Shown here: positions 1 to 64,000 of the stretch, piece after piece
Layout: each line of letters opens with the position of its first letter
How positions within the stretch are numbered: position 1 is the stretch's first letter
DNA from: Desulfobulbus propionicus
Lineage (GTDB): Bacteria; Desulfobacterota; Desulfobulbia; Desulfobulbales; Desulfobulbaceae
Direction of reading: 5' to 3'
DNA: 64,000 bases
NCBI GenBank assembly: GCA_002748735.1
Contig: PDTC01000015.1
Location: 28,186 to 92,185, forward strand
Program-made: the position numbers and the translations under genes
Notes under the pieces: generated by a model
The model's database searches: none
The model's input: the letters and a program-made list of their open reading frames with translations, nothing else
What the model was told of the DNA's origin: nothing

Positions 1-1
1 T

Positions 2-643
2 GTGCTGCCAGATTTGGCCCGGCGGTTTGGTCTGCAGCGTCGTTATCTTTTTCATTCCAGCCTGTACGCCTCGGATACCTGGTTTGCCGCAGGCCCTGCT
101 CTGGGCAGTCCCATGGCAGTGTTGTGCCTGGAAAAACTTGTTGCCCTGGGGGCACGGACCCTGGTGGTGTTTGGCTGGTGTGGCGGGCTACGCAAGGAGT
201 GCCATGTTGGCGACCTGGTATTGCCTACCTGGGCTCAGAGCGAGGAAGGCACCAGTAACCATTACCGGGATGATCAGTGGTTGAAAAGAGCGTGTTACCC
301 CCATCCATCCCTGCGAAGCAGGATTGCCATGGAATTGCGAAATGCCGGGGAGTTTTTTCTCGAGGGGCCACTGTGGACGACAGACGCCCCCTATCGGGAA
401 ACAGAAGAGAAGGTTCGCCATTATGGTGACCAGGGCATTCTGGGCGTGGACATGGAGTACAGCGCCCTGTGTACGGTTGCCGAGTTTCGTCAGGTACAGC
501 TGGCGGCAGTGATGCTAGTCTCAGATGAGCTCTGGCGACGACCATGGCGAAAAACGTTTACGAGCAAAGCGTTTAAGCAACGCTCCAGGGCCTGCTGCTC
601 ACTTTTGGCAGAGCTCACCGCAACAGGAGCATGGCGGCTATGA
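2..643 (+). CDS. Purine/uridine phosphorylase family protein (5' end uncertain)
   Basis: This is a nucleoside phosphorylase of the PNP/UDP family, which splits nucleosides with phosphate to give a free base and ribose-1-phosphate for salvage. The frame shows a GWCGGL segment followed by HVGDLVLP, matching the family's phosphate/base-binding loop, and near the C-terminus the VDMEYSAL block that contacts ribose in this family, followed by a VSDEL segment. The frame is open to the window edge, so the GTG at position 2 may be internal and the N-terminus may be missing. The stop overlaps the start of rimO, so the two are probably cotranscribed. Family assignment is firm; the preferred base cannot be read from the sequence. 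Confidence 0.8.
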   Translation: MLPDLARRFGLQRRYLFHSSLYASDTWFAAGPALGSPMAVLCLEKLVALGARTLVVFGWCGGLRKECHVGDLVLPTWAQSEEGTSNHYRDDQWLKRACYPHPSLRSRIAMELRNAGEFFLEGPLWTTDAPYRETEEKVRHYGDQGILGVDMEYSALCTVAEFRQVQLAAVMLVSDELWRRPWRKTFTSKAFKQRSRACCSLLAELTATGAWRL

Positions 644-1998
644 AGACGAGAACGCTGCATCTCGTCAGCCTGGGGTGTGCCAAGAACTTTGTCGATTCTG
701 AAAATATCCTTGGTCACTTTGTCAACGCCGGGTACCAGGTTGTTGAAGAGCCTTACGATGCAGAGGTGCTGCTGGTCAACACCTGTGGATTTATTCAGCC
801 GGCTGTGGAAGAATCCATTGATGAAATTTTGGGTATCGCCCAGGTAAAAGAGGAAACAGGTGCCTTGCTGGTAGTCACTGGCTGTATGGTCCAGCGCTAT
901 GGGGAACAGCTTCGAAAAGAGCTGCCAGAGGTCGACCTGTTTGTCGCCATTGATGAGCAGCCTCAGCTTGTCAGACTGGTCACAACCTGGCCGGACACTG
1001 ACAACCCATCGCTCACCGGAGCACCGTCACGGATGCTGCTGGACAGCTCAGCGCCCCGCGAGCTGGCAACCCCACCCTTCAGGGCCTTTCTCAAGCTTAC
1101 AGAAGGATGCGACAATCACTGCAGCTACTGTATGATTCCATCCATACGGGGGCAATTGCGAAGCCGTAGTATCAACGACCTCTGCCGCGAGGCCTGTCGT
1201 CTCGAAGCATCCGGTGTTCGTGAATTGTCACTGATAGCCCAGGACCTCACGGCCTATGGTGATGATCACCGGGACAACCCAGGAGAGGCCCCCACTCTTA
1301 GCCGTTTGTTGAAAGCTCTGCTGGCCTGTACCAATATCCCCTGGATACGGCTCCTGTATCTCTATCCCACCCGCCTTGACTCGCGATTATTGCAACTTAT
1401 GGCCTGCGAACCGCGGCTCGTTCCCTATGTAGATGTTCCCTTCCAGCACGCGGCAACACCGGTGCTGAAAGCAATGAACCGTCACTACAGCACAGATGAC
1501 CTGGACACCCTGCTCAAGATGATTCGTTCAGAATACCCCGATTGCGCTATTCGCACGACCTTTATGGTTGGCTTTCCCGGGGAAACATCGGCTGATTTTT
1601 CCCTGCTCATGGAGTGTCTGCAACGTTGGCAGCTTGATCATGTTGGCGGATTTACCTACCAGGATGAAGAGGAGTGTCGTGCTCACCGTTTCACCAGTAA
1701 GGTCCCTGCAGCGGTCGCTGAAGAGCGCCTGCAACGGCTCATGGGAGCCCAGGCCGAGATTAGCAGGACACGACTTGCGCAGAAGGTTGGTCAGGTCGAG
1801 GAGGTGCTGGTGGAAGGGGTGAGCAGCGAGAGTGACCTGCTGCTTGAGGGACGATTACGCAGTCAGGCACCGGATGTTGACGGTGTTGTCTACCTTACCT
1901 CAGGCACGGCCGTGCCTGGTGAGATACGCCAGGTACGAATTACCGAGGCGCATACCTATGATCTGGTCGGGGAACTCTGCGAAAAAACAGTGGGGTGA
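631..1998 (+). CDS. rimO: Ribosomal protein S12 methylthiotransferase RimO
   Basis: RimO is a radical-SAM enzyme that adds a methylthio group to a conserved aspartate of ribosomal protein S12. The N-terminal UPF0004 domain has the opening SLGCAKN, then NTCGFI and TGCMVQRY, which supply the three cysteines of the auxiliary cluster. The radical-SAM motif is CDNHCSYC, and a C-terminal TRAM-type region follows. Its 455 residues suit the family. SLGCAKN and GFIQPAVEESID point to RimO rather than MiaB or MtaB. Two starts are possible, ATG 631 and ATG 640; an AGGAG at about 625 is better spaced for 640. It overlaps the phosphorylase gene upstream by 13 bases. Confidence 0.95.
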   Translation: MAAMKTRTLHLVSLGCAKNFVDSENILGHFVNAGYQVVEEPYDAEVLLVNTCGFIQPAVEESIDEILGIAQVKEETGALLVVTGCMVQRYGEQLRKELPEVDLFVAIDEQPQLVRLVTTWPDTDNPSLTGAPSRMLLDSSAPRELATPPFRAFLKLTEGCDNHCSYCMIPSIRGQLRSRSINDLCREACRLEASGVRELSLIAQDLTAYGDDHRDNPGEAPTLSRLLKALLACTNIPWIRLLYLYPTRLDSRLLQLMACEPRLVPYVDVPFQHAATPVLKAMNRHYSTDDLDTLLKMIRSEYPDCAIRTTFMVGFPGETSADFSLLMECLQRWQLDHVGGFTYQDEEECRAHRFTSKVPAAVAEERLQRLMGAQAEISRTRLAQKVGQVEEVLVEGVSSESDLLLEGRLRSQAPDVDGVVYLTSGTAVPGEIRQVRITEAHTYDLVGELCEKTVG

Positions 1999-2001
1999 TA
2001 T

Positions 2002-2289
2002 TTACTTCTTTAGTCCCTTATTCACCTGTTCACGCAGATCCTTGCCAACTTTGAAAAAGGGGAGCTTCTTAGGTGCAACCTTAATTTTTTCCCCGGTTTT
2101 TGGATTGCGTCCCACGTAGGAGTCGTACTGCTTGACGACAAAGCTGCCAAAACCTCGAATTTCAATGGAGTCACCCCTGGCGAGGGCATCACTCATCGTA
2201 TCGATAATGGTATTGGTGATGGAACTCGCCTCCCGGATGGGAATATTCAGACGTTCGGCCAGGGCTTCAATCAGTTCCGATTTGTTCAT
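2002..2289 (-). CDS. HU/IHF-family DNA-binding protein
   Basis: A 95-residue nucleoid protein of the HU/IHF family, which binds and bends DNA as a dimer. It begins MNKSELIEALAERL, carries the core IEIRGFGSF, and has the DNA-intercalating arm with GRNPKTGEKI, all hallmarks of the family. Length and the absence of extensions fit HU or an IHF subunit; which one cannot be decided by eye. It converges on rimO with only three bases between the stops, and no terminator is visible in that space. Confidence 0.93.
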   Translation of the reverse strand: MNKSELIEALAERLNIPIREASSITNTIIDTMSDALARGDSIEIRGFGSFVVKQYDSYVGRNPKTGEKIKVAPKKLPFFKVGKDLREQVNKGLKK

Positions 2290-2381
2290 GCCGGTCTCCC
2301 CTTCAGGAAATGTTGCCCATGGGCAGGTTCAGGTGAAACAGTGCGTTAAAAAAGCATGTAATCTCTAGTAACTATAAGAAG

Positions 2382-3158
2382 TTAATCAGGTATGTTTTTG
2401 ATTGTAAAGGGAATTTTTCCTAAAAACAGTTTTTTTAGGTCTTTTTTGCCAAGAAATCGGTACGCTCCCTGTCGGAGTTGTCCTAAATGCAGCCCTCCAT
2501 AGGCTGTCCGTTTCAGCCGAATCACCTGATGGCCAACTGCCTGAAACATCTTGCGTACCTGGCGTTTTCGCCCTTCATGAATGATGATCTCCACCACGGT
2601 CTGGTTGCCACTGTGGCGTACTACGCGCAATTTTGCTGGCCAGGTTTTTTTGCCGTCGAGTTCGATTCCCGTTGCCAGCCGTTTAAGCGTGCTGCTGTCA
2701 GGCCGTCCCCATATCGTCGCTTCATAGGTCTTTTTTACCTCGTGGCTTGGGTGGAGGATCGCGTGGCTGAGCCGTCCATCATTGGTGAGGAGCAGCGCCC
2801 CCTCGCTGTTGAGATCCAGTCGTCCTACCGGGAAAACTCGCACGGTGACTCCCTGCAGAAGATCTGTGACAATGGGCCGTCCCTGCGGGTCGGATAAGGT
2901 GGTGACGTAGCCGACAGGCTTGTTCAGGAGGAGGACAACCGGCGTTTCCAGGAGCAGACGCCGGCCGTCTACTTCAATCTGATCCTTGGCCGGATCAATA
3001 CGGACGCCCAGATCGGTTCTTATCTGGCCGTTAACCCGCACTCTGCCCTGACGGATGATCTCTTCGGCCTTTCGTCGGGACGCCACACCAGCGCCAGCCA
3101 GAAATTTCTGCAGCCGTTCTCCCCGAGGATCGAGGTTTTGCCGAGGGGTTATCGTCAT
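2382..3158 (-). CDS. rluB: rRNA pseudouridine synthase (RluB/RsuA family)
   Basis: A pseudouridine synthase acting on ribosomal RNA, most like RluB, which modifies the 23S rRNA peptidyl-transferase region. An S4 RNA-binding domain occupies roughly residues 14-75 (LQKFLAGAGVASRRKAEE). The catalytic domain follows, with VGRLDLNSEGALLLTND containing the catalytic aspartate and the conserved HEGRKRQVRKMF. At 258 residues it is close to RluB. RsuA and RluE/RluF are related alternatives. Its ATG overlaps the stop of a short open frame upstream (ATGA), described separately. Confidence 0.88.
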   Translation of the reverse strand: MTITPRQNLDPRGERLQKFLAGAGVASRRKAEEIIRQGRVRVNGQIRTDLGVRIDPAKDQIEVDGRRLLLETPVVLLLNKPVGYVTTLSDPQGRPIVTDLLQGVTVRVFPVGRLDLNSEGALLLTNDGRLSHAILHPSHEVKKTYEATIWGRPDSSTLKRLATGIELDGKKTWPAKLRVVRHSGNQTVVEIIIHEGRKRQVRKMFQAVGHQVIRLKRTAYGGLHLGQLRQGAYRFLGKKDLKKLFLGKIPFTIKNIPD

Positions 3159-3492
3159 TTTGTCGGCAATAGCCCGGGGAATTTTTCACCTTCCAGGCCT
3201 GGAGTACCAAGGAAGGAGGGAAGAGTGGCAAACCAGGTCATGATGTTGATTGATCCGGAAGCAGCTTTTTTTTCGACGAACAGATATTCGTATTCATGTT
3301 TGCCCAGGTGATGCCGCATCAGCTTAAAAAACGTGTCGAACAGTAAAGAGTTTCTTTGTCATTCATTCTCTGGAGAAGGGTCTTGGTGAGTTCTTTGCGG
3401 CTGAACTGTTGAAAAAAAGAGTGGCAGCGAACATGCGTCAGACCGGGTAAGACCCGAAACAAGAGGGGACAACAGACAGAGAGGTCTCCATC
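3159..3492 (-). other. Gap between yjbQ and rluB with two overlapping open minus frames
   Basis: No recognisable gene lies here. On the minus strand, the frame of yjbQ stays open after its stop down to a TGA at 3319-3321, encoding a basic stretch with FSRKELTKTLLQRMNDKE. A second frame opens after a TGA at 3359-3361 and runs to a TGA at 3155-3157 that overlaps the rluB start, with FFKLMRHHLGKHEYEYLF. The frames overlap by about 40 bases, so one frameshift would join them into a protein of about 110 residues. Neither frame has a convincing start or ribosome-binding site. A decayed small gene is possible; chance is not excluded. Confidence 0.2.
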
Positions 3493-3894
3493 TTACCCCT
3501 CGAGAATCTTCCAGTGTACCGTTCGTGTACGGGGGCCGTCGAACTCGCAGAAGAAAATTCGCTGCCAGACGCCCAGGAGCAGGCGACCGCTCTCGATTTC
3601 CACCATGGAAGAGGTCCCTGTAAGGGTGGTCATGATGTGCGAGTCAGCATTGCCCTCCCGGTGCCGATAAGGGTAACTGGCAGGAACGATCTGCTTGAGG
3701 GCGCCGATCAGATCAGTCTGTACATCAGGATCGGCGCCCTCATTGATGGTGATACCAGCAGTCGTGTGCGGGCTGCTGACGAATATAATGCCTTGGTTAA
3801 CGTCGCTGCTCCTGAGCACTGCCGACACCTTTTCGGTGATATCAAGCAGGTGCATGCGTTCAGCGGTCTGAATTTTGAACTGTCCCGAGGGCAT
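3493..3894 (-). CDS. yjbQ: YjbQ/UPF0047 family protein
   Basis: A UPF0047 protein; relatives such as E. coli YjbQ show weak thiamine-phosphate synthase activity, and the true role is not settled. The conserved PHTTAGITINEG and the HIMTTLTGTS block contribute the family's clustered metal-binding histidines and glutamate. The start chosen is ATG 3894 (MPSGQFKIQT); a start at 3927 would lie inside the upstream lipoprotein gene. From 3894 the protein is 133 residues, typical for the family. It lies 14 bases downstream of the lipoprotein stop, so the two may share a transcript. Confidence 0.88.
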   Translation of the reverse strand: MPSGQFKIQTAERMHLLDITEKVSAVLRSSDVNQGIIFVSSPHTTAGITINEGADPDVQTDLIGALKQIVPASYPYRHREGNADSHIMTTLTGTSSMVEIESGRLLLGVWQRIFFCEFDGPRTRTVHWKILEG

Positions 3895-3908
3895 CGCAAA
3901 CAAAGGGC

Positions 3909-4361
3909 TCAGTTGCGCAGCTGCCACTGGCCATTAGCATCACGGCAGGCCGTGGTGTAAGTGGTCTGGGCCTTGCCATCGATCATTGCCTTGATCTCTG
4001 CCTTTCGACAGACTGTATTGGTTCCGGGTGCCGTATATGCGGGTTGGGGAATCACCGAGTACTGGTTGCCGGTATCTGGATTGATCCATGAAGAGGCCTG
4101 CTGCGAAACGCCACGTTCATAGACATGGTTGAGCTGTTCGCGGTCATACTTTTCCATCTCGTTACCGACGATGTAGCCGATCATTGTACCCATGGCCGCA
4201 CCAATCAGGGTGGCCTCGGTATTATGGCCAATGATCTGACCGATGAGCGCCCCTCCGGCGGCGCCACTGACCGCGCCAACTTGTCCTTTTTGCGAGGTGT
4301 TGGCGCAGGAAGAGAGAAAGAGCATGCTGATGAAGAGCAAAACGATTGATGCAGATTTCAT
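3909..4361 (-). CDS. Glycine-zipper outer-membrane lipoprotein
   Basis: A predicted lipoprotein of the glycine-zipper/surface-antigen type (17 kDa antigen-like). The start at ATG 4361 (MKSASIVLL) is preceded by a GGGAGG ribosome-binding site. The signal peptide ends in the lipobox LSSC. A glycine-rich zipper follows (VSGAAGGALIGQIIGH and IGAAMGTMIGYIVG), which may form a membrane-inserting hairpin. The C-terminal half has two cysteines (VCRKAE and TACRDANG), a pattern seen in SmpA/17-kDa-like tails. The likely role is envelope structure; no enzyme motif is present. Confidence 0.8.
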   Translation of the reverse strand: MKSASIVLLFISMLFLSSCANTSQKGQVGAVSGAAGGALIGQIIGHNTEATLIGAAMGTMIGYIVGNEMEKYDREQLNHVYERGVSQQASSWINPDTGNQYSVIPQPAYTAPGTNTVCRKAEIKAMIDGKAQTTYTTACRDANGQWQLRN

Positions 4362-4436
4362 AAAAACCTCCCTGATAGAATGTGAATACACTGCAGACCT
4401 GGACAAGTAACGGTCAATATAAGGGTGATCTTTTCC

Positions 4437-5771
4437 TCAGCCCCGATCTTTCAACGATTGAGGCAGTTCCTTGGTTGGGTCTACACCCAGAGCCCTGAGT
4501 TCTTCTGCCCTGGTCAGCAGGTTACCCTTGCCCGTGGTCAGACGGCTTTTTGCCAGGTGCCATGCATGTTGCGTCTGTTGAAGCCGTGAGCCTATTTCCT
4601 CAAAAGCTTCAGCAAAACCAACAAATTTATCATAAAGATTACCTGCCTTTTTGGCAATGATTAAACCGTTGCGATTCTGTTCGTCAAGCCGCCATAGGTG
4701 GTGGATGGTTCGCAGGATGGCCAGCAGGGTGGATGGACTGCTGAGGATGACTTTTTGCCGCATGGCCTCCTCGAGCAGGTTTGGATCCAGTCTGAGCGCA
4801 TCCTGAAAGGCATTTTCAACGGGGATAAACAAGACAACAAAGTCAAGACCGTCGAGACCATTGAGCTGATGATATCTTTTGGCGGCCAGCCCCTTGACGT
4901 GCCGACGTACCGATTCCAGGTGCAGGCGCATCAAAGGTTCACGCAACTGGGCATCGTTTTCAGCGTATGCCTGCACATAACTCTTTAAAGAGACCTTGGC
5001 ATCGATGAGGATATGGCGAGCCTCGGGCAGATGCACCACGGCATCGGGCTGCAGGAGGCGACCGCTTGCGGTTCGATACGACGGTTGGAGTTCAAATTCA
5101 CTGCCCTTTCGCAGCCCGGAGTCTTCGAGCAGCTTCTCCAGCAGCATCTCACCCCAGAGTCCGGCTGTTTTGTTGCTGCCTTTGAGCGCATCAGTGAGCT
5201 CAAGGGCGTCTTTGCCAATGCGCTCGTTGAGCATTTTGAGCTGGCCGATCTCATGGCGCAGGGCGGCCCGATCACGGCTTTCGCGGTCGTAGACCGTGTC
5301 AACCCGCTGACGAAAGTCCTTGAGCTGCTCGCGAAAGGGGGAAAGCAGAGCAGTGAGCCGGCCGGCCTGCTGTTTCCCCAGCTCGTCGTGCTGGTGCTGG
5401 AATATTCGTTCGGCAAGCAGGGCAAACCGCTCTTCCATCTGGAGACGAAAGGTTTCCAGGAGCTGATCCCGTTCTCCAAGCTGTTGTCTGGCCGAACGCA
5501 ACGAGGAGTGCAGGCCAATATTTTCCTTTTCCAGTTCCCTGTGTCGCGCAACGAGTTCGTTACGCTCCTCCAGCAGTGCTGCCCGTTCAGTCTCCAACAG
5601 CTGAATATTTTTAAGTGCCTGCTCCTGCCGCAGTGAAAGTACGAGCTCCCGGCGTTTACTTCGTCCGCCGAAAATAACGGCAAGCAGGGCACTGATGCAA
5701 CTGCCCAGAACAAGGCCGGCAAGCAGGATTGTACCCGGTTTTGCCGTGAAAAGTGAAAGAAGACTGGCCAT
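4437..5771 (-). CDS. rmuC: DNA recombination protein RmuC
   Basis: RmuC is a membrane-anchored, nuclease-fold protein that limits inversions at short inverted repeats. One N-terminal membrane segment (about residues 10-35, ILLAGLVLGSCISALLAVIF) is followed by a long coiled coil (about 40-180). The RmuC domain includes SNKTAGLWGEMLLEKLLEDSG, LQPDAVVHLPE and ILIDAKVSLKSY, matching the PD-(D/E)xK-like core. The start is ATG 5771 (MASLLSLF); reading further upstream would run through cbpM. It is the last gene of a cbpA-cbpM-rmuC cluster, 13 bases after cbpM. Confidence 0.93.
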   Translation of the reverse strand: MASLLSLFTAKPGTILLAGLVLGSCISALLAVIFGGRSKRRELVLSLRQEQALKNIQLLETERAALLEERNELVARHRELEKENIGLHSSLRSARQQLGERDQLLETFRLQMEERFALLAERIFQHQHDELGKQQAGRLTALLSPFREQLKDFRQRVDTVYDRESRDRAALRHEIGQLKMLNERIGKDALELTDALKGSNKTAGLWGEMLLEKLLEDSGLRKGSEFELQPSYRTASGRLLQPDAVVHLPEARHILIDAKVSLKSYVQAYAENDAQLREPLMRLHLESVRRHVKGLAAKRYHQLNGLDGLDFVVLFIPVENAFQDALRLDPNLLEEAMRQKVILSSPSTLLAILRTIHHLWRLDEQNRNGLIIAKKAGNLYDKFVGFAEAFEEIGSRLQQTQHAWHLAKSRLTTGKGNLLTRAEELRALGVDPTKELPQSLKDRG

Positions 5772-5784
5772 GAGAGAAGAGGCG

Positions 5785-6090
5785 CTACAGCATACGGACA
5801 AGCCGGCGCAACTCTTCCAGTTCTTCGAGGAGTTCCAAGGCCAGAGCGCAGCCGGGAAGGTTGACCCGAAGATCTTGCTGCAACCTCCGTGCAGTCTGGA
5901 CTCTGCGGATCTCAATGGCGCCGAACTGCCATTCGGCCGGAGAAGGCCCTGACGGGGAAATCAGGCCCTCGTCAATCATCTCCAGAACTTCTTCGGCATG
6001 TACCGCACAGATATGGCAAAGTTCAGCCAGGCTGCAGGTGGTTTCCTCGTCCAGGGTGACTCCCTGGAGGCAGTGATTGGAGTGGGGCAT
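5785..6090 (-). CDS. cbpM: Chaperone modulator CbpM-like protein
   Basis: A 101-residue protein with an N-terminal MerR-like fold (LAELCHICAVHAEEVLEMIDEGLISPSG) and a C-terminal leucine/glutamate-rich helix (LELLEELEELRRLV). This is the arrangement of CbpM, which binds the J-domain of CbpA and inhibits it. Placement directly after cbpA, with three bases between stop and start, supports the assignment. Sequence identity in this family is low, so context carries much of the weight. Confidence 0.8.
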   Translation of the reverse strand: MPHSNHCLQGVTLDEETTCSLAELCHICAVHAEEVLEMIDEGLISPSGPSPAEWQFGAIEIRRVQTARRLQQDLRVNLPGCALALELLEELEELRRLVRML

Positions 6091-6093
6091 CAG

Positions 6094-7044
6094 TCAAACT
6101 CCCATATGTTCGCGCGGGTTGACAGGCATGATCGTAGACATCTGTCGGTAGAGTTCTTTCTGTTCCTCGGTCAGCGCTGCTGGTGCGATAATTTTCAGGG
6201 TGACGTACTGGTCACCCTGATTGTTTGCAGAAGACAGGCCTCGCCCCTTGAGGCGAAGCTGCCGGCCACCGCTGGAATTGGCAGGAATTTTCAGCTGGAC
6301 TTTCCCTCCCAGGGTCGGTACGGTGACGGTTGTGCCCAACGCGGCCTCCCAGGGGGTTACCGGGAGGGTGAGGTAAATATCTCGCTTGATGGCCTTGAAG
6401 AGCGGGTCTTCCTGGAAAACGATCTCGAGAAACAGGTCACCTGCAGGCCCTCCTCCCAAACCAGGGCCCCCCTGTCCTTCCAGGCGGATGCGCTGCCCCT
6501 CGATGATACCCTTGGGGATACTGACCTGCAGGGTCTGCGGCTCGACACGGATATGGCCGTCGTCAGTAATGATGGTCCGGTTAAGGGTGATCTGCTGACG
6601 GCTGCCGAGGTACGCATCGATCAGGCGAATGGTGATCTTGGCATGCTGGTCCTGGCCCTGCGCCTGAAAACCCGGGCGTTGACCTGGACGCTCCTGCCCA
6701 GAACCCCTGCCAAACAGGGTCTCAAAGAAATCGCTGAAACCGTGTTCGCCGCCACCGGTGTACCCGGCCCCGCCAAACTGAAACCCTGCATTCCAATCTG
6801 GCGGCGGTTCAAAGTCCTGGCCGTTTTGCCAGTTGGCCCCAAAGCGATCGTAGGCCGCACGTTTTTCCGGGTCGTTGAGTACTTCATAAGCCTCGCCAAG
6901 ATCCTTGAACCGGCGCTCCGCATCCGCTTCCTTGCTGACATCCGGGTGGTACTTGCGCGCCAGTTTACGATAGCTCTGCTTGATGTCATCTTGGCTTGCT
7001 TCCCGGGGGACCTCAAGTATCTGGTAATAATCCTTGTATTCCAT
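6094..7044 (-). CDS. cbpA: DnaJ-class co-chaperone CbpA (no zinc finger)
   Basis: A type II J-protein that stimulates DnaK ATPase and, in CbpA, also binds curved DNA. The N-terminal J-domain (residues 1-70) carries the essential HPD in YRKLARKYHPDVSKE. A Gly/Phe-rich linker follows (GFQFGGAGYTGGGEHGF), then the two beta-barrel C-terminal substrate domains. The CxxCxGxG zinc repeats of DnaJ are absent, which separates it from DnaJ. It is transcribed with cbpM and rmuC. Confidence 0.92.
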   Translation of the reverse strand: MEYKDYYQILEVPREASQDDIKQSYRKLARKYHPDVSKEADAERRFKDLGEAYEVLNDPEKRAAYDRFGANWQNGQDFEPPPDWNAGFQFGGAGYTGGGEHGFSDFFETLFGRGSGQERPGQRPGFQAQGQDQHAKITIRLIDAYLGSRQQITLNRTIITDDGHIRVEPQTLQVSIPKGIIEGQRIRLEGQGGPGLGGGPAGDLFLEIVFQEDPLFKAIKRDIYLTLPVTPWEAALGTTVTVPTLGGKVQLKIPANSSGGRQLRLKGRGLSSANNQGDQYVTLKIIAPAALTEEQKELYRQMSTIMPVNPREHMGV

Positions 7045-7187
7045 GGGAGTTCTTTCTGCTGGTAGTCTTCTCTTTTATCTTTTGTAACAGTAAGTACAGT
7101 ATACGGAAAAGAAAAGAAAAAAGAGAAATTGTAGTGCTTTGGCCTTGAAGATCAGCAGTGCGTTTCTTATGATTCGAAAGAGAGGGT

Positions 7188-7832
7188 GTGGCATTGATTA
7201 TTGAACGAATTGTCCTGACAGGTTTCCGGGCAACCGGTAAAAGCGTGACTGGCAGACTCCTGGCGCGTCAACTTGACTGGCAATTTCAGGATACCGACGA
7301 CCTTCTTGTTTCCCGCTTTGGGTGCTCGGTGGAGGAGTATGTCGGAAAAAATGGCTGGGAAAAGTTCAGGCAGGCGGAAGCAGATGTGCTGCAGGCGTTG
7401 AGGAACAGTCATCGCCACGTCATCGCTACCGGCGGCGGCGCCATTCAGCATACCAGGGAATGGTCAGGGCTACGCCAGGGCGGTTTGGTGATTTGGCTTC
7501 ATGCCCCTGTCGATGTCATTAAACAACGTATGGCATCCAGTCTCGATAGTGACAAGGGGCGGCCTTCGCTGACAGGTGGTGATCCGCTTGATGAAGTGGA
7601 AGAGGTGCTGCGGGGTAGAGAACCCCTGTATCGTGCAGGTGCGGACCTGGAGTTTGACAGCAGCACCCTGAGCCCGGCTGAGCTGGTCAGCCGGGTGGCA
7701 GGAAAGATTTACCTAACAGAGACAGGTCTGGGAAAGGTGCGGCAACTCCCCCCAAGGCCGACGGAGGAGCCTGAGATTGTTGCAAAAGGAAAAAATCGTG
7801 AAGACGGTCTGGATCGTAACCAGGGAATATGA
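7188..7832 (+). CDS. aroK: Shikimate kinase
   Basis: Shikimate kinase phosphorylates shikimate in the chorismate pathway. The P-loop is GFRATGKSVTG, the shikimate-binding aspartate pair is DTDDLL, and ATGGGA is the conserved Walker-B-like glycine motif. The lid arginine lies in KGRPSLTGG. At 214 residues it is longer than the usual 170-180 because of a C-terminal tail of about 35 residues with no recognised domain. It starts at GTG 7188 behind AGAGGG. Its end overlaps the downstream glgA-like gene by 35 bases. Confidence 0.9.
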   Translation: MALIIERIVLTGFRATGKSVTGRLLARQLDWQFQDTDDLLVSRFGCSVEEYVGKNGWEKFRQAEADVLQALRNSHRHVIATGGGAIQHTREWSGLRQGGLVIWLHAPVDVIKQRMASSLDSDKGRPSLTGGDPLDEVEEVLRGREPLYRAGADLEFDSSTLSPAELVSRVAGKIYLTETGLGKVRQLPPRPTEEPEIVAKGKNREDGLDRNQGI

Positions 7833-9423
7833 CGGGCTTGCCGGTGCAGGTGGCGTCAAAGACGTCAGTCGTCAACTGGCTGAGGCGCTGGTCGCGCACG
7901 GTGATGTTGCGGTGACCGTGGTCTTGCCAAAATACGGGTTTATGGACGCGCAACGCCTGGGCTTTTCGCCCTTGCAGTTCTGTGCCCCCGGCAGCTCCGG
8001 GTTTGGTGATGTCTTTGCCGTGGATATGAACTATACCCGGGAAGAGCGGCGAGAGGATGTTTCCGCCTGGTGCGCAACTATCAAGGGTGTGCGGATTATC
8101 CTTTTGGAGTCGCTGCGGTTTACTGAAAAGCGTGACGTCTACACCTACACCTCTCAGGAGCAGGCTGTAGAGGGCTGGAAACGACGTGGCAGCGGACATT
8201 TTGATTATTTCGCCATGAATATTCTCCTGCAAAAGGCGGCGCTTGATCTTATGATTCTACTTGGCGAACGGCCGAGTATCATCCACTGCCAGGATGGCCA
8301 TACCGCAGTCCTGGCGGCGATGATCAGGGAGACCAGCGGATATCGCCACTACTTCCGTGCAAGTGGTGTTGTCGTCACTATCCATAACGCCGGTCAGGGG
8401 TATCACCAGGAGATAGGTGACCTGCCCTTTGCCCAGGCAGTGACCGGGCTTCCAGGAAGAGTTATCTACGATTCCAGACTGGGGGACGAGTTTGATCCCT
8501 TTGTTGCAGCCTCCGGCTATGCAGTGCTCAATACTGTCAGCGAAAATTATGCGCGGGAGCTGCAGGAGACCAACGGGGATTACCGGACCGGCTGGTTGGG
8601 CCATAAGCTCCTCCAGCGGGGCATCCACCTTGCTGGCGTGACCAATGGCATCAATCCCGAAGATGTTGATCCCACGCATTCGGAGGAGCTGGGGCTTGCC
8701 GCCTCCTTTGATCCTGGTGCCGGGGATCTTGAAGGAAAAAAAAGATGTAAGGCAGAGGTGTTACGCCTGATTGCAGATGGCGGCCCCTGGGATAAGGTGA
8801 CCCAGTTCGGCACCCTCGAGGGCTCGCTCGATCAACCGCTGTTTACCTTTATCGGCCGTTTCACCGAGCAGAAGGGTGTGGATGTCCTTCTCCGCAGCCT
8901 GGTCCGGTTACAAGCCGAAGGGCATGCCTATCGTTGTCTGGTCCTGGGCAGTGGTGATCCCGAGCTGGAAGAACAGCTCCTGGGTATAACTGAAAAGGGC
9001 AGCCAGTATGGCAGCGTCTGTTTTCTGCGTGGATATGACCCCAAGCTGAGTTTCAAGGTCTATGCGGCCGGCGATTTTTTTCTGATTCCCTCAAGTTATG
9101 AACCCTGCGGCCTGACCGACTACATTGCCCAGCTTCTCGGCAATCTGCCGGTGGTTCACAGTGTCGGCGGTCTGGTCAAGGTCCGGGACGGAGAGACCGG
9201 CCTGGCATACAGCGACCATTCTCCCGGGTCTTTGACGGATGCCATGTGTCGAGCCATCAACCTGTACGAGAACCATCCCCAGGATATCCGGAAAATGCAG
9301 GCCGAGGCTGTACGTACCATTCATCGGCATCACACCTGGAAGGTTGTTGTGAAAAAATATTTCCACCTGTACCAGGAGGCCTTGAAGCTGACCGGCGGTA
9401 ATTGTATGGAAAAAGACACCTGA
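7798..9423 (+). CDS. glgA: Glycogen/starch synthase-like glycosyltransferase (GT5)
   Basis: A GT5-type synthase that would extend alpha-1,4-glucan from a nucleotide-glucose donor. The C-terminal GT-B half has FIGRFTEQKGVDVLL and SSYEPCGLTDYIA, the donor-binding block with its conserved glutamate. The N-terminal half has IIHCQDGHTAVLAA. Oddly, where the canonical KTGGLADV loop should lie, the sequence is AGAGGVKDVSRQL, so the usual lysine is replaced. This may mark a divergent subfamily or altered donor binding. GTG 7798 is chosen because an AAAAGGA precedes it; the frame is open to 7777. An isolated CBM48 gene at 31067 and gap nearby also suit glucan metabolism. Confidence 0.85.
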   Translation: MKTVWIVTREYDGLAGAGGVKDVSRQLAEALVAHGDVAVTVVLPKYGFMDAQRLGFSPLQFCAPGSSGFGDVFAVDMNYTREERREDVSAWCATIKGVRIILLESLRFTEKRDVYTYTSQEQAVEGWKRRGSGHFDYFAMNILLQKAALDLMILLGERPSIIHCQDGHTAVLAAMIRETSGYRHYFRASGVVVTIHNAGQGYHQEIGDLPFAQAVTGLPGRVIYDSRLGDEFDPFVAASGYAVLNTVSENYARELQETNGDYRTGWLGHKLLQRGIHLAGVTNGINPEDVDPTHSEELGLAASFDPGAGDLEGKKRCKAEVLRLIADGGPWDKVTQFGTLEGSLDQPLFTFIGRFTEQKGVDVLLRSLVRLQAEGHAYRCLVLGSGDPELEEQLLGITEKGSQYGSVCFLRGYDPKLSFKVYAAGDFFLIPSSYEPCGLTDYIAQLLGNLPVVHSVGGLVKVRDGETGLAYSDHSPGSLTDAMCRAINLYENHPQDIRKMQAEAVRTIHRHHTWKVVVKKYFHLYQEALKLTGGNCMEKDT

Positions 9424-9588
9424 AACGGCGAGACTGTTGTTGTGTCTTGCCTCTGGTGAGCTGAGGCCGCGAACACTCTTTGCTCATGGCCCAAGGTTCT
9501 TTTTACAGGTGGTAAAAGAGTGGGGTACTCCATCTTCTGGTGGAAAAAATATTAAGCAATTTCAATATATTATTAACAGGAGAAAACC

Positions 9589-10593
9589 ATGGCGATCAGA
9601 ATGGGTATCAATGGATTCGGGAGGATCGGCAGGAACATTTTTCGGGCGCTCAACAGCGACCCGGCATTTGCCGAGATAGAGGTGGTCGGTATCAACGACC
9701 TTACCGATGTAAAGACTATCGCCCATCTGGTGAAGTATGACTCGATGATGGGCACGGATGCCAGGGCAGTTGAGGCAGCGAACAGTGCTATTGTCGTCAA
9801 TGGTACCCAGATACCGGTGTCCAGTTATCCAGACCCTGCTGATATTCCCTGGGGGGAACTGGGTGCCGAGTATGTACTCGAGTGCACCGGACGGTTTCGC
9901 ACCCTGGAAACTGCCAAGGTACACATCGATGGCGGCGCGTCCAAGGTTATTATCTCCGCCCCTGCCAAGGGAGACGTCAAGACCTTTGTTATGGGGGTTA
10001 ACGAGGATGAGTACAATCCCACTGAACATCACGTGGTCAGTAACGCCTCCTGCACCACCAACTGCCTGGCGCCTGTCGCCCGGGTCGTTCTTGATAATTT
10101 TGGCATCAAGCGCGGCCTGATGACCACGGTACACGCCTATACCGGGGATCAACGTCTCCTGGATTTTCCCCATGCCGACCTGCGGCGGGCCCGCGCCGCA
10201 GGGTTGTCGATGGTTCCCACCAAGACAGGAGCTGCGGCCGCGGTCGCCCTGGTTATCCCTGAGTTAAAAGGTAAATTTGACGGCCTGGCCGTACGGGTAC
10301 CGACCCCGGTGGTCAGTCTGGTGGATGTGGTCATCGAGGTGGAAAAGGAGACCTCAGCCGCTGAAATCAACAAGGCCCTGGCTGATAGTGCCAACCGTTA
10401 TCTGGGATATACCGAAGAACCTCTGGTCTCCATCGATTTTCAGGGTGACCCGCATTCCTCGATTGTCGACGGACTCTGCACAAAGGTCTCCGGTACTTCG
10501 GTGAAGATCATGAGCTGGTACGACAATGAATGGGGCTACTCGAACCGAATGCTCGATCTGATGCTCCATATGGAGGCAAACAAGGCCCTGTAA
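9589..10593 (+). CDS. gap: Glyceraldehyde-3-phosphate dehydrogenase
   Basis: GAPDH interconverts glyceraldehyde-3-phosphate and 1,3-bisphosphoglycerate in glycolysis and gluconeogenesis. The Rossmann motif is GINGFGRIGR, and INDLTD at the end of the second strand places an aspartate typical of NAD preference. The catalytic cysteine lies in ASCTTNCLAP and the catalytic histidine follows in TTVHAYTGDQ. WYDNEWGYSNR closes the protein. Its 334 residues are standard. The start at 9589 follows AACAGGAG. An inverted repeat lies about 25 bases after the stop. Confidence 0.97.
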   Translation: MAIRMGINGFGRIGRNIFRALNSDPAFAEIEVVGINDLTDVKTIAHLVKYDSMMGTDARAVEAANSAIVVNGTQIPVSSYPDPADIPWGELGAEYVLECTGRFRTLETAKVHIDGGASKVIISAPAKGDVKTFVMGVNEDEYNPTEHHVVSNASCTTNCLAPVARVVLDNFGIKRGLMTTVHAYTGDQRLLDFPHADLRRARAAGLSMVPTKTGAAAAVALVIPELKGKFDGLAVRVPTPVVSLVDVVIEVEKETSAAEINKALADSANRYLGYTEEPLVSIDFQGDPHSSIVDGLCTKVSGTSVKIMSWYDNEWGYSNRMLDLMLHMEANKAL

Positions 10594-10912
10594 GTGGCAA
10601 GGGACTCAGACCTGAAGCGGGAGAGCCTGCAAAGGTGCAGCTCTCCCGAAGCAATCTGGGCTAAGCCAGAAAGGATCACTACCCGGGAATAGAATGCTAT
10701 CTGTCTTATCTCTTTATTGCTTACCCTGGTAGGCTGTTTAAAAATTTTCTCCGTAACAGTCACGGAGCAAAAGAGATACAGCTGGCAATCTTGACGAACT
10801 TGCTATCACCTCTTCTCTAAAGAACATTCAGACAAGTCAGATGTTGAAAAAAAAACAACGTCTCATGCGGTATGGTGAGGTGAATTCTGGTTAACAGAAC
10901 CGTTCTAAAAAA
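10594..10912. other. Intergenic stretch with two hairpins, no gene seen
   Basis: This 319-base space separates gap from a converging PilZ gene. An inverted repeat with 9-bp arms lies at 10618-10626 and 10640-10648 (CGGGAGAGC/GCTCTCCCG). It has an inner CTGC/GCAG-like extension but no following T-run, so a classical terminator is not clear. A second hairpin, CTCCGT/ACGGAG, is at 10749-10754 and 10762-10767. No open frame with a start and ribosome-binding site was found on either strand. Confidence 0.5.
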
Positions 10913-11338
10913 TCAGGTGAGAATAAAGCCGTCGGTGAACTGTCCACCTATGCGGTTGCCAGTGATGGTGACAACGCGTAACTTTCGCAAGGCAAGACCG
11001 CCTGAAGCTGAACGGTATTTAAGGTTGACCTCCCCTCCGGAGGAGAGAAACCTGCAATACTGTGGGGCCATGGTGAAGCCAACGCCTCTTACAGAGAGAT
11101 CTGTGAGATAGACAGGATACTCTTGACCTCCACTCAGGATAACGAGGGCCTTGCCGCTGGTTACCTCTCTGTTCTCTTTGCGATGATTCAAGGTATAGGT
11201 AGTTGCCAGACCACAGGTACAACGAAAAATTTTTTTCCTGAGACCTGACGGTACAGGCACCCACCGGCGCCTGGAACATCGTGAGCAGGTAATCCTTATT
11301 CTTCCACCTTTTACGTTACTCGTCCCGGTGCGGGGCAT
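10913..11338 (-). CDS. PilZ-domain protein with N-terminal zinc-ribbon-like cysteines
   Basis: A 141-residue protein. The N-terminal 50 residues hold paired cysteines (ITCSRCSRRR and FRCTCG) that resemble a zinc ribbon. The C-terminal part fits a PilZ domain, with RKENR as the RxxxR cyclic-di-GMP motif and DLSVRGVGF as the D/NxSxxG motif. PilZ proteins bind cyclic-di-GMP and act as effectors for motility or surface growth. The target of this one cannot be inferred from its neighbours, which are an SH3 protein and parAB. Confidence 0.72.
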   Translation of the reverse strand: MPRTGTSNVKGGRIRITCSRCSRRRWVPVPSGLRKKIFRCTCGLATTYTLNHRKENREVTSGKALVILSGGQEYPVYLTDLSVRGVGFTMAPQYCRFLSSGGEVNLKYRSASGGLALRKLRVVTITGNRIGGQFTDGFILT

Positions 11339-11438
11339 GGCATACCTCCTCGAAAAAATGCAACGCAGGGGGGTATGTCAGGGCGATTCTAACAGCAGGG
11401 TCAGTGTTAGATTTGAGAAAAAGCCGACGACGTCCAGG

Positions 11439-11900
11439 TCAAAACCCCCAGAGTAACCTCCTGCTCACCCACCCTTTGACCCCCTTTTCTTCGTGTTCAA
11501 CCTTAGCCCAACCTTTCTTCTGTTCCAGGGTCTTAAAAACAACCCCGTAAATTGCCTTGGCCACGATCCGGTTGGAAGTCCCTGGGCCACTGCGGATATT
11601 TATCGTCTCACCGTTTTTTTTATGGACCTTCACAATCATATGCGGGGTTGAAGATGTCATCTTTCTATGCACCCACCCAACTGATCCTTCAAAATCCTGA
11701 ACACGCAGCCAGTCACCTGAGCGTTTCAGCACCTTGAGGGGAAAACCATCACCCAACTGCCACACAACCTTGTACTGTGTACCCGGCCCTGAACGAAGGT
11801 TGACATCGTCACCGCTGATGGAAACCATTTTTGCAAAAAGCTCACAGGGGAGAAAAAACATTAAAAAAAACAAGAAGAAGAACACCACTCGTTTATTCAT
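11439..11900 (-). CDS. Secreted protein with two bacterial SH3 domains
   Basis: The start is ATG 11900 (MNKRVVFFF). A strongly hydrophobic signal peptide of about 24 residues ends near LFAKM. Two SH3b repeats follow, each with the family signature: VNLRSGPGTQYKV and later INIRSGPGTSNRI, ending in VGWVHRK and KGWVSRR. Such domains bind peptidoglycan or cell-wall peptides. No catalytic domain is present, so this is a binding or scaffold protein in the periplasm. It lies downstream of parB on the same strand but 148 bases away. Confidence 0.85.
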   Translation of the reverse strand: MNKRVVFFFLFFLMFFLPCELFAKMVSISGDDVNLRSGPGTQYKVVWQLGDGFPLKVLKRSGDWLRVQDFEGSVGWVHRKMTSSTPHMIVKVHKKNGETINIRSGPGTSNRIVAKAIYGVVFKTLEQKKGWAKVEHEEKGVKGWVSRRLLWGF

Positions 11901-12048
11901 CGGATCATTTTTTTGGTACATTTTGCCACATACTGGACAGGGTTGCGGATCGTTTTGTTTTTTCGAAGAAGAGGGTATCAGCAGCCGACACGCTCTTCAC
12001 CCCCGCGTTTCGTTTTCAGCTGAACACTTCCCATCTTATATGAGCGAA

Positions 12049-12948
12049 TCAACGCGCTGGCCTCTGAATGGTATTGGTTAACAAGGCGCACAACCGGTCA
12101 AGATCATCGCTGGAGTAGTATTCTATCTCCAGTTTTCCCCTCTTACCACTTTGGATAATTCGAACTTTTGTGTTCAGACAGTTGGTCAACTGGTTGAGGA
12201 GTGTATGACAGTAATCAGCCGGGAGTTCGCTGGTTCTTGGTGGACGCCCATGAGTCGCCCCTTGACTGTTTTGAGGTCTTGCCAGCTGACGACACAAATT
12301 TTCTGTTGCACGTACGGACAAATTTTCACTGATGATACGGTCACGTACCTGCAGCATAACATCGGGCAGTTCTTTAAGGCGCAAAAGTACCCTTGCGTGC
12401 CCCTCGCTGAGTTTAGCGGAAAGAACATCATCACGAATGTCCTGTGGCAGCCCCAGCAAGCGCAAGGTATTGGTGATAGTTGAGCGCTGTTTACCGACCC
12501 GTTGTGCGACGTCCTCCTGCGTCAGGCCAAATTCTTCAATCAACCGCTCATAGGCCATAGCCTCTTCAATGGGATTTAAGTCATGACGCTGAATATTTTC
12601 AATAAGCGCAAGTTCGAGGCGTTCGCCTTCACCATTTTCCGTCATCACCACGACAGGAACTTCAGCTTTTCCTGCAATCCTGGCAGCTCTAAGCCGACGC
12701 TCTCCAGCGATGAGATCATAGCGATTACCCTTGGCCTTGCTGACCAAAAGTGGCTGAAGAACCCCTTTCTCCCTGATAGACTCAGCCAGTTCTACCAACT
12801 TATCCTCATCGAAATAACTACGGGGCTGATCTGCATTGGGCCGTATCTTTTCGATATCACACAAAAAAAACCGACTATCCTCTGGGTCAAGATCTTCGTC
12901 AGGAAGCAAGGCGCCAACACCTCGGCCAAGTATTTTCCGGGATGCCAT
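12049..12948 (-). CDS. parB: Chromosome partitioning protein ParB
   Basis: ParB is the CTP-dependent clamp that loads at parS and organises the origin for segregation. The N-terminal domain has the GERRLRAARIAG and ENIQRHDLNPIEEA boxes of the nucleotide-binding fold. The central helix-turn-helix is LTQEDVAQRVGKQRSTITNTL. A C-terminal dimerisation segment completes 299 residues, a normal length. Its ATG shares one base with the parA stop (TGATG), indicating translational coupling. A near-consensus parS lies just upstream of parA. Confidence 0.95.
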   Translation of the reverse strand: MASRKILGRGVGALLPDEDLDPEDSRFFLCDIEKIRPNADQPRSYFDEDKLVELAESIREKGVLQPLLVSKAKGNRYDLIAGERRLRAARIAGKAEVPVVVMTENGEGERLELALIENIQRHDLNPIEEAMAYERLIEEFGLTQEDVAQRVGKQRSTITNTLRLLGLPQDIRDDVLSAKLSEGHARVLLRLKELPDVMLQVRDRIISENLSVRATENLCRQLARPQNSQGATHGRPPRTSELPADYCHTLLNQLTNCLNTKVRIIQSGKRGKLEIEYYSSDDLDRLCALLTNTIQRPAR

Positions 12949-13715
12949 CAGGAATTCCTCCGTAGAAGTTCATTACCAAGTTGTTGGTAGGCTTTGGCAC
13001 CGGGGCAATTCTTGTCGTACTCAATAACCGTCATACCGTGACTGGGGCTTTCACTCAACCTGACATTTCTCGGAATAACGGTGGAGAAGACCTGTTCTTT
13101 GAAGTGCGTTTTCACCTCGTTGGCAACAGTATGTGTGAGGCGGTTACGACGATCATACATTGTCAACAACAGCCCCTCGATATAGAGCCCCGGGTTCAGC
13201 GACTTTTTGACCCGACGAATGGTACTGATCAACTGTGCCAGTCCTTCCAGGGCAAAATATTCGCATTGGAGCGGAATGAGCACAGAATCAGCTGCGGTTA
13301 AGCCATTCACCGTCAAAAGCCCCAGAGAAGGTGGACAGTCAATAATGACATAGTCGTAGATAGCCCCCAGTGAACGAACAATGCGCTTGAGCTGTTTTTC
13401 TCGATCAACCACAGAGATAATTTCGATTTCCGCACCTACGAGGTCAATAGAGGCGGGCAAGACAAACATGTTTTTTATACTGGTCGGCTGAACGCATTCC
13501 GCAGCGACGCTTCCTCCGGTATAACAATGATAGAGGGATGGAAGACTCTCCTGCGACTGGAGCCCTGCCCCGCTGGAGGCGTTACCCTGGGGGTCTGAGT
13601 CGACAAGCAAGACCTGTTTACCCCGTTTTGCCAAAGCGGCAGACAGATTGAGCGCCGTGGTGGTTTTACCAACACCACCTTTCTGATTAGCACAGGCAAT
13701 AATTTTTGTCTTCAA
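12948..13715 (-). CDS. parA: Chromosome partitioning ATPase ParA (Soj)
   Basis: ParA is a deviant Walker ATPase that works with ParB in origin segregation. The Walker A loop is KGGVGKTTTALNLS with both signature lysines, and Walker B appears as YVIIDCPPSLG. Its 255 residues fit chromosomal Soj. The start codon is TTG at 13715, with GGGGA six bases before it; no in-frame ATG lies upstream before a stop. It forms the parAB operon with the overlapping parB. Confidence 0.95.
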   Translation of the reverse strand: MKTKIIACANQKGGVGKTTTALNLSAALAKRGKQVLLVDSDPQGNASSGAGLQSQESLPSLYHCYTGGSVAAECVQPTSIKNMFVLPASIDLVGAEIEIISVVDREKQLKRIVRSLGAIYDYVIIDCPPSLGLLTVNGLTAADSVLIPLQCEYFALEGLAQLISTIRRVKKSLNPGLYIEGLLLTMYDRRNRLTHTVANEVKTHFKEQVFSTVIPRNVRLSESPSHGMTVIEYDKNCPGAKAYQQLGNELLRRNS

Positions 13716-13805
13716 TGCATATCCCCGTCATTGAAAAAGCAGCGCTAAAGTGAGATGAAGTGACAGTATACCCCTCCGTCAGTCTCTGTGCATCACTTCT
13801 TTTCA

Positions 13806-13821
13806 TGTTGCACGTGAAACA
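13806..13821. promoter_or_regulatory. parS: parS centromere site
   Basis: The 16-mer TGTTGCACGTGAAACA differs from the widely conserved bacterial parS palindrome TGTTTCACGTGAAACA at one base. It lies about 85 bases upstream of parA. ParB would nucleate here. No second copy was seen elsewhere in the window. Confidence 0.9.
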
Positions 13822-13879
13822 TGTTCAAGCAACGATGTCCGGCGGCGCAGCCTGGCGGGCAAAAGGGGCTGTCATCTGT

Positions 13880-16798
13880 TCAGATTTCAGAAACAACATC
13901 AAAGAGATTGTGCTGCTCAAGAAGCTTTGCGTTACCAATCGTTACTCGATAACTGTTACGGTTCAGGTCTGCAAAGTTGTCAGCAAACTCCCGCAAGTCC
14001 TCCACTGTAGTTCTGAGTATAGCGTCTATTCTTTGCTGTTTGAACGTTGCGGTGATGCCGTTGAGATATTCATCTCTCGCCGTAACAGCTTTCACTACAG
14101 GCCCCTGAAGGGGAGTGCAGGCGCCATACGTACCGACTATCAGTTGCTGCAACGCTCCAGGGGTAAGTTCGAGAGAGCGCACCTGGCCGGCAATTTCCTC
14201 ATATGCCTGGTAGGTCTTACTGATTTGCGGGTCACGGTAGCTCACAAAAGCACAGTTACCGCTACGATGATTAAATTGGACAAAACAGCCGTAGGCCCCA
14301 CCTGCTTGCCTGACGGTATTCCACAGGTAATCCCTGGACAGCCAGGTCTTTAACACCTCGAAGCTTCCTGTATATCCGCCGTCTCTTGAAAAAAGCTTGC
14401 CGCCGAGGACATTAAAAACAACCTCAGCCGAGGTGGCAAAGGCCTGGCTACCTGGTTGTTTTGCAAGCAGTGGCAGGCGAGGATGTTCAGGTAGCGGAGA
14501 GGCATCAAGTCCGGAAAAAAGGGAAGGGGCTGAGTGTTCGAATGTCTCTATAACCGCATTGTCACCCACGACATGTGCCACCATTCGATCCTGACGAAGG
14601 ACCTGCGTCTTCAACCGCTCAAGAATATCAAGAAAAGACTCTTCGTTGGCATCGTAATCCTGTGCTAGTGTTTTAAGGGCCTGATAGGCAGTCGCGCCGA
14701 CAACCAGTTCGTTATATACTCCTGCTGAACTGAGGCTGGACATTGCACGTACAACTGCCAGCTGATACCCTTCGCTTTGAGCACCATGCTCCTCCCAGGT
14801 AAATTCTCGTTGAACTATTTCTCGGATCCTACGCCGGTTATGAAAGGAGACCTCCGTTAAAAGAGAGCATATAAGCTCCATGGCTCGATCCTGATACAGA
14901 GAAAGACATTTCAATCCAAACCACTGGAGAGGTCGAACCTCTTCACTCTGGTGCACGGGAAGGTATGCAGTGAAAGAGGAAGAAAATCCACCTGTGTAGG
15001 TATTGATTTCCTTGGCAAGCTGGATGTAGCTCTTGGTTGTTGTGCCTATCTCCGTAACCAGCGTCGCAAATATCTCCAGATAGGGAAGAAGCTCTGGATC
15101 AACACCTCGGCAATCAAACCCAACGTTCACATAACAGATACCGTGGGTGGGGAGCTCGCTGGTGATCAGTTCCATGACACCAAGCCTGTCGGAGGTCACC
15201 TCGTGAAAAAGGGGGGAAGGATCAAGGTCTACCAACGACAGTCGGGGCAGGCACTGAAGATCACGTTCAGTATTCACTGAAGCCTGCTGCTCCATACTGT
15301 GCATCGTTCTCTCTAGAAGTTCTTGCCGCTGTTGCTCGCCTAACCGTGCAGCATGGGCGCTAAGGCGACGTTCCTCTTCTGCCATGTTCTCCTGCAGGCG
15401 TTCCGGATCTGGACGAAGACAAACGGTCGCGGTTGCCGGGTTTTCCAAAAGATATTCGCGGATAAGCGTTTCAAGATATCCTTCATCAAGGGCAAGCCTT
15501 CGGAGCTCATCAAAAAGGTCTGTCATCTGCATGGCGACGAAGGGATCAAGCCCGTGCTTTAACGCAGGGATGGCCTTGCCGATTAACTCTAACCCCTGCT
15601 GGGCCTTGTTGGTTTCTTCACGTTGACCAAATTCAAATTTGTTAAGTTCAGCAAGCACAAGTTCTCGCTCCAGGCCCTGATGCACCAGGCTGGCAAGGGT
15701 CTGGTGGTACACGGACTTGAAGGCGTCGAGATGTTCAGGTTCAGCACCGACCAGGTAGGTCATCATAACAGTCTTAAAACTGGAGTTATGGATAAACAGG
15801 CCACCAAAATCCTTACACAGATCACGTTCAAAGATGGCAAGTTTCAGGGGTGATGCATCAGAGTTGAAGAGAATGTTGGCGATAACCTGAAAAGCGGTAT
15901 TCCTGAGTCTGTCTTCAGCCGTGCCAATGACTGAGCTTACGGCAAGAAACGTTCGACCATCCAGAGACGTGCCAAGGGGAACGGGATAGGTGTCCTCGAC
16001 AAAAACTGGATGGACAAGATCGTGGCCATGGTTAATCTCCGCAGGCTGTACTGGGCTGGTGAAGTCATTGAAAAAACGCTCTTCAACAAAGGCAAGCTCT
16101 TCCTCCAGATTCGCATCACCGTAGAAAAAAAGCGTGCAGTTCGACGGATGGTAATGACTCCGATGAAAGCGTAAAAAGTCTTGGTAAGAGAGATTTGGGA
16201 TGTGGCGCGGATCACCCCCAGATTCATGTGCGTACGTTGAGCCAGGCATCAACGCTTTGTAGCTGTTGTGAAAGAGTGCTCGGATAGGGTCAGAATACTC
16301 GCCCTTCATTTCATTAAAAACGACCCCCTGATATTTGAGTGGCTGCGTAAGGGATTCCAAATGATAGTGCCATCCCTCCTGCTCAAAAGTCGTCTGCAGA
16401 AGAAGCGGATGCAGGGTAACGTCACAGTAGACGTCCATTATATTGAAATATTCTTTGCTGTTACGTGTAGCAAAGGGGTACCAGGTGGTATCCGCGCCGG
16501 TCAAGGCGTTAAGGTAGGTCATAAGACCTCCCTTATTTATTTCTCCAAAGACGTCTTTTACTGGATATTTTTTTGATCCCATAAGGACCGAATGCTCAAG
16601 GATGTGAGCAACACCAGTGGAATCAGTCGGAACGGTACGAAAAGCTAGACAAAAGGTTTTATTTGGGTCCTGGTTTTTCAGGGCCAGGGCCTGGCAGCCA
16701 AGACGCCGATGCCTGAAGAGATATGCGGTGGTGTCATGCTGGTCGAGATGGGCAATCTTTTCAAGGGTAAATCCGTGATACTCACATCCTGTTTTCAT
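13880..16798 (-). CDS. M16 metalloprotease, presequence-protease (PreP) type
   Basis: A 972-residue zinc peptidase of family M16C, the PreP/falcilysin group, which degrades short unstructured peptides inside a closed chamber. The inverted zinc motif HILEH is at about residues 65-69 in VAHILEHSVLMGS, and the distal glutamate falls in FNEMKGEYSD. The rest contains the four homologous M16 domains, with the M16C-associated segment centrally. There is no signal peptide, so it is cytoplasmic. It is monocistronic, facing the same way as parAB but separated by 164 bases that contain parS. Confidence 0.9.
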   Translation of the reverse strand: MKTGCEYHGFTLEKIAHLDQHDTTAYLFRHRRLGCQALALKNQDPNKTFCLAFRTVPTDSTGVAHILEHSVLMGSKKYPVKDVFGEINKGGLMTYLNALTGADTTWYPFATRNSKEYFNIMDVYCDVTLHPLLLQTTFEQEGWHYHLESLTQPLKYQGVVFNEMKGEYSDPIRALFHNSYKALMPGSTYAHESGGDPRHIPNLSYQDFLRFHRSHYHPSNCTLFFYGDANLEEELAFVEERFFNDFTSPVQPAEINHGHDLVHPVFVEDTYPVPLGTSLDGRTFLAVSSVIGTAEDRLRNTAFQVIANILFNSDASPLKLAIFERDLCKDFGGLFIHNSSFKTVMMTYLVGAEPEHLDAFKSVYHQTLASLVHQGLERELVLAELNKFEFGQREETNKAQQGLELIGKAIPALKHGLDPFVAMQMTDLFDELRRLALDEGYLETLIREYLLENPATATVCLRPDPERLQENMAEEERRLSAHAARLGEQQRQELLERTMHSMEQQASVNTERDLQCLPRLSLVDLDPSPLFHEVTSDRLGVMELITSELPTHGICYVNVGFDCRGVDPELLPYLEIFATLVTEIGTTTKSYIQLAKEINTYTGGFSSSFTAYLPVHQSEEVRPLQWFGLKCLSLYQDRAMELICSLLTEVSFHNRRRIREIVQREFTWEEHGAQSEGYQLAVVRAMSSLSSAGVYNELVVGATAYQALKTLAQDYDANEESFLDILERLKTQVLRQDRMVAHVVGDNAVIETFEHSAPSLFSGLDASPLPEHPRLPLLAKQPGSQAFATSAEVVFNVLGGKLFSRDGGYTGSFEVLKTWLSRDYLWNTVRQAGGAYGCFVQFNHRSGNCAFVSYRDPQISKTYQAYEEIAGQVRSLELTPGALQQLIVGTYGACTPLQGPVVKAVTARDEYLNGITATFKQQRIDAILRTTVEDLREFADNFADLNRNSYRVTIGNAKLLEQHNLFDVVSEI

Positions 16799-16924
16799 AA
16801 ATATCCTGTTATAAAAAATAGTTGCCGCTATCTACGCAAAGGCGGCTCTGCTATGATGCACTTGGGTAAACTGCCACTTCTGCCATAAGCCCTGCGTACT
16901 CATCCTGGATTCACTGTCAAAGGA

Positions 16925-17371
16925 TTATGCTGTTCTTGAATCAAGTATCAGTGTGACCGGGCCTGAGTTAACAAGCTGTACATCCATGCTTGCCTGAAAC
17001 TGACCGGTTGCACATTGAATATCGTAGCGTTGACAGACCTGTACCAACTGGAGGAAAAGGGGTTTTGCCTGGCCGGATGCCATCGCCGCCGACCAGGATG
17101 GTCGCCGGCCCTTTCGACAGTCTCCCATCAGCGTAAACTGGCTGACAAGCAACAGGCTACCTTCAATGTCCAGCAGCGACCGATTCATCACCTTGGTGTC
17201 ATCCTCAAAAACACGCAGATGGACTATTTTTTTAGCCATCCAGAGTACGTCTTTTTCGGTGTCATCAGCAGCTATGCCAACAAGGGCAAGAAGCCCTGTT
17301 GCTATTTTAGCGCAAGGTTTTTCATCTATCCAAACCTCTGCACTTTTCACCCGTTGCAGTATAGCACGCAT
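16925..17371 (-). CDS. dtd: D-aminoacyl-tRNA deacylase
   Basis: DTD removes D-amino acids and glycine mischarged on tRNA. Conserved features are the N-terminal MRAILQRVKSAEV, SQFTLMGD (family SQFTL), GRRPSW, and the C-terminal NSGPVTLIL with the Gly-Pro motif of the chiral-proofreading site. ATG 17371 gives 148 residues, the usual size; the frame extends upstream without homology. The gene follows rsmE by 58 bases on the same strand. Confidence 0.94.
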   Translation of the reverse strand: MRAILQRVKSAEVWIDEKPCAKIATGLLALVGIAADDTEKDVLWMAKKIVHLRVFEDDTKVMNRSLLDIEGSLLLVSQFTLMGDCRKGRRPSWSAAMASGQAKPLFLQLVQVCQRYDIQCATGQFQASMDVQLVNSGPVTLILDSRTA

Positions 17372-17429
17372 ACTTTCTCCATAAAAGAGAATGACCAAGA
17401 AGAGACATCTACAACAAATTTTAAAAAAC

Positions 17430-18170
17430 TTATCCCTTCCCTGCGGAACCCCCTTCCCGCGGGTTCCAGTTGCCACATTTATGCTGAAGAAGGGCACACA
17501 GGGCAATTGCTGCCGTTTCGGCCCGTAAAATCAAAGGGCCAAGTCCCACCGGCGCAAACCCGGCGGCCAACAGCAGCTTACTCTCATCCGGGTGAATCCC
17601 TCCCTCTGGGCCAATAACGGCAAGTATAGAGCTCGTCACCGGCAACTCTATCTCCGCTGAAACACCCTGGCGCTCCCAGGCAAAAAAACGGTGCTCAGCT
17701 GGTTCATAAACGAGCTGTTTCAGGGAAACTGGGTCTTCAATACTCATGGCATGACTTCTCCGACACTGCTTACAGGCTTCCCTCATTATCTTTTGCCAGC
17801 GAACCTTGCGCTTGCTATTATTACCACTTTCAGTATACCGGTAGCGTACCGGTAACAGCCGGGTAACCCCGAGCTCTGTCGCCTTTTGGACAACGAGGTC
17901 CATTTTTTGACCTTTCAACATCGCAACAGCCAGACTCAAGGGGGTTGCCGTTGGCGCAACAACCGCGCGAGTCTCATAAATCGTAGCCTCAACCAGGTGG
18001 CGGTCCAGAGAGGTAAGTTTTGCCGTGTATATCTGCCCGGCTCCATCAAAGAGCTCAATTGCGGCCCCTGGTTTCAACCGTAAAACGGTGCGCAAATGAT
18101 GGGTTTCCTCAGGGGAAAAACGTACGATGTCGCCATGAATCTGGTCCGGATCAATAAAAAAACGTCGCAT
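17430..18170 (-). CDS. rsmE: 16S rRNA (uracil1498-N3)-methyltransferase RsmE
   Basis: RsmE is a SPOUT methyltransferase acting on U1498 of 16S rRNA. The N-terminal PUA-like domain (HHLRTVLRLKPG) precedes the knotted SAM-binding domain, with VVQKATELGVTRLLPV, IGPEGGIHPDE and GPLILRAETAAI as the characteristic blocks. Its 246 residues match the family. It is likely cotranscribed with dtd. Confidence 0.94.
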   Translation of the reverse strand: MRRFFIDPDQIHGDIVRFSPEETHHLRTVLRLKPGAAIELFDGAGQIYTAKLTSLDRHLVEATIYETRAVVAPTATPLSLAVAMLKGQKMDLVVQKATELGVTRLLPVRYRYTESGNNSKRKVRWQKIMREACKQCRRSHAMSIEDPVSLKQLVYEPAEHRFFAWERQGVSAEIELPVTSSILAVIGPEGGIHPDESKLLLAAGFAPVGLGPLILRAETAAIALCALLQHKCGNWNPREGGSAGKG

Positions 18171-18283
18171 AAGTAAAGAAATTCACCAGCACAAAAAAAG
18201 TTCGATTGATGCATCTCTATACCATTCCTGCAGGAAAAGACCATTAAAAGCTCAGCAAGCCCTGCAAACGAGAATTTTGGTCC

Positions 18284-18766
18284 TTATTCGCTTTTCCTTT
18301 TTTTATGCACCTGAATACGGTAAGGAAGAGGTGCCGTAACGCGTGTTGTATAGACAACTGGAAAGCGCTCAGCATCGAACTCGGGAAAGTAGGTGTCTCC
18401 AGCAAAGTCTTGTTCCAGGATGGTGAGTCGCAGGGTGTCAGCATAGGCAAGGCCTTCTTTGAAAACCTGCTCGCCGCCAATGATAAACACCTTTTCTTCG
18501 TTTTCGCAGATGGCAAGGGCGGCCTCCAGTGAAGTTGCGCTTTCACAGCCTTCAGCGTGGTAATCGGGTGACCGGCTGAGCACTATATTTCGTCGGCCCG
18601 GAAGAGCCCGCCCTATGGACTCGTGGGTCTTTCGTCCCATAATCAGGGCATGTCCCATGGTTACCCGCTTGAAGTATTCAAGGTCAGCGGGGAGCTTCCA
18701 GGGCATGCCATTGTCCTTGCCAATGACCCTGGACCTGGTCATGGCAACGATGAGAGTAATTTCCAT
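18284..18766 (-). CDS. folA: Dihydrofolate reductase
   Basis: DHFR reduces dihydrofolate to tetrahydrofolate with NADPH. Recognisable blocks are VIGKDNGMPWKLPADLEYFK (Met20 loop and catalytic acidic residue), MGRKTHESIGRALPGR, and IIGGEQVFKEGL. ATG 18766 (MEITLIVAM) is preceded by GAGG at a good distance; the ATG at 18784 has no ribosome-binding site. The product has 160 residues. It is separated from rsmE by 113 bases holding no clear terminator. Confidence 0.95.
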   Translation of the reverse strand: MEITLIVAMTRSRVIGKDNGMPWKLPADLEYFKRVTMGHALIMGRKTHESIGRALPGRRNIVLSRSPDYHAEGCESATSLEAALAICENEEKVFIIGGEQVFKEGLAYADTLRLTILEQDFAGDTYFPEFDAERFPVVYTTRVTAPLPYRIQVHKKRKSE

Positions 18767-18899
18767 GGAGTCCTCAAACGTCAAAGATGAGCATCATGTG
18801 TGAACCAGACTTTACCCCGAAACCTTGGCAGGTGGCAAGGTTTCACCTGGCAGGGGGAGATGCGCTGTTCACCCTTTTTCATACCAGGAGATATAATTC

Positions 18900-19859
18900 A
18901 TGCGCTTTTTGATATACGGTGCTGGTGCCCTTGGTCAGGCCCTCGGCTGCATGTTGAGCGCGGCAGGCCACCAGGTTGACCTGGTCGTACGGCAACGATA
19001 CGCACACGTTTTACAGCAAAACGGCCTGAAAGTGGAGGGGATCTTCGGGGAGTTCTTCGCTCCTCCAGAGGCCCTGGCCGTACACACCGAAGTGACCGGC
19101 CTGACCGGACAGGAGTACGACTATGTCCTTCTCACAACCAAATCACAAGACACAGCAGTGGCCGTTGCCTCGCTCTGCGCACTTGCCGGCTTGAGATGTC
19201 CGGTTGCTTCTTTTCAGAACGGCTGCGGCAATATTGAACAACTGACAAAGGCCTTTGGCGCCCAGCGTACACTCGGAGCCAGGGTGATCACCGGTTTCCA
19301 AATTTCAGGACCCGCAACAGTCCGAATCACTGTCTCAGCGGCTGAGGTTCATGTGGGAGGGGCAATCGCAGGGATAGTCCCTGACAGCGCTACGATACTG
19401 GCACAGTCCATCAATGACTCCGGGTTACCTTGTGTCGCTGTCGAGGATGTCCACATGTCCTTGTACGCTAAACTCCTCTACAACTGCGCGCTCAACCCAC
19501 TGGGGGCAATTCTCGAAGTCTGTTACGGAGAGTTAGGCGAACACCCTGCAACCAGACGTCTCATGAATCAGGTGATAGAGGAGACCTTTGCCGTAATCCA
19601 GGCCATGGGCGGAAAACCCCCCTGGCCGGATGCAGCGAGCTACCAAAAGGTATTTTATTCCACCCTGCTGCCGGCGACAGCCGCCCATCGCCCCTCGATG
19701 CTCCAGGATCTGGAACAGGGCAAGTTCACCGAAGTGGAGGCGTTGGTTGGCTATGTTGAGCAAAAGGGCAGGGAATACAAGGTGGCAACGCCAGCATGCT
19801 CGCTGTTCGCCGGGTTAGTCCGATTCAAACAGGAGCACATCGCTGGAAAACATCGATAA
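18900..19859 (+). CDS. panE: Ketopantoate reductase family protein
   Basis: A 2-dehydropantoate 2-reductase (ApbA/PanE) family enzyme that would reduce ketopantoate with NADPH for CoA synthesis. The N-terminal Rossmann motif is GAGALGQALG. The hinge has SFQNGCGNIE (family NG..N), and the C-terminal domain has the catalytic lysine region SLYAKLLYNCALNPLGA. Its 319 residues are typical. The family has many paralogues, so the exact substrate is less certain than the fold. CAGGAG precedes the ATG. Confidence 0.85.
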   Translation: MRFLIYGAGALGQALGCMLSAAGHQVDLVVRQRYAHVLQQNGLKVEGIFGEFFAPPEALAVHTEVTGLTGQEYDYVLLTTKSQDTAVAVASLCALAGLRCPVASFQNGCGNIEQLTKAFGAQRTLGARVITGFQISGPATVRITVSAAEVHVGGAIAGIVPDSATILAQSINDSGLPCVAVEDVHMSLYAKLLYNCALNPLGAILEVCYGELGEHPATRRLMNQVIEETFAVIQAMGGKPPWPDAASYQKVFYSTLLPATAAHRPSMLQDLEQGKFTEVEALVGYVEQKGREYKVATPACSLFAGLVRFKQEHIAGKHR

Positions 19860-19931
19860 GACGCAGGCAATTACCCCTCATTACTTGCTGGGGCGAACCT
19901 GGCCTGTCTTGCCGTACGAGCAGGGTAATGC

Positions 19932-20978
19932 TCACTCCCCTTGCGCCGTCTCAGTGCTACCGGTCTCGCTTATCAGGCCAAGCCCCAGACGCAGTTTCTC
20001 TTCAATACCGGCACTCATCTCTGCGTGCTCGCCAAGAAAACGCTTGGCATTCTCCCGACCCTGGCCAATCCGCTCATCCATATAGCTGTACCACGCACCG
20101 CTCTTCTCGACAATACCCTGCTCAACCGCCAAATCAAGAAGGTCGCCCATCTTGGAGATCCCCTCACCATAGACAATATCAAATTCCGCCTGACGAAATG
20201 GCGGTGCAACCTTATTTTTGACCACCTTCACCTTGGTGCGGTTACCGATAACTTCCTGGCCGTCCTTAATCTGACCAATGCGGCGGATATCCAGGCGTAC
20301 GGAGCTGTAAAACTTGAGAGCATTGCCACCGGTGGTGGTTTCCGGGTTACCAAACATCACCCCGATCTTCATGCGAATCTGATTGATAAAGATCAACACG
20401 GTGTTGGTGCGCTTGAGAACCCCGGTAAACTTGCGCATGGCATGTGACATCAACCGTGCCTGCAACCCGACATGCTGGTCTCCAACATTGCCGTCAATTT
20501 CAGCACGAGGCACCAGTGCCGCCACCGAATCGATAACGACCACGTCGATTCCACCACTGCGAATCAGAATCTCGGCAATCTCCAGGGCCTGTTCACCAAA
20601 GTCTGGCTGGGAGATAAGCAGATTGTCCACATCTACACCTAGACGTTCAGCATAACTGGTGTCCAAGGCGTGTTCAGCGTCAATAAAGGCAGCATTACCA
20701 CCGAGACGCTGGGCCTCTGCAATGGCATGCAGGGCCAGGGTCGTCTTTCCCGAGGATTCCGGTCCATAAATTTCAGTGACCCTTCCCCGGGGAAAGCCCC
20801 CAACTCCCAGGGCCAGATCGAGCGACAGAGCGCCGGTGGGAATAACCGGTATATTTTCTCGCTCATTGGAACCAAGACGCATAATCGATCCCTTACCAAA
20901 CTGCCGCTGAATCTGGGAGATAGCGTTTTCAACACTTTTGATACGGCCCTCCTGGGCCTGACTACTAGGTGCGGGCAT
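19932..20978 (-). CDS. recA: Recombinase RecA
   Basis: RecA forms the filament for homologous recombination and induces SOS. Walker A is GPESSGKTT, Walker B is [12 protein letters not shown], the L2 loop includes [15 protein letters not shown], and the MAW-like start is [13 protein letters not shown]. Its 348 residues are standard. AGGAGGAT sits in front of the ATG. cinA lies upstream on the same strand, an arrangement common in bacteria, though 138 bases separate them. No SOS box of a type recognised by eye was found upstream. Confidence 0.98.
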
Positions 20979-21116
20979 AGATATCCTCCTGAAAATTATG
21001 GCATCCTTGACTAGTTGATTTTTTTACCAATCTTCATCCAAAGCTTATTTCCTGAAACAGGTAACCGCTACATGTGACAAACATTCTTCGCAGGCCTGGG
21101 GTGTGGCTAAACAGCA

Positions 21117-22364
21117 CTACCCCTCTTTCCCTTCCTGGGCCGCCAGCAGAGCACGCCGCAGGATATCCAGGGCCGTGATGGCGGTGTGTTCCTGAATTTG
21201 CGCACGACTCCCCGCGAAACGAAAAAGCTGGTCTTGCACCCTGCCATGCTGATACAGACCGATATGGACTGTACCCACCGGTTTTTCCGGAGTACCACCG
21301 TCCGGCCCCGCGATACCGGTTGTGGAGAGTCCCAGGGTGGCCCCCAGCGCCTCTGCAGGCCGGGCAGCCATGGCCCAGGCAACCCGGGAGCTCACCGCAC
21401 CGCAGGAGGCTATCAGCTCAGGCTCAACGCCCAAAAGCGCTTCCTTGAGGGTGTTGGCATAGGCTGTAACACCTCCCAGATACCAGGCCGAACATCCAGG
21501 CACCTGGGTTATCTTTGTGCTAATCAGCCCCCCGGTGCAGGATTCGGCAACCACCAGGGTCTCCCCCCGTTTGAGCAGCAGTTTGCCCACTGCTGCCGCC
21601 ATTGTCTCTTCACCTGTGCCATAGAGGGCCTTGCCCAGAGCGCGGCGGAGCTGTTCTTCAACCGCGGTGAAACGCGCTTTTTCACGCTGCGGGTCAGTGT
21701 CCCTCACCGTCAGGCTGACATGCACTTCACAGCCGACAGGGTAGTAACCGATCCGGATATTATCCTGACCCTCCAAGGCGAGCAGCCGGTCGTTAATCTC
21801 AATTTCCCGCAACCCAAAGGTTCGAAAGATCTGCTGCAACGCCGGTCGCTGGATACCCTCGCACAACCGGTTCAGTCGGGGCAGGACCTGACGAACCATC
21901 AGGTACTCCATCTGTGAGGGTACACCTGGCAGAAAAAACAGTGGTTTTCCCTGGTGGACAAGCTGATAACCGGCCATACGCGAACCGCAGTCAAAGACTT
22001 CAGCACCCTCGGGCAGCCAGGCCATCTTTTCCAGGTGCGGAGAGTCCTGTTCCGGGTGACGCGCCCGGATGGCAGCGGCCACCTCGGGGTGAACAGTCCA
22101 GGGGTAGCCAAGGGCAGTGACCACCGCTTCATTGGTGATGTCGTCACTGGTGGATCCCAGTCCACCGGTGATGATCACAAACTCGGAGCGCTCGAGCACC
22201 TGGTTTAACACCCGGCCTATCCCCTCTAGCACATCCCCAACCGTATGGATATGGGTGATCTGATGGCCACTGGCAAACAGGTTTCTCGCCGCAAAACCAC
22301 TGGTGGTATTGATGACCCGGCCGGTTATCAGCTCGTCGCCTATGGCGATTATCTCTCCACGCAT
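21117..22364 (-). CDS. cinA: CinA: competence/damage-inducible protein, NMN amidohydrolase
   Basis: CinA recycles pyridine nucleotides: a C-terminal nicotinamide-mononucleotide deamidase is joined to an N-terminal MoaB/MogA-like domain with ADP-ribose pyrophosphatase activity in some species. The N-terminus has AIGDELITGRVINT and ITGGLGSTSDDIT. The C-terminal domain shows VVAESCTGGLISTKIT and STTGIAGPDGGTPEKPVG. Its 415 residues are full length. The start overlaps nothing; mtaB ends 34 bases upstream, so transcription may continue from it. Confidence 0.95.
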   Translation of the reverse strand: MRGEIIAIGDELITGRVINTTSGFAARNLFASGHQITHIHTVGDVLEGIGRVLNQVLERSEFVIITGGLGSTSDDITNEAVVTALGYPWTVHPEVAAAIRARHPEQDSPHLEKMAWLPEGAEVFDCGSRMAGYQLVHQGKPLFFLPGVPSQMEYLMVRQVLPRLNRLCEGIQRPALQQIFRTFGLREIEINDRLLALEGQDNIRIGYYPVGCEVHVSLTVRDTDPQREKARFTAVEEQLRRALGKALYGTGEETMAAAVGKLLLKRGETLVVAESCTGGLISTKITQVPGCSAWYLGGVTAYANTLKEALLGVEPELIASCGAVSSRVAWAMAARPAEALGATLGLSTTGIAGPDGGTPEKPVGTVHIGLYQHGRVQDQLFRFAGSRAQIQEHTAITALDILRRALLAAQEGKEG

Positions 22365-22397
22365 ATTCTTCGTTGGTTGGGATTTAGACCAAAGAGT

Positions 22398-23717
22398 TTA
22401 CAGTGTTCGGCGTAAATGCACAAGCGCGTCATTACCCAGACGGCCATAAGGCAGATCACCATCAAGGCGGTCAAAACTGACAGAAGCCACCCGGCGTAGC
22501 AGGCTGGCCGGCCCTGGAACCAGCAACGGGATATAGTTCTCTGACAACCCCTGCAGTAAACCGCTTTCCCGATGACGCCTCTCAAAAAGGACCTGGAGGC
22601 TGGCACCTACATGGCGACCATAAAACGCCCTTTTTTTCTCCTCTCCCAACTGTCGTAACCGGGCAACTCTCTGTTCCCGGACAGCACCTGGTAGCTGCCC
22701 CGGTAGCTGGGCTGCCAATGTGCCTGGTCTGGGAGAATAGGGAAAGACGTGCAGATAGGCCAGCGACAGCGAGCTGAGTAACTGATAGGTGGTGTCAGCC
22801 TGTGCTTCACTTTCACCAGGAAAGCCGCCAAGGATGTCACAGCCAATACAGATCTTCGGGATCTCTCGAAGCAAACGGGTGACAACTTCATGAAACTGGG
22901 CGGCACTGTAACGCCGGTTCATTCGAGCGAGGACCTCTTCGTCACCACTTTGCAGAGGGATGTGCAGGTGGGGCATGAAGTTGTCATGGCGGGACATGAT
23001 CTGCAACAGGGTGTCGTTGATCTCGGTGGGCTCAATGGAGCTTAAGCGAATGCGGATCCCTGGTAATTCCCGGCAGAGGCGTTCAAGCAGGGAGTAGATC
23101 GTTTCTCCCTCTCGCAGATCAAGACCGTACTTGCCAACGTTAATTCCGGTGACCACCAGCTCTCGATAACCTGCGGCAACAAAAACGTCGGCCTGCTCCA
23201 TGACCCGGCCGATCTCCAGGCTGCGGCTACGGCCGCGCACCAGGGGGACAACACAGTAAGAGCAAAAGTTGTTACAGCCATCCTGGACACGTAAGGCTGC
23301 CCGGGTTCGTTGGCCAAAGTTCGACACGGGTAACGGGCTGATCTGCCGGGTCAGGTGAACATTACCTGCCAAAGGTGTTCGAGCGCCAAGGGCCCGGGCC
23401 ACAAGCTGGTGTTTGTCGGCGTTGCCAACGACCTCTATTCCAGGGGCAAGCCCGGCCACCTCTTCAGGTTGCAACTGGGCATGACATCCGGTAACAATGA
23501 CCCTGGCATCCGGAGATGTACGCCGTGCCCGGCGGATCATCTGTCGGGACTGTTGACCGGCTCTGGCCGTCACCGTACAGGTATTGACGATATACAGGTC
23601 CGCTTGCCCAGAAAAGGGAACCTGTGACCAGCCGGCGGATTCGAGCCCGGAGGCAAAGGCAGCGGATTCGTACTGATTAATCTTGCACCCCAGGGTGGTG
23701 ATGGCAAACCGCTTCAT
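22398..23717 (-). CDS. mtaB: tRNA t6A37 methylthiotransferase MtaB
   Basis: MtaB is a radical-SAM enzyme that converts t6A37 to ms2t6A37 in ANN-decoding tRNAs. The N-terminus TTLGCKINQYES, then NTCTVT and GCHAQL, supply the auxiliary-cluster cysteines. The SAM motif is CNNFCSYC, followed by PLVRGRSRS. The KINQYES start separates it from MiaB and RimO. ATG 23717 is used because it overlaps the mnmA stop (ATGA), indicating coupling; the open frame upstream of it lies inside mnmA. Confidence 0.94.
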   Translation of the reverse strand: MKRFAITTLGCKINQYESAAFASGLESAGWSQVPFSGQADLYIVNTCTVTARAGQQSRQMIRRARRTSPDARVIVTGCHAQLQPEEVAGLAPGIEVVGNADKHQLVARALGARTPLAGNVHLTRQISPLPVSNFGQRTRAALRVQDGCNNFCSYCVVPLVRGRSRSLEIGRVMEQADVFVAAGYRELVVTGINVGKYGLDLREGETIYSLLERLCRELPGIRIRLSSIEPTEINDTLLQIMSRHDNFMPHLHIPLQSGDEEVLARMNRRYSAAQFHEVVTRLLREIPKICIGCDILGGFPGESEAQADTTYQLLSSLSLAYLHVFPYSPRPGTLAAQLPGQLPGAVREQRVARLRQLGEEKKRAFYGRHVGASLQVLFERRHRESGLLQGLSENYIPLLVPGPASLLRRVASVSFDRLDGDLPYGRLGNDALVHLRRTL

Positions 23718-24757
23718 GACAACTGTTCTCGGGGCTGGATAATGACACCGCTGGCAATGACCTGTTCCCCTTGATAGAGTACTGCGTACTGCCCCGGGGT
23801 AACCGCACGCTGGGGCTGTTCGAACAACAGGCGTAGACCGTCTTCTTTGAGGTCGACGGTCACCGTAGCAGCCTCCTGGCGGGACCTGAGCCTTACCTTC
23901 CCTCGCCAGGGTAGCCGAGGTCTTGGCACCAGCCAGTGGATGGACACTAGACATACCTCACGCTGATAGAGCTCTTCTTCCTTGCCCACAACCAACCGAT
24001 TGTGGGCAGGCTCAAGTCTCAGCACATACCAGGGCGTCCGATCCGGCAGTCCCAACCCCCGACGCTGCCCTATGGTGTACCTCCAGAGCCCTGTGTGCCG
24101 GCCCAACAGCCGACCACTGGTATCGACAATATCACCCGATTCGTAAGGGAGTGCATGCTGATGGAGAAAGTGTTCCAGTCTGCCGCTGGTAAAACAGACG
24201 TCCTGACTTTCCTTGGCAGCAAAGGTAAAACCAGCCCGCCGGGCTTTGTCGCGCACCTGATCCTTGGTCCACCCCCCCAGGGGAAGCAAGAGGCGACTGA
24301 GCCGCTCCCGGGACAGACGACAGAGAAAATAACTCTGATCCTTGTTGGGATCACTCCCCTGAAACAGGGCAAACCCGTGGTTCACCCGACAAATGCGGGC
24401 GTAGTGGCCGGTGGCCATGCGAGTAACCTGGTACTGGTCCATGGCGTCAAGGAGATTACCGAATTTGATACCGGCATTGCACTGAACACAGGGATTGGGG
24501 GTGCGACCGGCACCATACTCCCTGACAAAGGGAACAATGATTTCGTTATGAAACTTCTGTCGCAGGTCAATGAGTTCCAAGGGAAGGTCCAGCTGGTTGG
24601 CAACACTTCGCACCCCTTCCACCTGCTTTTCAAGGTCTGGCAGGGGTAACAGCATAAAAAACCCGTGGACCTCGTATCCTTGCTCCTTCAGCAGCAGAGC
24701 GGCCACCGTCGAGTCAAGGCCGCCGCTCATGGCGACACCGACGTGTTCAGAGGGCAT
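23714..24757 (-). CDS. mnmA: tRNA-specific 2-thiouridylase MnmA
   Basis: MnmA makes the 2-thio group of wobble uridine 34. The PP-loop is SGGLDSTVAALLL. The two catalytic cysteines lie in NPCVQCN and SQDVCF, and GQRRGLGL is conserved. ATG 24757 (MPSEHVGVAM) is preferred, although a TTG at 24787 that overlaps the upstream gene's stop (TTGA) could also serve; neither has a strong ribosome-binding site. The ATGA overlap with mtaB ties two tRNA-anticodon-loop sulfur modifications in one operon. Confidence 0.94.
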   Translation of the reverse strand: MPSEHVGVAMSGGLDSTVAALLLKEQGYEVHGFFMLLPLPDLEKQVEGVRSVANQLDLPLELIDLRQKFHNEIIVPFVREYGAGRTPNPCVQCNAGIKFGNLLDAMDQYQVTRMATGHYARICRVNHGFALFQGSDPNKDQSYFLCRLSRERLSRLLLPLGGWTKDQVRDKARRAGFTFAAKESQDVCFTSGRLEHFLHQHALPYESGDIVDTSGRLLGRHTGLWRYTIGQRRGLGLPDRTPWYVLRLEPAHNRLVVGKEEELYQREVCLVSIHWLVPRPRLPWRGKVRLRSRQEAATVTVDLKEDGLRLLFEQPQRAVTPGQYAVLYQGEQVIASGVIIQPREQLS

Positions 24758-24783
24758 GCAAAGTACCGGCTGGATGACGATCG

Positions 24784-25155
24784 TCAAAGAAAATCTGTAA
24801 GGACGTTGCAGCTGCGGCAGGCTTCTATCTTGTTCTTCCAGGTTTTACCAGGAGCGGCTTCACAGAGAGTACCGCTGAGAAACCAGCAGAGATGTCCGGA
24901 CTTGAACTCCCAGACGGGACACTGCTTCTTGACCTGACATTTCTTCACTGTCCAGCAATCGCGTCGCCGCGACCCCCCGGCCAGCCGTTGGTTCACGAGA
25001 AGAAAGTACAGTTGACGCTCCACGTGTAAAGGCACATTACGCCACCCCTGCTCGTAACTCTGTACTGCTTTCTGAGAGACGCCCAGTAACCGGGCCAGCT
25101 CCTTTTGTGTCTTGCCAAGCTGTATCCGACCCCTGGAAAAATTTTCCCGTTTCAT
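24784..25155 (-). CDS. XRE-type HTH protein with Cys-rich C-terminus
   Basis: A 123-residue protein with an N-terminal Cro/CI helix-turn-helix (residues 8-40, IQLGKTQKELARLLGVSQKAVQSYEQ). The cysteine-rich C-terminal half (CWTVKKC, KKQCPVW, HLCWF, TLCEA, CRSCN) may bind zinc or an Fe-S cluster. It is the first gene of the operon with mnmA and mtaB, its stop abutting the mnmA start. A redox- or metal-sensing regulator is one reading; an RNA or tRNA-linked role is another. No named family was recognised. Confidence 0.75.
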   Translation of the reverse strand: MKRENFSRGRIQLGKTQKELARLLGVSQKAVQSYEQGWRNVPLHVERQLYFLLVNQRLAGGSRRRDCWTVKKCQVKKQCPVWEFKSGHLCWFLSGTLCEAAPGKTWKNKIEACRSCNVLTDFL

Positions 25156-25379
25156 GCCGTTCCTGTATCGTGCGTCGCTGGTCCCGAATGGACTACTCTA
25201 AACATATCTTTAAATTTTACCACGCCCTGGAGTCAAGAGCAATAATGATCTGTACCGTCCCGCGATGATTCACCCTTGACAACTCTTGGGATATCAACCG
25301 GTCTGGAGTATACTTTCTTTGCGGCAACATATTGTTGAAAAAAAATCATCTCATGCAAAAGATCTCTGGAGTAGCGACT

Positions 25380-25745
25380 ATGGCTCAAAAACCCAACGGC
25401 AGCGGACTGCAACGCCTATGGCGCGCATCCCTTTGCTCATGGTCTGGTCTGGTGAAAGCCTGGCGCAACGAATCTGCCTTTCGCCAAGAAGTGGCACTGG
25501 TGATCTTCGGGCTACCCTGTGCCCTGTGGCTTGGAAATTCCGGCGTGGAACGGGCACTTCTCGTTGGCAGCCTGCTGCAGATCCTGTTGGTGGAGCTTCT
25601 CAACAGCAGCATAGAGGCGGTGGTCGACCGCATCGGGCCTGAACGGCATGTCCTCTCAGGGCAGGCCAAGGATCTGGGTTCCGCGGCCGTAAGTCTCACC
25701 CTCTTCATTGCTGCTGTGATCTGGCTCCTGATTGTGCTCAACTGA
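25380..25745 (+). CDS. dgkA: Diacylglycerol kinase (DgkA type)
   Basis: A small integral-membrane lipid kinase that phosphorylates diacylglycerol or undecaprenol. It has three hydrophobic segments and the signature NEsAFRQE near residue 30 and VELLNSSIEAVVDRIG, the catalytic glutamate/asparagine block of DgkA. ATG 25380 follows GGAG and gives 121 residues, the expected length. An upstream in-frame ATG at 25353 has no good ribosome-binding site. Confidence 0.93.
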   Translation: MAQKPNGSGLQRLWRASLCSWSGLVKAWRNESAFRQEVALVIFGLPCALWLGNSGVERALLVGSLLQILLVELLNSSIEAVVDRIGPERHVLSGQAKDLGSAAVSLTLFIAAVIWLLIVLN

Positions 25746-25814
25746 ACGTGAAGTCTTTTATAACGGCGTGCAGCGTTTCTCCCTGTGCCTGCACACTGTC
25801 GCTTTCCTTTTCAT

Positions 25815-25843
25815 TTGACACCCTGTACGCTATTGCCTATATA
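25815..25843 (+). promoter_or_regulatory. Sigma-70-type promoter for the purine ABC operon
   Basis: TTGACA at 25815-25820 and TATATA at 25838-25843 are separated by 17 bases, close to the ideal sigma-70 arrangement. They lie about 65 bases upstream of the BMP lipoprotein-family gene. No purine-riboswitch core could be found in the leader between them and the ATG. Confidence 0.7.
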
Positions 25844-25907
25844 ACAGGAAGGTATTCTTAACTGGCACAGGGTTTCGGGAAAAACGATCTAACTTCAGGA
25901 GGTTGTG

Positions 25908-26966
25908 ATGCGAATTCTGCGTTTGGCAGCTCTACTGCTCTTCAGCTTGACCCAGTTGGCAATGGCAGCGGACAAAGAAATGAACGTTGGTTTTGTCTAT
26001 GTTTCCCCGATTGGTGATGCGGGCTGGTCCTTTGCCCATGACCAGGGACGTCAGGCGCTGGAAGAGATGGAAGGGATCAAAACCAGTTTTGTCGAGTCTG
26101 TTCAAGAAGGTCCGGATGCCGAGCGTGTCATCCTCAACATGGCCCGAAAGAAGTTTGACCTGATCTTTGCCACCAGCTTCGGATACATGGATCCGATGCT
26201 CAAGGTGGCCCGGCAGTTCCCTGATACGACCTTTATGCACTGCTCGGGATTTAAACTGGCAGACAATATGGGCAACTATTTCGGCCGTATGTACCAGGCC
26301 CGTTATCTTGCCGGTATGGTCGCCGGTGCCATGACCACATCCAACACCCTCGGATATGTCGCCGCATTCCCCATTCCCGAGGTTATCCGTGGTATCAACG
26401 CCTTCACCCTTGGTGCCCAGGCCGTCAACCCGAAAGTATCGGTACGGGTCGTCTGGACCAAGACCTGGTATGATCCGGCCACGGAAAAAGATGCTGCCAA
26501 GTCGCTACTCGACGTCGGCGCCGATGTTATTGCCCAGCATCAGGATTCCCCTGGGCCACAGGAAGCTGCCCAGGAAAAAGGTGTGTATTCAATCGGATAC
26601 AATTCCGACATGAGTACCTTTGCTCCCAAGTCTCACCTGACCGCACCCATCTGGAACTGGGCGCCTTTCTATAAGGCAACAGTTGCGGCGGTGAAAAACG
26701 GGACCTGGAAATCCGGATCCACCTGGGTGGGGCTGGAGGAGGGGATCGTTGACCTGGCGCCGTTCGGTGACATGGTCCCCGAGGACCTCAGGGCAAAGGT
26801 CATGGCGAAAAAGGCCTCCCTTACCGCCGGCACCGACAAAGTTTTTGTCGGTCCGATCAAGGACCAGAAAGGCAACATCAAAATTGCCGAAGGTACTGCC
26901 GCCACCGATAAAGAGTTATTGGGCATGACCTGGTTCGTCCAGGGCGTAATCGGCACTACCGAATAA
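25908..26966 (+). CDS. BMP-family ABC transporter substrate-binding protein
   Basis: A periplasmic binding protein of the basic membrane protein family, which captures purine nucleosides or related ligands. A signal peptide of about 21 residues ends at AMAADK; there is no lipobox cysteine. Family blocks are VGFVYVSPIGDAGWSFAHDQGR, FMHCSGFK and ADVIAQHQDSPGPQEAAQEKG. AGGAGG five bases before ATG 25908 decides the start. It is the first gene of a five-gene operon: binding protein, two permeases, gpt, ATPase. Confidence 0.92.
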   Translation: MRILRLAALLLFSLTQLAMAADKEMNVGFVYVSPIGDAGWSFAHDQGRQALEEMEGIKTSFVESVQEGPDAERVILNMARKKFDLIFATSFGYMDPMLKVARQFPDTTFMHCSGFKLADNMGNYFGRMYQARYLAGMVAGAMTTSNTLGYVAAFPIPEVIRGINAFTLGAQAVNPKVSVRVVWTKTWYDPATEKDAAKSLLDVGADVIAQHQDSPGPQEAAQEKGVYSIGYNSDMSTFAPKSHLTAPIWNWAPFYKATVAAVKNGTWKSGSTWVGLEEGIVDLAPFGDMVPEDLRAKVMAKKASLTAGTDKVFVGPIKDQKGNIKIAEGTAATDKELLGMTWFVQGVIGTTE

Positions 26967-26985
26967 GCACTCTCCTTCCCGGGAG

Positions 26986-28050
26986 ATGACCCGCCTTCGG
27001 ATCATCAGGCGACAGGAACGCCCCTTTTGGCGTTCCTGTTGTGTTTTGGTGCTCGCCTTGTTGCTGTCACTGTCGCTGAGCGCCTTGCTGCTGTGGTTGA
27101 GAGGAACATCCCCACTGGACGGCATTGCCGTCCTTTTCCGGGGAGCTTTCGGCTCCCGCTGGGCCATTGAAGACTGCCTGATCAAAGGCATTCCCCTCTT
27201 CCTCTGCTCCTTGGGCGTTGCCATGGCGTTCCGCCTGCAGATCTGGAATATTGGCGCTGAAGGTCAGTTCGCTCTCGGGGCAGTGGCAGCCACCTGGATA
27301 GCCTTGAGTTTTCCTGGACTGCCCTGGTACCTGCTCTTACCACTGATGATCGTGGCAGCTTGCCTCGGCGGTGCTCTCTGGGGAATGGTTCCGGCAATAC
27401 TCCGGCAATGGATGGGCACCAACGAGATCATCGTCACCTTGATGATGAACTACATCGGCATCCTCTTTCTTCAATATCTGGTGTATGGGGTGTGGAAGGA
27501 TCCGACCAGCTTCGGATTTCCCATGACCAGAGAGTTCCCCGATGCCGCCATTGTTGGCAAGATAGGCTCCACCGGCGTCAACTGGGGGCTACTCCACTGT
27601 CTGGTACTGGGTGGCCTTTTCTGGGTCTTCTTCCGGTTCACCCGGGTCGGCTACAACCTGAAAGCGGCCGGTGACTCGGTGCGTGCCGCCCGTTATGCCG
27701 GCTTACCCTACAATCAACTGGTGGTCCTGGTCATGGTGATCAGCGGCGCCCTTGCAGGGTGGGCAGGATTCCTTGAAGCCTCGGCAACAATCAATCGTCT
27801 GCAGCCCTCCATCATGGTTGGCTATGGATACACCGCCATCGTCGTTGCCTGGCTGGCCCGACTCAACCCGTTAAGCATAGGTATCGCCTCCTTTCTCCTG
27901 GCGGGCCTGCGCGTTGGCGTCGAACACCTGCAGCTTGACCTTCAGGTTCCAGCGGCCTTCGGCGGCATCATCGAAGGCCTGGTGCTGCTCACCGTACTTG
28001 CCGGCGGCTTTTTTGTTCGTTATCGACTGAGCCGGAGGGTTCAGTCGTGA
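26986..28050 (+). CDS. BMP-type ABC transporter permease 1
   Basis: An inner-membrane permease of the branched-chain-like/BMP nucleoside group (NupP/YufP type), 354 residues with about eight to ten hydrophobic helices. Conserved segments are FRLQIWNIGAEGQFALGA and TNEIIVTLMMNYIGILFLQYL, typical of these permeases; GYTAIVVAWLARLNP is near the C-terminus. It overlaps the second permease by four bases (GTGA), so the two are coupled and probably form a heterodimer. Confidence 0.92.
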   Translation: MTRLRIIRRQERPFWRSCCVLVLALLLSLSLSALLLWLRGTSPLDGIAVLFRGAFGSRWAIEDCLIKGIPLFLCSLGVAMAFRLQIWNIGAEGQFALGAVAATWIALSFPGLPWYLLLPLMIVAACLGGALWGMVPAILRQWMGTNEIIVTLMMNYIGILFLQYLVYGVWKDPTSFGFPMTREFPDAAIVGKIGSTGVNWGLLHCLVLGGLFWVFFRFTRVGYNLKAAGDSVRAARYAGLPYNQLVVLVMVISGALAGWAGFLEASATINRLQPSIMVGYGYTAIVVAWLARLNPLSIGIASFLLAGLRVGVEHLQLDLQVPAAFGGIIEGLVLLTVLAGGFFVRYRLSRRVQS

Positions 28051-28967
28051 ACGCAGAGCTGATCATCCTCTTACTGGCCGCTGCCGTGCAGTCAGGCACA
28101 CCGATTCTCTACGCCACTCTCGGAGAAATCTTCACCGAGCGCAGCGGGGTTCTCAATCTGGGCGTTGAAGGAATCATGGTAGTGGGCGCGCTGTGTGCCT
28201 TCGTTACCACCAGCCTCACAGGAAGCCCCTGGCTGGGGTTTTTCTGCGCAGGTCTGGCCGGCACCCTTTTCTCGTCTCTGCACGGCCTTGTTTGCCTAGT
28301 TTTTCGAGGTAACCAGGTGGTTTCCGGGCTGGCATTGACCATCCTCGGCACAGGCCTGGCAAACTACCTCGGCACACCGCTGGTGGGAACCTCTGCCCCG
28401 GGATTCACCACAACACCTCTACCAGTACTGAGTCAACTCCCCTGGCTGGGGCCGATATTTTTTCAGCAGGATCCTCTGGTCTACCTGACCTACGGCATTC
28501 CACCGCTGATGTGGCTCTATCTCTTTGCCAGTCGTCCAGGATTGAAGCTTCGGGCTGTCGGAGAAAACCCTGCTGCCGGTGGAGCTGCCGGTATCAGCGT
28601 GCTCGGACAGCGCTGGCTGGCCATCCTTGTCGGTGGCTTTTTTATGGGCTTGGGAGGCGGATACCTCTCCCTGGCATATACCCATCTCTGGGCCAACAAT
28701 CTCACTGCTGGCCGGGGCTGGATTGCTGTAGCCCTGGTAATTTTTTCCTTTTGGCGCCCCCAGCGGGCGGTGCTGGGCGCCTACTTGTTTGGGGGCATTA
28801 TGGCCCTGCAGCTGCGGCTGCAGGCGAGCGGCACCCAGTTTCCCAGTTCCCTGCTCCTGATGTTACCCTATGCGTTGACAGTCCTGGTGCTTGTCTTCAG
28901 CTCCTGGAAACGTGGACGCAGTGAAGAACCCGGCTCTCTTGGCGTAAACATGGAACCGGCCGACTGA
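28047..28967 (+). CDS. BMP-type ABC transporter permease 2
   Basis: The second permease of the importer (NupQ/YufQ type), 306 residues with multiple membrane segments. The family signature ERSGVLNLGVEGIMVVGA lies near the N-terminus. GLALTILGTGLANYLG and GRGWIAVALVIFSFWRPQ follow. It begins with GTG 28047, overlapping the first permease. gpt follows after 57 bases with its own GGAGG. Confidence 0.92.
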   Translation: MNAELIILLLAAAVQSGTPILYATLGEIFTERSGVLNLGVEGIMVVGALCAFVTTSLTGSPWLGFFCAGLAGTLFSSLHGLVCLVFRGNQVVSGLALTILGTGLANYLGTPLVGTSAPGFTTTPLPVLSQLPWLGPIFFQQDPLVYLTYGIPPLMWLYLFASRPGLKLRAVGENPAAGGAAGISVLGQRWLAILVGGFFMGLGGGYLSLAYTHLWANNLTAGRGWIAVALVIFSFWRPQRAVLGAYLFGGIMALQLRLQASGTQFPSSLLLMLPYALTVLVLVFSSWKRGRSEEPGSLGVNMEPAD

Positions 28968-29024
28968 GACGGTCTCTGACCAGCAGGATCAATTCATTAC
29001 CTCAAGTAGACGGAAGGAGGACCC

Positions 29025-29510
29025 ATGGTCGAGAACACACAATACCGGAAGACCTACCCCATCAGCTGGGATCAGCTCCACCGTGATTCCCGTGCGCTGG
29101 CCTGGCGCATGCTCAACATGGATTACTTCCGGGGGATTATTGCCATAACCCGCGGTGGCATGGTGCCAGCAGCGATCATCGCCCGCGAGCTTGACATTCA
29201 TCTCCTGGACACGGTGTGCATCTCCAGCTATGACTGGAAAGACAAGAAAGGTGACGCTGAAATCCTCAAACACTTTGACGGTGATGGCGACGGTTGGCTG
29301 CTCATCGACGACCTGGTCGACACCGGTCGCACCGCCCGCATCGTAAAACAGATGGTCCCTAAAGCACATTTTGCCACAGTCTACGCAAAACCCGAAGGAC
29401 GCCCCCTGGTGGACACTTATGTCACAGAGGTCAGCCAGGACACCTGGATCCTCTTTCCCTGGGACACGGAGATCCAGTTTGTCCAACCCCTCGCCACTAG
29501 CAGCAAGTAA
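29025..29510 (+). CDS. gpt: Xanthine-guanine phosphoribosyltransferase
   Basis: XGPRT converts xanthine, guanine and hypoxanthine to nucleotides with PRPP. The protein aligns by eye with E. coli Gpt along its length: GIIAITRGGMVPAAIIAREL, DTVCISSYD, the PRPP loop LLIDDLVDTGRTA, KAHFATVYAKPEGRPLVD and QDTWILFPWD. It is 161 residues. It lies between the permease and ATPase genes of a purine-type ABC importer, which suggests that the imported base is trapped at once as a nucleotide. Confidence 0.95.
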   Translation: MVENTQYRKTYPISWDQLHRDSRALAWRMLNMDYFRGIIAITRGGMVPAAIIARELDIHLLDTVCISSYDWKDKKGDAEILKHFDGDGDGWLLIDDLVDTGRTARIVKQMVPKAHFATVYAKPEGRPLVDTYVTEVSQDTWILFPWDTEIQFVQPLATSSK

Positions 29511-29516
29511 CCTGGT

Positions 29517-31007
29517 ATGGACACCGCCATTGAACTTCGTGGCATCTCCAAGCGGTTTGGCCAGGTACAGGCAAACCGGGACATCGACCTGTCCATCCGA
29601 ACAGGCCGCGTACTGGCACTCCTCGGGGAAAACGGGGCCGGCAAGTCTACCCTGATGTCCATCCTGGCTGGACAGACCCAGCCGGACAAAGGAGCCATCC
29701 TGGTCAACGATCAGCCCCTGACCTTCCAGTCCACACAGCATGCCATCAAAGCAGGCATTGGTATGGTTTACCAGCATTTCAAGCTGGTGGAGGCCATGAC
29801 CGTCGCCGAAAATGTCCTGCTGGGCAAGCCCGGCAGTTTCTGGCTGCGGGCAAAAGGTATCGAGGAGGACGTGGGAGAACTCGCTGCCACCTTTGGTATG
29901 ACGGTTCGCCCTGAGGCACTCGTTGCAGACCTGTCCATGGGCGAAAAGCAGCAGGTGGAAATTCTCAAGCTTCTGTATCGACGCTCATCTGTTCTTATCT
30001 TTGACGAACCCACAGCGGTGCTGACACCGGGTGAGGCCAAGCGATTGTTTGTCACCATGCGCTCCATGGCAGGGCAGGGTAAGGCCATAGTCTTTATCAG
30101 TCACAAGCTCGAAGAGGTGATGAGTGTGGCTGACGAGATCGCCATTCTCCGCCAGGGAGAGATTGTCGACACCATGGAAGCAAGCTCGGTGCAGTCCACT
30201 ACCGAGCTTGCCGGAAGAATGGTTGGCCGTGAGGTACTTCTAGAGGTGAACAAAGAGATGATCGACCCCCGACAGATTGTCCTCAAGGTTGAGGCCCTGG
30301 CCGGTAACGGCCTGAAAGATCTGCATCTCGAGCTCAGGCAGGGAGAGATCCTGGGGGTTGTCGGCGTCGCAGGCAACGGCCAGAAGCCCTTGGTGGAAAC
30401 ACTTTGTGGACTCACAGCGCCGGTACAGGGAACGGTTCGTATTCTGGGAGATCCCTGGCACCATTTTTTTGCGCGAAGACGATGGCAATCAGCCTTGAGC
30501 TATATCCCTGAAGACCGTCAAGGACTGGCTACCTGCCAGGGGCTGGACCTTTTGGACAACTTTTTGCTGACAACCTCCAAGGGGTTCTGCTGGGGTCCCT
30601 GGCTGCAGAAGAGGGCGGCCAGAGAGAAAGCTGGCTGGCTGATTGAGGAGTTCGATGTTCGCCCGCAAAACCTTGACACGCTGGCATGGCAGCTCTCCGG
30701 TGGCAACCTCCAGAAACTGGTGCTGGCTAGAGAATTTTACCGTAAGCCGCGCTTGATTGTCGCCGAGCAGCCCACTCAAGGGCTCGACATCGCGGCAGCG
30801 GAGGAGGTATGGAATCTGCTGCTCAAGGCTCGGGAGCAGGCCGGCATCCTGCTGGTCACCGGTGACCTGTCCGAGGCACTGGCCTTGTCTGATCGTCTCA
30901 TCGTCATGTTTGACGGCCGAATATGTGCTGCTTTTGCAGCAACCAACGAGGAGGAAGTGGCGCGGATCCCCGAATACATGGCAGGATTGGAACCGTCCTT
31001 TCCTTAA
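29517..31007 (+). CDS. BMP-type ABC transporter ATP-binding protein (double ABC)
   Basis: A 496-residue ATPase with two ABC domains, the form used by BMP and sugar importers (NupO/YufO type). Domain 1 has Walker A GENGAGKSTL, a signature written DLSMGEKQQVEI, and Walker B VLIFDEPTAVLTP. Domain 2 is degenerate: GVAGNGQKPLVE replaces a normal P-loop, and its signature is QLSGGNLQKLVLAREF. This asymmetry is usual in the group. It follows gpt by six bases and closes the operon. Confidence 0.93.
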   Translation: MDTAIELRGISKRFGQVQANRDIDLSIRTGRVLALLGENGAGKSTLMSILAGQTQPDKGAILVNDQPLTFQSTQHAIKAGIGMVYQHFKLVEAMTVAENVLLGKPGSFWLRAKGIEEDVGELAATFGMTVRPEALVADLSMGEKQQVEILKLLYRRSSVLIFDEPTAVLTPGEAKRLFVTMRSMAGQGKAIVFISHKLEEVMSVADEIAILRQGEIVDTMEASSVQSTTELAGRMVGREVLLEVNKEMIDPRQIVLKVEALAGNGLKDLHLELRQGEILGVVGVAGNGQKPLVETLCGLTAPVQGTVRILGDPWHHFFARRRWQSALSYIPEDRQGLATCQGLDLLDNFLLTTSKGFCWGPWLQKRAAREKAGWLIEEFDVRPQNLDTLAWQLSGGNLQKLVLAREFYRKPRLIVAEQPTQGLDIAAAEEVWNLLLKAREQAGILLVTGDLSEALALSDRLIVMFDGRICAAFAATNEEEVARIPEYMAGLEPSFP

Positions 31008-31066
31008 AGCCTGTATTGTTTGGCCAGCCAAGGCTACTGGCATTGACCAACCGCAAGCTGCTCCGC

Positions 31067-31363
31067 CTAGACGGCAACAACAGCGTTTTCCTCTCCATAT
31101 TGGTTGGCCACATACCCGTCGGCATCCGGGTCGTTGACCCAAACGCTCTTGTCAAGTATGTAGCGATACTGGTACGATGCCCCCGCCTGCAGAGAAATGG
31201 TTATGGAAAAGGAACCATCCTTGAGCCGTTTCATGGGGACAGCCTCCGTGGACCATTCATTGAAGGAGCCAGCCAGGACAGCGGCTCCGGCATTCTCCGG
31301 GTTGCCATACTTGAAGGTGACCCGGCAGACCTTTCCGGTTGTGGAGTAACTTTTCTTGAGCAT
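31067..31363 (-). CDS. Stand-alone CBM48/AMPK-type glycogen-binding domain protein
   Basis: A 98-residue protein that is almost entirely a CBM48 (isoamylase N-terminal/AMPK-beta-like) domain. The glucan-binding fold shows VLAGSFNEWS, VPMKRLKDGSFSITISL and YQYRYILDKSVWVNDPDA. ATG 31363 is preceded by GGAGAGG. No catalytic domain is attached. Such free domains are thought to bind glycogen and may recruit partners; the role here is inference. It may serve the glycogen-synthase-like gene at 7.8 kb. Confidence 0.85.
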   Translation of the reverse strand: MLKKSYSTTGKVCRVTFKYGNPENAGAAVLAGSFNEWSTEAVPMKRLKDGSFSITISLQAGASYQYRYILDKSVWVNDPDADGYVANQYGEENAVVAV

Positions 31364-31553
31364 GATATTTCCTCTCCTTTCGGGAGTCAGTAAAAAAAAA
31401 CAACAGAATGACCAATGGAGGCATCCTTCAACAAAGTTCATCTCAGGAAAATGCAGAGCCCCTGTTTACCCGAAACGCCATGCTCTATATACCATGTTCC
31501 AGTAACAGTGACCAGCACACTTACCTCTGCTGGCATCGAAAAAACACCAGATC

Positions 31554-31571
31554 TGCCCGGATGACCGGGCA
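31554..31571. repeat. Perfect 7-bp hairpin in the leader of the U32 gene
   Basis: TGCCCGG and CCGGGCA flank a four-base ATGA loop, ending 15 bases before ATG 31587. It is GC-rich and could fold in the mRNA close to the ribosome-binding region. No T-run follows, so it is not an obvious terminator. Confidence 0.45.
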
Positions 31572-31586
31572 AGGCGAAGGCAGGTG

Positions 31587-32837
31587 ATGGTTGAACAACA
31601 AAGACTTCCGGAACTGCTGGCCCCGGCAGGCAGTCTGGACAAGATGATCAGTGCGATCCATTACGGCGCCGATGCCGTGTACCTGGGGGAATCGCGGTTC
31701 AGCCTGCGGGCACATGCAGCGACCTTCAGTGGGGAGGAACTGGAAGGAGCGGTTGCCTATGCCCATACCAGGGCCGTAAAAGTTTTTGCTACGGTCAACA
31801 TCTTCGCGCATAACCGCGACCTTGAAGGTCTAGAGACCTATCTTTACCGCCTTGCCGCTGCTGGTGTTGATGCAATTATCGTTGCTGATCCCGGCATCCT
31901 CGCGCTTTGCCGGCGTCTCGTTCCGCAGGTGCCAATACACTTGTCCACCCAAGCCAATGTCACCAACGCTGTCAGCGCCCGATTCTGGGCAGAGCAGGGG
32001 GTGCGCCGCCTCAACCTTGCCCGTGAACTGAGCCTTGCAGAAATCCGGGCGATTCGCGAAGCCGTGGATATTGAGCTCGAAGTCTTTATCCATGGAGCCG
32101 TCTGTATCAGTTATTCGGGGCGCTGCATGCTCAGTAATTATATGACAGGCCGTGACGCCAACAAGGGTGACTGCGCCCAACCCTGCCGCTACTCCTACCG
32201 GCTCGAAGAGGAAAAACGACCCGGTCAGTTTTTTCCGGTGGAGGAAGATGAGCACGGCACATACATCTTCAACGCCAATGATCTGTGCCTGCTGCGGCAT
32301 CTCCCGGAATTGGCTGCCTGTGGTGTGGACGCGATAAAAATTGAAGGGCGGATGAAATCTGCCGCCTATGTCAGTGAGGTGGTACGGGTATACAGGGCGG
32401 CACTGAACTGGCTTGCGGAAAAAAAATCAGCAGGGCTTCAGCCAGGTCAGCTGACGCTCCCCAGTGTTTTTTACAAGGAAATTGAGAAGATTGGTACCCG
32501 TGGATTGAGCGAACATTTTTTTTCCGCCACCCCTTCATCTGCGGACATGCTTTATGATACAATGCGAATAGTTCAGAAGCATGTGTCAGCTGCCATCGTC
32601 TACAAAACGTCACCTCTGCTTGTGGATGTTAAAAATGAGCTGTGGCCGGGAGATGAACTCGAGTATCTCGGCCCTGAAATCACCCCGATCATCTCACGGG
32701 TCAAGGCCATAAGAAGCGCTAAGGACTTGGCATTGCAGGAGAAGGCCAATCCAGGAACCCGGGTGTTCCTGGAAATTGAACCGCTGGAGTTACCAGTGAC
32801 CAAGCATTCCCTTTTTCGTAAACGTATATCACAGTGA
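31587..32837 (+). CDS. U32 peptidase-family protein (TrhP/YegQ type)
   Basis: A collagenase-like U32 family protein. Relatives (TrhP/YegQ, RlhA) are now linked to prephenate-dependent hydroxylation of tRNA or rRNA rather than proteolysis. The N-terminal TIM-barrel-like half has LLAPAGSLDKMISAIHYGADAVYLG. The U32 signature lies in LEVFIHGAVCISYSGRCMLSNY, followed by NKGDCAQPCRY; the four cysteines would hold an Fe-S cluster. ATG 31587 follows AAGGCAGG. Its stop overlaps the start of the next gene (TGATG). Confidence 0.87.
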   Translation: MVEQQRLPELLAPAGSLDKMISAIHYGADAVYLGESRFSLRAHAATFSGEELEGAVAYAHTRAVKVFATVNIFAHNRDLEGLETYLYRLAAAGVDAIIVADPGILALCRRLVPQVPIHLSTQANVTNAVSARFWAEQGVRRLNLARELSLAEIRAIREAVDIELEVFIHGAVCISYSGRCMLSNYMTGRDANKGDCAQPCRYSYRLEEEKRPGQFFPVEEDEHGTYIFNANDLCLLRHLPELAACGVDAIKIEGRMKSAAYVSEVVRVYRAALNWLAEKKSAGLQPGQLTLPSVFYKEIEKIGTRGLSEHFFSATPSSADMLYDTMRIVQKHVSAAIVYKTSPLLVDVKNELWPGDELEYLGPEITPIISRVKAIRSAKDLALQEKANPGTRVFLEIEPLELPVTKHSLFRKRISQ

Positions 32838-33931
32838 TGAAACCCGTTCTTGATGTTCCGTTCCTTGCCGATGAGACCTATGTTAACTTTCTCGCTGACA
32901 AACGACAGGAACTGAGTTCCGTCCACTTCAGTATCCTCTCAGGGAAGCGTCTCGACAGCCGTTTTATCCTCGGTCCTCCTGATAACCATGCCCAGGTGAT
33001 CGAGTTCCTCTCAGCGCTTCACGGGGTCAAACGCTATGCCCTGATGAACAGCCTGTTTTATACCCCTGACCTGCTGATCTCGGCGGAGCGATTGCAGCCG
33101 ATCATCTACGCCCTTGATGAGTGTTGTGAGCACGGCGTGATCAATGGCATCATCTTCTGCGATCAGTATCTGCTGCAACGGCTCTCCTCGGCAGCGCCGG
33201 GGCTTGCCAGTGCCCTTGAGGCCGTGCCAGGGGTCAACACCATGCTTGACTCCCTGGAAAAGGTCGAGGCTCAACTGGCCTGTATAGGGGAGACCCATTT
33301 TCGTCTGCCCAGCCAGCTGGTGCTTGATCGCTCCCTCAATCGGGATCTCGACCGCCTCGCACGGGTTGCCCTGCAGGTCAGAGGCAAGTTTCCTGAAGTG
33401 AACCTTGGCCTGCTCGCCAATGAGGGCTGCCTGCCCTACTGCCCTTTTAAGGCCTCCCACGATGCCTACATCGCCCTGGCCAACATGGAAGGCCAGGATT
33501 CCACCTACAGCATGAACTGCGAACTCGGTTGTATGCGGCTTCTCGAACAGCAACCCCACCGGGTTCTCCAGTCGCCCTTCATCCGCCCGGAAGATGTTGA
33601 TTTATATCTATATCACGTCGACACCATCAAACTTTGTGGGCGGACCCTGGGAGCAGACTTCCTCTGTTCAGCCATCCAGGCCTACTGCGCTCGACAGTAT
33701 GAGGGAAATTTGCTCAACCTGATGGACGCCACCCACTGGATGGCTGACAGATTATATGTGGACAATGGTTCCCTGAGTTTCGACTTTGCCAACATGCTCT
33801 CCATGTGTGACAGCCGCTGCGAGGTGTGCGGTTTCTGCGAAGAACTGTTCGAATCCATCACCCGCCCCCTCCCCTTTTCCCTGGAAGACCGAAGGCCCAG
33901 GCTGATTGACAGCAAAGGAACAGATGTGTAG
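32837..33931 (+). CDS. Conserved Cys-rich U32-like protein
   Basis: A 364-residue protein coupled to the U32 gene by a TGATG overlap. NEGCLPYCPF and later MNCELGCMRLL, TIKLCGRTL and CDSRCEVCGFCEEL give many cysteines suited to an Fe-S cluster. The fold is probably a barrel related to the U32 group, as in the UbiU/UbiV pairing, but the match is too weak to name a function. The pair with the preceding gene suggests a complex or a common RNA- or cofactor-hydroxylation task; that is inference. Confidence 0.65.
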   Translation: MKPVLDVPFLADETYVNFLADKRQELSSVHFSILSGKRLDSRFILGPPDNHAQVIEFLSALHGVKRYALMNSLFYTPDLLISAERLQPIIYALDECCEHGVINGIIFCDQYLLQRLSSAAPGLASALEAVPGVNTMLDSLEKVEAQLACIGETHFRLPSQLVLDRSLNRDLDRLARVALQVRGKFPEVNLGLLANEGCLPYCPFKASHDAYIALANMEGQDSTYSMNCELGCMRLLEQQPHRVLQSPFIRPEDVDLYLYHVDTIKLCGRTLGADFLCSAIQAYCARQYEGNLLNLMDATHWMADRLYVDNGSLSFDFANMLSMCDSRCEVCGFCEELFESITRPLPFSLEDRRPRLIDSKGTDV

Positions 33932-33978
33932 AGTTCAGCGCAGAATCTTTTTGCCGACTCTTACTTCCGAGGCCTTTC

Positions 33979-34560
33979 ATGGAATCTTTTGACGCGCTTC
34001 TGGAGATATCCAGCAAGATTCACGGACATCTCTGCGCCGGCCAGGTTATTGGTGTACGCATGGCAATGGAGGGTCTTACCTATATTGGTATTAACGACCC
34101 CAAGGGTAATGACCGAAAAAAGCTATATGTCCTGGTAGAGATTGACCGTTGCGCCACTGACGCTATCCAGTCTGTGACGGGCTGTAGCCTGGGTAAACGG
34201 AGCTTGCGCTGGGTGGACTTTGGCGTTATGGCCGCTACCTTCGTCAATCTGGAGACCAAACAGGCTGTACGGGTGGTAGCTCTGGAGGAATCGCGAGAAA
34301 ATTCGCGAAAATACTGTCCGGAAATAGAGAACAAATACCAGCGCCAGCTCGCCGCCTATCGGATAATGCCCAGCGGGGAACTCTTCGATTTTCAGGATGT
34401 CCGCGTTGACATTCCTGCCAGCGACATGCCAGGGAAACCACTCCGAAGGGTACAGTGTCAGCAGTGTGGTGACTGGGTTCAGGACGGCCGTGATCTTGAG
34501 CAGGAAGGCCAGGTGTTGTGTCGGGCCTGCGGCGGTCAACGCTATTACACACCAGTATGA
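33979..34560 (+). CDS. FmdE-family protein with C-terminal zinc ribbon
   Basis: A 193-residue protein with an FmdE domain, named for a methanogen formylmethanofuran dehydrogenase subunit E and widespread in sulfate reducers next to molybdenum or tungsten enzymes. Family marks are HGHLCAGQVIGVRMA near residue 15 and EIDRCATDAIQSVTGCSLGKR. The last 40 residues form a rubredoxin-like zinc ribbon (VQCQQCG and VLCRACG). No molybdoenzyme gene is visible beside it. Its metabolic partner is unknown. Confidence 0.85.
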   Translation: MESFDALLEISSKIHGHLCAGQVIGVRMAMEGLTYIGINDPKGNDRKKLYVLVEIDRCATDAIQSVTGCSLGKRSLRWVDFGVMAATFVNLETKQAVRVVALEESRENSRKYCPEIENKYQRQLAAYRIMPSGELFDFQDVRVDIPASDMPGKPLRRVQCQQCGDWVQDGRDLEQEGQVLCRACGGQRYYTPV

Positions 34561-34565
34561 GAGAA

Positions 34566-34700
34566 TTATCCGTTATCAGCCTCTTCTTCCTCGATCTTCA
34601 ATTTCCCATCTTCATCCTTAACTAGGTAAAGATACTTTGTCTTTGATACTTCTTTATCCTTGACAAGAGAACAAGGTTTGGCTACTTTTGAAAATCCTAA
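34566..34700 (-). other. Short open minus-strand fragment without a start
   Basis: Between fmdE and the tusA-like gene, the minus strand carries an open frame of 44 codons plus stop, with a strongly biased composition (VKDKEVSKTKYLYLVKDEDG, then an acidic tail ending in EEEEADNG). It has no ATG, GTG or TTG near its 5' end and begins right after an in-frame stop. It looks like the 3' end of a decayed gene, or a gene interrupted by a frameshift, but may be chance. Confidence 0.3.
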
Positions 34701-34764
34701 CTATTTGTTTTTTTTGTGTAGTTCCAATGTTTATTTTTTCCACACATACACAGAGGAGGAAAGT

Positions 34765-35022
34765 ATGAGCGATGTAAAAATAGCCCCTGAAGGATTGGAT
34801 GTTACGTCTGTACTGGATGCCAAGGGACTGAGTTGTCCCATGCCATTGTTACGCACGAAAAAGGCAATAGGTAGCCTCAATACGGGGGATATTCTCCATA
34901 TTCAAGGAACTGATCCAGGCTCAAGAAATGATATTCCCGGATGGTGCGAACGTTCCGGTCACGAATATCTTGGTGAAAAAGAAGAAGAAGGTTACATCAG
35001 CTTCTTTATTAAAAAAGGATAA
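34765..35022 (+). CDS. TusA/SirA-family sulfur carrier protein
   Basis: An 85-residue TusA-type protein. The catalytic cysteine is C24 in the CPxP motif LSCPMPLL, which carries a persulfide in TusA. RTKKAIGSL and GDILHIQGTDPGS complete the fold. AGGAGGAAAG before ATG 34765 is strong and rules out the longer open frame upstream. It heads a four-gene cluster with two DsrE-family genes and a small protein. The probable task is sulfur transfer in sulfur oxidation, disproportionation or thiolation; which of these cannot be read from sequence. Confidence 0.92.
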   Translation: MSDVKIAPEGLDVTSVLDAKGLSCPMPLLRTKKAIGSLNTGDILHIQGTDPGSRNDIPGWCERSGHEYLGEKEEEGYISFFIKKG

Positions 35023-35061
35023 TTATTCCAGTTTGTTTTCATACCAAGGAGGAATGTATTC

Positions 35062-35394
35062 ATGTCTGCCGATCCTGATAAACTGGGCATATTTGTCACT
35101 TCACCCCAAAATATGGCCCATATTCTCGGTATAACCAAGGCTGCGGTCAACGCTGGAAAAAAAGTTAAAATATTTTTTACCTTTAAATCTATTCATCTCA
35201 CTAAAAGTGCAGAGTTTGAAGAATTGACCAGTCTCTGCGACCCCGATGATCTTGCCATCTGCGCCGATAGTTACACTTGTGAAGGATATGATACTGTCAA
35301 AGATATCCCCGCAGGAATGACAGAAAAACAGATGCGTACTCAAGCATTCCATGGAGCTATTCTCGATGAATGCGGCAAGTATATAGTCATGTAA
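35062..35394 (+). CDS. DsrE-family sulfur-relay protein 1
   Basis: A 110-residue protein of the DsrE/DsrF-like fold. LGIFVTSPQNMAHILGITKAA begins the alpha/beta fold and VKIFFTFKSIHLTK follows. Cysteines are present in LTSLCDPDDLAICADSYTC and DECGKYIVM; one of these could hold persulfide. GGAGG is placed before ATG 35062. It would receive sulfur from, or pass it to, the TusA-like protein encoded 39 bases upstream. Confidence 0.82.
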   Translation: MSADPDKLGIFVTSPQNMAHILGITKAAVNAGKKVKIFFTFKSIHLTKSAEFEELTSLCDPDDLAICADSYTCEGYDTVKDIPAGMTEKQMRTQAFHGAILDECGKYIVM

Positions 35395-35406
35395 GGAGAT
35401 ATGTTA

Positions 35407-35754
35407 ATGGAATCATTAAAAGTCTACATACTAATTGCCAACCGTACCTATAATGATGGCATTCGTTCAGGTCTCGGTCTAGCAGTTGAGAATCATTATG
35501 CATATCCTGTTATCATGAATGGCGAGTTCCCGAAGATGACAGAATATATGTCTGAAAATATTGCCTGGATCTATGATATGGAAGGTGCGGTCTATAGCTG
35601 TGGTGCTGAGGCTCCACAAGACCTACCTGAAGGTGTCGAGATGACTAATATCAGTCTTGAGGAGTTGGGTGAAAAAATGCGCGATGCTGATTTTATCATC
35701 CCTTATGGGCTCCCCAAACAAACTAACGAACCGCCGCCAGCTTGCGCCGAGTAG
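35407..35754 (+). CDS. DsrE-family protein 2
   Basis: A 115-residue protein with DsrE-like topology (VYILIANRTYNDGIRSGLGLA, then WIYDMEGAVYSCGAEAPQDLPEGVEMTN split by the family's central loop). The cysteine in YSCGAE is a possible active site. ATG 35407 is preferred over ATG 35401 because AAGGAG ends eight bases before it. It follows the first DsrE gene by 12 bases, so the cluster is one transcript. The DsrE assignment is weaker than for the preceding gene. Confidence 0.65.
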   Translation: MESLKVYILIANRTYNDGIRSGLGLAVENHYAYPVIMNGEFPKMTEYMSENIAWIYDMEGAVYSCGAEAPQDLPEGVEMTNISLEELGEKMRDADFIIPYGLPKQTNEPPPACAE

Positions 35755-35765
35755 AGGATATCATC

Positions 35766-35939
35766 ATGAAAATTCTTCAAGTCTACCGTTCGAAACCTAA
35801 CGAAGACGTCCAGAAACTGGTATCAATCCTTAACCGTGATCGGGATGCTGATGAATTCAAATTGTACAGCAATAATCCCGATTACGATGTTCTCGTTAAA
35901 AAAATATTTGATGCAGATAAAACCGTCTGCTGGTGGTAA
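35766..35939 (+). CDS. Small protein of the sulfur cluster, Cys-Trp-Trp C-terminus
   Basis: A 57-residue protein, not recognised. It starts at ATG 35766 behind GAGGA. The sequence opens MKILQVYRSKPNEDVQKLV, looks alpha/beta, and ends KTVCWW with a single cysteine three residues from the end. It is the last gene of the TusA-DsrE-DsrE cluster, 11 bases after the previous stop. A terminal cysteine in a sulfur-relay operon recalls the mobile C-terminal arm of DsrC, but the protein is too short and lacks the DsrC motif. Confidence 0.7.
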   Translation: MKILQVYRSKPNEDVQKLVSILNRDRDADEFKLYSNNPDYDVLVKKIFDADKTVCWW

Positions 35940-35946
35940 TTTTTTT

Positions 35947-35986
35947 AATAAAGAGCCTTTCGTGCTTAATTGGAAGGCTCTTTATT
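35947..35986. terminator. Bidirectional rho-independent terminator
   Basis: Perfect 13-bp arms at 35947-35959 and 35974-35986 (AATAAAGAGCCTT/AAGGCTCTTTATT) enclose a 14-base loop, with T-rich sequence on both sides. It ends the sulfur-carrier operon on the plus strand. On the minus strand it overlaps the stop codon of the serine hydrolase gene. Confidence 0.9.
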
Positions 35987-37121
35987 ACATTTTCAACGTA
36001 TCAAACCATTTTATCACTTGCTCATGAAACCAAGGACGAAACGTGCGTATAAGGAGGTTATCTCTTCCTAAATGGACACGGTTTGTCAAAAGTACCATTA
36101 TAAGTTTTCTTTCAATATCGATCCAAAAAGATGTTCCTGTATATCCTAGATGACCTATACTTTTTTGTGAAATAAACTTTCCAGCAGAAGAAGGCTCTGA
36201 GGGAGTATCAAATCCTATACACCATGATTCATTTTTTACCTTTCGTCGCAAAATCTGCTCCATGAGATTTCTTCTCAATCCGATTTTCCCTTCAAAGAGC
36301 AGTGATTGTAAAATTTCTGCACACAGCAGCATCACGCCACTCGTACTTCCAAAGAGTCCGGCATGACCACTTACTCCGCTTAATAACCAGCAATGTTCAT
36401 CCTGTACCTCTGCCTGCATAATTTTATTACGCCATTGGCACCAACCGGTTGGTGCATAAAAATAACCTTGTTCGTTACTAGATGTACTTTTTATCTCTTT
36501 ATATGGACGAAAAAATATTTTTTTTTCAAGGCCCAGGGGAGCACTTATCAAAGAATCAAAACATTTGTTAAGTTGACAACTTAATTGTTCTTCCAGCATC
36601 CAGCCAAGAAGGATGTACCCTAAATCAGAATAGATACATTTTTTCCCGGGTGAATAAACCAGTTCTTCCTGGTTAATACAATCCAATAACTGTTTACGGT
36701 TACCTGATAAGAGAGGATCCGCTTTCATGGACCGATAATAGGTATTGTACGCCGGTAAACCTGAACAATGGCCAAGAAGTTGCCATAGTTGAGTATGTCG
36801 TATTTCCTGAGAAAGCGGTAATGATAAAGTATTCCCTAATTCCTCCTCTAAACTAAGAGTACCTTCTTGCACGAGATGCAAACAACATAAAAGTGTACAA
36901 AAAGGCTTGGTTAATGAGGCTAAATCAAATAAAAAACTATCGTTTTCTAAAAAGTTACTCGTTATATTCTTGTTGATATTAACGGATAAAGCACCAGTCC
37001 ATCCTGAAACGCCATAAAATAAAACGCCACATCCCAGAACAGGAGCAACTCCTAAATTTTCTCCGACAACACCTAATTGTCGAAGAAAACTTTCCAGTCC
37101 ATTATGCCAGTAAAAATCCAT
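35985..37121 (-). CDS. Serine hydrolase, beta-lactamase/PBP4-like family
   Basis: A 378-residue member of the class C beta-lactamase/esterase fold family. The SxxK motif is SLTK (S69, K72), the tyrosine motif is Y164-S-D in CIYSDLGYILLGW, and GYTGTSFW near the C-terminus replaces the K/HTG triad element. No signal peptide is evident, so a cytoplasmic esterase or peptidase is more likely than a periplasmic PBP; the substrate is unknown. Codon use is AT-rich like the adjoining dnaN. It is transcribed away from dnaN across the AT-rich spacer. Confidence 0.82.
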   Translation of the reverse strand: MDFYWHNGLESFLRQLGVVGENLGVAPVLGCGVLFYGVSGWTGALSVNINKNITSNFLENDSFLFDLASLTKPFCTLLCCLHLVQEGTLSLEEELGNTLSLPLSQEIRHTQLWQLLGHCSGLPAYNTYYRSMKADPLLSGNRKQLLDCINQEELVYSPGKKCIYSDLGYILLGWMLEEQLSCQLNKCFDSLISAPLGLEKKIFFRPYKEIKSTSSNEQGYFYAPTGWCQWRNKIMQAEVQDEHCWLLSGVSGHAGLFGSTSGVMLLCAEILQSLLFEGKIGLRRNLMEQILRRKVKNESWCIGFDTPSEPSSAGKFISQKSIGHLGYTGTSFWIDIERKLIMVLLTNRVHLGRDNLLIRTFRPWFHEQVIKWFDTLKM

Positions 37122-37396
37122 CTAACATTTATTATTTATTTGATTTTTCATTTTTTTTATAGTATTTAAAAAAAATAATTTAAAGCTTTTTTTACCTGTG
37201 GAAAAGAATGCTCGAAGCAGTGTTTATACCTTGTTAAAAAACAAGGTACCCCATTTTTTTCTCAAAAAAAAGAAGGATATCAACTGTTCAATAAAGAGAA
37301 AATTATAAATTATATTAACAAGTTAACTAATATTTAAACAAATAAACAGAAGTAATAATAATAATAATAATTAACTTATATAAAAGGATACTTATT
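37122..37396. other. Very AT-rich spacer upstream of dnaN: candidate origin region
   Basis: This 275-base stretch between divergent genes is extremely AT-rich. It holds one DnaA-box-like site, TGTGGAAAA at 37197-37205 (complement TTTTCCACA, one base from TTATCCACA), and long A and T runs. A (TAA)6 tract at 37353-37370 has the three-base periodicity of a DnaA-trio element. It also contains a 9-bp hairpin at 37227-37248. These suit an unwinding region, but dnaA is not in the window and only one box is visible. At minimum it is the dnaN promoter region. Confidence 0.35.
37227..37248. repeat. 9-bp perfect inverted repeat
   Basis: TACCTTGTT at 37227-37235 and AACAAGGTA at 37240-37248 flank an AAAA loop, with a T-run soon after at 37254-37260. 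It could be a weak terminator, an operator, or part of the origin region. Confidence 0.55.
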
Positions 37397-38527
37397 ATGT
37401 CACTTCAATTTAATATTTCAAGAGATGATCTTTTTAAAGCGATAAGTGCTCAACAAAACATAACTAATAAAAAAGGAACAATAGCAATTTTATCTAATGT
37501 TCTTATAAAAGCTAATGATAATAATGTATTATTTACTGGTACTGATTTAGAAATTGGTCTTAAACAAAAAATACCTGCTGAAGTAATTAAAAAAGGTGAC
37601 ATTACTCTTCCCGCAAAAAAACTTTTTGAAATAACTCGAGAATCAGGAAATTCTATAGTTAATTTTAAAGAAAAAGAGAATAATTGGATAGAAATAACTT
37701 CAGGTTCTAGTTTTTATCGTCTTTCTGGGATGGAAAGTAGAGAATTTCCCACTTTTCCTGAATACGATGAAACAAAACTTGTTTCAGTAAACGCTAATTA
37801 TTTGGCAGATATAATAGATAAAACTATATTTTCTATAGCGAATGATAAAGAGAATATTTATAGCCTTACGGCTGGACTTTTAACAAAAGAAATAATTGAA
37901 GAAAAATTTTATCTGAAAATGGTTAGTTCTGATGGTCATCGTTTGACTATTATGAAAAAACAAATGGATAAAAGTATAAATAATTTAGATTTAAATAAAA
38001 TTACTCTTATTCCTAAAAGAGGTATTCAAGAAATACGTAAATTTTGTGAAGAAAAAGACACTGTTCAATTTGGTATTGAAAAAAAACAAGTTGTTCTTAA
38101 AAATGATGATTCCTTGTTAATTATACGACTTGTCGAAGGAGAATTTCCTGACTATCAGGCAATTATTAAAATAATAGATATGGATAATGTTATTAATATA
38201 AATAGAATTAGATTTCTTGAAAGTCTTAAAAGAATAAATCTTTTTACTGAAGATATTTTTCATGCGATAAAAATGGATATTAGTGAAAATAAAATTGTCT
38301 TAACATCGCAAAATTCGGATTTTGGCTCAGCGAAGGATGAATTTGAACTTGATTATAAAGGTAAACCGTTAAGTCTTGGTTTTAATTGTCGTTATTTTAT
38401 AGATACACTACAAGTTATGGAAGGAGATACTATAAAAGCCTGCATAACTTCTGATGAAAGTCCTTGTTTAATAACTTCTGAAGAAGATGATGGTTTTTTA
38501 AGTATTATTATGCCTATGAAATTATAA
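37397..38527 (+). CDS. dnaN: DNA polymerase III beta subunit (sliding clamp)
   Basis: DnaN is the ring-shaped processivity clamp of the replicase. At 376 residues it has three similar domains; recognisable parts are LSNVLIKA, LPAKKLFEITRE, SGMESREFPTFPE, SSDGHRLTIM, EGEFPDY, and the C-terminal SPCLITSEEDDGFLSIIMPMKL with the usual clamp ending. AAAAGGA precedes the ATG. Base composition is strikingly low in GC, with AAA, ATT, AAT and AGA codons dominating, unlike most other genes in the window. dnaA does not precede it and recF does not follow. Confidence 0.96.
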   Translation: MSLQFNISRDDLFKAISAQQNITNKKGTIAILSNVLIKANDNNVLFTGTDLEIGLKQKIPAEVIKKGDITLPAKKLFEITRESGNSIVNFKEKENNWIEITSGSSFYRLSGMESREFPTFPEYDETKLVSVNANYLADIIDKTIFSIANDKENIYSLTAGLLTKEIIEEKFYLKMVSSDGHRLTIMKKQMDKSINNLDLNKITLIPKRGIQEIRKFCEEKDTVQFGIEKKQVVLKNDDSLLIIRLVEGEFPDYQAIIKIIDMDNVININRIRFLESLKRINLFTEDIFHAIKMDISENKIVLTSQNSDFGSAKDEFELDYKGKPLSLGFNCRYFIDTLQVMEGDTIKACITSDESPCLITSEEDDGFLSIIMPMKL

Positions 38528-38528
38528 A

Positions 38529-38564
38529 TTAATATAATTTATTTTTATAAAAAAATTATATTAA
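38529..38564. repeat. AT-only inverted repeat between dnaN and gyrB
   Basis: Perfect 12-bp arms at 38529-38540 and 38553-38564 (TTAATATAATTT/AAATTATATTAA), made only of A and T, enclose a 12-base loop. It directly follows the dnaN stop. It may act as a weak attenuator or mRNA 3' structure. Confidence 0.6.
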
Positions 38565-38606
38565 AAAAAATAATATACTAGTCGTAAATGGAGCAGAGTT
38601 TATAAA

Positions 38607-41021
38607 GTGGAAAAACAAGAAAATATAAATAGTTCATATGGGGCAGAACAGATTAAAGTACTCGATGGACTGGAAGCTGTACGTAAACGACCGGCCATGT
38701 ATATAGGTAATACTCATGAAGAAGGTTTACATCATCTTATTTATGAGGTTGTTGATAATTCCATCGATGAGGCTCTTGCTGGGGAATGTGACCGTATCTG
38801 GGTAACACTTCATATCGATGGCTCGGTTACTGTGGAAGACAATGGCAGAGGAATCCCGGTAGACATACATCCCACCGAAAAAATTTCGGCACTAGAGTTG
38901 GTTATGACAACACTTCATGCCGGAGGTAAATTTGATCACTCCACGTACAAGGTCTCTGGCGGGCTCCACGGAGTAGGTGTTTCTGTGGTAAATGCCTTGA
39001 GCGCTACAACTGAGGCTGAAGTATGGCGGAATGGAAATATCTATCGACAAACCTATGCCCGTGGAGAACGAACCAGTGAGTTGGAACGTATCGGCACTAG
39101 TGATAAAAAAGGGACAGCTATATCTTTTTTACCTGATCCTGATATTTTCACTGAAACAACAGAGTTTAAATATGAAATAGTTAAGAACCGTCTGCGGGAA
39201 TTAGCTTTTCTCAATTCTGGTGTTCGTATTTATCTTAAAGATGAGCGGGATGGAGCTGAAGATAAATTTCATTTCCAAGGAGGGATAGCCACATATGTTG
39301 AGTATTTAAATAGAAATCGTTCAGCTATTCATTCTGAACCAGTTTTACTTACTGGTGAGCGTGAGAAGGTTCAGGTAGAGGCCTGTTTTCAATATTTTGA
39401 TGGCTATTCTGAACGACTTTTTTCCTATGTTAATAATATAAATACGAAAGAAGGTGGTACGCATGTTGCCGGATTTCGTTCTGCTCTTACCAAATGTATC
39501 AATCGATATGCCTCTGATGAAGTTATTCCAAAAAATCTTAAAGCCAAAATGGGAGGAGATGACGTCCGTGAAGGATTGACGTGCATCGTCTCAGTAAGAG
39601 TACCTAATCCACAGTTTGAAGGTCAGACAAAGACTAAACTCGGCAACTCTGAGGTAAAATTTATTGTCGATTCTATCTGCAGTGAAAAACTGGGTATTTA
39701 TCTGGAACAACATCCAGCGGTAGCTAAACGGATTCTCAACAAGGCGGTGGAAGCGGCAAGGGCACGTGAAGCGGCTCGAAAAGCTAGAGATCTTTCTCGT
39801 AAAAAAGGAGGTCTTTCAGTGATGATGGCTGGTAAATTAGCTGAATGCCAGTCAAAAAAACCGGAAGAAAGGGAACTATTTATTGTTGAGGGTGACTCTG
39901 CTGGTGGTTCTGCTAAACAAGGCAGAGATCGTTCAATGCAGGCTATTTTACCTCTCAGGGGTAAAATAATGAATGTTGAGAAAGCACGATTTGATAAAGT
40001 TCTTAGTTCTGAAGAAATTAAACAATTAATTGCAGCAATGGGTACAGGTATAGGTCGTGAAGAATTTGATTTGGAAAAACTTCGCTATCATAAAATAATA
40101 ATTATGACGGATGCCGATGTGGATGGTGCTCACATCCGGACACTTTTATTGACTTTTTTCTATCGTCAAATGTTACCTCTTGTGGAAAAAGGACATGTTT
40201 ATATAGGTCAACCACCTTTATATCGGCTTGCTCGCGGTAAAAAAGAAAAATATTTTATAGATGATAATGAATTATCTATTTATCTTTATAACGAAGCCAG
40301 TAGAATTTTTCGATTTCGCTATGAAAATGGTGATGAAATTCAAGGTGAAGAAATGGTTCGTATTTTACGATCATTTTCAATATTACAATTAATTATTCAA
40401 TATATGGAGAGAATGAATATTCCAGAAAAAATGATTTTGATTCTTCTTAAAGAAGGAGTGCATTCTGCAGATCAGTTTAAAGAAAAATCATTTTTAGAAG
40501 AAATTATAAGTAAATTTATTGATATAGATCCTATAATAGGTACAATACGATCTTGCCAATGGCGTCCAAGTTGTTATGAGGTAGATATTACTTTTCGTGG
40601 TCAATCTCACCAAACAACAACTCTTGGACCAAATATTCCTTTAATAAATGAGTATCGTCGTGCTCTTGATATTTATCCTCAAATAAGTGATTATATTAAA
40701 GGTCGATTTACTCTTATTCGTAATACAGCAAACATTGATCGAGAAACTTCTGCGGCCAGTTGGCAGGATTTTATACGCTTGATAAGAGATGAAACTATTA
40801 AAGGGAGTCATCTGCAGCGCTATAAAGGTCTCGGGGAAATGAATCCGGAACAATTATGGGAGACTACCATGAATCCGGAAAACAGGACACTGGTCCAGGT
40901 TAAAATAGAAGATGCTGAAATGGCAGATGAAATTTTTACCACTCTTATGGGCGATAAGGTCGAACCACGACGTGATTTTATCCATAATCATGCTTTGGAA
41001 GTAGGGAATCTCGACGTCTGA
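38607..41021 (+). CDS. gyrB: DNA gyrase subunit B
   Basis: GyrB is the ATPase subunit of gyrase. The GHKL fold has [23 protein letters not shown] and [16 protein letters not shown]. The TOPRIM domain shows [28 protein letters not shown] and [14 protein letters not shown]. At 804 residues it includes the roughly 170-residue insert found in many Gram-negative GyrB, here about residues 550-710 and encoded by notably AT-rich DNA (40240-40740). It starts at GTG 38607. It ends with [17 protein letters not shown], as expected. Confidence 0.97.
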
Positions 41022-41087
41022 AGTTTTTTTTAATGTAAATTAAAAAATATTAACAGGCTGTTCAAGGATAGAACAGGATAGATAATA

Positions 41088-43607
41088 ATGGAAGAACAAT
41101 CGAAAAAAATGGAAGAGCATAACTCTTCTATAGCTATAGAAAAAGAACTGCGAAAATCTTATCTGGATTACGCCATGTCGGTAATTATCGGCAGGGCATT
41201 ACCAGACGTTAGAGACGGACTTAAACCGGTACATCGCCGTACCCTGTATGCTATGCGTGAGATGGGGAATACCTACAATCGTCCCTATATAAAATCTGCA
41301 CGTATAGTTGGTGATGTTCTTGGTAAGTATCATCCTCATGGTGATACAGCGGCCTATGACACTCTGGTGCGTATGGCCCAGAATTTTTCCATGCGGTATC
41401 CCCTGGTTGACGGACAGGGAAATTTTGGTTCCATGGATGGGGATGCCCCTGCGGCTATGCGGTATACCGAAGCTCGTATGACTAAACTGGATCAGGAAAT
41501 AGTTGCTGATCTGGATAAGGAAACCGTAGATTTTATACCCAATTATGATTCTTCTTTACAGGAACCTTCGGTTCTTCCTTCAAAAATTCCAAATATTCTG
41601 ATTAATGGTTCTGAAGGTATAGCGGTGGGAATGGCCACCAAAATACCGCCTCATAACATACGTGAAGTTATCAATGGCCTTATTGCCTTGATTGATAATG
41701 AGAATATTACTGTTCATGAACTTATGGAGAGTATAAGTGGTCCGGATTTTCCCACAGGCGGTTTTATTTGTGGTCGAGCAGGTATCCGGGAAGCTTATGA
41801 GACCGGTCGGGGTGTCATTGTTCTCCGTGGTCGTACCCATGTGGAAGAAGCAAAAAATCATGAATCCATTATTATTAGCGAGGTGCCGTATCAACAGAAT
41901 AAGGCTGCCTTGGTGGAGAAAATAGCATTTCTTATCAAGGAAAAGAAATTAAGCGGGGTTGCTGATGTCCGGGATGAATCAGACAGGCAGGGATTACGGG
42001 TGGTACTTGATCTGAAAAAAGATGAAATACCAGATATTATTATTAATCAACTCTACAAAATGACTCCCCTGCAGAGAAGTTTTGGTATTATTTTGTTATG
42101 TATTGTTAATAATAAACCAGAGATACTTAATCTTAAACAGGTTCTGCAGCATTTTCTTATTCATCGTAAGACTATTGTTTATCGTCGAACCGCATTCGAA
42201 TTGCGTAAAGCAAAAGAAAGAGCACATATCCTTGAGGGATTAAAAATAGCTATTACGAATATAGATGAGGTAGTCGAGCTTATAAAAAAAGCTGTTAATC
42301 CTACCGAGGCAAAAGAACAACTTATTGAGCGTTTTCACCTTTCCGATATTCAAGCACAGACTATTCTTGATATGCGTCTGCAGCGACTTACAGGACTTGA
42401 ACGGGAAAAAATAGTCAAAGATTATGAAGAAATTTTAGAGAAAATTGCCTGGTTACAAAAGGTTCTCGGTGATGATCAACTTGTCATGCAGATCATCCGT
42501 GATGAATTTGAAAAAATACTCGAGGAGTATGGTGATGATCGTCGTACCGAAATCATCGATGCTCCAGATGAAATCCTTCCTGAAGATCTTATAACACCCG
42601 AAGAGATGGTCGTGACCATCAGTCACAGCGGTTATATCAAACGCAACCCCATCAGTTTGTACCGGGCCCAGCGTCGAGGAGGTAAAGGGGTCAAGGGAAT
42701 GACCACTATTGAGGATGATTTCGTTACTGACCTGCACATTGCCTCGACCCTCGATACCTTTCTTTTCTTCACTAACAGGGGCCGGGTTTTCTGGCGTAAG
42801 GTCTACGAGCTGCCGTTGGCTGGCAGGGCTGCACGGGGCAAAGCGGTCGTTAATCTTCTCGAACTGGGTGAAGGAGAGAAAGTGGCAGCAATCCTTCCTG
42901 TTGCTGATTTGGCCAATGCTGATGACTCACAGATGGTGCTCACTGTTACCAAGCTTGGTCGAGTGAAGAAAACCTCCATCAGTGAGTATAAACGGCCGCT
43001 GCGGCGAGGAAAATTTGGTCTTACTATTCGTGAAGATGACGAGATTCTTTCGGCGCTGCTCACTTCGGGTGAAGATGAGATTATTCTCGTCACCCGAAAG
43101 GGTATGTCTATCCATTTCAACGAGACAGATGTGCGGGGTATGGGCCGGCTTGCTGCCGGAGTGAAGGGAATCAGCCTGAGTGAAGGTGATGAGGTTGTTG
43201 GTGTCACTGTTATCTCTTCAGAAGAGACTTCTCTTCTGACCGTTACCGAAAACGGCTATGGTAAACGCACCGCTGTGAAGGAACATCCCCTCCAGAATCG
43301 TGGCGGTAAAGGGGTGGTCGCTATCAAGACGAGTAGCCGTAATGGAGATGTCATCGGCGTTGTTGCAGTAGAAGAAGATGACCAGGTTATGCTTATCGCC
43401 AACTCAGGCAAGGTTATCCGTATGCCGCTTGACACTGTAAGAATCATCGGCCGCAACACTCAGGGTGTCCGGTTGATTAATCTTGACGATGAAGAACGAG
43501 TGGTCGGGTTGTCCATGCTTGCCCGTGAAGAGGAGCTGCCGGCAGACGAAGAGGAATATCCTGACAGGGAAGAGATGGAGAATGACGATGTCTCATCAGA
43601 CGGTTAG
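41088..43607 (+). CDS. gyrA: DNA gyrase subunit A
   Basis: GyrA is the DNA-cleaving subunit. The catalytic tyrosine is in [10 protein letters not shown] and the quinolone-pocket region is [19 protein letters not shown]. The C-terminal wrapping domain has the GyrA-box QRRGGKG in [13 protein letters not shown], which distinguishes gyrase from ParC. Its 839 residues end in an acidic tail ([21 protein letters not shown]). GC content rises through the gene. The gpsA start lies inside its 3' end. Confidence 0.97.
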
Positions 43608-44613
43608 TAACCAGCAGGCAGCAGTCATAGGTGCAGGCAGCTGGGGAACAGCTCTGGCAGTACTGCTGGCAAAAAAAGGAATTAAGGTACGTCTTTGGGG
43701 ACGTGATCCGCATCATGTCAGCAGGCTTATAGATGAGCAGGTTAACCAGAAGTATCTGCCCGGAGTGAAACTGCCGGAGAACCTTTTACCGGTAATGGAT
43801 CTTGGAGAAGCTGTCCAAGGCTGCCGTTATGTGGTGATGGCTATTCCATCTCACGGGTATCGTCATGTGTTTTTTGATCTTTTTCCTCAGCTCTCAAAAG
43901 AAAGCTTGGTTCTATCTGCAGCCAAAGGCATTGAAGATGGTAGCCACCTGACCATGACAAAGATCATGGCAGATGTTGCACAATCAGTTGAAGATAAAAG
44001 GTTCGGAGTACTCAGTGGTCCGAGCTTTGCCCAGGAGGTCGCAACAGGTCAGCCGACCGCTGTCACTGTTGCTTTTTCTGAAATGGAGGCAGCTGTCGAA
44101 GTACAGGAGTTGTTGTCAACTTCGCTGTTTCGAGTCTATTCCAGTACTGATGTGACAGGTGTGGAAATATGTGGTGCTGTCAAAAACATTATAGCCATTG
44201 CCGCAGGTATAAGTGAAGGTCTGGGGTTTGGGCTTAACGCCAGGGCAGGACTTGTGACACGGGGACTTGCAGAAATAACCAGACTGGGGGTAACCATGGG
44301 TGGCAGCATAGCCACTTTCAGTGGTCTTGCTGGTCTTGGGGATCTGGTCTTGACCTGCACCGGAAATCTTAGCAGAAACCGTACTGTTGGCTTGAAGCTT
44401 GGGCAAGGGAAAACCCTGGAAGCAGCCCTTGAAGAGATTGGGCAGGTAGCCGAAGGTGTGAAGACAACAAAAAGCTGTTTTACTCTGCGCAAGGAACTTA
44501 ACGTGGAAATGCCGATTATCGAGCAGGTCTATGCCATTCTCTATGAAGGCAGAGGGTGTGCTGAGGTTGTTCGTGAGCTGTTCCAGCGTGACCTGCGAGC
44601 CGAGGGTCCCTGA
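43588..44613 (+). CDS. gpsA: Glycerol-3-phosphate dehydrogenase (NAD(P)+)
   Basis: GpsA makes sn-glycerol-3-phosphate for phospholipids from dihydroxyacetone phosphate. The Rossmann motif is [36 protein letters not shown], and the catalytic lysine in [23 protein letters not shown] are conserved, with [17 protein letters not shown] following. ATG 43588 is chosen for its distance from GAGATGGAG; ATG 43582 is possible. It overlaps gyrA by 20 bases, so translation may be coupled. Confidence 0.95.
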
Positions 44614-44636
44614 AGCTTGTTTACCTGGAGAAACCA

Positions 44637-45668
44637 ATGAAACAGATTTTCCTGTTATGGTTGACCATTTTTCTGGTTGCCGGTTGCGCCGGTCACCAGG
44701 AAAAAGATGATTCTCAGGAAGCCCCCTTTATTCTTCCGGCAAGTTTTGCCGGGAGTGTTGGCTGTGAGGGATGTCCGGCAACGGAAGTAACCCTGACACT
44801 TCGGCCAGACGGGTTGTTTCTACTGAGAACAGTCAAGGATAGCAACACGGTGTCCACTCTTGGAACATATGAGTTTCTCAAAAGAGGAAAGATCATTGTC
44901 ATCGGATCACCAGGCAAAGGGTTGGGGTCTTTTGCGGTTGCCCCTCCATCACTTCGACAACTTTCTGAGCAGGGAGAGGTCTTGCCAGGGGAAGGACATG
45001 AGCTGGTGCTTCTTGATAAACCGGCAGTCTTCAATGAATCTTTTCGTATGCGCGGCATGTTCAGCCGCAGAAAGGGTGAGGCTCTGCTTCGTGAATGTTC
45101 ATCCGGCAAAGTATTTCCTCTTCTTGCGCAAGGAGGCGCCTACAGGCGCATGGAAGATGCTTTTCTCAAAACTCCTCACGGAAAAGACGATGCCTTGCTA
45201 ATGAGTTTCAGTGGCAGTCTTGAGGAGCAGGCAGATTTCGAACAACCCGCCGTTGAGTTCATCCGCATAACAGACTTTACACGGGCTTATCCTGATATGG
45301 AGTGTGATGGCGAACAGACTCATCGTCGGCTTATTGGTACGACCTGGAAACTCCTTGAATTACAAGGGGAGCCTGTGAAAAAAATAGAGGGACGCCAGAC
45401 CCCTTTTTTTACCTTGGATGAGAAGGAAAAGCGAATGCGAGGTTTTGGCGGATGTAACCGGTTTTTCGGGACCTACCTCGTTTATGGAGATGTTTTTGTT
45501 TTTAATAAGATAGCTGGTACACGCATGGCCTGCAGTAAGGGAGAGGTGCTTGAAGACCGTTTTCTGAAAGCCCTTGACCGTACGGAGTCGTTCATTATCG
45601 ACAAGGACGTCCTTCAGCTTTTAGACAGTAAAGGTGAGGTCATCGCACGACTGCTTGGGGTCTGGTAA
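44637..45668 (+). CDS. Lipoprotein with NlpE-like N-domain and META C-domain
   Basis: A 343-residue predicted outer-membrane lipoprotein. The lipobox is LVAGC with C17. The segment after it matches the NlpE N-terminal domain: GSVGCEGCPATEVTLTL, with C43 and C46 in a CxxC, then a strand pattern ending GTYEFL. The last 110 residues form a META/HslJ domain (LIGTTWKLLELQG, RGFGGCNRFFGTY, ILD-like ending). NlpE senses envelope stress or copper in E. coli, and META domains are linked to stress or heat resistance. A joint envelope-stress role is inference. Confidence 0.82.
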   Translation: MKQIFLLWLTIFLVAGCAGHQEKDDSQEAPFILPASFAGSVGCEGCPATEVTLTLRPDGLFLLRTVKDSNTVSTLGTYEFLKRGKIIVIGSPGKGLGSFAVAPPSLRQLSEQGEVLPGEGHELVLLDKPAVFNESFRMRGMFSRRKGEALLRECSSGKVFPLLAQGGAYRRMEDAFLKTPHGKDDALLMSFSGSLEEQADFEQPAVEFIRITDFTRAYPDMECDGEQTHRRLIGTTWKLLELQGEPVKKIEGRQTPFFTLDEKEKRMRGFGGCNRFFGTYLVYGDVFVFNKIAGTRMACSKGEVLEDRFLKALDRTESFIIDKDVLQLLDSKGEVIARLLGVW

Positions 45669-45680
45669 CCGCTTTCACCT

Positions 45681-46364
45681 TTATACCATCCGCTCTTCAG
45701 ACCAGTCGTTGTGCTCAAATTCGCTGTGGTCGGGTTTTGGAGGTTTGAGTTCTGCCATGCGCTGGTTGAGCCAGATTGCTACCTTGTCGATATCAGCGGC
45801 GAATTCTCTCAGGGCCAGGCCCCGATGACTGACACTGCTTTTGGTTGTCGTGTCCACTTCCGCAAAGGTCTTGCCGAACGCCGGGAAATAAAAAAGGGGA
45901 TCATAACCAAACCCTGACTTGCCCCGGGGTGCGGTCAGGATTTCTCCATCACAGCGTCCTTCCCAGGTAAGTGCCGGTCCTCCCGGGGTGGCGAGACTCA
46001 ACACACAGAAAAAACTTGCAGCCCGGTCTTTGATCCCTTCCATCTCCTTGAGCAGTTTTTCACAGTTGTCAGCATCACTCGCGTCATCTCCTGCATAGCG
46101 GGCCGAGTATACACCGGGAGAGCCATTCAGGGCCTGGACAGCGAGCCCTGAGTCGTCCGCCAGACAGGGTAGCCCTAAAACCTTGCTGTAATGCAGCGCT
46201 TTTTTGTAAGCGTTTTCATCGAACGTTTCACCGTCCTCGACAGCTGATGGCATGGGGCCATACTCTGACAGGTACCTGACCTTCAGCGGAGAGTTTTCTA
46301 GTAATGTCTGAATTTCTTTAACTTTGTTGGTGTTTGTCGTGGCCAGCACGATAACGTTATTCAT
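45681..46364 (-). CDS. rdgB: XTP/dITP diphosphatase (RdgB/HAM1)
   Basis: RdgB hydrolyses non-canonical purine nucleotides (XTP, dITP) so they are not built into DNA or RNA. Family blocks are ATTNTNKVKEIQ, the acidic site DDSGLAVQALNG with GVYSARYAG, GKSGFGYDPLFYFP, and SHRGLALREFA. Its 227 residues include a C-terminal tail of about 25 residues beyond the domain. It converges on the NlpE/META gene with 12 bases between stops. queH lies 59 bases upstream on the same strand. Confidence 0.93.
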   Translation of the reverse strand: MNNVIVLATTNTNKVKEIQTLLENSPLKVRYLSEYGPMPSAVEDGETFDENAYKKALHYSKVLGLPCLADDSGLAVQALNGSPGVYSARYAGDDASDADNCEKLLKEMEGIKDRAASFFCVLSLATPGGPALTWEGRCDGEILTAPRGKSGFGYDPLFYFPAFGKTFAEVDTTTKSSVSHRGLALREFAADIDKVAIWLNQRMAELKPPKPDHSEFEHNDWSEERMV

Positions 46365-46423
46365 TTTTTCTACCTTGGTCTTTTTTTATGCTGCAGGGGT
46401 TGGACCGAACTGAGAGGCTGTCT

Positions 46424-47002
46424 CTATTTTTTGTTCACGCCGCGCCGCGCCTTACGCATCTTTTTTTTCCACCTGTTGTCGTAGCGCTCCTGTTCGCTGT
46501 AAATGCACCCGCAGTAGGGTTGGCGATACAGGTCCATTTCGATGGAGCGGTCAATGCCCTCCTGCCAGCCCTGCCGAAAATCACGGTAGAGAAATTTCAC
46601 TCTGGCATGGTTGGCCAATTCTTCCGACTGCCTGATGAGGAGTTCGTGGTTTTGATACTTTGAATAGAGCAAGGTGGAGGTAAAGGCGTCAAAACCCTGG
46701 GATGCGGCAAGGGCAGCGGTCTTTTCCAGGCGCATTCGGTAGCAGATACCGCACCTTGCTCTATCCTGGGGGACAACCTGTCTGAGAAACTCCCGCATAC
46801 CGTAATCACGGTCAATCTCCAGCCGGAGATCTGTCTGTTTACTGACCGTTTCCAGAGTGTCTACCCGTCGCTTGAATTCCTGGTATGGATGGATGTTGGG
46901 GTTGTGAAAATAGGCGACAACCTCATAGCCTTCGGCTCGCAAAACCTTCAAGGGATACAGGGTACAAGGGCCGCAACAGACGTGCATCAGGATGCGTTTC
47001 AT
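46424..47002 (-). CDS. queH: Epoxyqueuosine reductase QueH
   Basis: QueH performs the final reduction of epoxyqueuosine to queuosine at tRNA position 34, a non-orthologous replacement of QueG. Conserved features are LMHVCCGPCTLYPL at the N-terminus, DRARCGICYRMRLEKTA, and YCGCIYSEQERY; the cysteines bind an Fe-S cluster and a second metal. Its 192 residues are standard. It forms a minus-strand pair with rdgB, next to the serine tRNAs. Confidence 0.94.
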   Translation of the reverse strand: MKRILMHVCCGPCTLYPLKVLRAEGYEVVAYFHNPNIHPYQEFKRRVDTLETVSKQTDLRLEIDRDYGMREFLRQVVPQDRARCGICYRMRLEKTAALAASQGFDAFTSTLLYSKYQNHELLIRQSEELANHARVKFLYRDFRQGWQEGIDRSIEMDLYRQPYCGCIYSEQERYDNRWKKKMRKARRGVNKK

Positions 47003-47152
47003 TTTGTGTTGTTTGGTTAAGTGCAGGTTGTACCGTCTTGGGCAAAAAAACAGTTGGTCAAGGTAAAAGTATTGTGGTGTTGAGTATCAGTCAATCAAAT
47101 TGGTGGGTTTTTGTCGTTTTATATCTTTACGGGCAACTACCCAGGTGAACAG

Positions 47153-47182
47153 TTGACAAGCCCCTCAGGTAAATGGTAAAAA
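47153..47182 (+). promoter_or_regulatory. Promoter of the serine tRNA pair
   Basis: TTGACA at 47153-47158 and TAAAAA at 47177-47182 are 18 bases apart. Transcription would start about 10 bases before the first tRNA. Confidence 0.6.
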
Positions 47183-47197
47183 CTCTTGCGTATTACA

Positions 47198-47283
47198 GGA
47201 GGGATGGCCGAGTGGTTTAAGGCGGCGGTCTTGAAAACCGTTGTACGAAAGTACCGTGGGTTCGAATCCTACTCCCTCCGCCA
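47198..47283 (+). tRNA. tRNA-Ser (anticodon TGA)
   Basis: A class II tRNA with acceptor GGAGGGA pairing TCCCTCC, discriminator G and encoded CCA. The anticodon loop CTTGAAA reads TGA. A long variable arm (TTGTACGAAAGTACCG) and GGTTCGAATCC in the T-arm mark a serine isoacceptor for UCA and related codons. Confidence 0.95.
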
Positions 47284-47312
47284 CAGTACAACGTCTACAG
47301 AACACGGGCTTC

Positions 47313-47404
47313 GGAGAGATGACCGAGAGGCCGATGGTGCTCGCCTGCTAAGCGAGTGTGGGGGTTATACTCCACCGAGGGTTCGAATCCCTCTCTCTCC
47401 GCCA
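47313..47404 (+). tRNA. tRNA-Ser (anticodon GCT)
   Basis: A class II tRNA with acceptor GGAGAGA/TCTCTCC and encoded GCCA. The anticodon loop CTGCTAA reads GCT for AGC/AGU. A long variable arm follows and the T-loop is GGTTCGAATCC. It is 29 bases after the first tRNA and likely processed from the same transcript. Confidence 0.95.
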
Positions 47405-47419
47405 TATCCCATCGCTATG

Positions 47420-47460
47420 CAACCGGTCAGTGGAGAACTGCTGACCGGTTGTTTTCTTTT
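47420..47460 (+). terminator. Rho-independent terminator of the tRNA operon
   Basis: Eleven-bp perfect arms at 47420-47430 and 47441-47451 (CAACCGGTCAG/CTGACCGGTTG) with a 10-base loop are followed by TTTTCTTTT. Confidence 0.92.
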
Positions 47461-47590
47461 GTCGCTCTGCAACGAGCCTTGGCAGCATACTCTTTTGTAA
47501 GAATGTAACCCGGATAAACGTTGGCAGTCAGGGGTATAGAAAAACAGGTGCTCGTCTGTTTTCACAAGGACTTGTCGCTGCTTTACTCTT

Positions 47591-47926
47591 TCAGATATAT
47601 TTTTTATACATGGGTTCCGAATACCCGACAATAACACGATCGCCGATGCGCAACGTCGGCGCCCGTAAAGTACCACTGCGGCCAAGGGCCTGTTTGAGGA
47701 TATCTTCCTGGTTCTCCTGATTGGGGGTAAACACGGTGAAATTTTTCCCTCGACCGATCACCACTTCCTGCACCCCTGTAAAAAGATCCCAGGCCTGGTC
47801 TTTTTCGATTTTTGTTTTGCGTGCATCAGCACTTTCAGAAATTGTGACGTTTTTTGTTTCAAACACAGCCTGTGCTTTTGTACAGGATGCTCAACCCTTG
47901 CGAAGATAGGCCCAATCAATGGTCAT
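47591..47926 (-). CDS. Probable selenoprotein, ArsC/Spx-like thioredoxin fold with U-x-x-C
   Basis: Read from ATG 47926, the protein is 111 residues with an in-frame TGA as codon 12 (47891-47893). It begins MTIDWAYLRKG-U-ASCTKAQ, so U12 and C15 form a UxxC where ArsC/Spx/glutaredoxin-like proteins have CxxC or CxxS at the first helix. Later LRAPTLRIGDRVIVGY matches the conserved cis-proline region of that fold. A GTG start after the TGA (47866) would drop the first strand and the redox motif. A SECIS-like hairpin lies 20 bases after the TGA. The final stop is also TGA. A cysteine-to-stop mutation is the alternative. An in-frame ATG at 47935 could also start it. Confidence 0.75.
47861..47877 (-). 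promoter_or_regulatory. Candidate bacterial SECIS hairpin
   Basis: On the minus strand AAGCACA (47877-47871) pairs with TGTGTTT (47867-47861) around a GGC loop, with one G-U pair. Twenty bases separate the TGA from the loop, within the 16-37 range reported for bacterial SECIS elements, and the loop begins with G as in known examples. An overlapping alternative pairs CCTGT with ACAGG. Confidence 0.6.
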
Positions 47927-48096
47927 GATTCTCATCTCGGTTATGTTGTTGGTAGATTTCTTCTTCTGGGAAACAGTATGGTTCCCGTATTCGCAGTGTA
48001 GTCGTATTCTCTTTCTCTGTTCAAGGGGTTTTCCGGGAAAGCCCTTAGATAAAAGAGGGAGGGGGAACTGTAAAAAATATACAACGGACCAGAACT

Positions 48097-48531
48097 ATGG
48101 AAAACTTCACGTGTGAAGAGCCCTCCGGGGACCTGGTGCTGCGAACCTTGGCAATGCCTGCGGATTCTAATCCGAACGGCGATATTTTCGGCGGCTGGAT
48201 CATGTCTCAGATGGATATCGCCGGTGGGATTGTAGCTAAAGAGGTGTCCGAGTCCAGGGTGGTAACGGTGGCTGTCGACTCCATGCGTTTTATCAGACCG
48301 GTTCAGGTTGGCGATGTCGTCTGCTGCTATGGCAAAATTATCAAGACAGGAACAACGTCCATTACCGTCAACCTTGAGGTATGGGTGAAGCCAGTTCTAG
48401 GTCGTCCAGGTGAACAGTGCCGTAGGTTTAAGGTAACCGAGGCTAGTTTTACCTATGTGGCTGTTGATGAACATGGTCAAAAAAAGCCTTATCGTACAGT
48501 AATCGACGATAACGTGCGGGGAAAGAAGTAG
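48097..48531 (+). CDS. Acyl-CoA thioesterase, YciA-type hotdog
   Basis: A 144-residue hotdog-fold thioesterase that hydrolyses acyl-CoA. NPNGDIFGGWIMSQMDIAGGIVA holds the catalytic aspartate of the YciA/acot group, and VVTVAVDSMRFIRPVQVGDVV is the second conserved block. The likely substrate is short- to medium-chain acyl-CoA. It stands alone, divergent from the selenoprotein gene. Confidence 0.88.
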   Translation: MENFTCEEPSGDLVLRTLAMPADSNPNGDIFGGWIMSQMDIAGGIVAKEVSESRVVTVAVDSMRFIRPVQVGDVVCCYGKIIKTGTTSITVNLEVWVKPVLGRPGEQCRRFKVTEASFTYVAVDEHGQKKPYRTVIDDNVRGKK

Positions 48532-48736
48532 AGGTTCTCAGGGCTGGCTCTAAATTTTATCCTCAGAATATTTGTTATATCCCTGCGGTAAAATTTCTCG
48601 TATGCCTTGATCTTGACTAAAAAATCGAATAATTCAAGATCCTCTGAAGTAGGGTGTTTATTCGCTTGGTGGTTGTTGTGCTGTTTGTCAATACATGTAT
48701 GGGCTTCTTCCCTGTGATTGCCTGTCGGGAGAAGCC

Positions 48737-49156
48737 ATGGAAAATCTGAGATCCGGCGCCACGGGCTCGGCGTATCTTCTGGTGACTCCGGTACTGTGGA
48801 CGATTGCCGGGCTTATTCTCACGCTGCGGGGAGGTCACTGGGCGGCTGTTACCGGAGTGTACTGGCCATTGCTTGTGGGGCTGTTTCTCGGCACGATCAA
48901 ATCGAGGTTGATCATGGATCGTGTCGCCCGTCGGGAACTGCGGCGGGTCAGTACATTACAGGGTGATCTCAGCCTTGATCTGATCTTTCCCTGGCGGACC
49001 AGGATACTGATTATATTAATGATTGCCATTGGCGTGCTGGTGCGGCATTTGATCCACGGGCCGTACATTGGTATTCTTTACGGGGCGATCGGCTGGGCGT
49101 TGCTGTACTCCAGCCGATTGGGCTGGAGTATGTGGAGCAGGAGACGACATGATTAA
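48737..49156 (+). CDS. Small integral membrane protein of unknown function
   Basis: Not recognised. From ATG 48737 (GGGAGAAG before it) it has 139 residues and four probable membrane segments, near LLVTPVLWTIAGLILTL, VYWPLLVGLFLGTI, ILIILMIAIGVLVRHLI and IGILYGAIGWALLYSS. A basic loop (KSRLIMDRVARRELRRV) lies after the second. It overlaps the start of alr by eight bases, so it is probably cotranslated with it and may serve the envelope. An 8-bp inverted repeat (GATCTTGA/TCAAGATC, 48609-48641) lies upstream. Confidence 0.7.
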   Translation: MENLRSGATGSAYLLVTPVLWTIAGLILTLRGGHWAAVTGVYWPLLVGLFLGTIKSRLIMDRVARRELRRVSTLQGDLSLDLIFPWRTRILIILMIAIGVLVRHLIHGPYIGILYGAIGWALLYSSRLGWSMWSRRRHD

Positions 49157-50276
49157 TTCTTTGAACAAGGTTATTGTTGACCGGGCCGCATTGGCGCACA
49201 ATGTAGCTGTCTGTCGACGGGCAGCCGGTGAGGCGGAGCTGTTGGCCATGGTGAAGGCCGATGCCTATGGCCATGGCATGATCGAGACAGCCCGGGTGTT
49301 TTCCCGCCAGGGGGTTGACGCCTTTGGAGTGGCGGAAGCCGTGGAAGGGGTGCAGCTGCGCCAGGCCGGTTTTACCGAGCCGATACTGATCATGGCCGGG
49401 GTGATCCCTGACACCGTGGCGGCTATTGTCGAGTACAACCTGACCCCGGTGCTGGTCGATGACCTGACCATTGCGCAGTTGTCCTTCTGTAGCGGTAAGC
49501 TCGGGCAGGTAACCCCTGTTTATCTGAAAATGGATGCCGGGATGGGCCGTCAGGGATTCCTTCCGGAAGAACTGGACCGGGTGTTGGGAACGTTGGAGAA
49601 CTTCTCAAGTCTTCGGCTTGCGGGCATTCTCGCCCATTTTCCTGGAGCTGATGATCTGGCCAATCCGGGACCACCAGTGGTCCTCGAGACTTTCCGCCAG
49701 ACTGTCGAGCGTCTGCGGGCAACACTGGCACCTGGGGTACGGTTCCATATTGCCAATTCCGGAGGCCTGTTTTACCTTCCTGGAGCGGTCTTTGATATGG
49801 TCCGCCCGGGTATCGCCCTGTACGGATACTATCCCGATGGTGGTGACGGTTCCCGGACGTCCCTCACCGACCGGCTGCGTCCGGCGATGCAGTATCGCAG
49901 CCGGGTCTTGCAGGTCCGTGATGTTCCAGGCGGGTATCCACTGGGCTACGGACATACATTTACCACGTCACGACCCAGCAGGATTGCCGTCTTGCCGCTT
50001 GGCTATGAAGACGGCTATTCGCGGGGCCTGTCAAACAGAGGCAAGGTGCTGCTTCGGGGATGTTTTGCCCCGGTGGTTGGCCGGGTTTCCATGAATCTGA
50101 CACTGGTGGATGTTACGGATATTGCCGGCGTGCAGACTGGTGATCAGGCTGTTCTCATGGGTACCCAGGGAGAAAAATGCATCACTGCAGACGATATTGC
50201 CGGCTGGATGGGAAGCATCAGTAATGAAGTCCTCTGCCTGCTGGGGAGCCTCAACAACAGAGAGTATATCAACTGA
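49149..50276 (+). CDS. alr: Alanine racemase
   Basis: Alr makes D-alanine for peptidoglycan using pyridoxal phosphate. The PLP lysine is in AMVKADAYGHG. KMDAGMGRQGF and HIANSGG follow, DMVRPGIALYGYYP is conserved, and the second catalytic tyrosine lies in PLGYGHTF. ATG 49149 lies inside the 3' end of the upstream membrane-protein gene. The product is 375 residues, full length. argS follows after 99 bases. Confidence 0.95.
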   Translation: MINSLNKVIVDRAALAHNVAVCRRAAGEAELLAMVKADAYGHGMIETARVFSRQGVDAFGVAEAVEGVQLRQAGFTEPILIMAGVIPDTVAAIVEYNLTPVLVDDLTIAQLSFCSGKLGQVTPVYLKMDAGMGRQGFLPEELDRVLGTLENFSSLRLAGILAHFPGADDLANPGPPVVLETFRQTVERLRATLAPGVRFHIANSGGLFYLPGAVFDMVRPGIALYGYYPDGGDGSRTSLTDRLRPAMQYRSRVLQVRDVPGGYPLGYGHTFTTSRPSRIAVLPLGYEDGYSRGLSNRGKVLLRGCFAPVVGRVSMNLTLVDVTDIAGVQTGDQAVLMGTQGEKCITADDIAGWMGSISNEVLCLLGSLNNREYIN

Positions 50277-50375
50277 GCAGGCTGGTTGTCCGACAGCCGC
50301 GTGCAACTACGACCTTCACCTGAAAACAGTGAAAACAGCGCCCGTACCGGCAGAAACGGCAGGGCAGGCAGGATT

Positions 50376-52031
50376 ATGATTAGAAAGAAAATCAAAAAGA
50401 TACTGGACCAGGCCTTTGACCTGGGCGTGGCCCGGCAATACTGGAGCGGTAAGGCCAGAGACAAGTATGCGGTTGAGGTCCCCAGGCATGAGGGGCAGGG
50501 CGATTTCTCCACCAATTTGGCGCTGGTCGTCGCTGGTATGGAGAAGGGCAAACCCCGAGACATTGCTGGGCACCTGAAAGAACTCCTTGAGGAGGATCAA
50601 TCCCAGGAGGTCCGCGTGGAGATCGCCGGGCCAGGATTCGTCAACTTTTTCCTTGATCCCGGTGTCTGGACCACGGTGCTGGATCCGGTATATGCGCAGG
50701 GTGACGCTTTTGGGCGTTCACAGGCCAATGCCGGGGTCAAGGCGCTGGTTGAATTTGTCAGTGCCAACCCCACCGGCCCTTTGAGTGTGGGACACGGGCG
50801 CAACGCTATCCTCGGCGATACCCTGGCCCGGTTGCTCGAGGCCACCGGTCACGAGGTGACCCGTGAGTACTACTTCAACGATGCCGGCCGGCAGATGCGG
50901 GTACTGGGCGAGTCGACGCGGGCCCGCTATCTCGAGATTCTGGGGCGTGAATTTACATTTCCCGAGGACGGGTACCAGGGCAGTTATATCACCGAGATCG
51001 CCCGGGGCCTCAAGGAAGAGCATGGTGAGGGCCTGGTCGATGCCGGGACAGAGGTGTTCAAGGATGCCGCCCAGAAGGTGATCTTTGCAGATATTGATGG
51101 GACACTCAGGCGTATCGGCATCCGTTTCGATGCCTACTTCAACGAGCATACTCTCTATGAAGAGGGGAAAATCGACGCGGTGGTCACCGATCTTCGCGAC
51201 GCAGGCCTGGTGTATGAGCAAGACGGGGCCACCTGGTTCAGGACCACGGCGTTTGGTATGGACAAGGACCGGGTGATCATCAAGAACACTGGAGAGCCCA
51301 CCTATCGCCTGCCGGATATCGCCTATCACCGGGAGAAGTTCAGGAGAGGTTTTGACCGGATGATCAACGTGTTTGGCGCTGACCATATCGCCACTGTGCC
51401 CGATGTACTGGCTGGGGTGAAGGCCCTGGGGTACCCGGCGGATCGGATTGAAGTGGTGCTTTATCAGTTTGTCACCCTGCTCCGCGGTGGTAAACAGGTG
51501 AAGATGTCGACGCGCAAGGCCACCTTTGTCACGGTTGATGAGCTGGTGGACGAGGTCGGCGTTGACGCCCTCAGGTTCTTCTTTCTGATGCGTAAATCAG
51601 AGAGTCAGCTTGAGTTTGATCTGGACCTGGCCACCAGGGAAAGCCAGGAAAATCCGGTATATTATGTCCAGTACGCCCATGCCCGGCTCTGTTCCATTGT
51701 CCGCCTTGCCGGTGAAGAGGGGCGGCAGATACCAGGGCCTACCAGTATTGCCAGGGCACGTCTGGCTGAACCCGAAGAGCACGAACTGCTCAAGACCATG
51801 GCTGGCTATCCAGATATGGTGGAAGGGGCTGCCCGGGATCTGGCACCACATCGGGTCGTCTTTTACCTGATGGAGCTGGCCGGTCAGTTTCACCGTTATT
51901 ACAATAAACACAAAGTGCTCACCGACGACGGTGAACTGCGTGAGGCCCGCCTCTGCCTTTGTGGTGCGGTCCGCCAGGTGATTGCCAATGGTCTGCGTCT
52001 CATCGGTCTGGGCACGCCTGAAAATATGTAA
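50376..52031 (+). CDS. argS: Arginyl-tRNA synthetase
   Basis: ArgS charges tRNA-Arg. The ATP-binding HIGH motif appears as SANPTGPLSVGHGRNAILGD. The KMSKS-like loop is KMSTRKATFVTVDEL, and an anticodon-binding DALR domain ends the protein (YNKHKVL). ATG 50376 gives 551 residues with the N-terminal Add-1 domain. The frame upstream lacks similarity. Confidence 0.96.
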   Translation: MIRKKIKKILDQAFDLGVARQYWSGKARDKYAVEVPRHEGQGDFSTNLALVVAGMEKGKPRDIAGHLKELLEEDQSQEVRVEIAGPGFVNFFLDPGVWTTVLDPVYAQGDAFGRSQANAGVKALVEFVSANPTGPLSVGHGRNAILGDTLARLLEATGHEVTREYYFNDAGRQMRVLGESTRARYLEILGREFTFPEDGYQGSYITEIARGLKEEHGEGLVDAGTEVFKDAAQKVIFADIDGTLRRIGIRFDAYFNEHTLYEEGKIDAVVTDLRDAGLVYEQDGATWFRTTAFGMDKDRVIIKNTGEPTYRLPDIAYHREKFRRGFDRMINVFGADHIATVPDVLAGVKALGYPADRIEVVLYQFVTLLRGGKQVKMSTRKATFVTVDELVDEVGVDALRFFFLMRKSESQLEFDLDLATRESQENPVYYVQYAHARLCSIVRLAGEEGRQIPGPTSIARARLAEPEEHELLKTMAGYPDMVEGAARDLAPHRVVFYLMELAGQFHRYYNKHKVLTDDGELREARLCLCGAVRQVIANGLRLIGLGTPENM

Positions 52032-52033
52032 AT

Positions 52034-52315
52034 ATGGCTGGAAAATCCCGGAAAAAGGCTCCACGAAAGAAAACGACACCCAAACGGTTTCACCTCCAGC
52101 TGGGGTGGGCTGGTATGGGTGGAGTGCTGGTGGTCTGTTGCTGCCTGTTTCTCTGGATGTTTCTCCTGGGAGTCTGGGCTGGCCAGACAATCCTCTTCCC
52201 TACTCCCGGGGTTAAACAGGTTCGGGGAATCGGTAAAACCCAAACTCATCCGTTGCCGGCAGTAGAGGGGATCCGCCCCGATGGTCGTAAGCGGGTGCTG
52301 AACAAAGGCAACTGA
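52034..52315 (+). CDS. Short single-span membrane protein after argS
   Basis: A 93-residue protein starting two bases after argS. A basic N-terminus (KSRKKAPRKKTTPKR) is followed by one strong membrane segment (MGGVLVVCCCLFLWMFLLGVWAG) and a short hydrophilic tail. In many Desulfobacterota the gene after argS encodes a membrane-anchored SPOR-domain protein with a similar basic start and membrane span; the SPOR domain is absent here. It may be a truncated relative or a separate small protein. Confidence 0.65.
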   Translation: MAGKSRKKAPRKKTTPKRFHLQLGWAGMGGVLVVCCCLFLWMFLLGVWAGQTILFPTPGVKQVRGIGKTQTHPLPAVEGIRPDGRKRVLNKGN

Positions 52316-52340
52316 ACCTGTAGAGACTGCGGCGCCCTGC

Positions 52341-52369
52341 TTGACCCTCCGGGATGGATAGGGTAAACT
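52341..52369 (+). promoter_or_regulatory. Promoter upstream of secA
   Basis: TTGACC at 52341-52346 and TAAACT at 52364-52369 have a 17-base spacer. They lie about 120 bases before secA and would give it a transcript separate from argS. Confidence 0.6.
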
Positions 52370-52489
52370 AAAAAGTTACGTTTATATGACAGGGCAGGTT
52401 CTGGGCAGCAGGTGTTGCTGCGTTGCCGGCTGGTGTTTTCATTGAGAGCGACAACTTGAGGGAGCTTTGCGCTTCCCTATGGAGAAAGT

Positions 52490-55048
52490 ATGCTGGGTAA
52501 GGCACTCACCAAGGTTTTCGGCAGTAAAAACGACAGAATAATTAAACGGATGCGGCAAACTGTCAGCCGAATCAATGACCTGGAATCCACGGTGGAGCCG
52601 CTCAACGACGACGAGCTCGCCGCCAGGACAGTTATGTTCAAGGAACGGGTTGCCAAGGGGGAACCCCTGGACGATCTTCTCCCGGAGGCTTTTGCCGTAG
52701 TTCGTGAAGCAGGGCGACGCGTACTCGGTGAACGCCACTACGATGTCCAGCTCATCGGCGGCATTGTTTTGCACCAGGGCAAGATCGCCGAGATGAAGAC
52801 CGGCGAGGGAAAGACGCTCACCTCTACTGCACCTGTCTACCTGAACGCGTTGACTGGAAAGGGCGTACATGTGGTCACTGTCAACGACTACCTGGCCAGC
52901 CGTGATACCGAATGGATGGGACAGATCTACCGGTTCCTCGGGCTGACCACCGGCTGTATCCGTCATGATATGGGCGATGACGAGCGCAGGCAGGCCTATC
53001 TCGCTGATGTCACCTACGGGACCAACAACGAGTTCGGCTTTGACTACCTTCGTGACAACATGAAGTTTTCTCTAGGGGACTTTTGTCAGCGGGGATTCAA
53101 CTACGCCATTGTCGACGAGGTGGACTCGATCCTCATCGATGAGGCCCGAACACCGTTGATCATCTCCGGCCCGGCTGAGCAGAGCACGGATCTCTATCTC
53201 AAGGTCAACCGGACCATGAAGCACTTCAAAAAAGAGGAGCATTACAGCCTTGATGAGAAGGGGCGGCAGGCCATGCTCACCGATGAGGGAGTGGCCCTTG
53301 CCGAGGAGCTGCTCCAGATCGATAATCTCTACGATCCGGCCAGTATTAACTTTCTGCACCATATCAATCAGTCGTTGAAGGCCCACTTTGTCTTTCAGCG
53401 TGACGTTGATTACATTATCAAGAACGGCCAGGTGGTGATCGTTGATGAGTTCACCGGCCGCACCATGGAAGGACGCCGCTATTCTGACGGCCTTCATCAG
53501 GCCCTCGAGGCAAAGGAAGGGGTGAAGATCGAGAAGGAGAACCAGACCCTGGCCTCCATCACCTTTCAGAACTATTTCCGCCTCTATGACAAGCTTGCCG
53601 GTATGACTGGTACCGCTGACACCGAGGCCCCAGAACTGAAGAAGATCTATGACCTGGACGTGGTGATTATCCCGACGCACATGAAGATGATTCGCAGGGA
53701 TTATGCCGACGTCATCTATAAAAACAAGGCGGCCAAGTACCGGGCTATTGTCAAAGAGATCAAAGAGTTGAATACCAAGGGGCAGCCCGTACTGGTGGGT
53801 ACCATCTCCATTGATATCTCCGAACATATCGCCAAGCTCCTCAAGAAGGAAGGTATTGCCCACGAGGTCCTCAATGCCAAACAGCACGAGCGCGAGGCGG
53901 AAATTATCGCCCAGGCCGGCCAGAAAGGCAGGGTGACCATCGCCACCAATATGGCGGGGCGCGGCACCGACATCAAGCTTGGCGATGGGGTGACCGACCT
54001 CGGCGGCCTCCATATTCTCGGCACCGGCCGCCACGAGAGTCGCCGTATTGACAACCAGCTGCGCGGCCGTTCCGGCCGTCAGGGTGACCCGGGTTCTTCG
54101 CGGTTTTATCTCAGTCTCGAGGATGACCTGCTGCGTATTTTTGGCTCTGGCCGTCTGGGCACCATCATGGACAAACTCGGTATGGAGGAAGATGAGCCCA
54201 TTGAGCACTCCATGGTTACCAAGGCCATCGAGAATGCCCAGCGTAAGGTTGAAGGCCACCACTTTGATATCCGCAAACATCTGCTTGAATATGACGACGT
54301 CATGAACAAGCAGCGGGAGATTATCTACTCCCAGCGCCTTGAAGTGCTGCAGGGCGAGAATATCCGGCCGATCATCGACGATATGATTGAGGACCTGGTG
54401 GCTGATCTTGCCGGGCAGTATGCCATGGATAAGCTGCCCTCTGATGAATGGGACTGGGACGGATTTACCGAACGGGCAGCGGAGATGTTCAATATCCGTC
54501 TCGACTGGTCCGCAGATGCCAAAAAGGATCTCAGCGAAGAGGGCCTTGCCGCAGCGCTGCTCCAAGAGGTCAAGGCCCAGTACGACCGGCAGGTACGCGC
54601 CAACGGCCAGGAACAGATGGAGCAGATCGAACGTATGGTACTTCTGCAGATGGTCGATGGTCACTGGAAGGAGCACCTCCTCAGTATGGATCATCTGAAG
54701 GAGGGGATCGGCCTGCGGGGGTATGGCCAGAAAAACCCGTTGAACGAGTACAAACGGGAGGCCTTTAACCTGTTTTCTCGGATGATTGACGTTGTCAAGG
54801 CACAGACTGTGAGCATGTTGCTCAGGGTACAGGTGGTCCTTGAAGAAGATGTTCAGCGCCTGGAAGAGCAGCAGCGGCGCCGCAAGGAAGAGGAGCTCGA
54901 GCAGGCCCGCCGCTCACAGGCGGCAGCCAGCCAGGGTAATGAGGCAGAGCGCACCCCTATTCAGCGAACTGAAGAGAAGATCGGTCGTAATGCTCCATGC
55001 CCCTGCGGTTCAGGCAAGAAATACAAACGGTGCTGTGGCCGGCCCTGA
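52490..55048 (+). CDS. secA: Preprotein translocase ATPase SecA
   Basis: SecA drives export through SecYEG. The nucleotide site has [14 protein letters not shown] and [32 protein letters not shown] and [20 protein letters not shown] complete the second motor domain. The C-terminus ends in the zinc-binding [14 protein letters not shown] for SecB or lipid contact, after a basic-acidic linker. Its 852 residues are full length. GGAGAAAG precedes ATG 52490. Confidence 0.97.
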
Positions 55049-55188
55049 GCGCTCATCGGCTGCATATATATGGAAAGTTGCCGGCGACAACTGCCTGCGC
55101 AAGTGAAAATGGCAGGAGTCCCTTACCAGTAAAGAGCATTCGAAGATCCTGCCTCGGGAAAGAATCGTCAAGGCTGTTCTTTTTGCCA

Positions 55189-56151
55189 TCAGGTTACGGC
55201 ATGGCAGGCCACCTGACTTTCGCCAACCATGCGTGATTCAGGCACGGTGCTCCGACAGGTCTCCAGAATCGAGGGACAGCGGGGATGAAAGGTGCATCCC
55301 GGTGGCGGTGCAATGGGGGACGGCAGTTCACCGGTCAGGGTGATCCGCTCCTTGGTGCGAAACGGGTCGGCCACTGGAGTCGCTGACAGGAGCGCTCTGG
55401 TGTAGGGGTGCTTCGGACTGTTGAAGATGGTCTCCCGGGAGCCGTATTCCACCGGTCGTCCCAGATACATGACCATGACCTCGTCAGCAATATGCTTTAC
55501 CACTGACAAATCGTGACTGATGAACAGATAGGCCAGGTTAAAACGCTCCTGGAGTTCAGCTATAAGGTTGAGTATCTGTGCCTGAATAGAGACATCCAGC
55601 GCTGAAACCGGTTCATCAAGCACGAGAATTTCAGGATTGAGCATCAGGGCCCGGGCCATGGCGATACGCTGACGCTGCCCGCCGGAAAACATGTGCGGGT
55701 AGCGGTTGTAATGCTCGGGCCGCAGTCCCACCTGTGCAATCATCTCCTCGGCAGCCTGCCGTCGTTTGTCCTTGCGCAGACTGGTGTTGACCAGCAGGGG
55801 TTCCTCCAGGGCCTTGCCTATCTTCTGCCTGGGATTGAGCGAGCCGTAAGGATCCTGAAAGACGATCTGGACCTTGCTCTGCAGACGTTTTCGGGTGGTA
55901 CGGTCGACCATCGTGACATCCTCGCCATGAAGGGCCAGAGTCCCTGAAGTAGGACGCTCAATCATGGTCACCAGTCTGGCCAGGGTCGACTTGCCACAAC
56001 CTGATTCGCCGACCACGGCCAGGGTCCTGCCGCGCTCCAGTTGAAAGCTTGCTCCATCCAGAGCCTTAATGACGGCCGGTGGCTTGAATCCGCCTCGCTT
56101 GACTTCATAGTGGCGACAGAGTTTCTCTGCCTGGAGGATTACCTCACTCAT
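55189..56151 (-). CDS. dppF: Peptide ABC transporter ATPase DppF/OppF
   Basis: The second ATPase of a di/oligopeptide importer. Walker A is GESGCGKSTLARL, signature FSGGQRQRIAMARAL, Walker B ILVLDEPVSALDV, and the C-terminal oligopeptide extension carries HPRCPSILETC, a cysteine pair typical of Opp/Dpp ATPases. ATG 56151 overlaps the dppD stop (ATGA), which decides the start. It is the last gene of dppABCDF. Confidence 0.93.
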   Translation of the reverse strand: MSEVILQAEKLCRHYEVKRGGFKPPAVIKALDGASFQLERGRTLAVVGESGCGKSTLARLVTMIERPTSGTLALHGEDVTMVDRTTRKRLQSKVQIVFQDPYGSLNPRQKIGKALEEPLLVNTSLRKDKRRQAAEEMIAQVGLRPEHYNRYPHMFSGGQRQRIAMARALMLNPEILVLDEPVSALDVSIQAQILNLIAELQERFNLAYLFISHDLSVVKHIADEVMVMYLGRPVEYGSRETIFNSPKHPYTRALLSATPVADPFRTKERITLTGELPSPIAPPPGCTFHPRCPSILETCRSTVPESRMVGESQVACHAVT

Positions 56152-57149
56152 GCTTGTTCCTCCTCCATAACACCAGCAGTTGCTGCTGCTTTCTTTCCAA
56201 GGGGAAAATGACACAGTGCCTCACCGAACTCAGGAGAGGCCGGCTCCGGCACCTGAGCATGACAGCGTTCCTGGACAAAGGTGCAACGTGGCGCGAACAG
56301 GCAACCGGCAGGTTTATCGAACTGTCCCGGGACAACCCCGGGAATGGATGGTAGAATTTTTTCTGTGGCCCGTTCCGGCAGGGCGGCCAGCAGGGCCGAT
56401 GTATAGGGATGATGAGGATGGGAAAACAGTCCCTTAATTGACTGCCGTTCCACCTGTTGACCAGCGTACTGCACGACGACCCGTTCAGCGGTCTCGGCTA
56501 CGACGCCCATGTCGTGGGTGATGAGAATCAGGGCCATGCCGGTTTCCTGCTGGAGCTTGAGGAGCAGGTCAAGGATCTGCGCCTGGATGGTCACATCCAG
56601 GGCGGTTGTTGGCTCGTCGGCGATAAGTAGCCTGGGGTTACAGGCAATGGCCATGGCAATCATCACCCGCTGGTTCATGCCACCGGACATCTGATGAGGA
56701 AAGGCAGTAAGGCGCTTGCGGGGCTCGGGGATGCCCACCATGGTCAGCAGCTCCTCGGCCCGTTCCTGGCGCTGAGCACGGTTCATTGCCAAGTGGGTTT
56801 TCAGAGCTTCGGTAATCTGAAAGCCCACCGTAAAACAGGGGTTGAGGCTGGTCATCGGTTCCTGGAAAATCATGGAGATCTCTTTACCGATGATCGATTG
56901 CCGCTCTTTTTTACCGATGTTGAGCAGGTCGTAGCCAGCAAAGTTGAGCCTGTCTGCGGTCACTTTTGCCGTCCACGGCAGCAAACCCATCAGGGCGAGC
57001 ATGGCCACCGACTTGCCGGAACCGGATTCGCCGACAATGGAGACGACTTCGCCGGGTTCGACGTTGAGGTTAACCCGATCCACAGCGGTGAACAGGCCTC
57101 CTGCGGTCTGGAATCGTACCGTCAGGTTTCTGATTTCAAGCAAGGCCAT
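56148..57149 (-). CDS. dppD: Peptide ABC transporter ATPase DppD/OppD
   Basis: The first ATPase of the importer. Walker A is [14 protein letters not shown], signature [17 protein letters not shown], Walker [14 protein letters not shown], and the C-terminal extension has [15 protein letters not shown] 57149 (MALLEIRNL) lies seven bases after the dppC stop; the open frame upstream lacks homology. It pairs with DppF in the membrane complex. Confidence 0.93.
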
Positions 57150-57156
57150 GGCACCC

Positions 57157-58059
57157 TCACGAGCGTTTGAGTTTGGGGTCAAGTGCGTCGCGCAGACCAT
57201 CACCCATAATATTAATTGCCAGTACAGTAATAAGGATAGCCAGACCCGGTAAGGTCACCACCCACCAGGCGCGAAGAATGAACTCACGCGCCTCAGCCAG
57301 CATCGTTCCCCATTCAGGGGTGGGCGGCTGTGCCCCCATCCCCAGAAATCCCAGGGCAGCGGCATCGAGAATCGCGGTGGAAAAACTGAGTGCGGCCTGG
57401 ACGATAAGCGGTGCCATGCAGTTGGGCAGAATGGTAACAAACATTCGCCTGAATCTGCTGACGCCGATGACTCGGGCTGCGGTCACATACTCTTTAGGCA
57501 CCTCGTTCATCACTGCCGCCCGGGTGAGGCGAACATAGTGGGGCTGCTGAACAATGGCAATGGCAATCATTGCATTCACCAGGCTTGGGCCAAGCAGGGC
57601 AACCAGCACGAGCGCCAGCAACAGGCTGGGAAAGGCCAGGACCACGTCCATTATCCGCATGATAAAGGTATCTATCTTACCGCCGAAAAAACCGGCGATC
57701 AATCCCAGGATTACGCCGAGAACAAGGGAGATACCGACGACAACGCAGCCGATAAAAAGTGAGTATCTCGATCCATGAATAAGGCGGGAAAGGATATCCC
57801 TTCCGACGGCGTCAGTGCCCAGGGGAAAGGTGATACTACCGCCATCCTGCCAGAAGGGTGGTTGAAGAAGGGCATCACGGTACTGCTCATTGGGCAGGTG
57901 CGGAGCGATGACGTCGGCAAACAACGCCACCAGGATGATGAAAATGAAGAAAACGAGGCCAGCGACAGCCCCCTTATTTTCCTTGAAGTAGGACCAGAAT
58001 TCGACCAGCAGCGCCAGGCGCCCTTCCAGCTTTGGTCCTTCGGCAACCAGTTCGGCCAT
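57157..58059 (-). CDS. dppC: Peptide ABC transporter permease DppC/OppC
   Basis: A 300-residue inner-membrane permease with an OppC-type N-terminal segment (FWSYFKENKGAVAGLVFF) and several hydrophobic helices. LGTDAVGRDILSRLIHGSRYSL is the hallmark of the family, and YVTAARVIGVSRFRRMFVTILPNC is the EAA loop that docks the ATPase. Its start lies two bases from the dppB stop. Confidence 0.93.
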   Translation of the reverse strand: MAELVAEGPKLEGRLALLVEFWSYFKENKGAVAGLVFFIFIILVALFADVIAPHLPNEQYRDALLQPPFWQDGGSITFPLGTDAVGRDILSRLIHGSRYSLFIGCVVVGISLVLGVILGLIAGFFGGKIDTFIMRIMDVVLAFPSLLLALVLVALLGPSLVNAMIAIAIVQQPHYVRLTRAAVMNEVPKEYVTAARVIGVSRFRRMFVTILPNCMAPLIVQAALSFSTAILDAAALGFLGMGAQPPTPEWGTMLAEAREFILRAWWVVTLPGLAILITVLAINIMGDGLRDALDPKLKRS

Positions 58060-58061
58060 GG

Positions 58062-59072
58062 TTATCCCCTGTGTCGAATTTTTGGGTTGATCAGACCATA
58101 GAGCAGATCGACCATCAGATTTACCAGCATGACAATTGAGGCGATCAGCAAGAGCCCACCCTGCACCGACGGATAATCACGGCGAAAGATGGAATCCACC
58201 ATCCATTTGCCGATACCAGGCCAGGAAAAAATGGTCTCGGTGAGAATCGCCCCGGCAAAGAGCACGCCCACCTGCAGGCCGATCACGGTGATAACAGGGA
58301 TCATCGCGTTTCTGAGGGCATGGAAGCCGATAACTCGACCAGCCCCCAAACCTTTGGCCCGGGCCGTGCGGACATAGTCTTCTCCGAGGACTTCAAGCAT
58401 GGCAGATCTGGTCTGCCGGGCGATTACCGCCAGTGGTATGGTGGAAAGGACAATGGAGGGCAAGATCAGATGAGAAAGTGCCGAGCGGAAGGCCCCTTCC
58501 TGCCCGGACAGCAAGCTGTCAATGAGCATGAAGCCGGTTACCGGTTCAAAAAAGTAGAGCAGGCTGATGCGCCCGGAGACTGGGGTCCATCCGAGGATGC
58601 CTGAGAAAAGGATGATCAGCAGCAGTCCCCACCAGAAAATCGGCATGGAGTATCCGGTCAGAGCGCCGGTCATAACGGTGTGGTCGAACCAGGATCTTCG
58701 TTTTACCGCCGCAATAATTCCGGCAGGCAGGCCGACAAATACCGCAAGGAAGATAGCGCAGAGACTCAACTCCATGGTGGCGGGAAAGAGGGTGAAGAAC
58801 TCCTTCATTACCGGTTGCTTGGTGATAATGGAATTTCCAAGATCACCCCTGAGTAGATCCTTCATGTAGTAGAGGTACTGGACCATTATCGGCTTGTCAA
58901 AACCGAACTCCTTCATGAGCGCGGCATGACGAGCCTCGCTCATGCCACGCTCGCCGGCCATCAGTAGAACCGGATCACCGGGGAGCAGCCGGATAAAGAT
59001 AAAGGCGACAATAGTCACCCCTATGAACGTGGGCAGGATGATGCCCAGTTTCCGCAGAACGTATGCAATCAT
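58062..59072 (-). CDS. dppB: Peptide ABC transporter permease DppB/OppB
   Basis: A 336-residue inner-membrane permease. It opens with the typical YVLRKLGIILPTFIGVTIVAFIFIRLLPGDP, and the EAA loop is DYVRTARAKGLGAGRVIGFHALRNA. The C-terminal TETIFSWPGIGKWMVDSIFRRDYPSVQG is conserved. It follows dppA by 66 bases and forms a heterodimer with DppC. Confidence 0.94.
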   Translation of the reverse strand: MIAYVLRKLGIILPTFIGVTIVAFIFIRLLPGDPVLLMAGERGMSEARHAALMKEFGFDKPIMVQYLYYMKDLLRGDLGNSIITKQPVMKEFFTLFPATMELSLCAIFLAVFVGLPAGIIAAVKRRSWFDHTVMTGALTGYSMPIFWWGLLLIILFSGILGWTPVSGRISLLYFFEPVTGFMLIDSLLSGQEGAFRSALSHLILPSIVLSTIPLAVIARQTRSAMLEVLGEDYVRTARAKGLGAGRVIGFHALRNAMIPVITVIGLQVGVLFAGAILTETIFSWPGIGKWMVDSIFRRDYPSVQGGLLLIASIVMLVNLMVDLLYGLINPKIRHRG

Positions 59073-59138
59073 GGCAAGAGAAAAGTACCGGAGAAACAGA
59101 GACCGGGCAGCGGCTGCCGCCCGGTCGTCACGAAAATG

Positions 59139-60737
59139 TTACTTGAGGTCAACGCCGTAGAAAATGTGACCACCAAAGGGGTCAATCTTGAAATCAACGA
59201 CTTCCTTGCGAACAGGCTTATAGACCACGGAGTGGGCGATGGTTGCCCAGGGGGCCTGCTCTTTAAAGACAATCTGGGCCTGCTCGTAAAGCTTGGCCCG
59301 CTCGGCCTGATCGGAGACGACCTTGGCCTTTTGAATCAGATCTTCAAAGGGCTTGTAACACCACTGGGAACGATTGGAGCCGCCCACAGCGTTACAGCTG
59401 AGCAGTACAGCCAGGAAGTTATCCGGATCGCCATTGTCACCGGTCCAGCCCAGTAGTACGGCGCCGTCGCGATCTTTTTCCTTGGAGCGCTTAAGGTATT
59501 CCCCCCACTCGTAACTGACGATTTCTGCTGTTACCCCTATCTTGGCGAGGTCAGCCTGAATAAGCTCGGCCATGCGCCGGGCATTGGGGTTGTAGGGCCT
59601 TTGTACCGGCATCGCCCAGAGCTTCATGTGGAGGTCCTTGACTCCGGCATCGGCAAGCATTTTTTTGGCAGCTTCCGGGTCGTATGGATCATCTTGGACA
59701 GCATCGTTGTAGCTCCAGATGGTTGGCGGAATAGGATTTTTTGCGACCTTGCCAGCGCCCTGGAAAACTGCGTCGAGGATAGCCTCCTTGTTGATAGCCA
59801 TGTTCAGTGCCTTGCGGACCTCCACCTTGTCAAAGGGGGGCATCTGGGTGTTGTAGGCCAGGTAACCAACGTTGAGGCCTTCTTGTTCGAGCATCTTGAT
59901 ATCCGGATCTTTTTGCATCGACGCAATGTCGGCAGGATTGGGATACGGCATAACATGACATTCGCCGGCCTTCAGTTTTTGATAGCGCACCGAGGCATCA
60001 GGGGTGATGGCAAAGACCAGATTGTCGATGGCTGCCTTGCCGGCCCAGTACTCAGGATGAGCCTTGTAACGGATAACCGCATCCTTTTGATAGGCGACCA
60101 ACTGAAACGGTCCGGTACCGACGATTTCCTGGTCAATTTTCTCCGGTGTACCGGCTGCCATCATCTTGTCGGCGTATTCAGCGGAAAAGATGGAAGCGAA
60201 ATCCATTGCCAGGTTGGCGATCATCGGTGCTTCGGGCCGGTTGAGCACAAATTTCACGGTGTAATCATCGACTTTGACCACATCCACAAGCAGATCCGGC
60301 ATGGACATACTGTTGAAGTACACGTAGGATCCGCCGGAGACCTTGTGATAAGGGTGGTTAGGATCGAGCTGACGCTTGAAGGTGAAGACCACGTCATCGG
60401 CGTTGAAGTCGCGGCTCGGTGTGAAATTCTTGGTTGTATGGAATTTTACGCCCTTGCGCAGGTGAAAGGTGTACTCCTTACCGTCCTCGGAAACCTCCCA
60501 GCTCTCTGCCAGGGCCGGCTTGATTACCGTGGTGCCGCGCTCAAACTCAACCAGTTTGTTGAACACACTTCTGGATGAGGCGTCAAACGTCGTCCCTGAG
60601 GTGTAGAAGGCCGGATTGAATCCCTCCGGGCTTCCCTCTGAGCAGTATACAAGAGTCTTGGCATTGACGCTTGCTGCTCCCAGTGCCAACAGCGATGCAC
60701 AGCACAGCGATGTCAAAAAAAATTTCGTCGGCTTCAT
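59139..60737 (-). CDS. dppA: Periplasmic peptide-binding protein DppA-like
   Basis: A 532-residue family-5 solute-binding protein. The signal peptide is about 26 residues, ending SVNAKT. Landmarks are LVYCSEGSPEGFNPAFYTSGT, LAESWEVSEDGKEYTFHLRKGVKFH and VGTGPFQLVAY. Similarity to E. coli DppA is clear by eye, so dipeptides are the likely ligand, though heme or other small peptides are possible in this family. AAGGAG precedes the ATG. Confidence 0.92.
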   Translation of the reverse strand: MKPTKFFLTSLCCASLLALGAASVNAKTLVYCSEGSPEGFNPAFYTSGTTFDASSRSVFNKLVEFERGTTVIKPALAESWEVSEDGKEYTFHLRKGVKFHTTKNFTPSRDFNADDVVFTFKRQLDPNHPYHKVSGGSYVYFNSMSMPDLLVDVVKVDDYTVKFVLNRPEAPMIANLAMDFASIFSAEYADKMMAAGTPEKIDQEIVGTGPFQLVAYQKDAVIRYKAHPEYWAGKAAIDNLVFAITPDASVRYQKLKAGECHVMPYPNPADIASMQKDPDIKMLEQEGLNVGYLAYNTQMPPFDKVEVRKALNMAINKEAILDAVFQGAGKVAKNPIPPTIWSYNDAVQDDPYDPEAAKKMLADAGVKDLHMKLWAMPVQRPYNPNARRMAELIQADLAKIGVTAEIVSYEWGEYLKRSKEKDRDGAVLLGWTGDNGDPDNFLAVLLSCNAVGGSNRSQWCYKPFEDLIQKAKVVSDQAERAKLYEQAQIVFKEQAPWATIAHSVVYKPVRKEVVDFKIDPFGGHIFYGVDLK

Positions 60738-60776
60738 TCCCGTTTACTCCTTCCTGTTAAACTTAGCGTGGATGGA

Positions 60777-60838
60777 GCAACCATAAGAAATATGGTTGCA
60801 TAATTTATTTATCTTACCAGTTTTTCAGTATTTGTAAA
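60777..60838 (-). promoter_or_regulatory. dppA promoter and leader inverted repeat
   Basis: On the minus strand TTTACA (60838-60833) and TAAGAT (60816-60811) with a 16-base spacer form a plausible promoter. Between it and dppA lies a perfect 9-bp inverted repeat, GCAACCATA/TATGGTTGC (60777-60785 and 60791-60799), a candidate operator or leader hairpin. Confidence 0.5.
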
Positions 60839-60883
60839 GGGGCTTAGGAAACAAAAATACAAAAAATGTGTTAAGTTTTTAAG

Positions 60884-61310
60884 ATGTCATTAAAAAATCG
60901 TTACCAAAAGTGCAGCAAAATAGAAGAGAGAAAATTTCGAGAAATTCTCAAGTATTTTGCTCAGGATTTTATTGCTTCTTGCACTGCATTTTTAACGGGA
61001 TTCAGTATCTGGAGTATTAATAAAGTTTTCCTTAAATTATGTAAGCGCATTGTCCAGGAGTGTGAAAAACAAACCCCTTTTAAAGAAGTTGTCGAACTCG
61101 ATGGATCGTGCTTCGGCTCTTGACGGATTAGAGGAAAGAGAGGTTGAGGAGCTGGAAGTAAAATTATTATTTCTGGAATCTTCAAGCGAGAAGATAAGGT
61201 GTATATTGAGATTTTTATTGATTCTTCAGGTATCCCTTGTCAATACATAAGATGTTAGTATGAAAAATACAGTGTATTGTATGTTGATGGTTGGTGTTTA
61301 TATAAAAAAA
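60884..61310 (+). pseudogene. Decayed IS1595-family transposase (relic 1)
   Basis: The frame begins MSLKNRYQKCSKIEERKFREIL and continues through VVELDGSCFGS, matching the N-terminal and first catalytic-aspartate region of IS1595-type transposases (family pattern VDESYFG). In the same frame, after TGA at 61121-61123, the match continues as RIRGKRG, TGA (61145-61147), GAGSKIIISGIFKREDKVYIEIF, TAG (61256-61258), then YVDGW like the family HSDGW. At least two stops fit CGA-to-TGA changes. The C-terminal third is lost, where a 49-bp palindrome begins. It cannot encode an active enzyme. Confidence 0.85.
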
Positions 61311-61311
61311 A

Positions 61312-61360
61312 TTAACAAGTCGACCTTGAAAAAAGGCTTTTTTCAAGGTCGACTTGTTAA
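61312..61360. repeat. 49-bp perfect palindrome beside the IS relic
   Basis: Arms of 24 bases at 61312-61335 and 61337-61360 are exact reverse complements around one central G at 61336. The arms start TTAACAAGTCGACCTTG and meet in A6/T6 runs. It begins one base after the last recognisable transposase codons, where the transposase similarity stops. It may be two abutting inverted-repeat ends, a terminator-like hairpin, or a rearrangement scar. Confidence 0.9.
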
Positions 61361-61655
61361 GGATGTGATGGGGCAGGTATCAGTTCTGGTTAAAAATGCG
61401 GAGATTATTGGTCGCTACTCATGCCAAGGCGAGGTTGATTCAAAGGTTCTCTATAAACTAGGCAAAGGCACCCGTCCTTTTCCCTAACTTAAGGAGACAA
61501 AGGAAGCCAAAGGGCATCCTGATGCCGGCGATATGGAGGCATTGGCGGTGCTGATAAATATTTTTACCGCCTGATTGTAGGTGTTTGCTGTACAAATTAT
61601 GTTTTTCAAATGATTGAGCGTTGATTTTTATGTTTTTTTAGCGTTTGTTCTTCTC
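61361..61655 (+). other. Unidentified decayed coding remnant
   Basis: After the palindrome one frame encodes GQVSVLVKNAEIIGRYSCQG and ends in PFP then a stop near 61487. A second frame, open across 61488-61577, encodes LKETKEAKGHPDAGDMEALA and ends in a TGA. Joined by one frameshift they look like the end of a protein of higher GC than the IS relic. No family was recognised. The last 75 bases show nothing. Confidence 0.4.
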
Positions 61656-63554
61656 CTATACCGGTTTCAGACCAGGAAAGGCCAGTAAGGAATTATCATC
61701 AGAGATATCTGTGATCTCCTTTTCATAGGCATAAAGAGCGTGTCCGACAGCCGCATCTTCTAATCCGACCGCATCCATTCTGAAAAACTCTTTCATTGAC
61801 ATGAACATTTTCGCGCAGGCTTCAAGCCCTGATGTGTTTAAGATATAGCCATAACCGCCAGCCGGATAACGGCGTGGCAGAGGATAAGTATATCCTCGTG
61901 TATTCATTGTTTCATCAGTACATTTTCCGATGTGCCAACCATGGCATTGGGAGTCGTGTCGGCGTGTATCGACCACACGGCCACCACAACATGATTTGCT
62001 TGAGATAAAATTTTCTATCGTCTGGGTAAGGATCCTGGCGTCGTCGAGATGAAGATTGTCATCAATCTTGACAACAATTTGCGGAGGACCAATAAGAAAA
62101 ATTGTCAGGATTGCGAAAAACATTTTTTCATGTAGATTTTCGTATGTATCTGACGTTGGAACTTTCAGTATTCTGTCAGTATAGCCAAAGATTTTTTCCC
62201 TTGCTTGCCCACCTGTTGCCTCTTCGTTTCCGACCACGATGATATTTGGGAATTTATCGTCGATTTTCTTAAAGCTGTAAAATGAGTCTTTCGCCCGCAA
62301 CATATTTTTGTTACAGCTCAAATGAACAATAACATTCTTATCTTTAATGTCCTGTGCAAGGTTATATGCCTCTTTATGATTTAATGTAATAAAATAAGAC
62401 CGGAGGAAATCCCAAAAAAAAATGTTTGCTGGAAATAGTGAAAAAATATCTCTTAGATTGTCGAGTTTGGGTATCTGCTCCAGATGAAATTTTTTGTCCA
62501 GATCGCTGATGAAAGCAAGGTGATTCTCCATTCCAGCAATGCAAAACCTGGCATTATCATAATGTCTATCTCTCTTATAGCAAGGAAGTGATTCTATATG
62601 CTGTAGAAATTCTGTTTTTTTGGCAGCAACAGCGGTGCTACTTTTGGTGAGGAGTTCTGAGGTTTCTTTTGCCAAAATTGTTCTAGACCTGATATTATCG
62701 CTGTTTTCAATTTCCTTTATCATTGTACGGTCTATAAGAAAGCTGTTATCCAGAATCTTAATTGTCGCATCCTGCAAACTGAAGGACGTGTCGCACCAGA
62801 AAGACTCAAGCTCTCCTGATTTCAACTTTGCATAATGTTTTCGCCATGTTCCACCCACAGATTTTGGCAATTTAGTGTTTCGTTCGTATGCCGCGCCGCC
62901 TGATAAGATTTTTCTCTTGTAATGTTCAAAGGTTCGATAAGGATAATGAAAGATTATCATTTGTGATTCTTGTATGGTTTTCCCGGAGAGATTATTAACA
63001 CTGTGATTACCTTGGGAAACGACAATATCCGGGGTGGCCCGATGAAAACATTTTGAGGGAAGTGGGTGACCCAGGCTATTTTTACTATTTTTCTCAAAAA
63101 GTGTTGTCCGTCGTGGATGTGTTTCGGATTCTATTGGGTTATCATTGAAATTCAGCAGTACTGCGTTTAACCTTGAGACTTCAACAACACTGACTTCTTC
63201 TGGTAAGCTGGCGATAAAATCGGAAATAAGTCCATCTTTGTAAAACCAGAATTCATCAGCGTCGTTATTGATCACCCATTCTGCTTCAAATTCTGTGCAG
63301 GCACGTCGAGCCATGGATGTCACCCATTCTGCCTGATTGTAGTCATCTGCAGGTTGGTATATATATGTAATGTCGATATAATTGCTTAGGTGCGATATAA
63401 TCGCTGCAGTATTATCTGAAGATCTGTTATCCATTATTATAAAAGAGTTCATGCCTTGGCTGAAATGATACCAGATATTATCTTCGATAATATCTTCTTC
63501 ATTTCTTACCAGTATCGTCATCGTGATTTTTGGACTGAGAGGTGTTTCTTTCAT
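61656..63554 (-). CDS. Two-domain glycosyltransferase (GT2/GT92-like plus GT31-like)
   Basis: A 632-residue cytoplasmic protein. The N-terminal 270 residues resemble GT2/GT92-type transferases: TILVRNEEDIIEDNIWYH, IIMDNRSSDNT and INNDADEFWF, the last a DxD-like metal site. The C-terminal 230 residues carry GT31-like blocks: VVKIDDNLHLDD (DxD), YPAGGYGYILNTSG and LEDAAVGHAL. A linker of about 100 residues lies between. The substrate is unknown; surface glycan or glycoprotein synthesis is likely. Composition is AT-rich compared with dpp genes, and IS1595 relics flank it, suggesting acquisition. Confidence 0.72.
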   Translation of the reverse strand: MKETPLSPKITMTILVRNEEDIIEDNIWYHFSQGMNSFIIMDNRSSDNTAAIISHLSNYIDITYIYQPADDYNQAEWVTSMARRACTEFEAEWVINNDADEFWFYKDGLISDFIASLPEEVSVVEVSRLNAVLLNFNDNPIESETHPRRTTLFEKNSKNSLGHPLPSKCFHRATPDIVVSQGNHSVNNLSGKTIQESQMIIFHYPYRTFEHYKRKILSGGAAYERNTKLPKSVGGTWRKHYAKLKSGELESFWCDTSFSLQDATIKILDNSFLIDRTMIKEIENSDNIRSRTILAKETSELLTKSSTAVAAKKTEFLQHIESLPCYKRDRHYDNARFCIAGMENHLAFISDLDKKFHLEQIPKLDNLRDIFSLFPANIFFWDFLRSYFITLNHKEAYNLAQDIKDKNVIVHLSCNKNMLRAKDSFYSFKKIDDKFPNIIVVGNEEATGGQAREKIFGYTDRILKVPTSDTYENLHEKMFFAILTIFLIGPPQIVVKIDDNLHLDDARILTQTIENFISSKSCCGGRVVDTRRHDSQCHGWHIGKCTDETMNTRGYTYPLPRRYPAGGYGYILNTSGLEACAKMFMSMKEFFRMDAVGLEDAAVGHALYAYEKEITDISDDNSLLAFPGLKPV

Positions 63555-63635
63555 TTTGATTCAGTGGAGTCTCGTAGTTTGTTTTTGGATCAAGACTAGA
63601 ACAGTATCACAAAAAAAATAGGATATCGTTCTGTT

Positions 63636-63846
63636 ATGAGGACAAAAAACAAGTATACAAAACGTTCCAAAAAAATCTGAGAAGAAAACACGAGAAATAA
63701 TTAAGCTATTTTTATTTGATTTAGATACTTCTCAGATTACAAAAATTACTGGCATTACATCGTAATACTGTAAACTGGTATTTAACAGGTATTCGCATAC
63801 GAATCTCTGAATATTGTCAACTTCAATCGCCTTTTTCCGGCGGTGG
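63636..63846 (+). pseudogene. Decayed IS1595-family transposase (relic 2)
   Basis: From ATG 63636 the frame gives MRTKNKYTKRSKK, then the match shifts frame to SEKKTREIIKLFLFDLDTSQ and back to NTVNWYLTGIRIRISEYCQLQ, ending SPFSGG near 63846. Together these follow the first 70 residues of IS1595-type transposases, as in relic 1, with two frameshifts. Beyond it a PDGW segment near 63870 may be the family's HSDGW after an internal deletion. The rest to the window end shows no gene. Confidence 0.75.
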
Positions 63847-64000
63847 GCCCAATTGATTGGACAGCCTGATGGTTGGGATAAGCTACAAGCCCTGAGAGTA
63901 GAAGGGAATCTCGAATAACTGGTTTATTACCCAACGTCTTTAATAGTAGGTATAAATTTGACAATCAGGCTCAATTCAACGCCTGATTTTTCATGTTTTC

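Follow-up and report, generated by a model that had tools for sequence, protein, structure and literature searches.

The minus strand of the analysed stretch (hereafter the window, 64,000 nucleotides in all) carries a putative ArsC-like selenoprotein gene at 47591..47926, comprised of 111 codons and a terminating TGA. Read from 47926 to 47591, the frame translates as MTIDWAYLRKG*ASC...MYKKYI* (asterisks mark TGA codons); without its final stop it occupies 47594-47926. The first of the two TGA codons is in-frame codon 12 (47891..47893, minus strand) and is read here as selenocysteine (Sec), the U12 of a UxxC motif in the context K-G-U-A-S-C (U12-A-S-C15). The first-pass annotation had reported an in-frame TGA at this codon and in this context, and both were confirmed. 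The partner residue in the UxxC pair is Cys15 (47882..47884, minus strand). An Arg88-Ala89-Pro90 segment (47657..47665, minus strand), invariant in the 13-row alignment, is presumably the cis-proline segment of a thioredoxin fold. Mechanical listing of open reading frames begins the frame at the GTG of 47866 (47591-47866) and loses the active site, as had been anticipated for a gene caller. The gene is a clean case of an active site cut away by ordinary ORF calling.

Two serine tRNA genes lie in tandem past the 3′ end of this gene and on the opposite strand (47198-47283 and 47313-47404, plus strand; anticodons tga and gct, respectively), and the second is followed by a strong terminator-like hairpin of 15 pairs (47419-47452, plus strand). 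Elsewhere in the window, G+C falls to 34-42% between 36000 and 44000, which is low for the window; this stretch spans a beta-lactamase-fold (PF00144) gene, dnaN, gyrB, and gyrA. The flanks of the homologous loci L009-L020 and L030-L059 were searched for nine window genes. Apart from the window's own locus (L043), the only one to turn up was the thioesterase, near the loci L046, L052, and L053 of the same family. With only the thioesterase shared, the neighbourhood gave no function.

The window protein matched the NCBIfam family NF041106 (ArsC_rel_Se_1, “ArsC family (seleno)protein”) at 125.1 bits against a cut-off of 85. The match was full-length (residues 3-107 to model positions 1-107) and stood 40 bits above the cut-off, and the Sec or Cys expected of the family in an N-terminal UxxC was present. 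Matches to the Pfam Glutaredoxin, Glrx-like, and ArsC families fell below their respective cut-offs. When a profile of 13 homologues (alignment A1, 13 rows) was searched against solved structures, Spx chains came first (E 1.8e-4), followed by YffB and by a putative arsenate reductase. The NF041106 match and the first place of Spx in the profile search support the earlier reading of an ArsC/Spx-like redox protein.

The codon 12 position was read in 67 loci altogether, of which 63 had TGA (Sec) and four had TGT (Cys). The 63 Sec loci represented 62 distinct genes, as L016 and L045 were identical. Homologues aligned at a UGA or a Cys codon had been proposed as the observation that would favour a selenoprotein, and homologues all beginning downstream of the TGA, with neither residue there, as the observation that would speak against one; Sec or Cys occupied the position in all 67 loci. 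Homologues from named records (39-61% identity) had TGA at codon 12 in 12 of 12 cases, and their codon 15 was either TGC or TGT. In the phylum sample, NF041106 matches above the cut-off were found in 28 of 395 genomes, the window's own included; each of the 28 contained one TGA, seen at the motif every time. Recurrence at the same codon in all 12 named-record relatives and all 28 phylum matches makes the codon 12 TGA more than a chance occurrence. The order sample contained the family in 64 of 116 genomes (65 matches), with one TGA in 61 matches and no stop in four, the latter having TGT. Those read at the site itself were 26 loci new to this sample, the loci shared with the phylum sample, and the fourth no-stop case; the others are stop counts.

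Below the cut-off, the phylum sample yielded matches in eight further genomes, with a TGA inside the match in five and none in three; one of these five spanned positions 44-106 only and had its TGA elsewhere. The aligned place was read in two of the eight (L058 and L059), and both had U-T-T-C there. These two proteins scored 78 bits (L058) and 71.8 bits (L059) against the TIGR01617 (Spx/MgsR) cut-off of 75.05. They are distant cousins that straddle this cut-off, placing Sec in proteins near Spx proper.

The protein is conserved on both sides of the TGA. For codons 2-11, which lie upstream, counting every possible single change to the window gene's codons gave a neutral expectation of 20 synonymous to 70 non-synonymous changes. 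When the window gene was compared with the 49 distinct Sec genes that the family model had retrieved, synonymous codon differences numbered 191 and non-synonymous ones 90; comparison with all 61 other distinct Sec genes gave 253 and 91. The 12 named-record loci alone gave 62 to 1, a ratio that is inflated because these loci were found partly with the peptide pattern MTIDWAYL, which lies before the TGA. Codons 2-11 are thus conserved as protein. Of the 62 distinct Sec genes, 58 have ATG as codon 1 and the remaining four have a different codon there.

A putative bacterial SECIS apical hairpin of 7 bp with the loop GGC (AAGCACA-GGC-TGTGTTT; 47861..47877, minus strand) follows the TGA by 20 nt. 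A hairpin with a G-starting 3-base loop had been claimed at this place and at this spacing, and it lies exactly there. A published bacterial SECIS model calls for a loop of 3-9 nt with a G within its first two positions, an upper stem of 4-16 bp, a spacing of 16-37 nt from the UGA, and a free energy no higher than -7.5 kcal/mol; according to the available part of the same review (PMC13188914), some selenoprotein genes do not fit this model. The window hairpin fits the loop, stem, and spacing limits. It misses the energy limit, reaching -5.1 to -6.2 kcal/mol when enforced, and a competing fold at -9.4 kcal/mol occupies the same bases. The proposal of a bacterial SECIS element in the window gene therefore stood for shape and spacing and fell short for energy, the hairpin being weak. 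The competing fold (CCTGT...ACAGG, 47869-47886, minus strand) is also picked up as a weak terminator-like site, probably by chance.

Covariation had little meaning across the full set: the hairpin occurs in three registers, and within the register of the window gene four of the seven pairs are invariant. Synonymous recoding was used for this reason. The registers held 15, 32, and 9 of the 63 Sec loci, seven loci fitted none, and the loops began with GG, GT, or AGT. Each gene was scored by its best unbroken stem whose loop carries a G at position one or two and compared with synonymous recodings of itself. The window hairpin scored -4.0 kcal/mol (p 0.057). Over the 62 distinct Sec genes, the mean best G-loop hairpin was -6.63 kcal/mol, compared with -1.84 kcal/mol after recoding (200 recodings each). 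The native hairpin was below its own recoded mean in 61 of the 62 genes, with p < 0.05 in 30 and not in the other 32. A set of 40 genes, counting both L016 and L045, gave means of -6.77 and -1.52 kcal/mol, with p < 0.05 in 26 (300 recodings each). At six control positions in 40 genes (40 recodings each), p < 0.05 was reached by 1, 0, 2, 1, 0, and 2 genes, and the means at the last control position were -1.89 and -0.90 kcal/mol. A hairpin beyond the needs of protein coding is a family-wide feature.

The four Cys (TGT) loci (L064, L068, L071, and L093) all belong to one genus, g7, and were counted as one event. Three have the motif CASC and one (L093) has CASS. The scan for unbroken stems returned no hairpin in three of these genes, a scan of this kind being blind to broken stems. 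Free folding downstream of the Cys codon gave the three genes stems of -8.9, -8.9, and -11.2 kcal/mol, each with a mismatch or bulge. The view that the hairpin has decayed in the Cys genes would therefore be wrong. L093 folded freely at -9.9 kcal/mol; the loop of its best unbroken stem (-8.5 kcal/mol) does not start with G, and one more pair must be opened to obtain a loop that does (-5.1 kcal/mol). The loop G was absent from the most stable fold in all four Cys genes and the stem was kept, so that the stem by itself is no mark of Sec and the missing loop G is the difference. In a tree of 65 proteins, built from few columns with the site masked and L093 left out, the other three Cys genes formed one starred group inside the Sec genes, beside a Sec gene of the same genus. 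Subject to rooting and to the small number of columns, the tree reads as one apparent change from Sec to Cys. It is a single event, yet it points to the part of the hairpin worth testing.

The window's genome (1.81 Mb, 30 contigs, 85.6% complete) contained three of the four selenocysteine genes that the first-pass annotation had named for a check. A selC gene was found at 72.6 bits (tRNA-SeC, anticodon tca); a second selC-like match above the cut-off (47.5 bits) was a tRNA-Trp. The selA gene (617 bits) begins at base 468 of its contig, and selD (364 bits) has an internal in-frame TGA. With its TGA in AGUAAKLGP, this selD (G000:C18:45080-46021, L029) appears to be another selenoprotein gene, the organism's second. 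The fourth gene, selB, was not found in the 85.6% complete assembly by a curated model or by a relative's SelB protein; the latter search covered eight genomes and gave matches in three (32-39% identity), none of them the window's genome. The missing selB is a caveat, as absence of selB or selC had been named beforehand as counting against a selenoprotein.

Among the other relatives searched, 16 of 17 had selB above the cut-off (16 of 18 counting the window's genome). In the order sample, 104 of 116 genomes had selB at E 1e-62, scoring being limited to 10 candidates for each genome. By family content, selB was found in 54 of the 60 genomes carrying the TGA form, three of the four carrying the Cys form, and 47 of the 52 that lack the family. 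Since selB was about as frequent with the family as without it, co-occurrence gives no support.

The window gene is best explained as an NF041106 selenoprotein gene whose UGA at codon 12 is decoded as Sec at the active site, a reading given a probability of about 0.92. In vivo, the UGA would be decoded by the Sec-tRNA (the selC product, charged through selA and selD) together with a SelB that is probably encoded in this genome, and the hairpin some 20 nt downstream would guide decoding. The product would be a small protein located in the cytosol, with a thioredoxin fold of the ArsC/Spx type, in which Sec12 would be the nucleophile and Cys15 usually the resolving thiol.

That the TGA is instead a true stop, produced by mutation or assembly error and leaving a gene that is broken or starts at the GTG of 47866, is hardly credible: the output of mechanical ORF finding (47591-47866) and the lack of a visible selB in the assembly agree with such a stop, but the same TGA stands in 63 of the 67 loci, codons 2-11 are conserved as protein, and four homologues have Cys at codon 12. 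A pseudogene or a sequencing error was likewise ruled out, since 63 of the 67 loci share the TGA at this codon. Reassignment of TGA as a general code change was set aside, given that selA, selC, and selD are present, that the gene itself ends in TGA, and that the four non-TGA homologues have Cys.

The gene could also be a selenoprotein gene by descent in a lineage that has lost selB, so that its UGA now acts as a stop. The retention of selA, selC, and a Sec-containing selD, the intact frame, and the presence of selB above the cut-off in 16 of 17 other relatives all make this very unlikely, notwithstanding the failure to find selB in a genome that is 85.6% complete and the weakness of the window hairpin. 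Moreover, selA lies at base 468 of its contig, and its neighbour on that side may therefore be unassembled.

Under the preferred reading, that of a decoded Sec12, the product is most likely a cytosolic selenol-based oxidoreductase of the ArsC/Spx type. In the ArsC mechanism, one residue attacks and resolution is carried out by another thiol. Residue 15 is Ser rather than Cys in one Sec locus (L053) and one Cys locus (L093), which would fit attack by residue 12 with resolution open to a different thiol. Candidate substrates may include arsenate, another oxyanion, or a protein disulfide. Because Spx chains are the profile's nearest solved relatives and Ser replaces Cys15 in two loci, the protein might alternatively be a Spx-like selenium redox switch, and not an enzyme, that binds a macromolecular partner (e.g., RNA polymerase) and acts as a sensor of redox or selenium state; this is a long shot.

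Among known systems, Spx and the ArsC-related regulators (TIGR01617, PF03960) include the nearest solved structures to the window family by sequence profile. The window protein lies far under the curated cut-offs, at 17.6 of 75.05 bits for TIGR01617, the Spx RNA polymerase-binding regulator, and 12.3 of 24 bits for PF03960; the arsenate reductase model TIGR00014 was not among the nine NCBIfam matches listed up to E 10. The arsenate reductase selenoprotein described in the available part of PMC1088965 (TIGR00014) is likewise arsenate-reductase kin with Sec. It differs in having the motif UxxS and, in the accessible review text (PMC13188914), an entry of its own, whereas the window gene has UxxC. 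The part of PMC1794560 that could be consulted lists an ArsC-like selenoprotein for Desulfotalea and, for Desulfuromonas, a distant homologue of ArsC. The Desulfotalea psychrophila protein is likewise ArsC-like, Sec-containing, and deltaproteobacterial, a likeness of description. The accessible portion of PMC12013277 makes no mention of ArsC; that of PMC9312934 has an “Arsenate reductase-like protein” (COG1393) with UxxC. The first-pass annotation had left open whether the exact subfamily is described. It is: NF041106 is entered as “Arsenate reductase-like protein, UxxC” in the available part of a 2026 review, which calls the functions of such proteins still largely uncharacterized (PMC13188914). 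The family and its Sec are thus already documented, with no function assigned. The window gene shares with this entry both the UxxC and the full-length match, no difference from it being found, and is a correct, ordinary find belonging to an already catalogued family.
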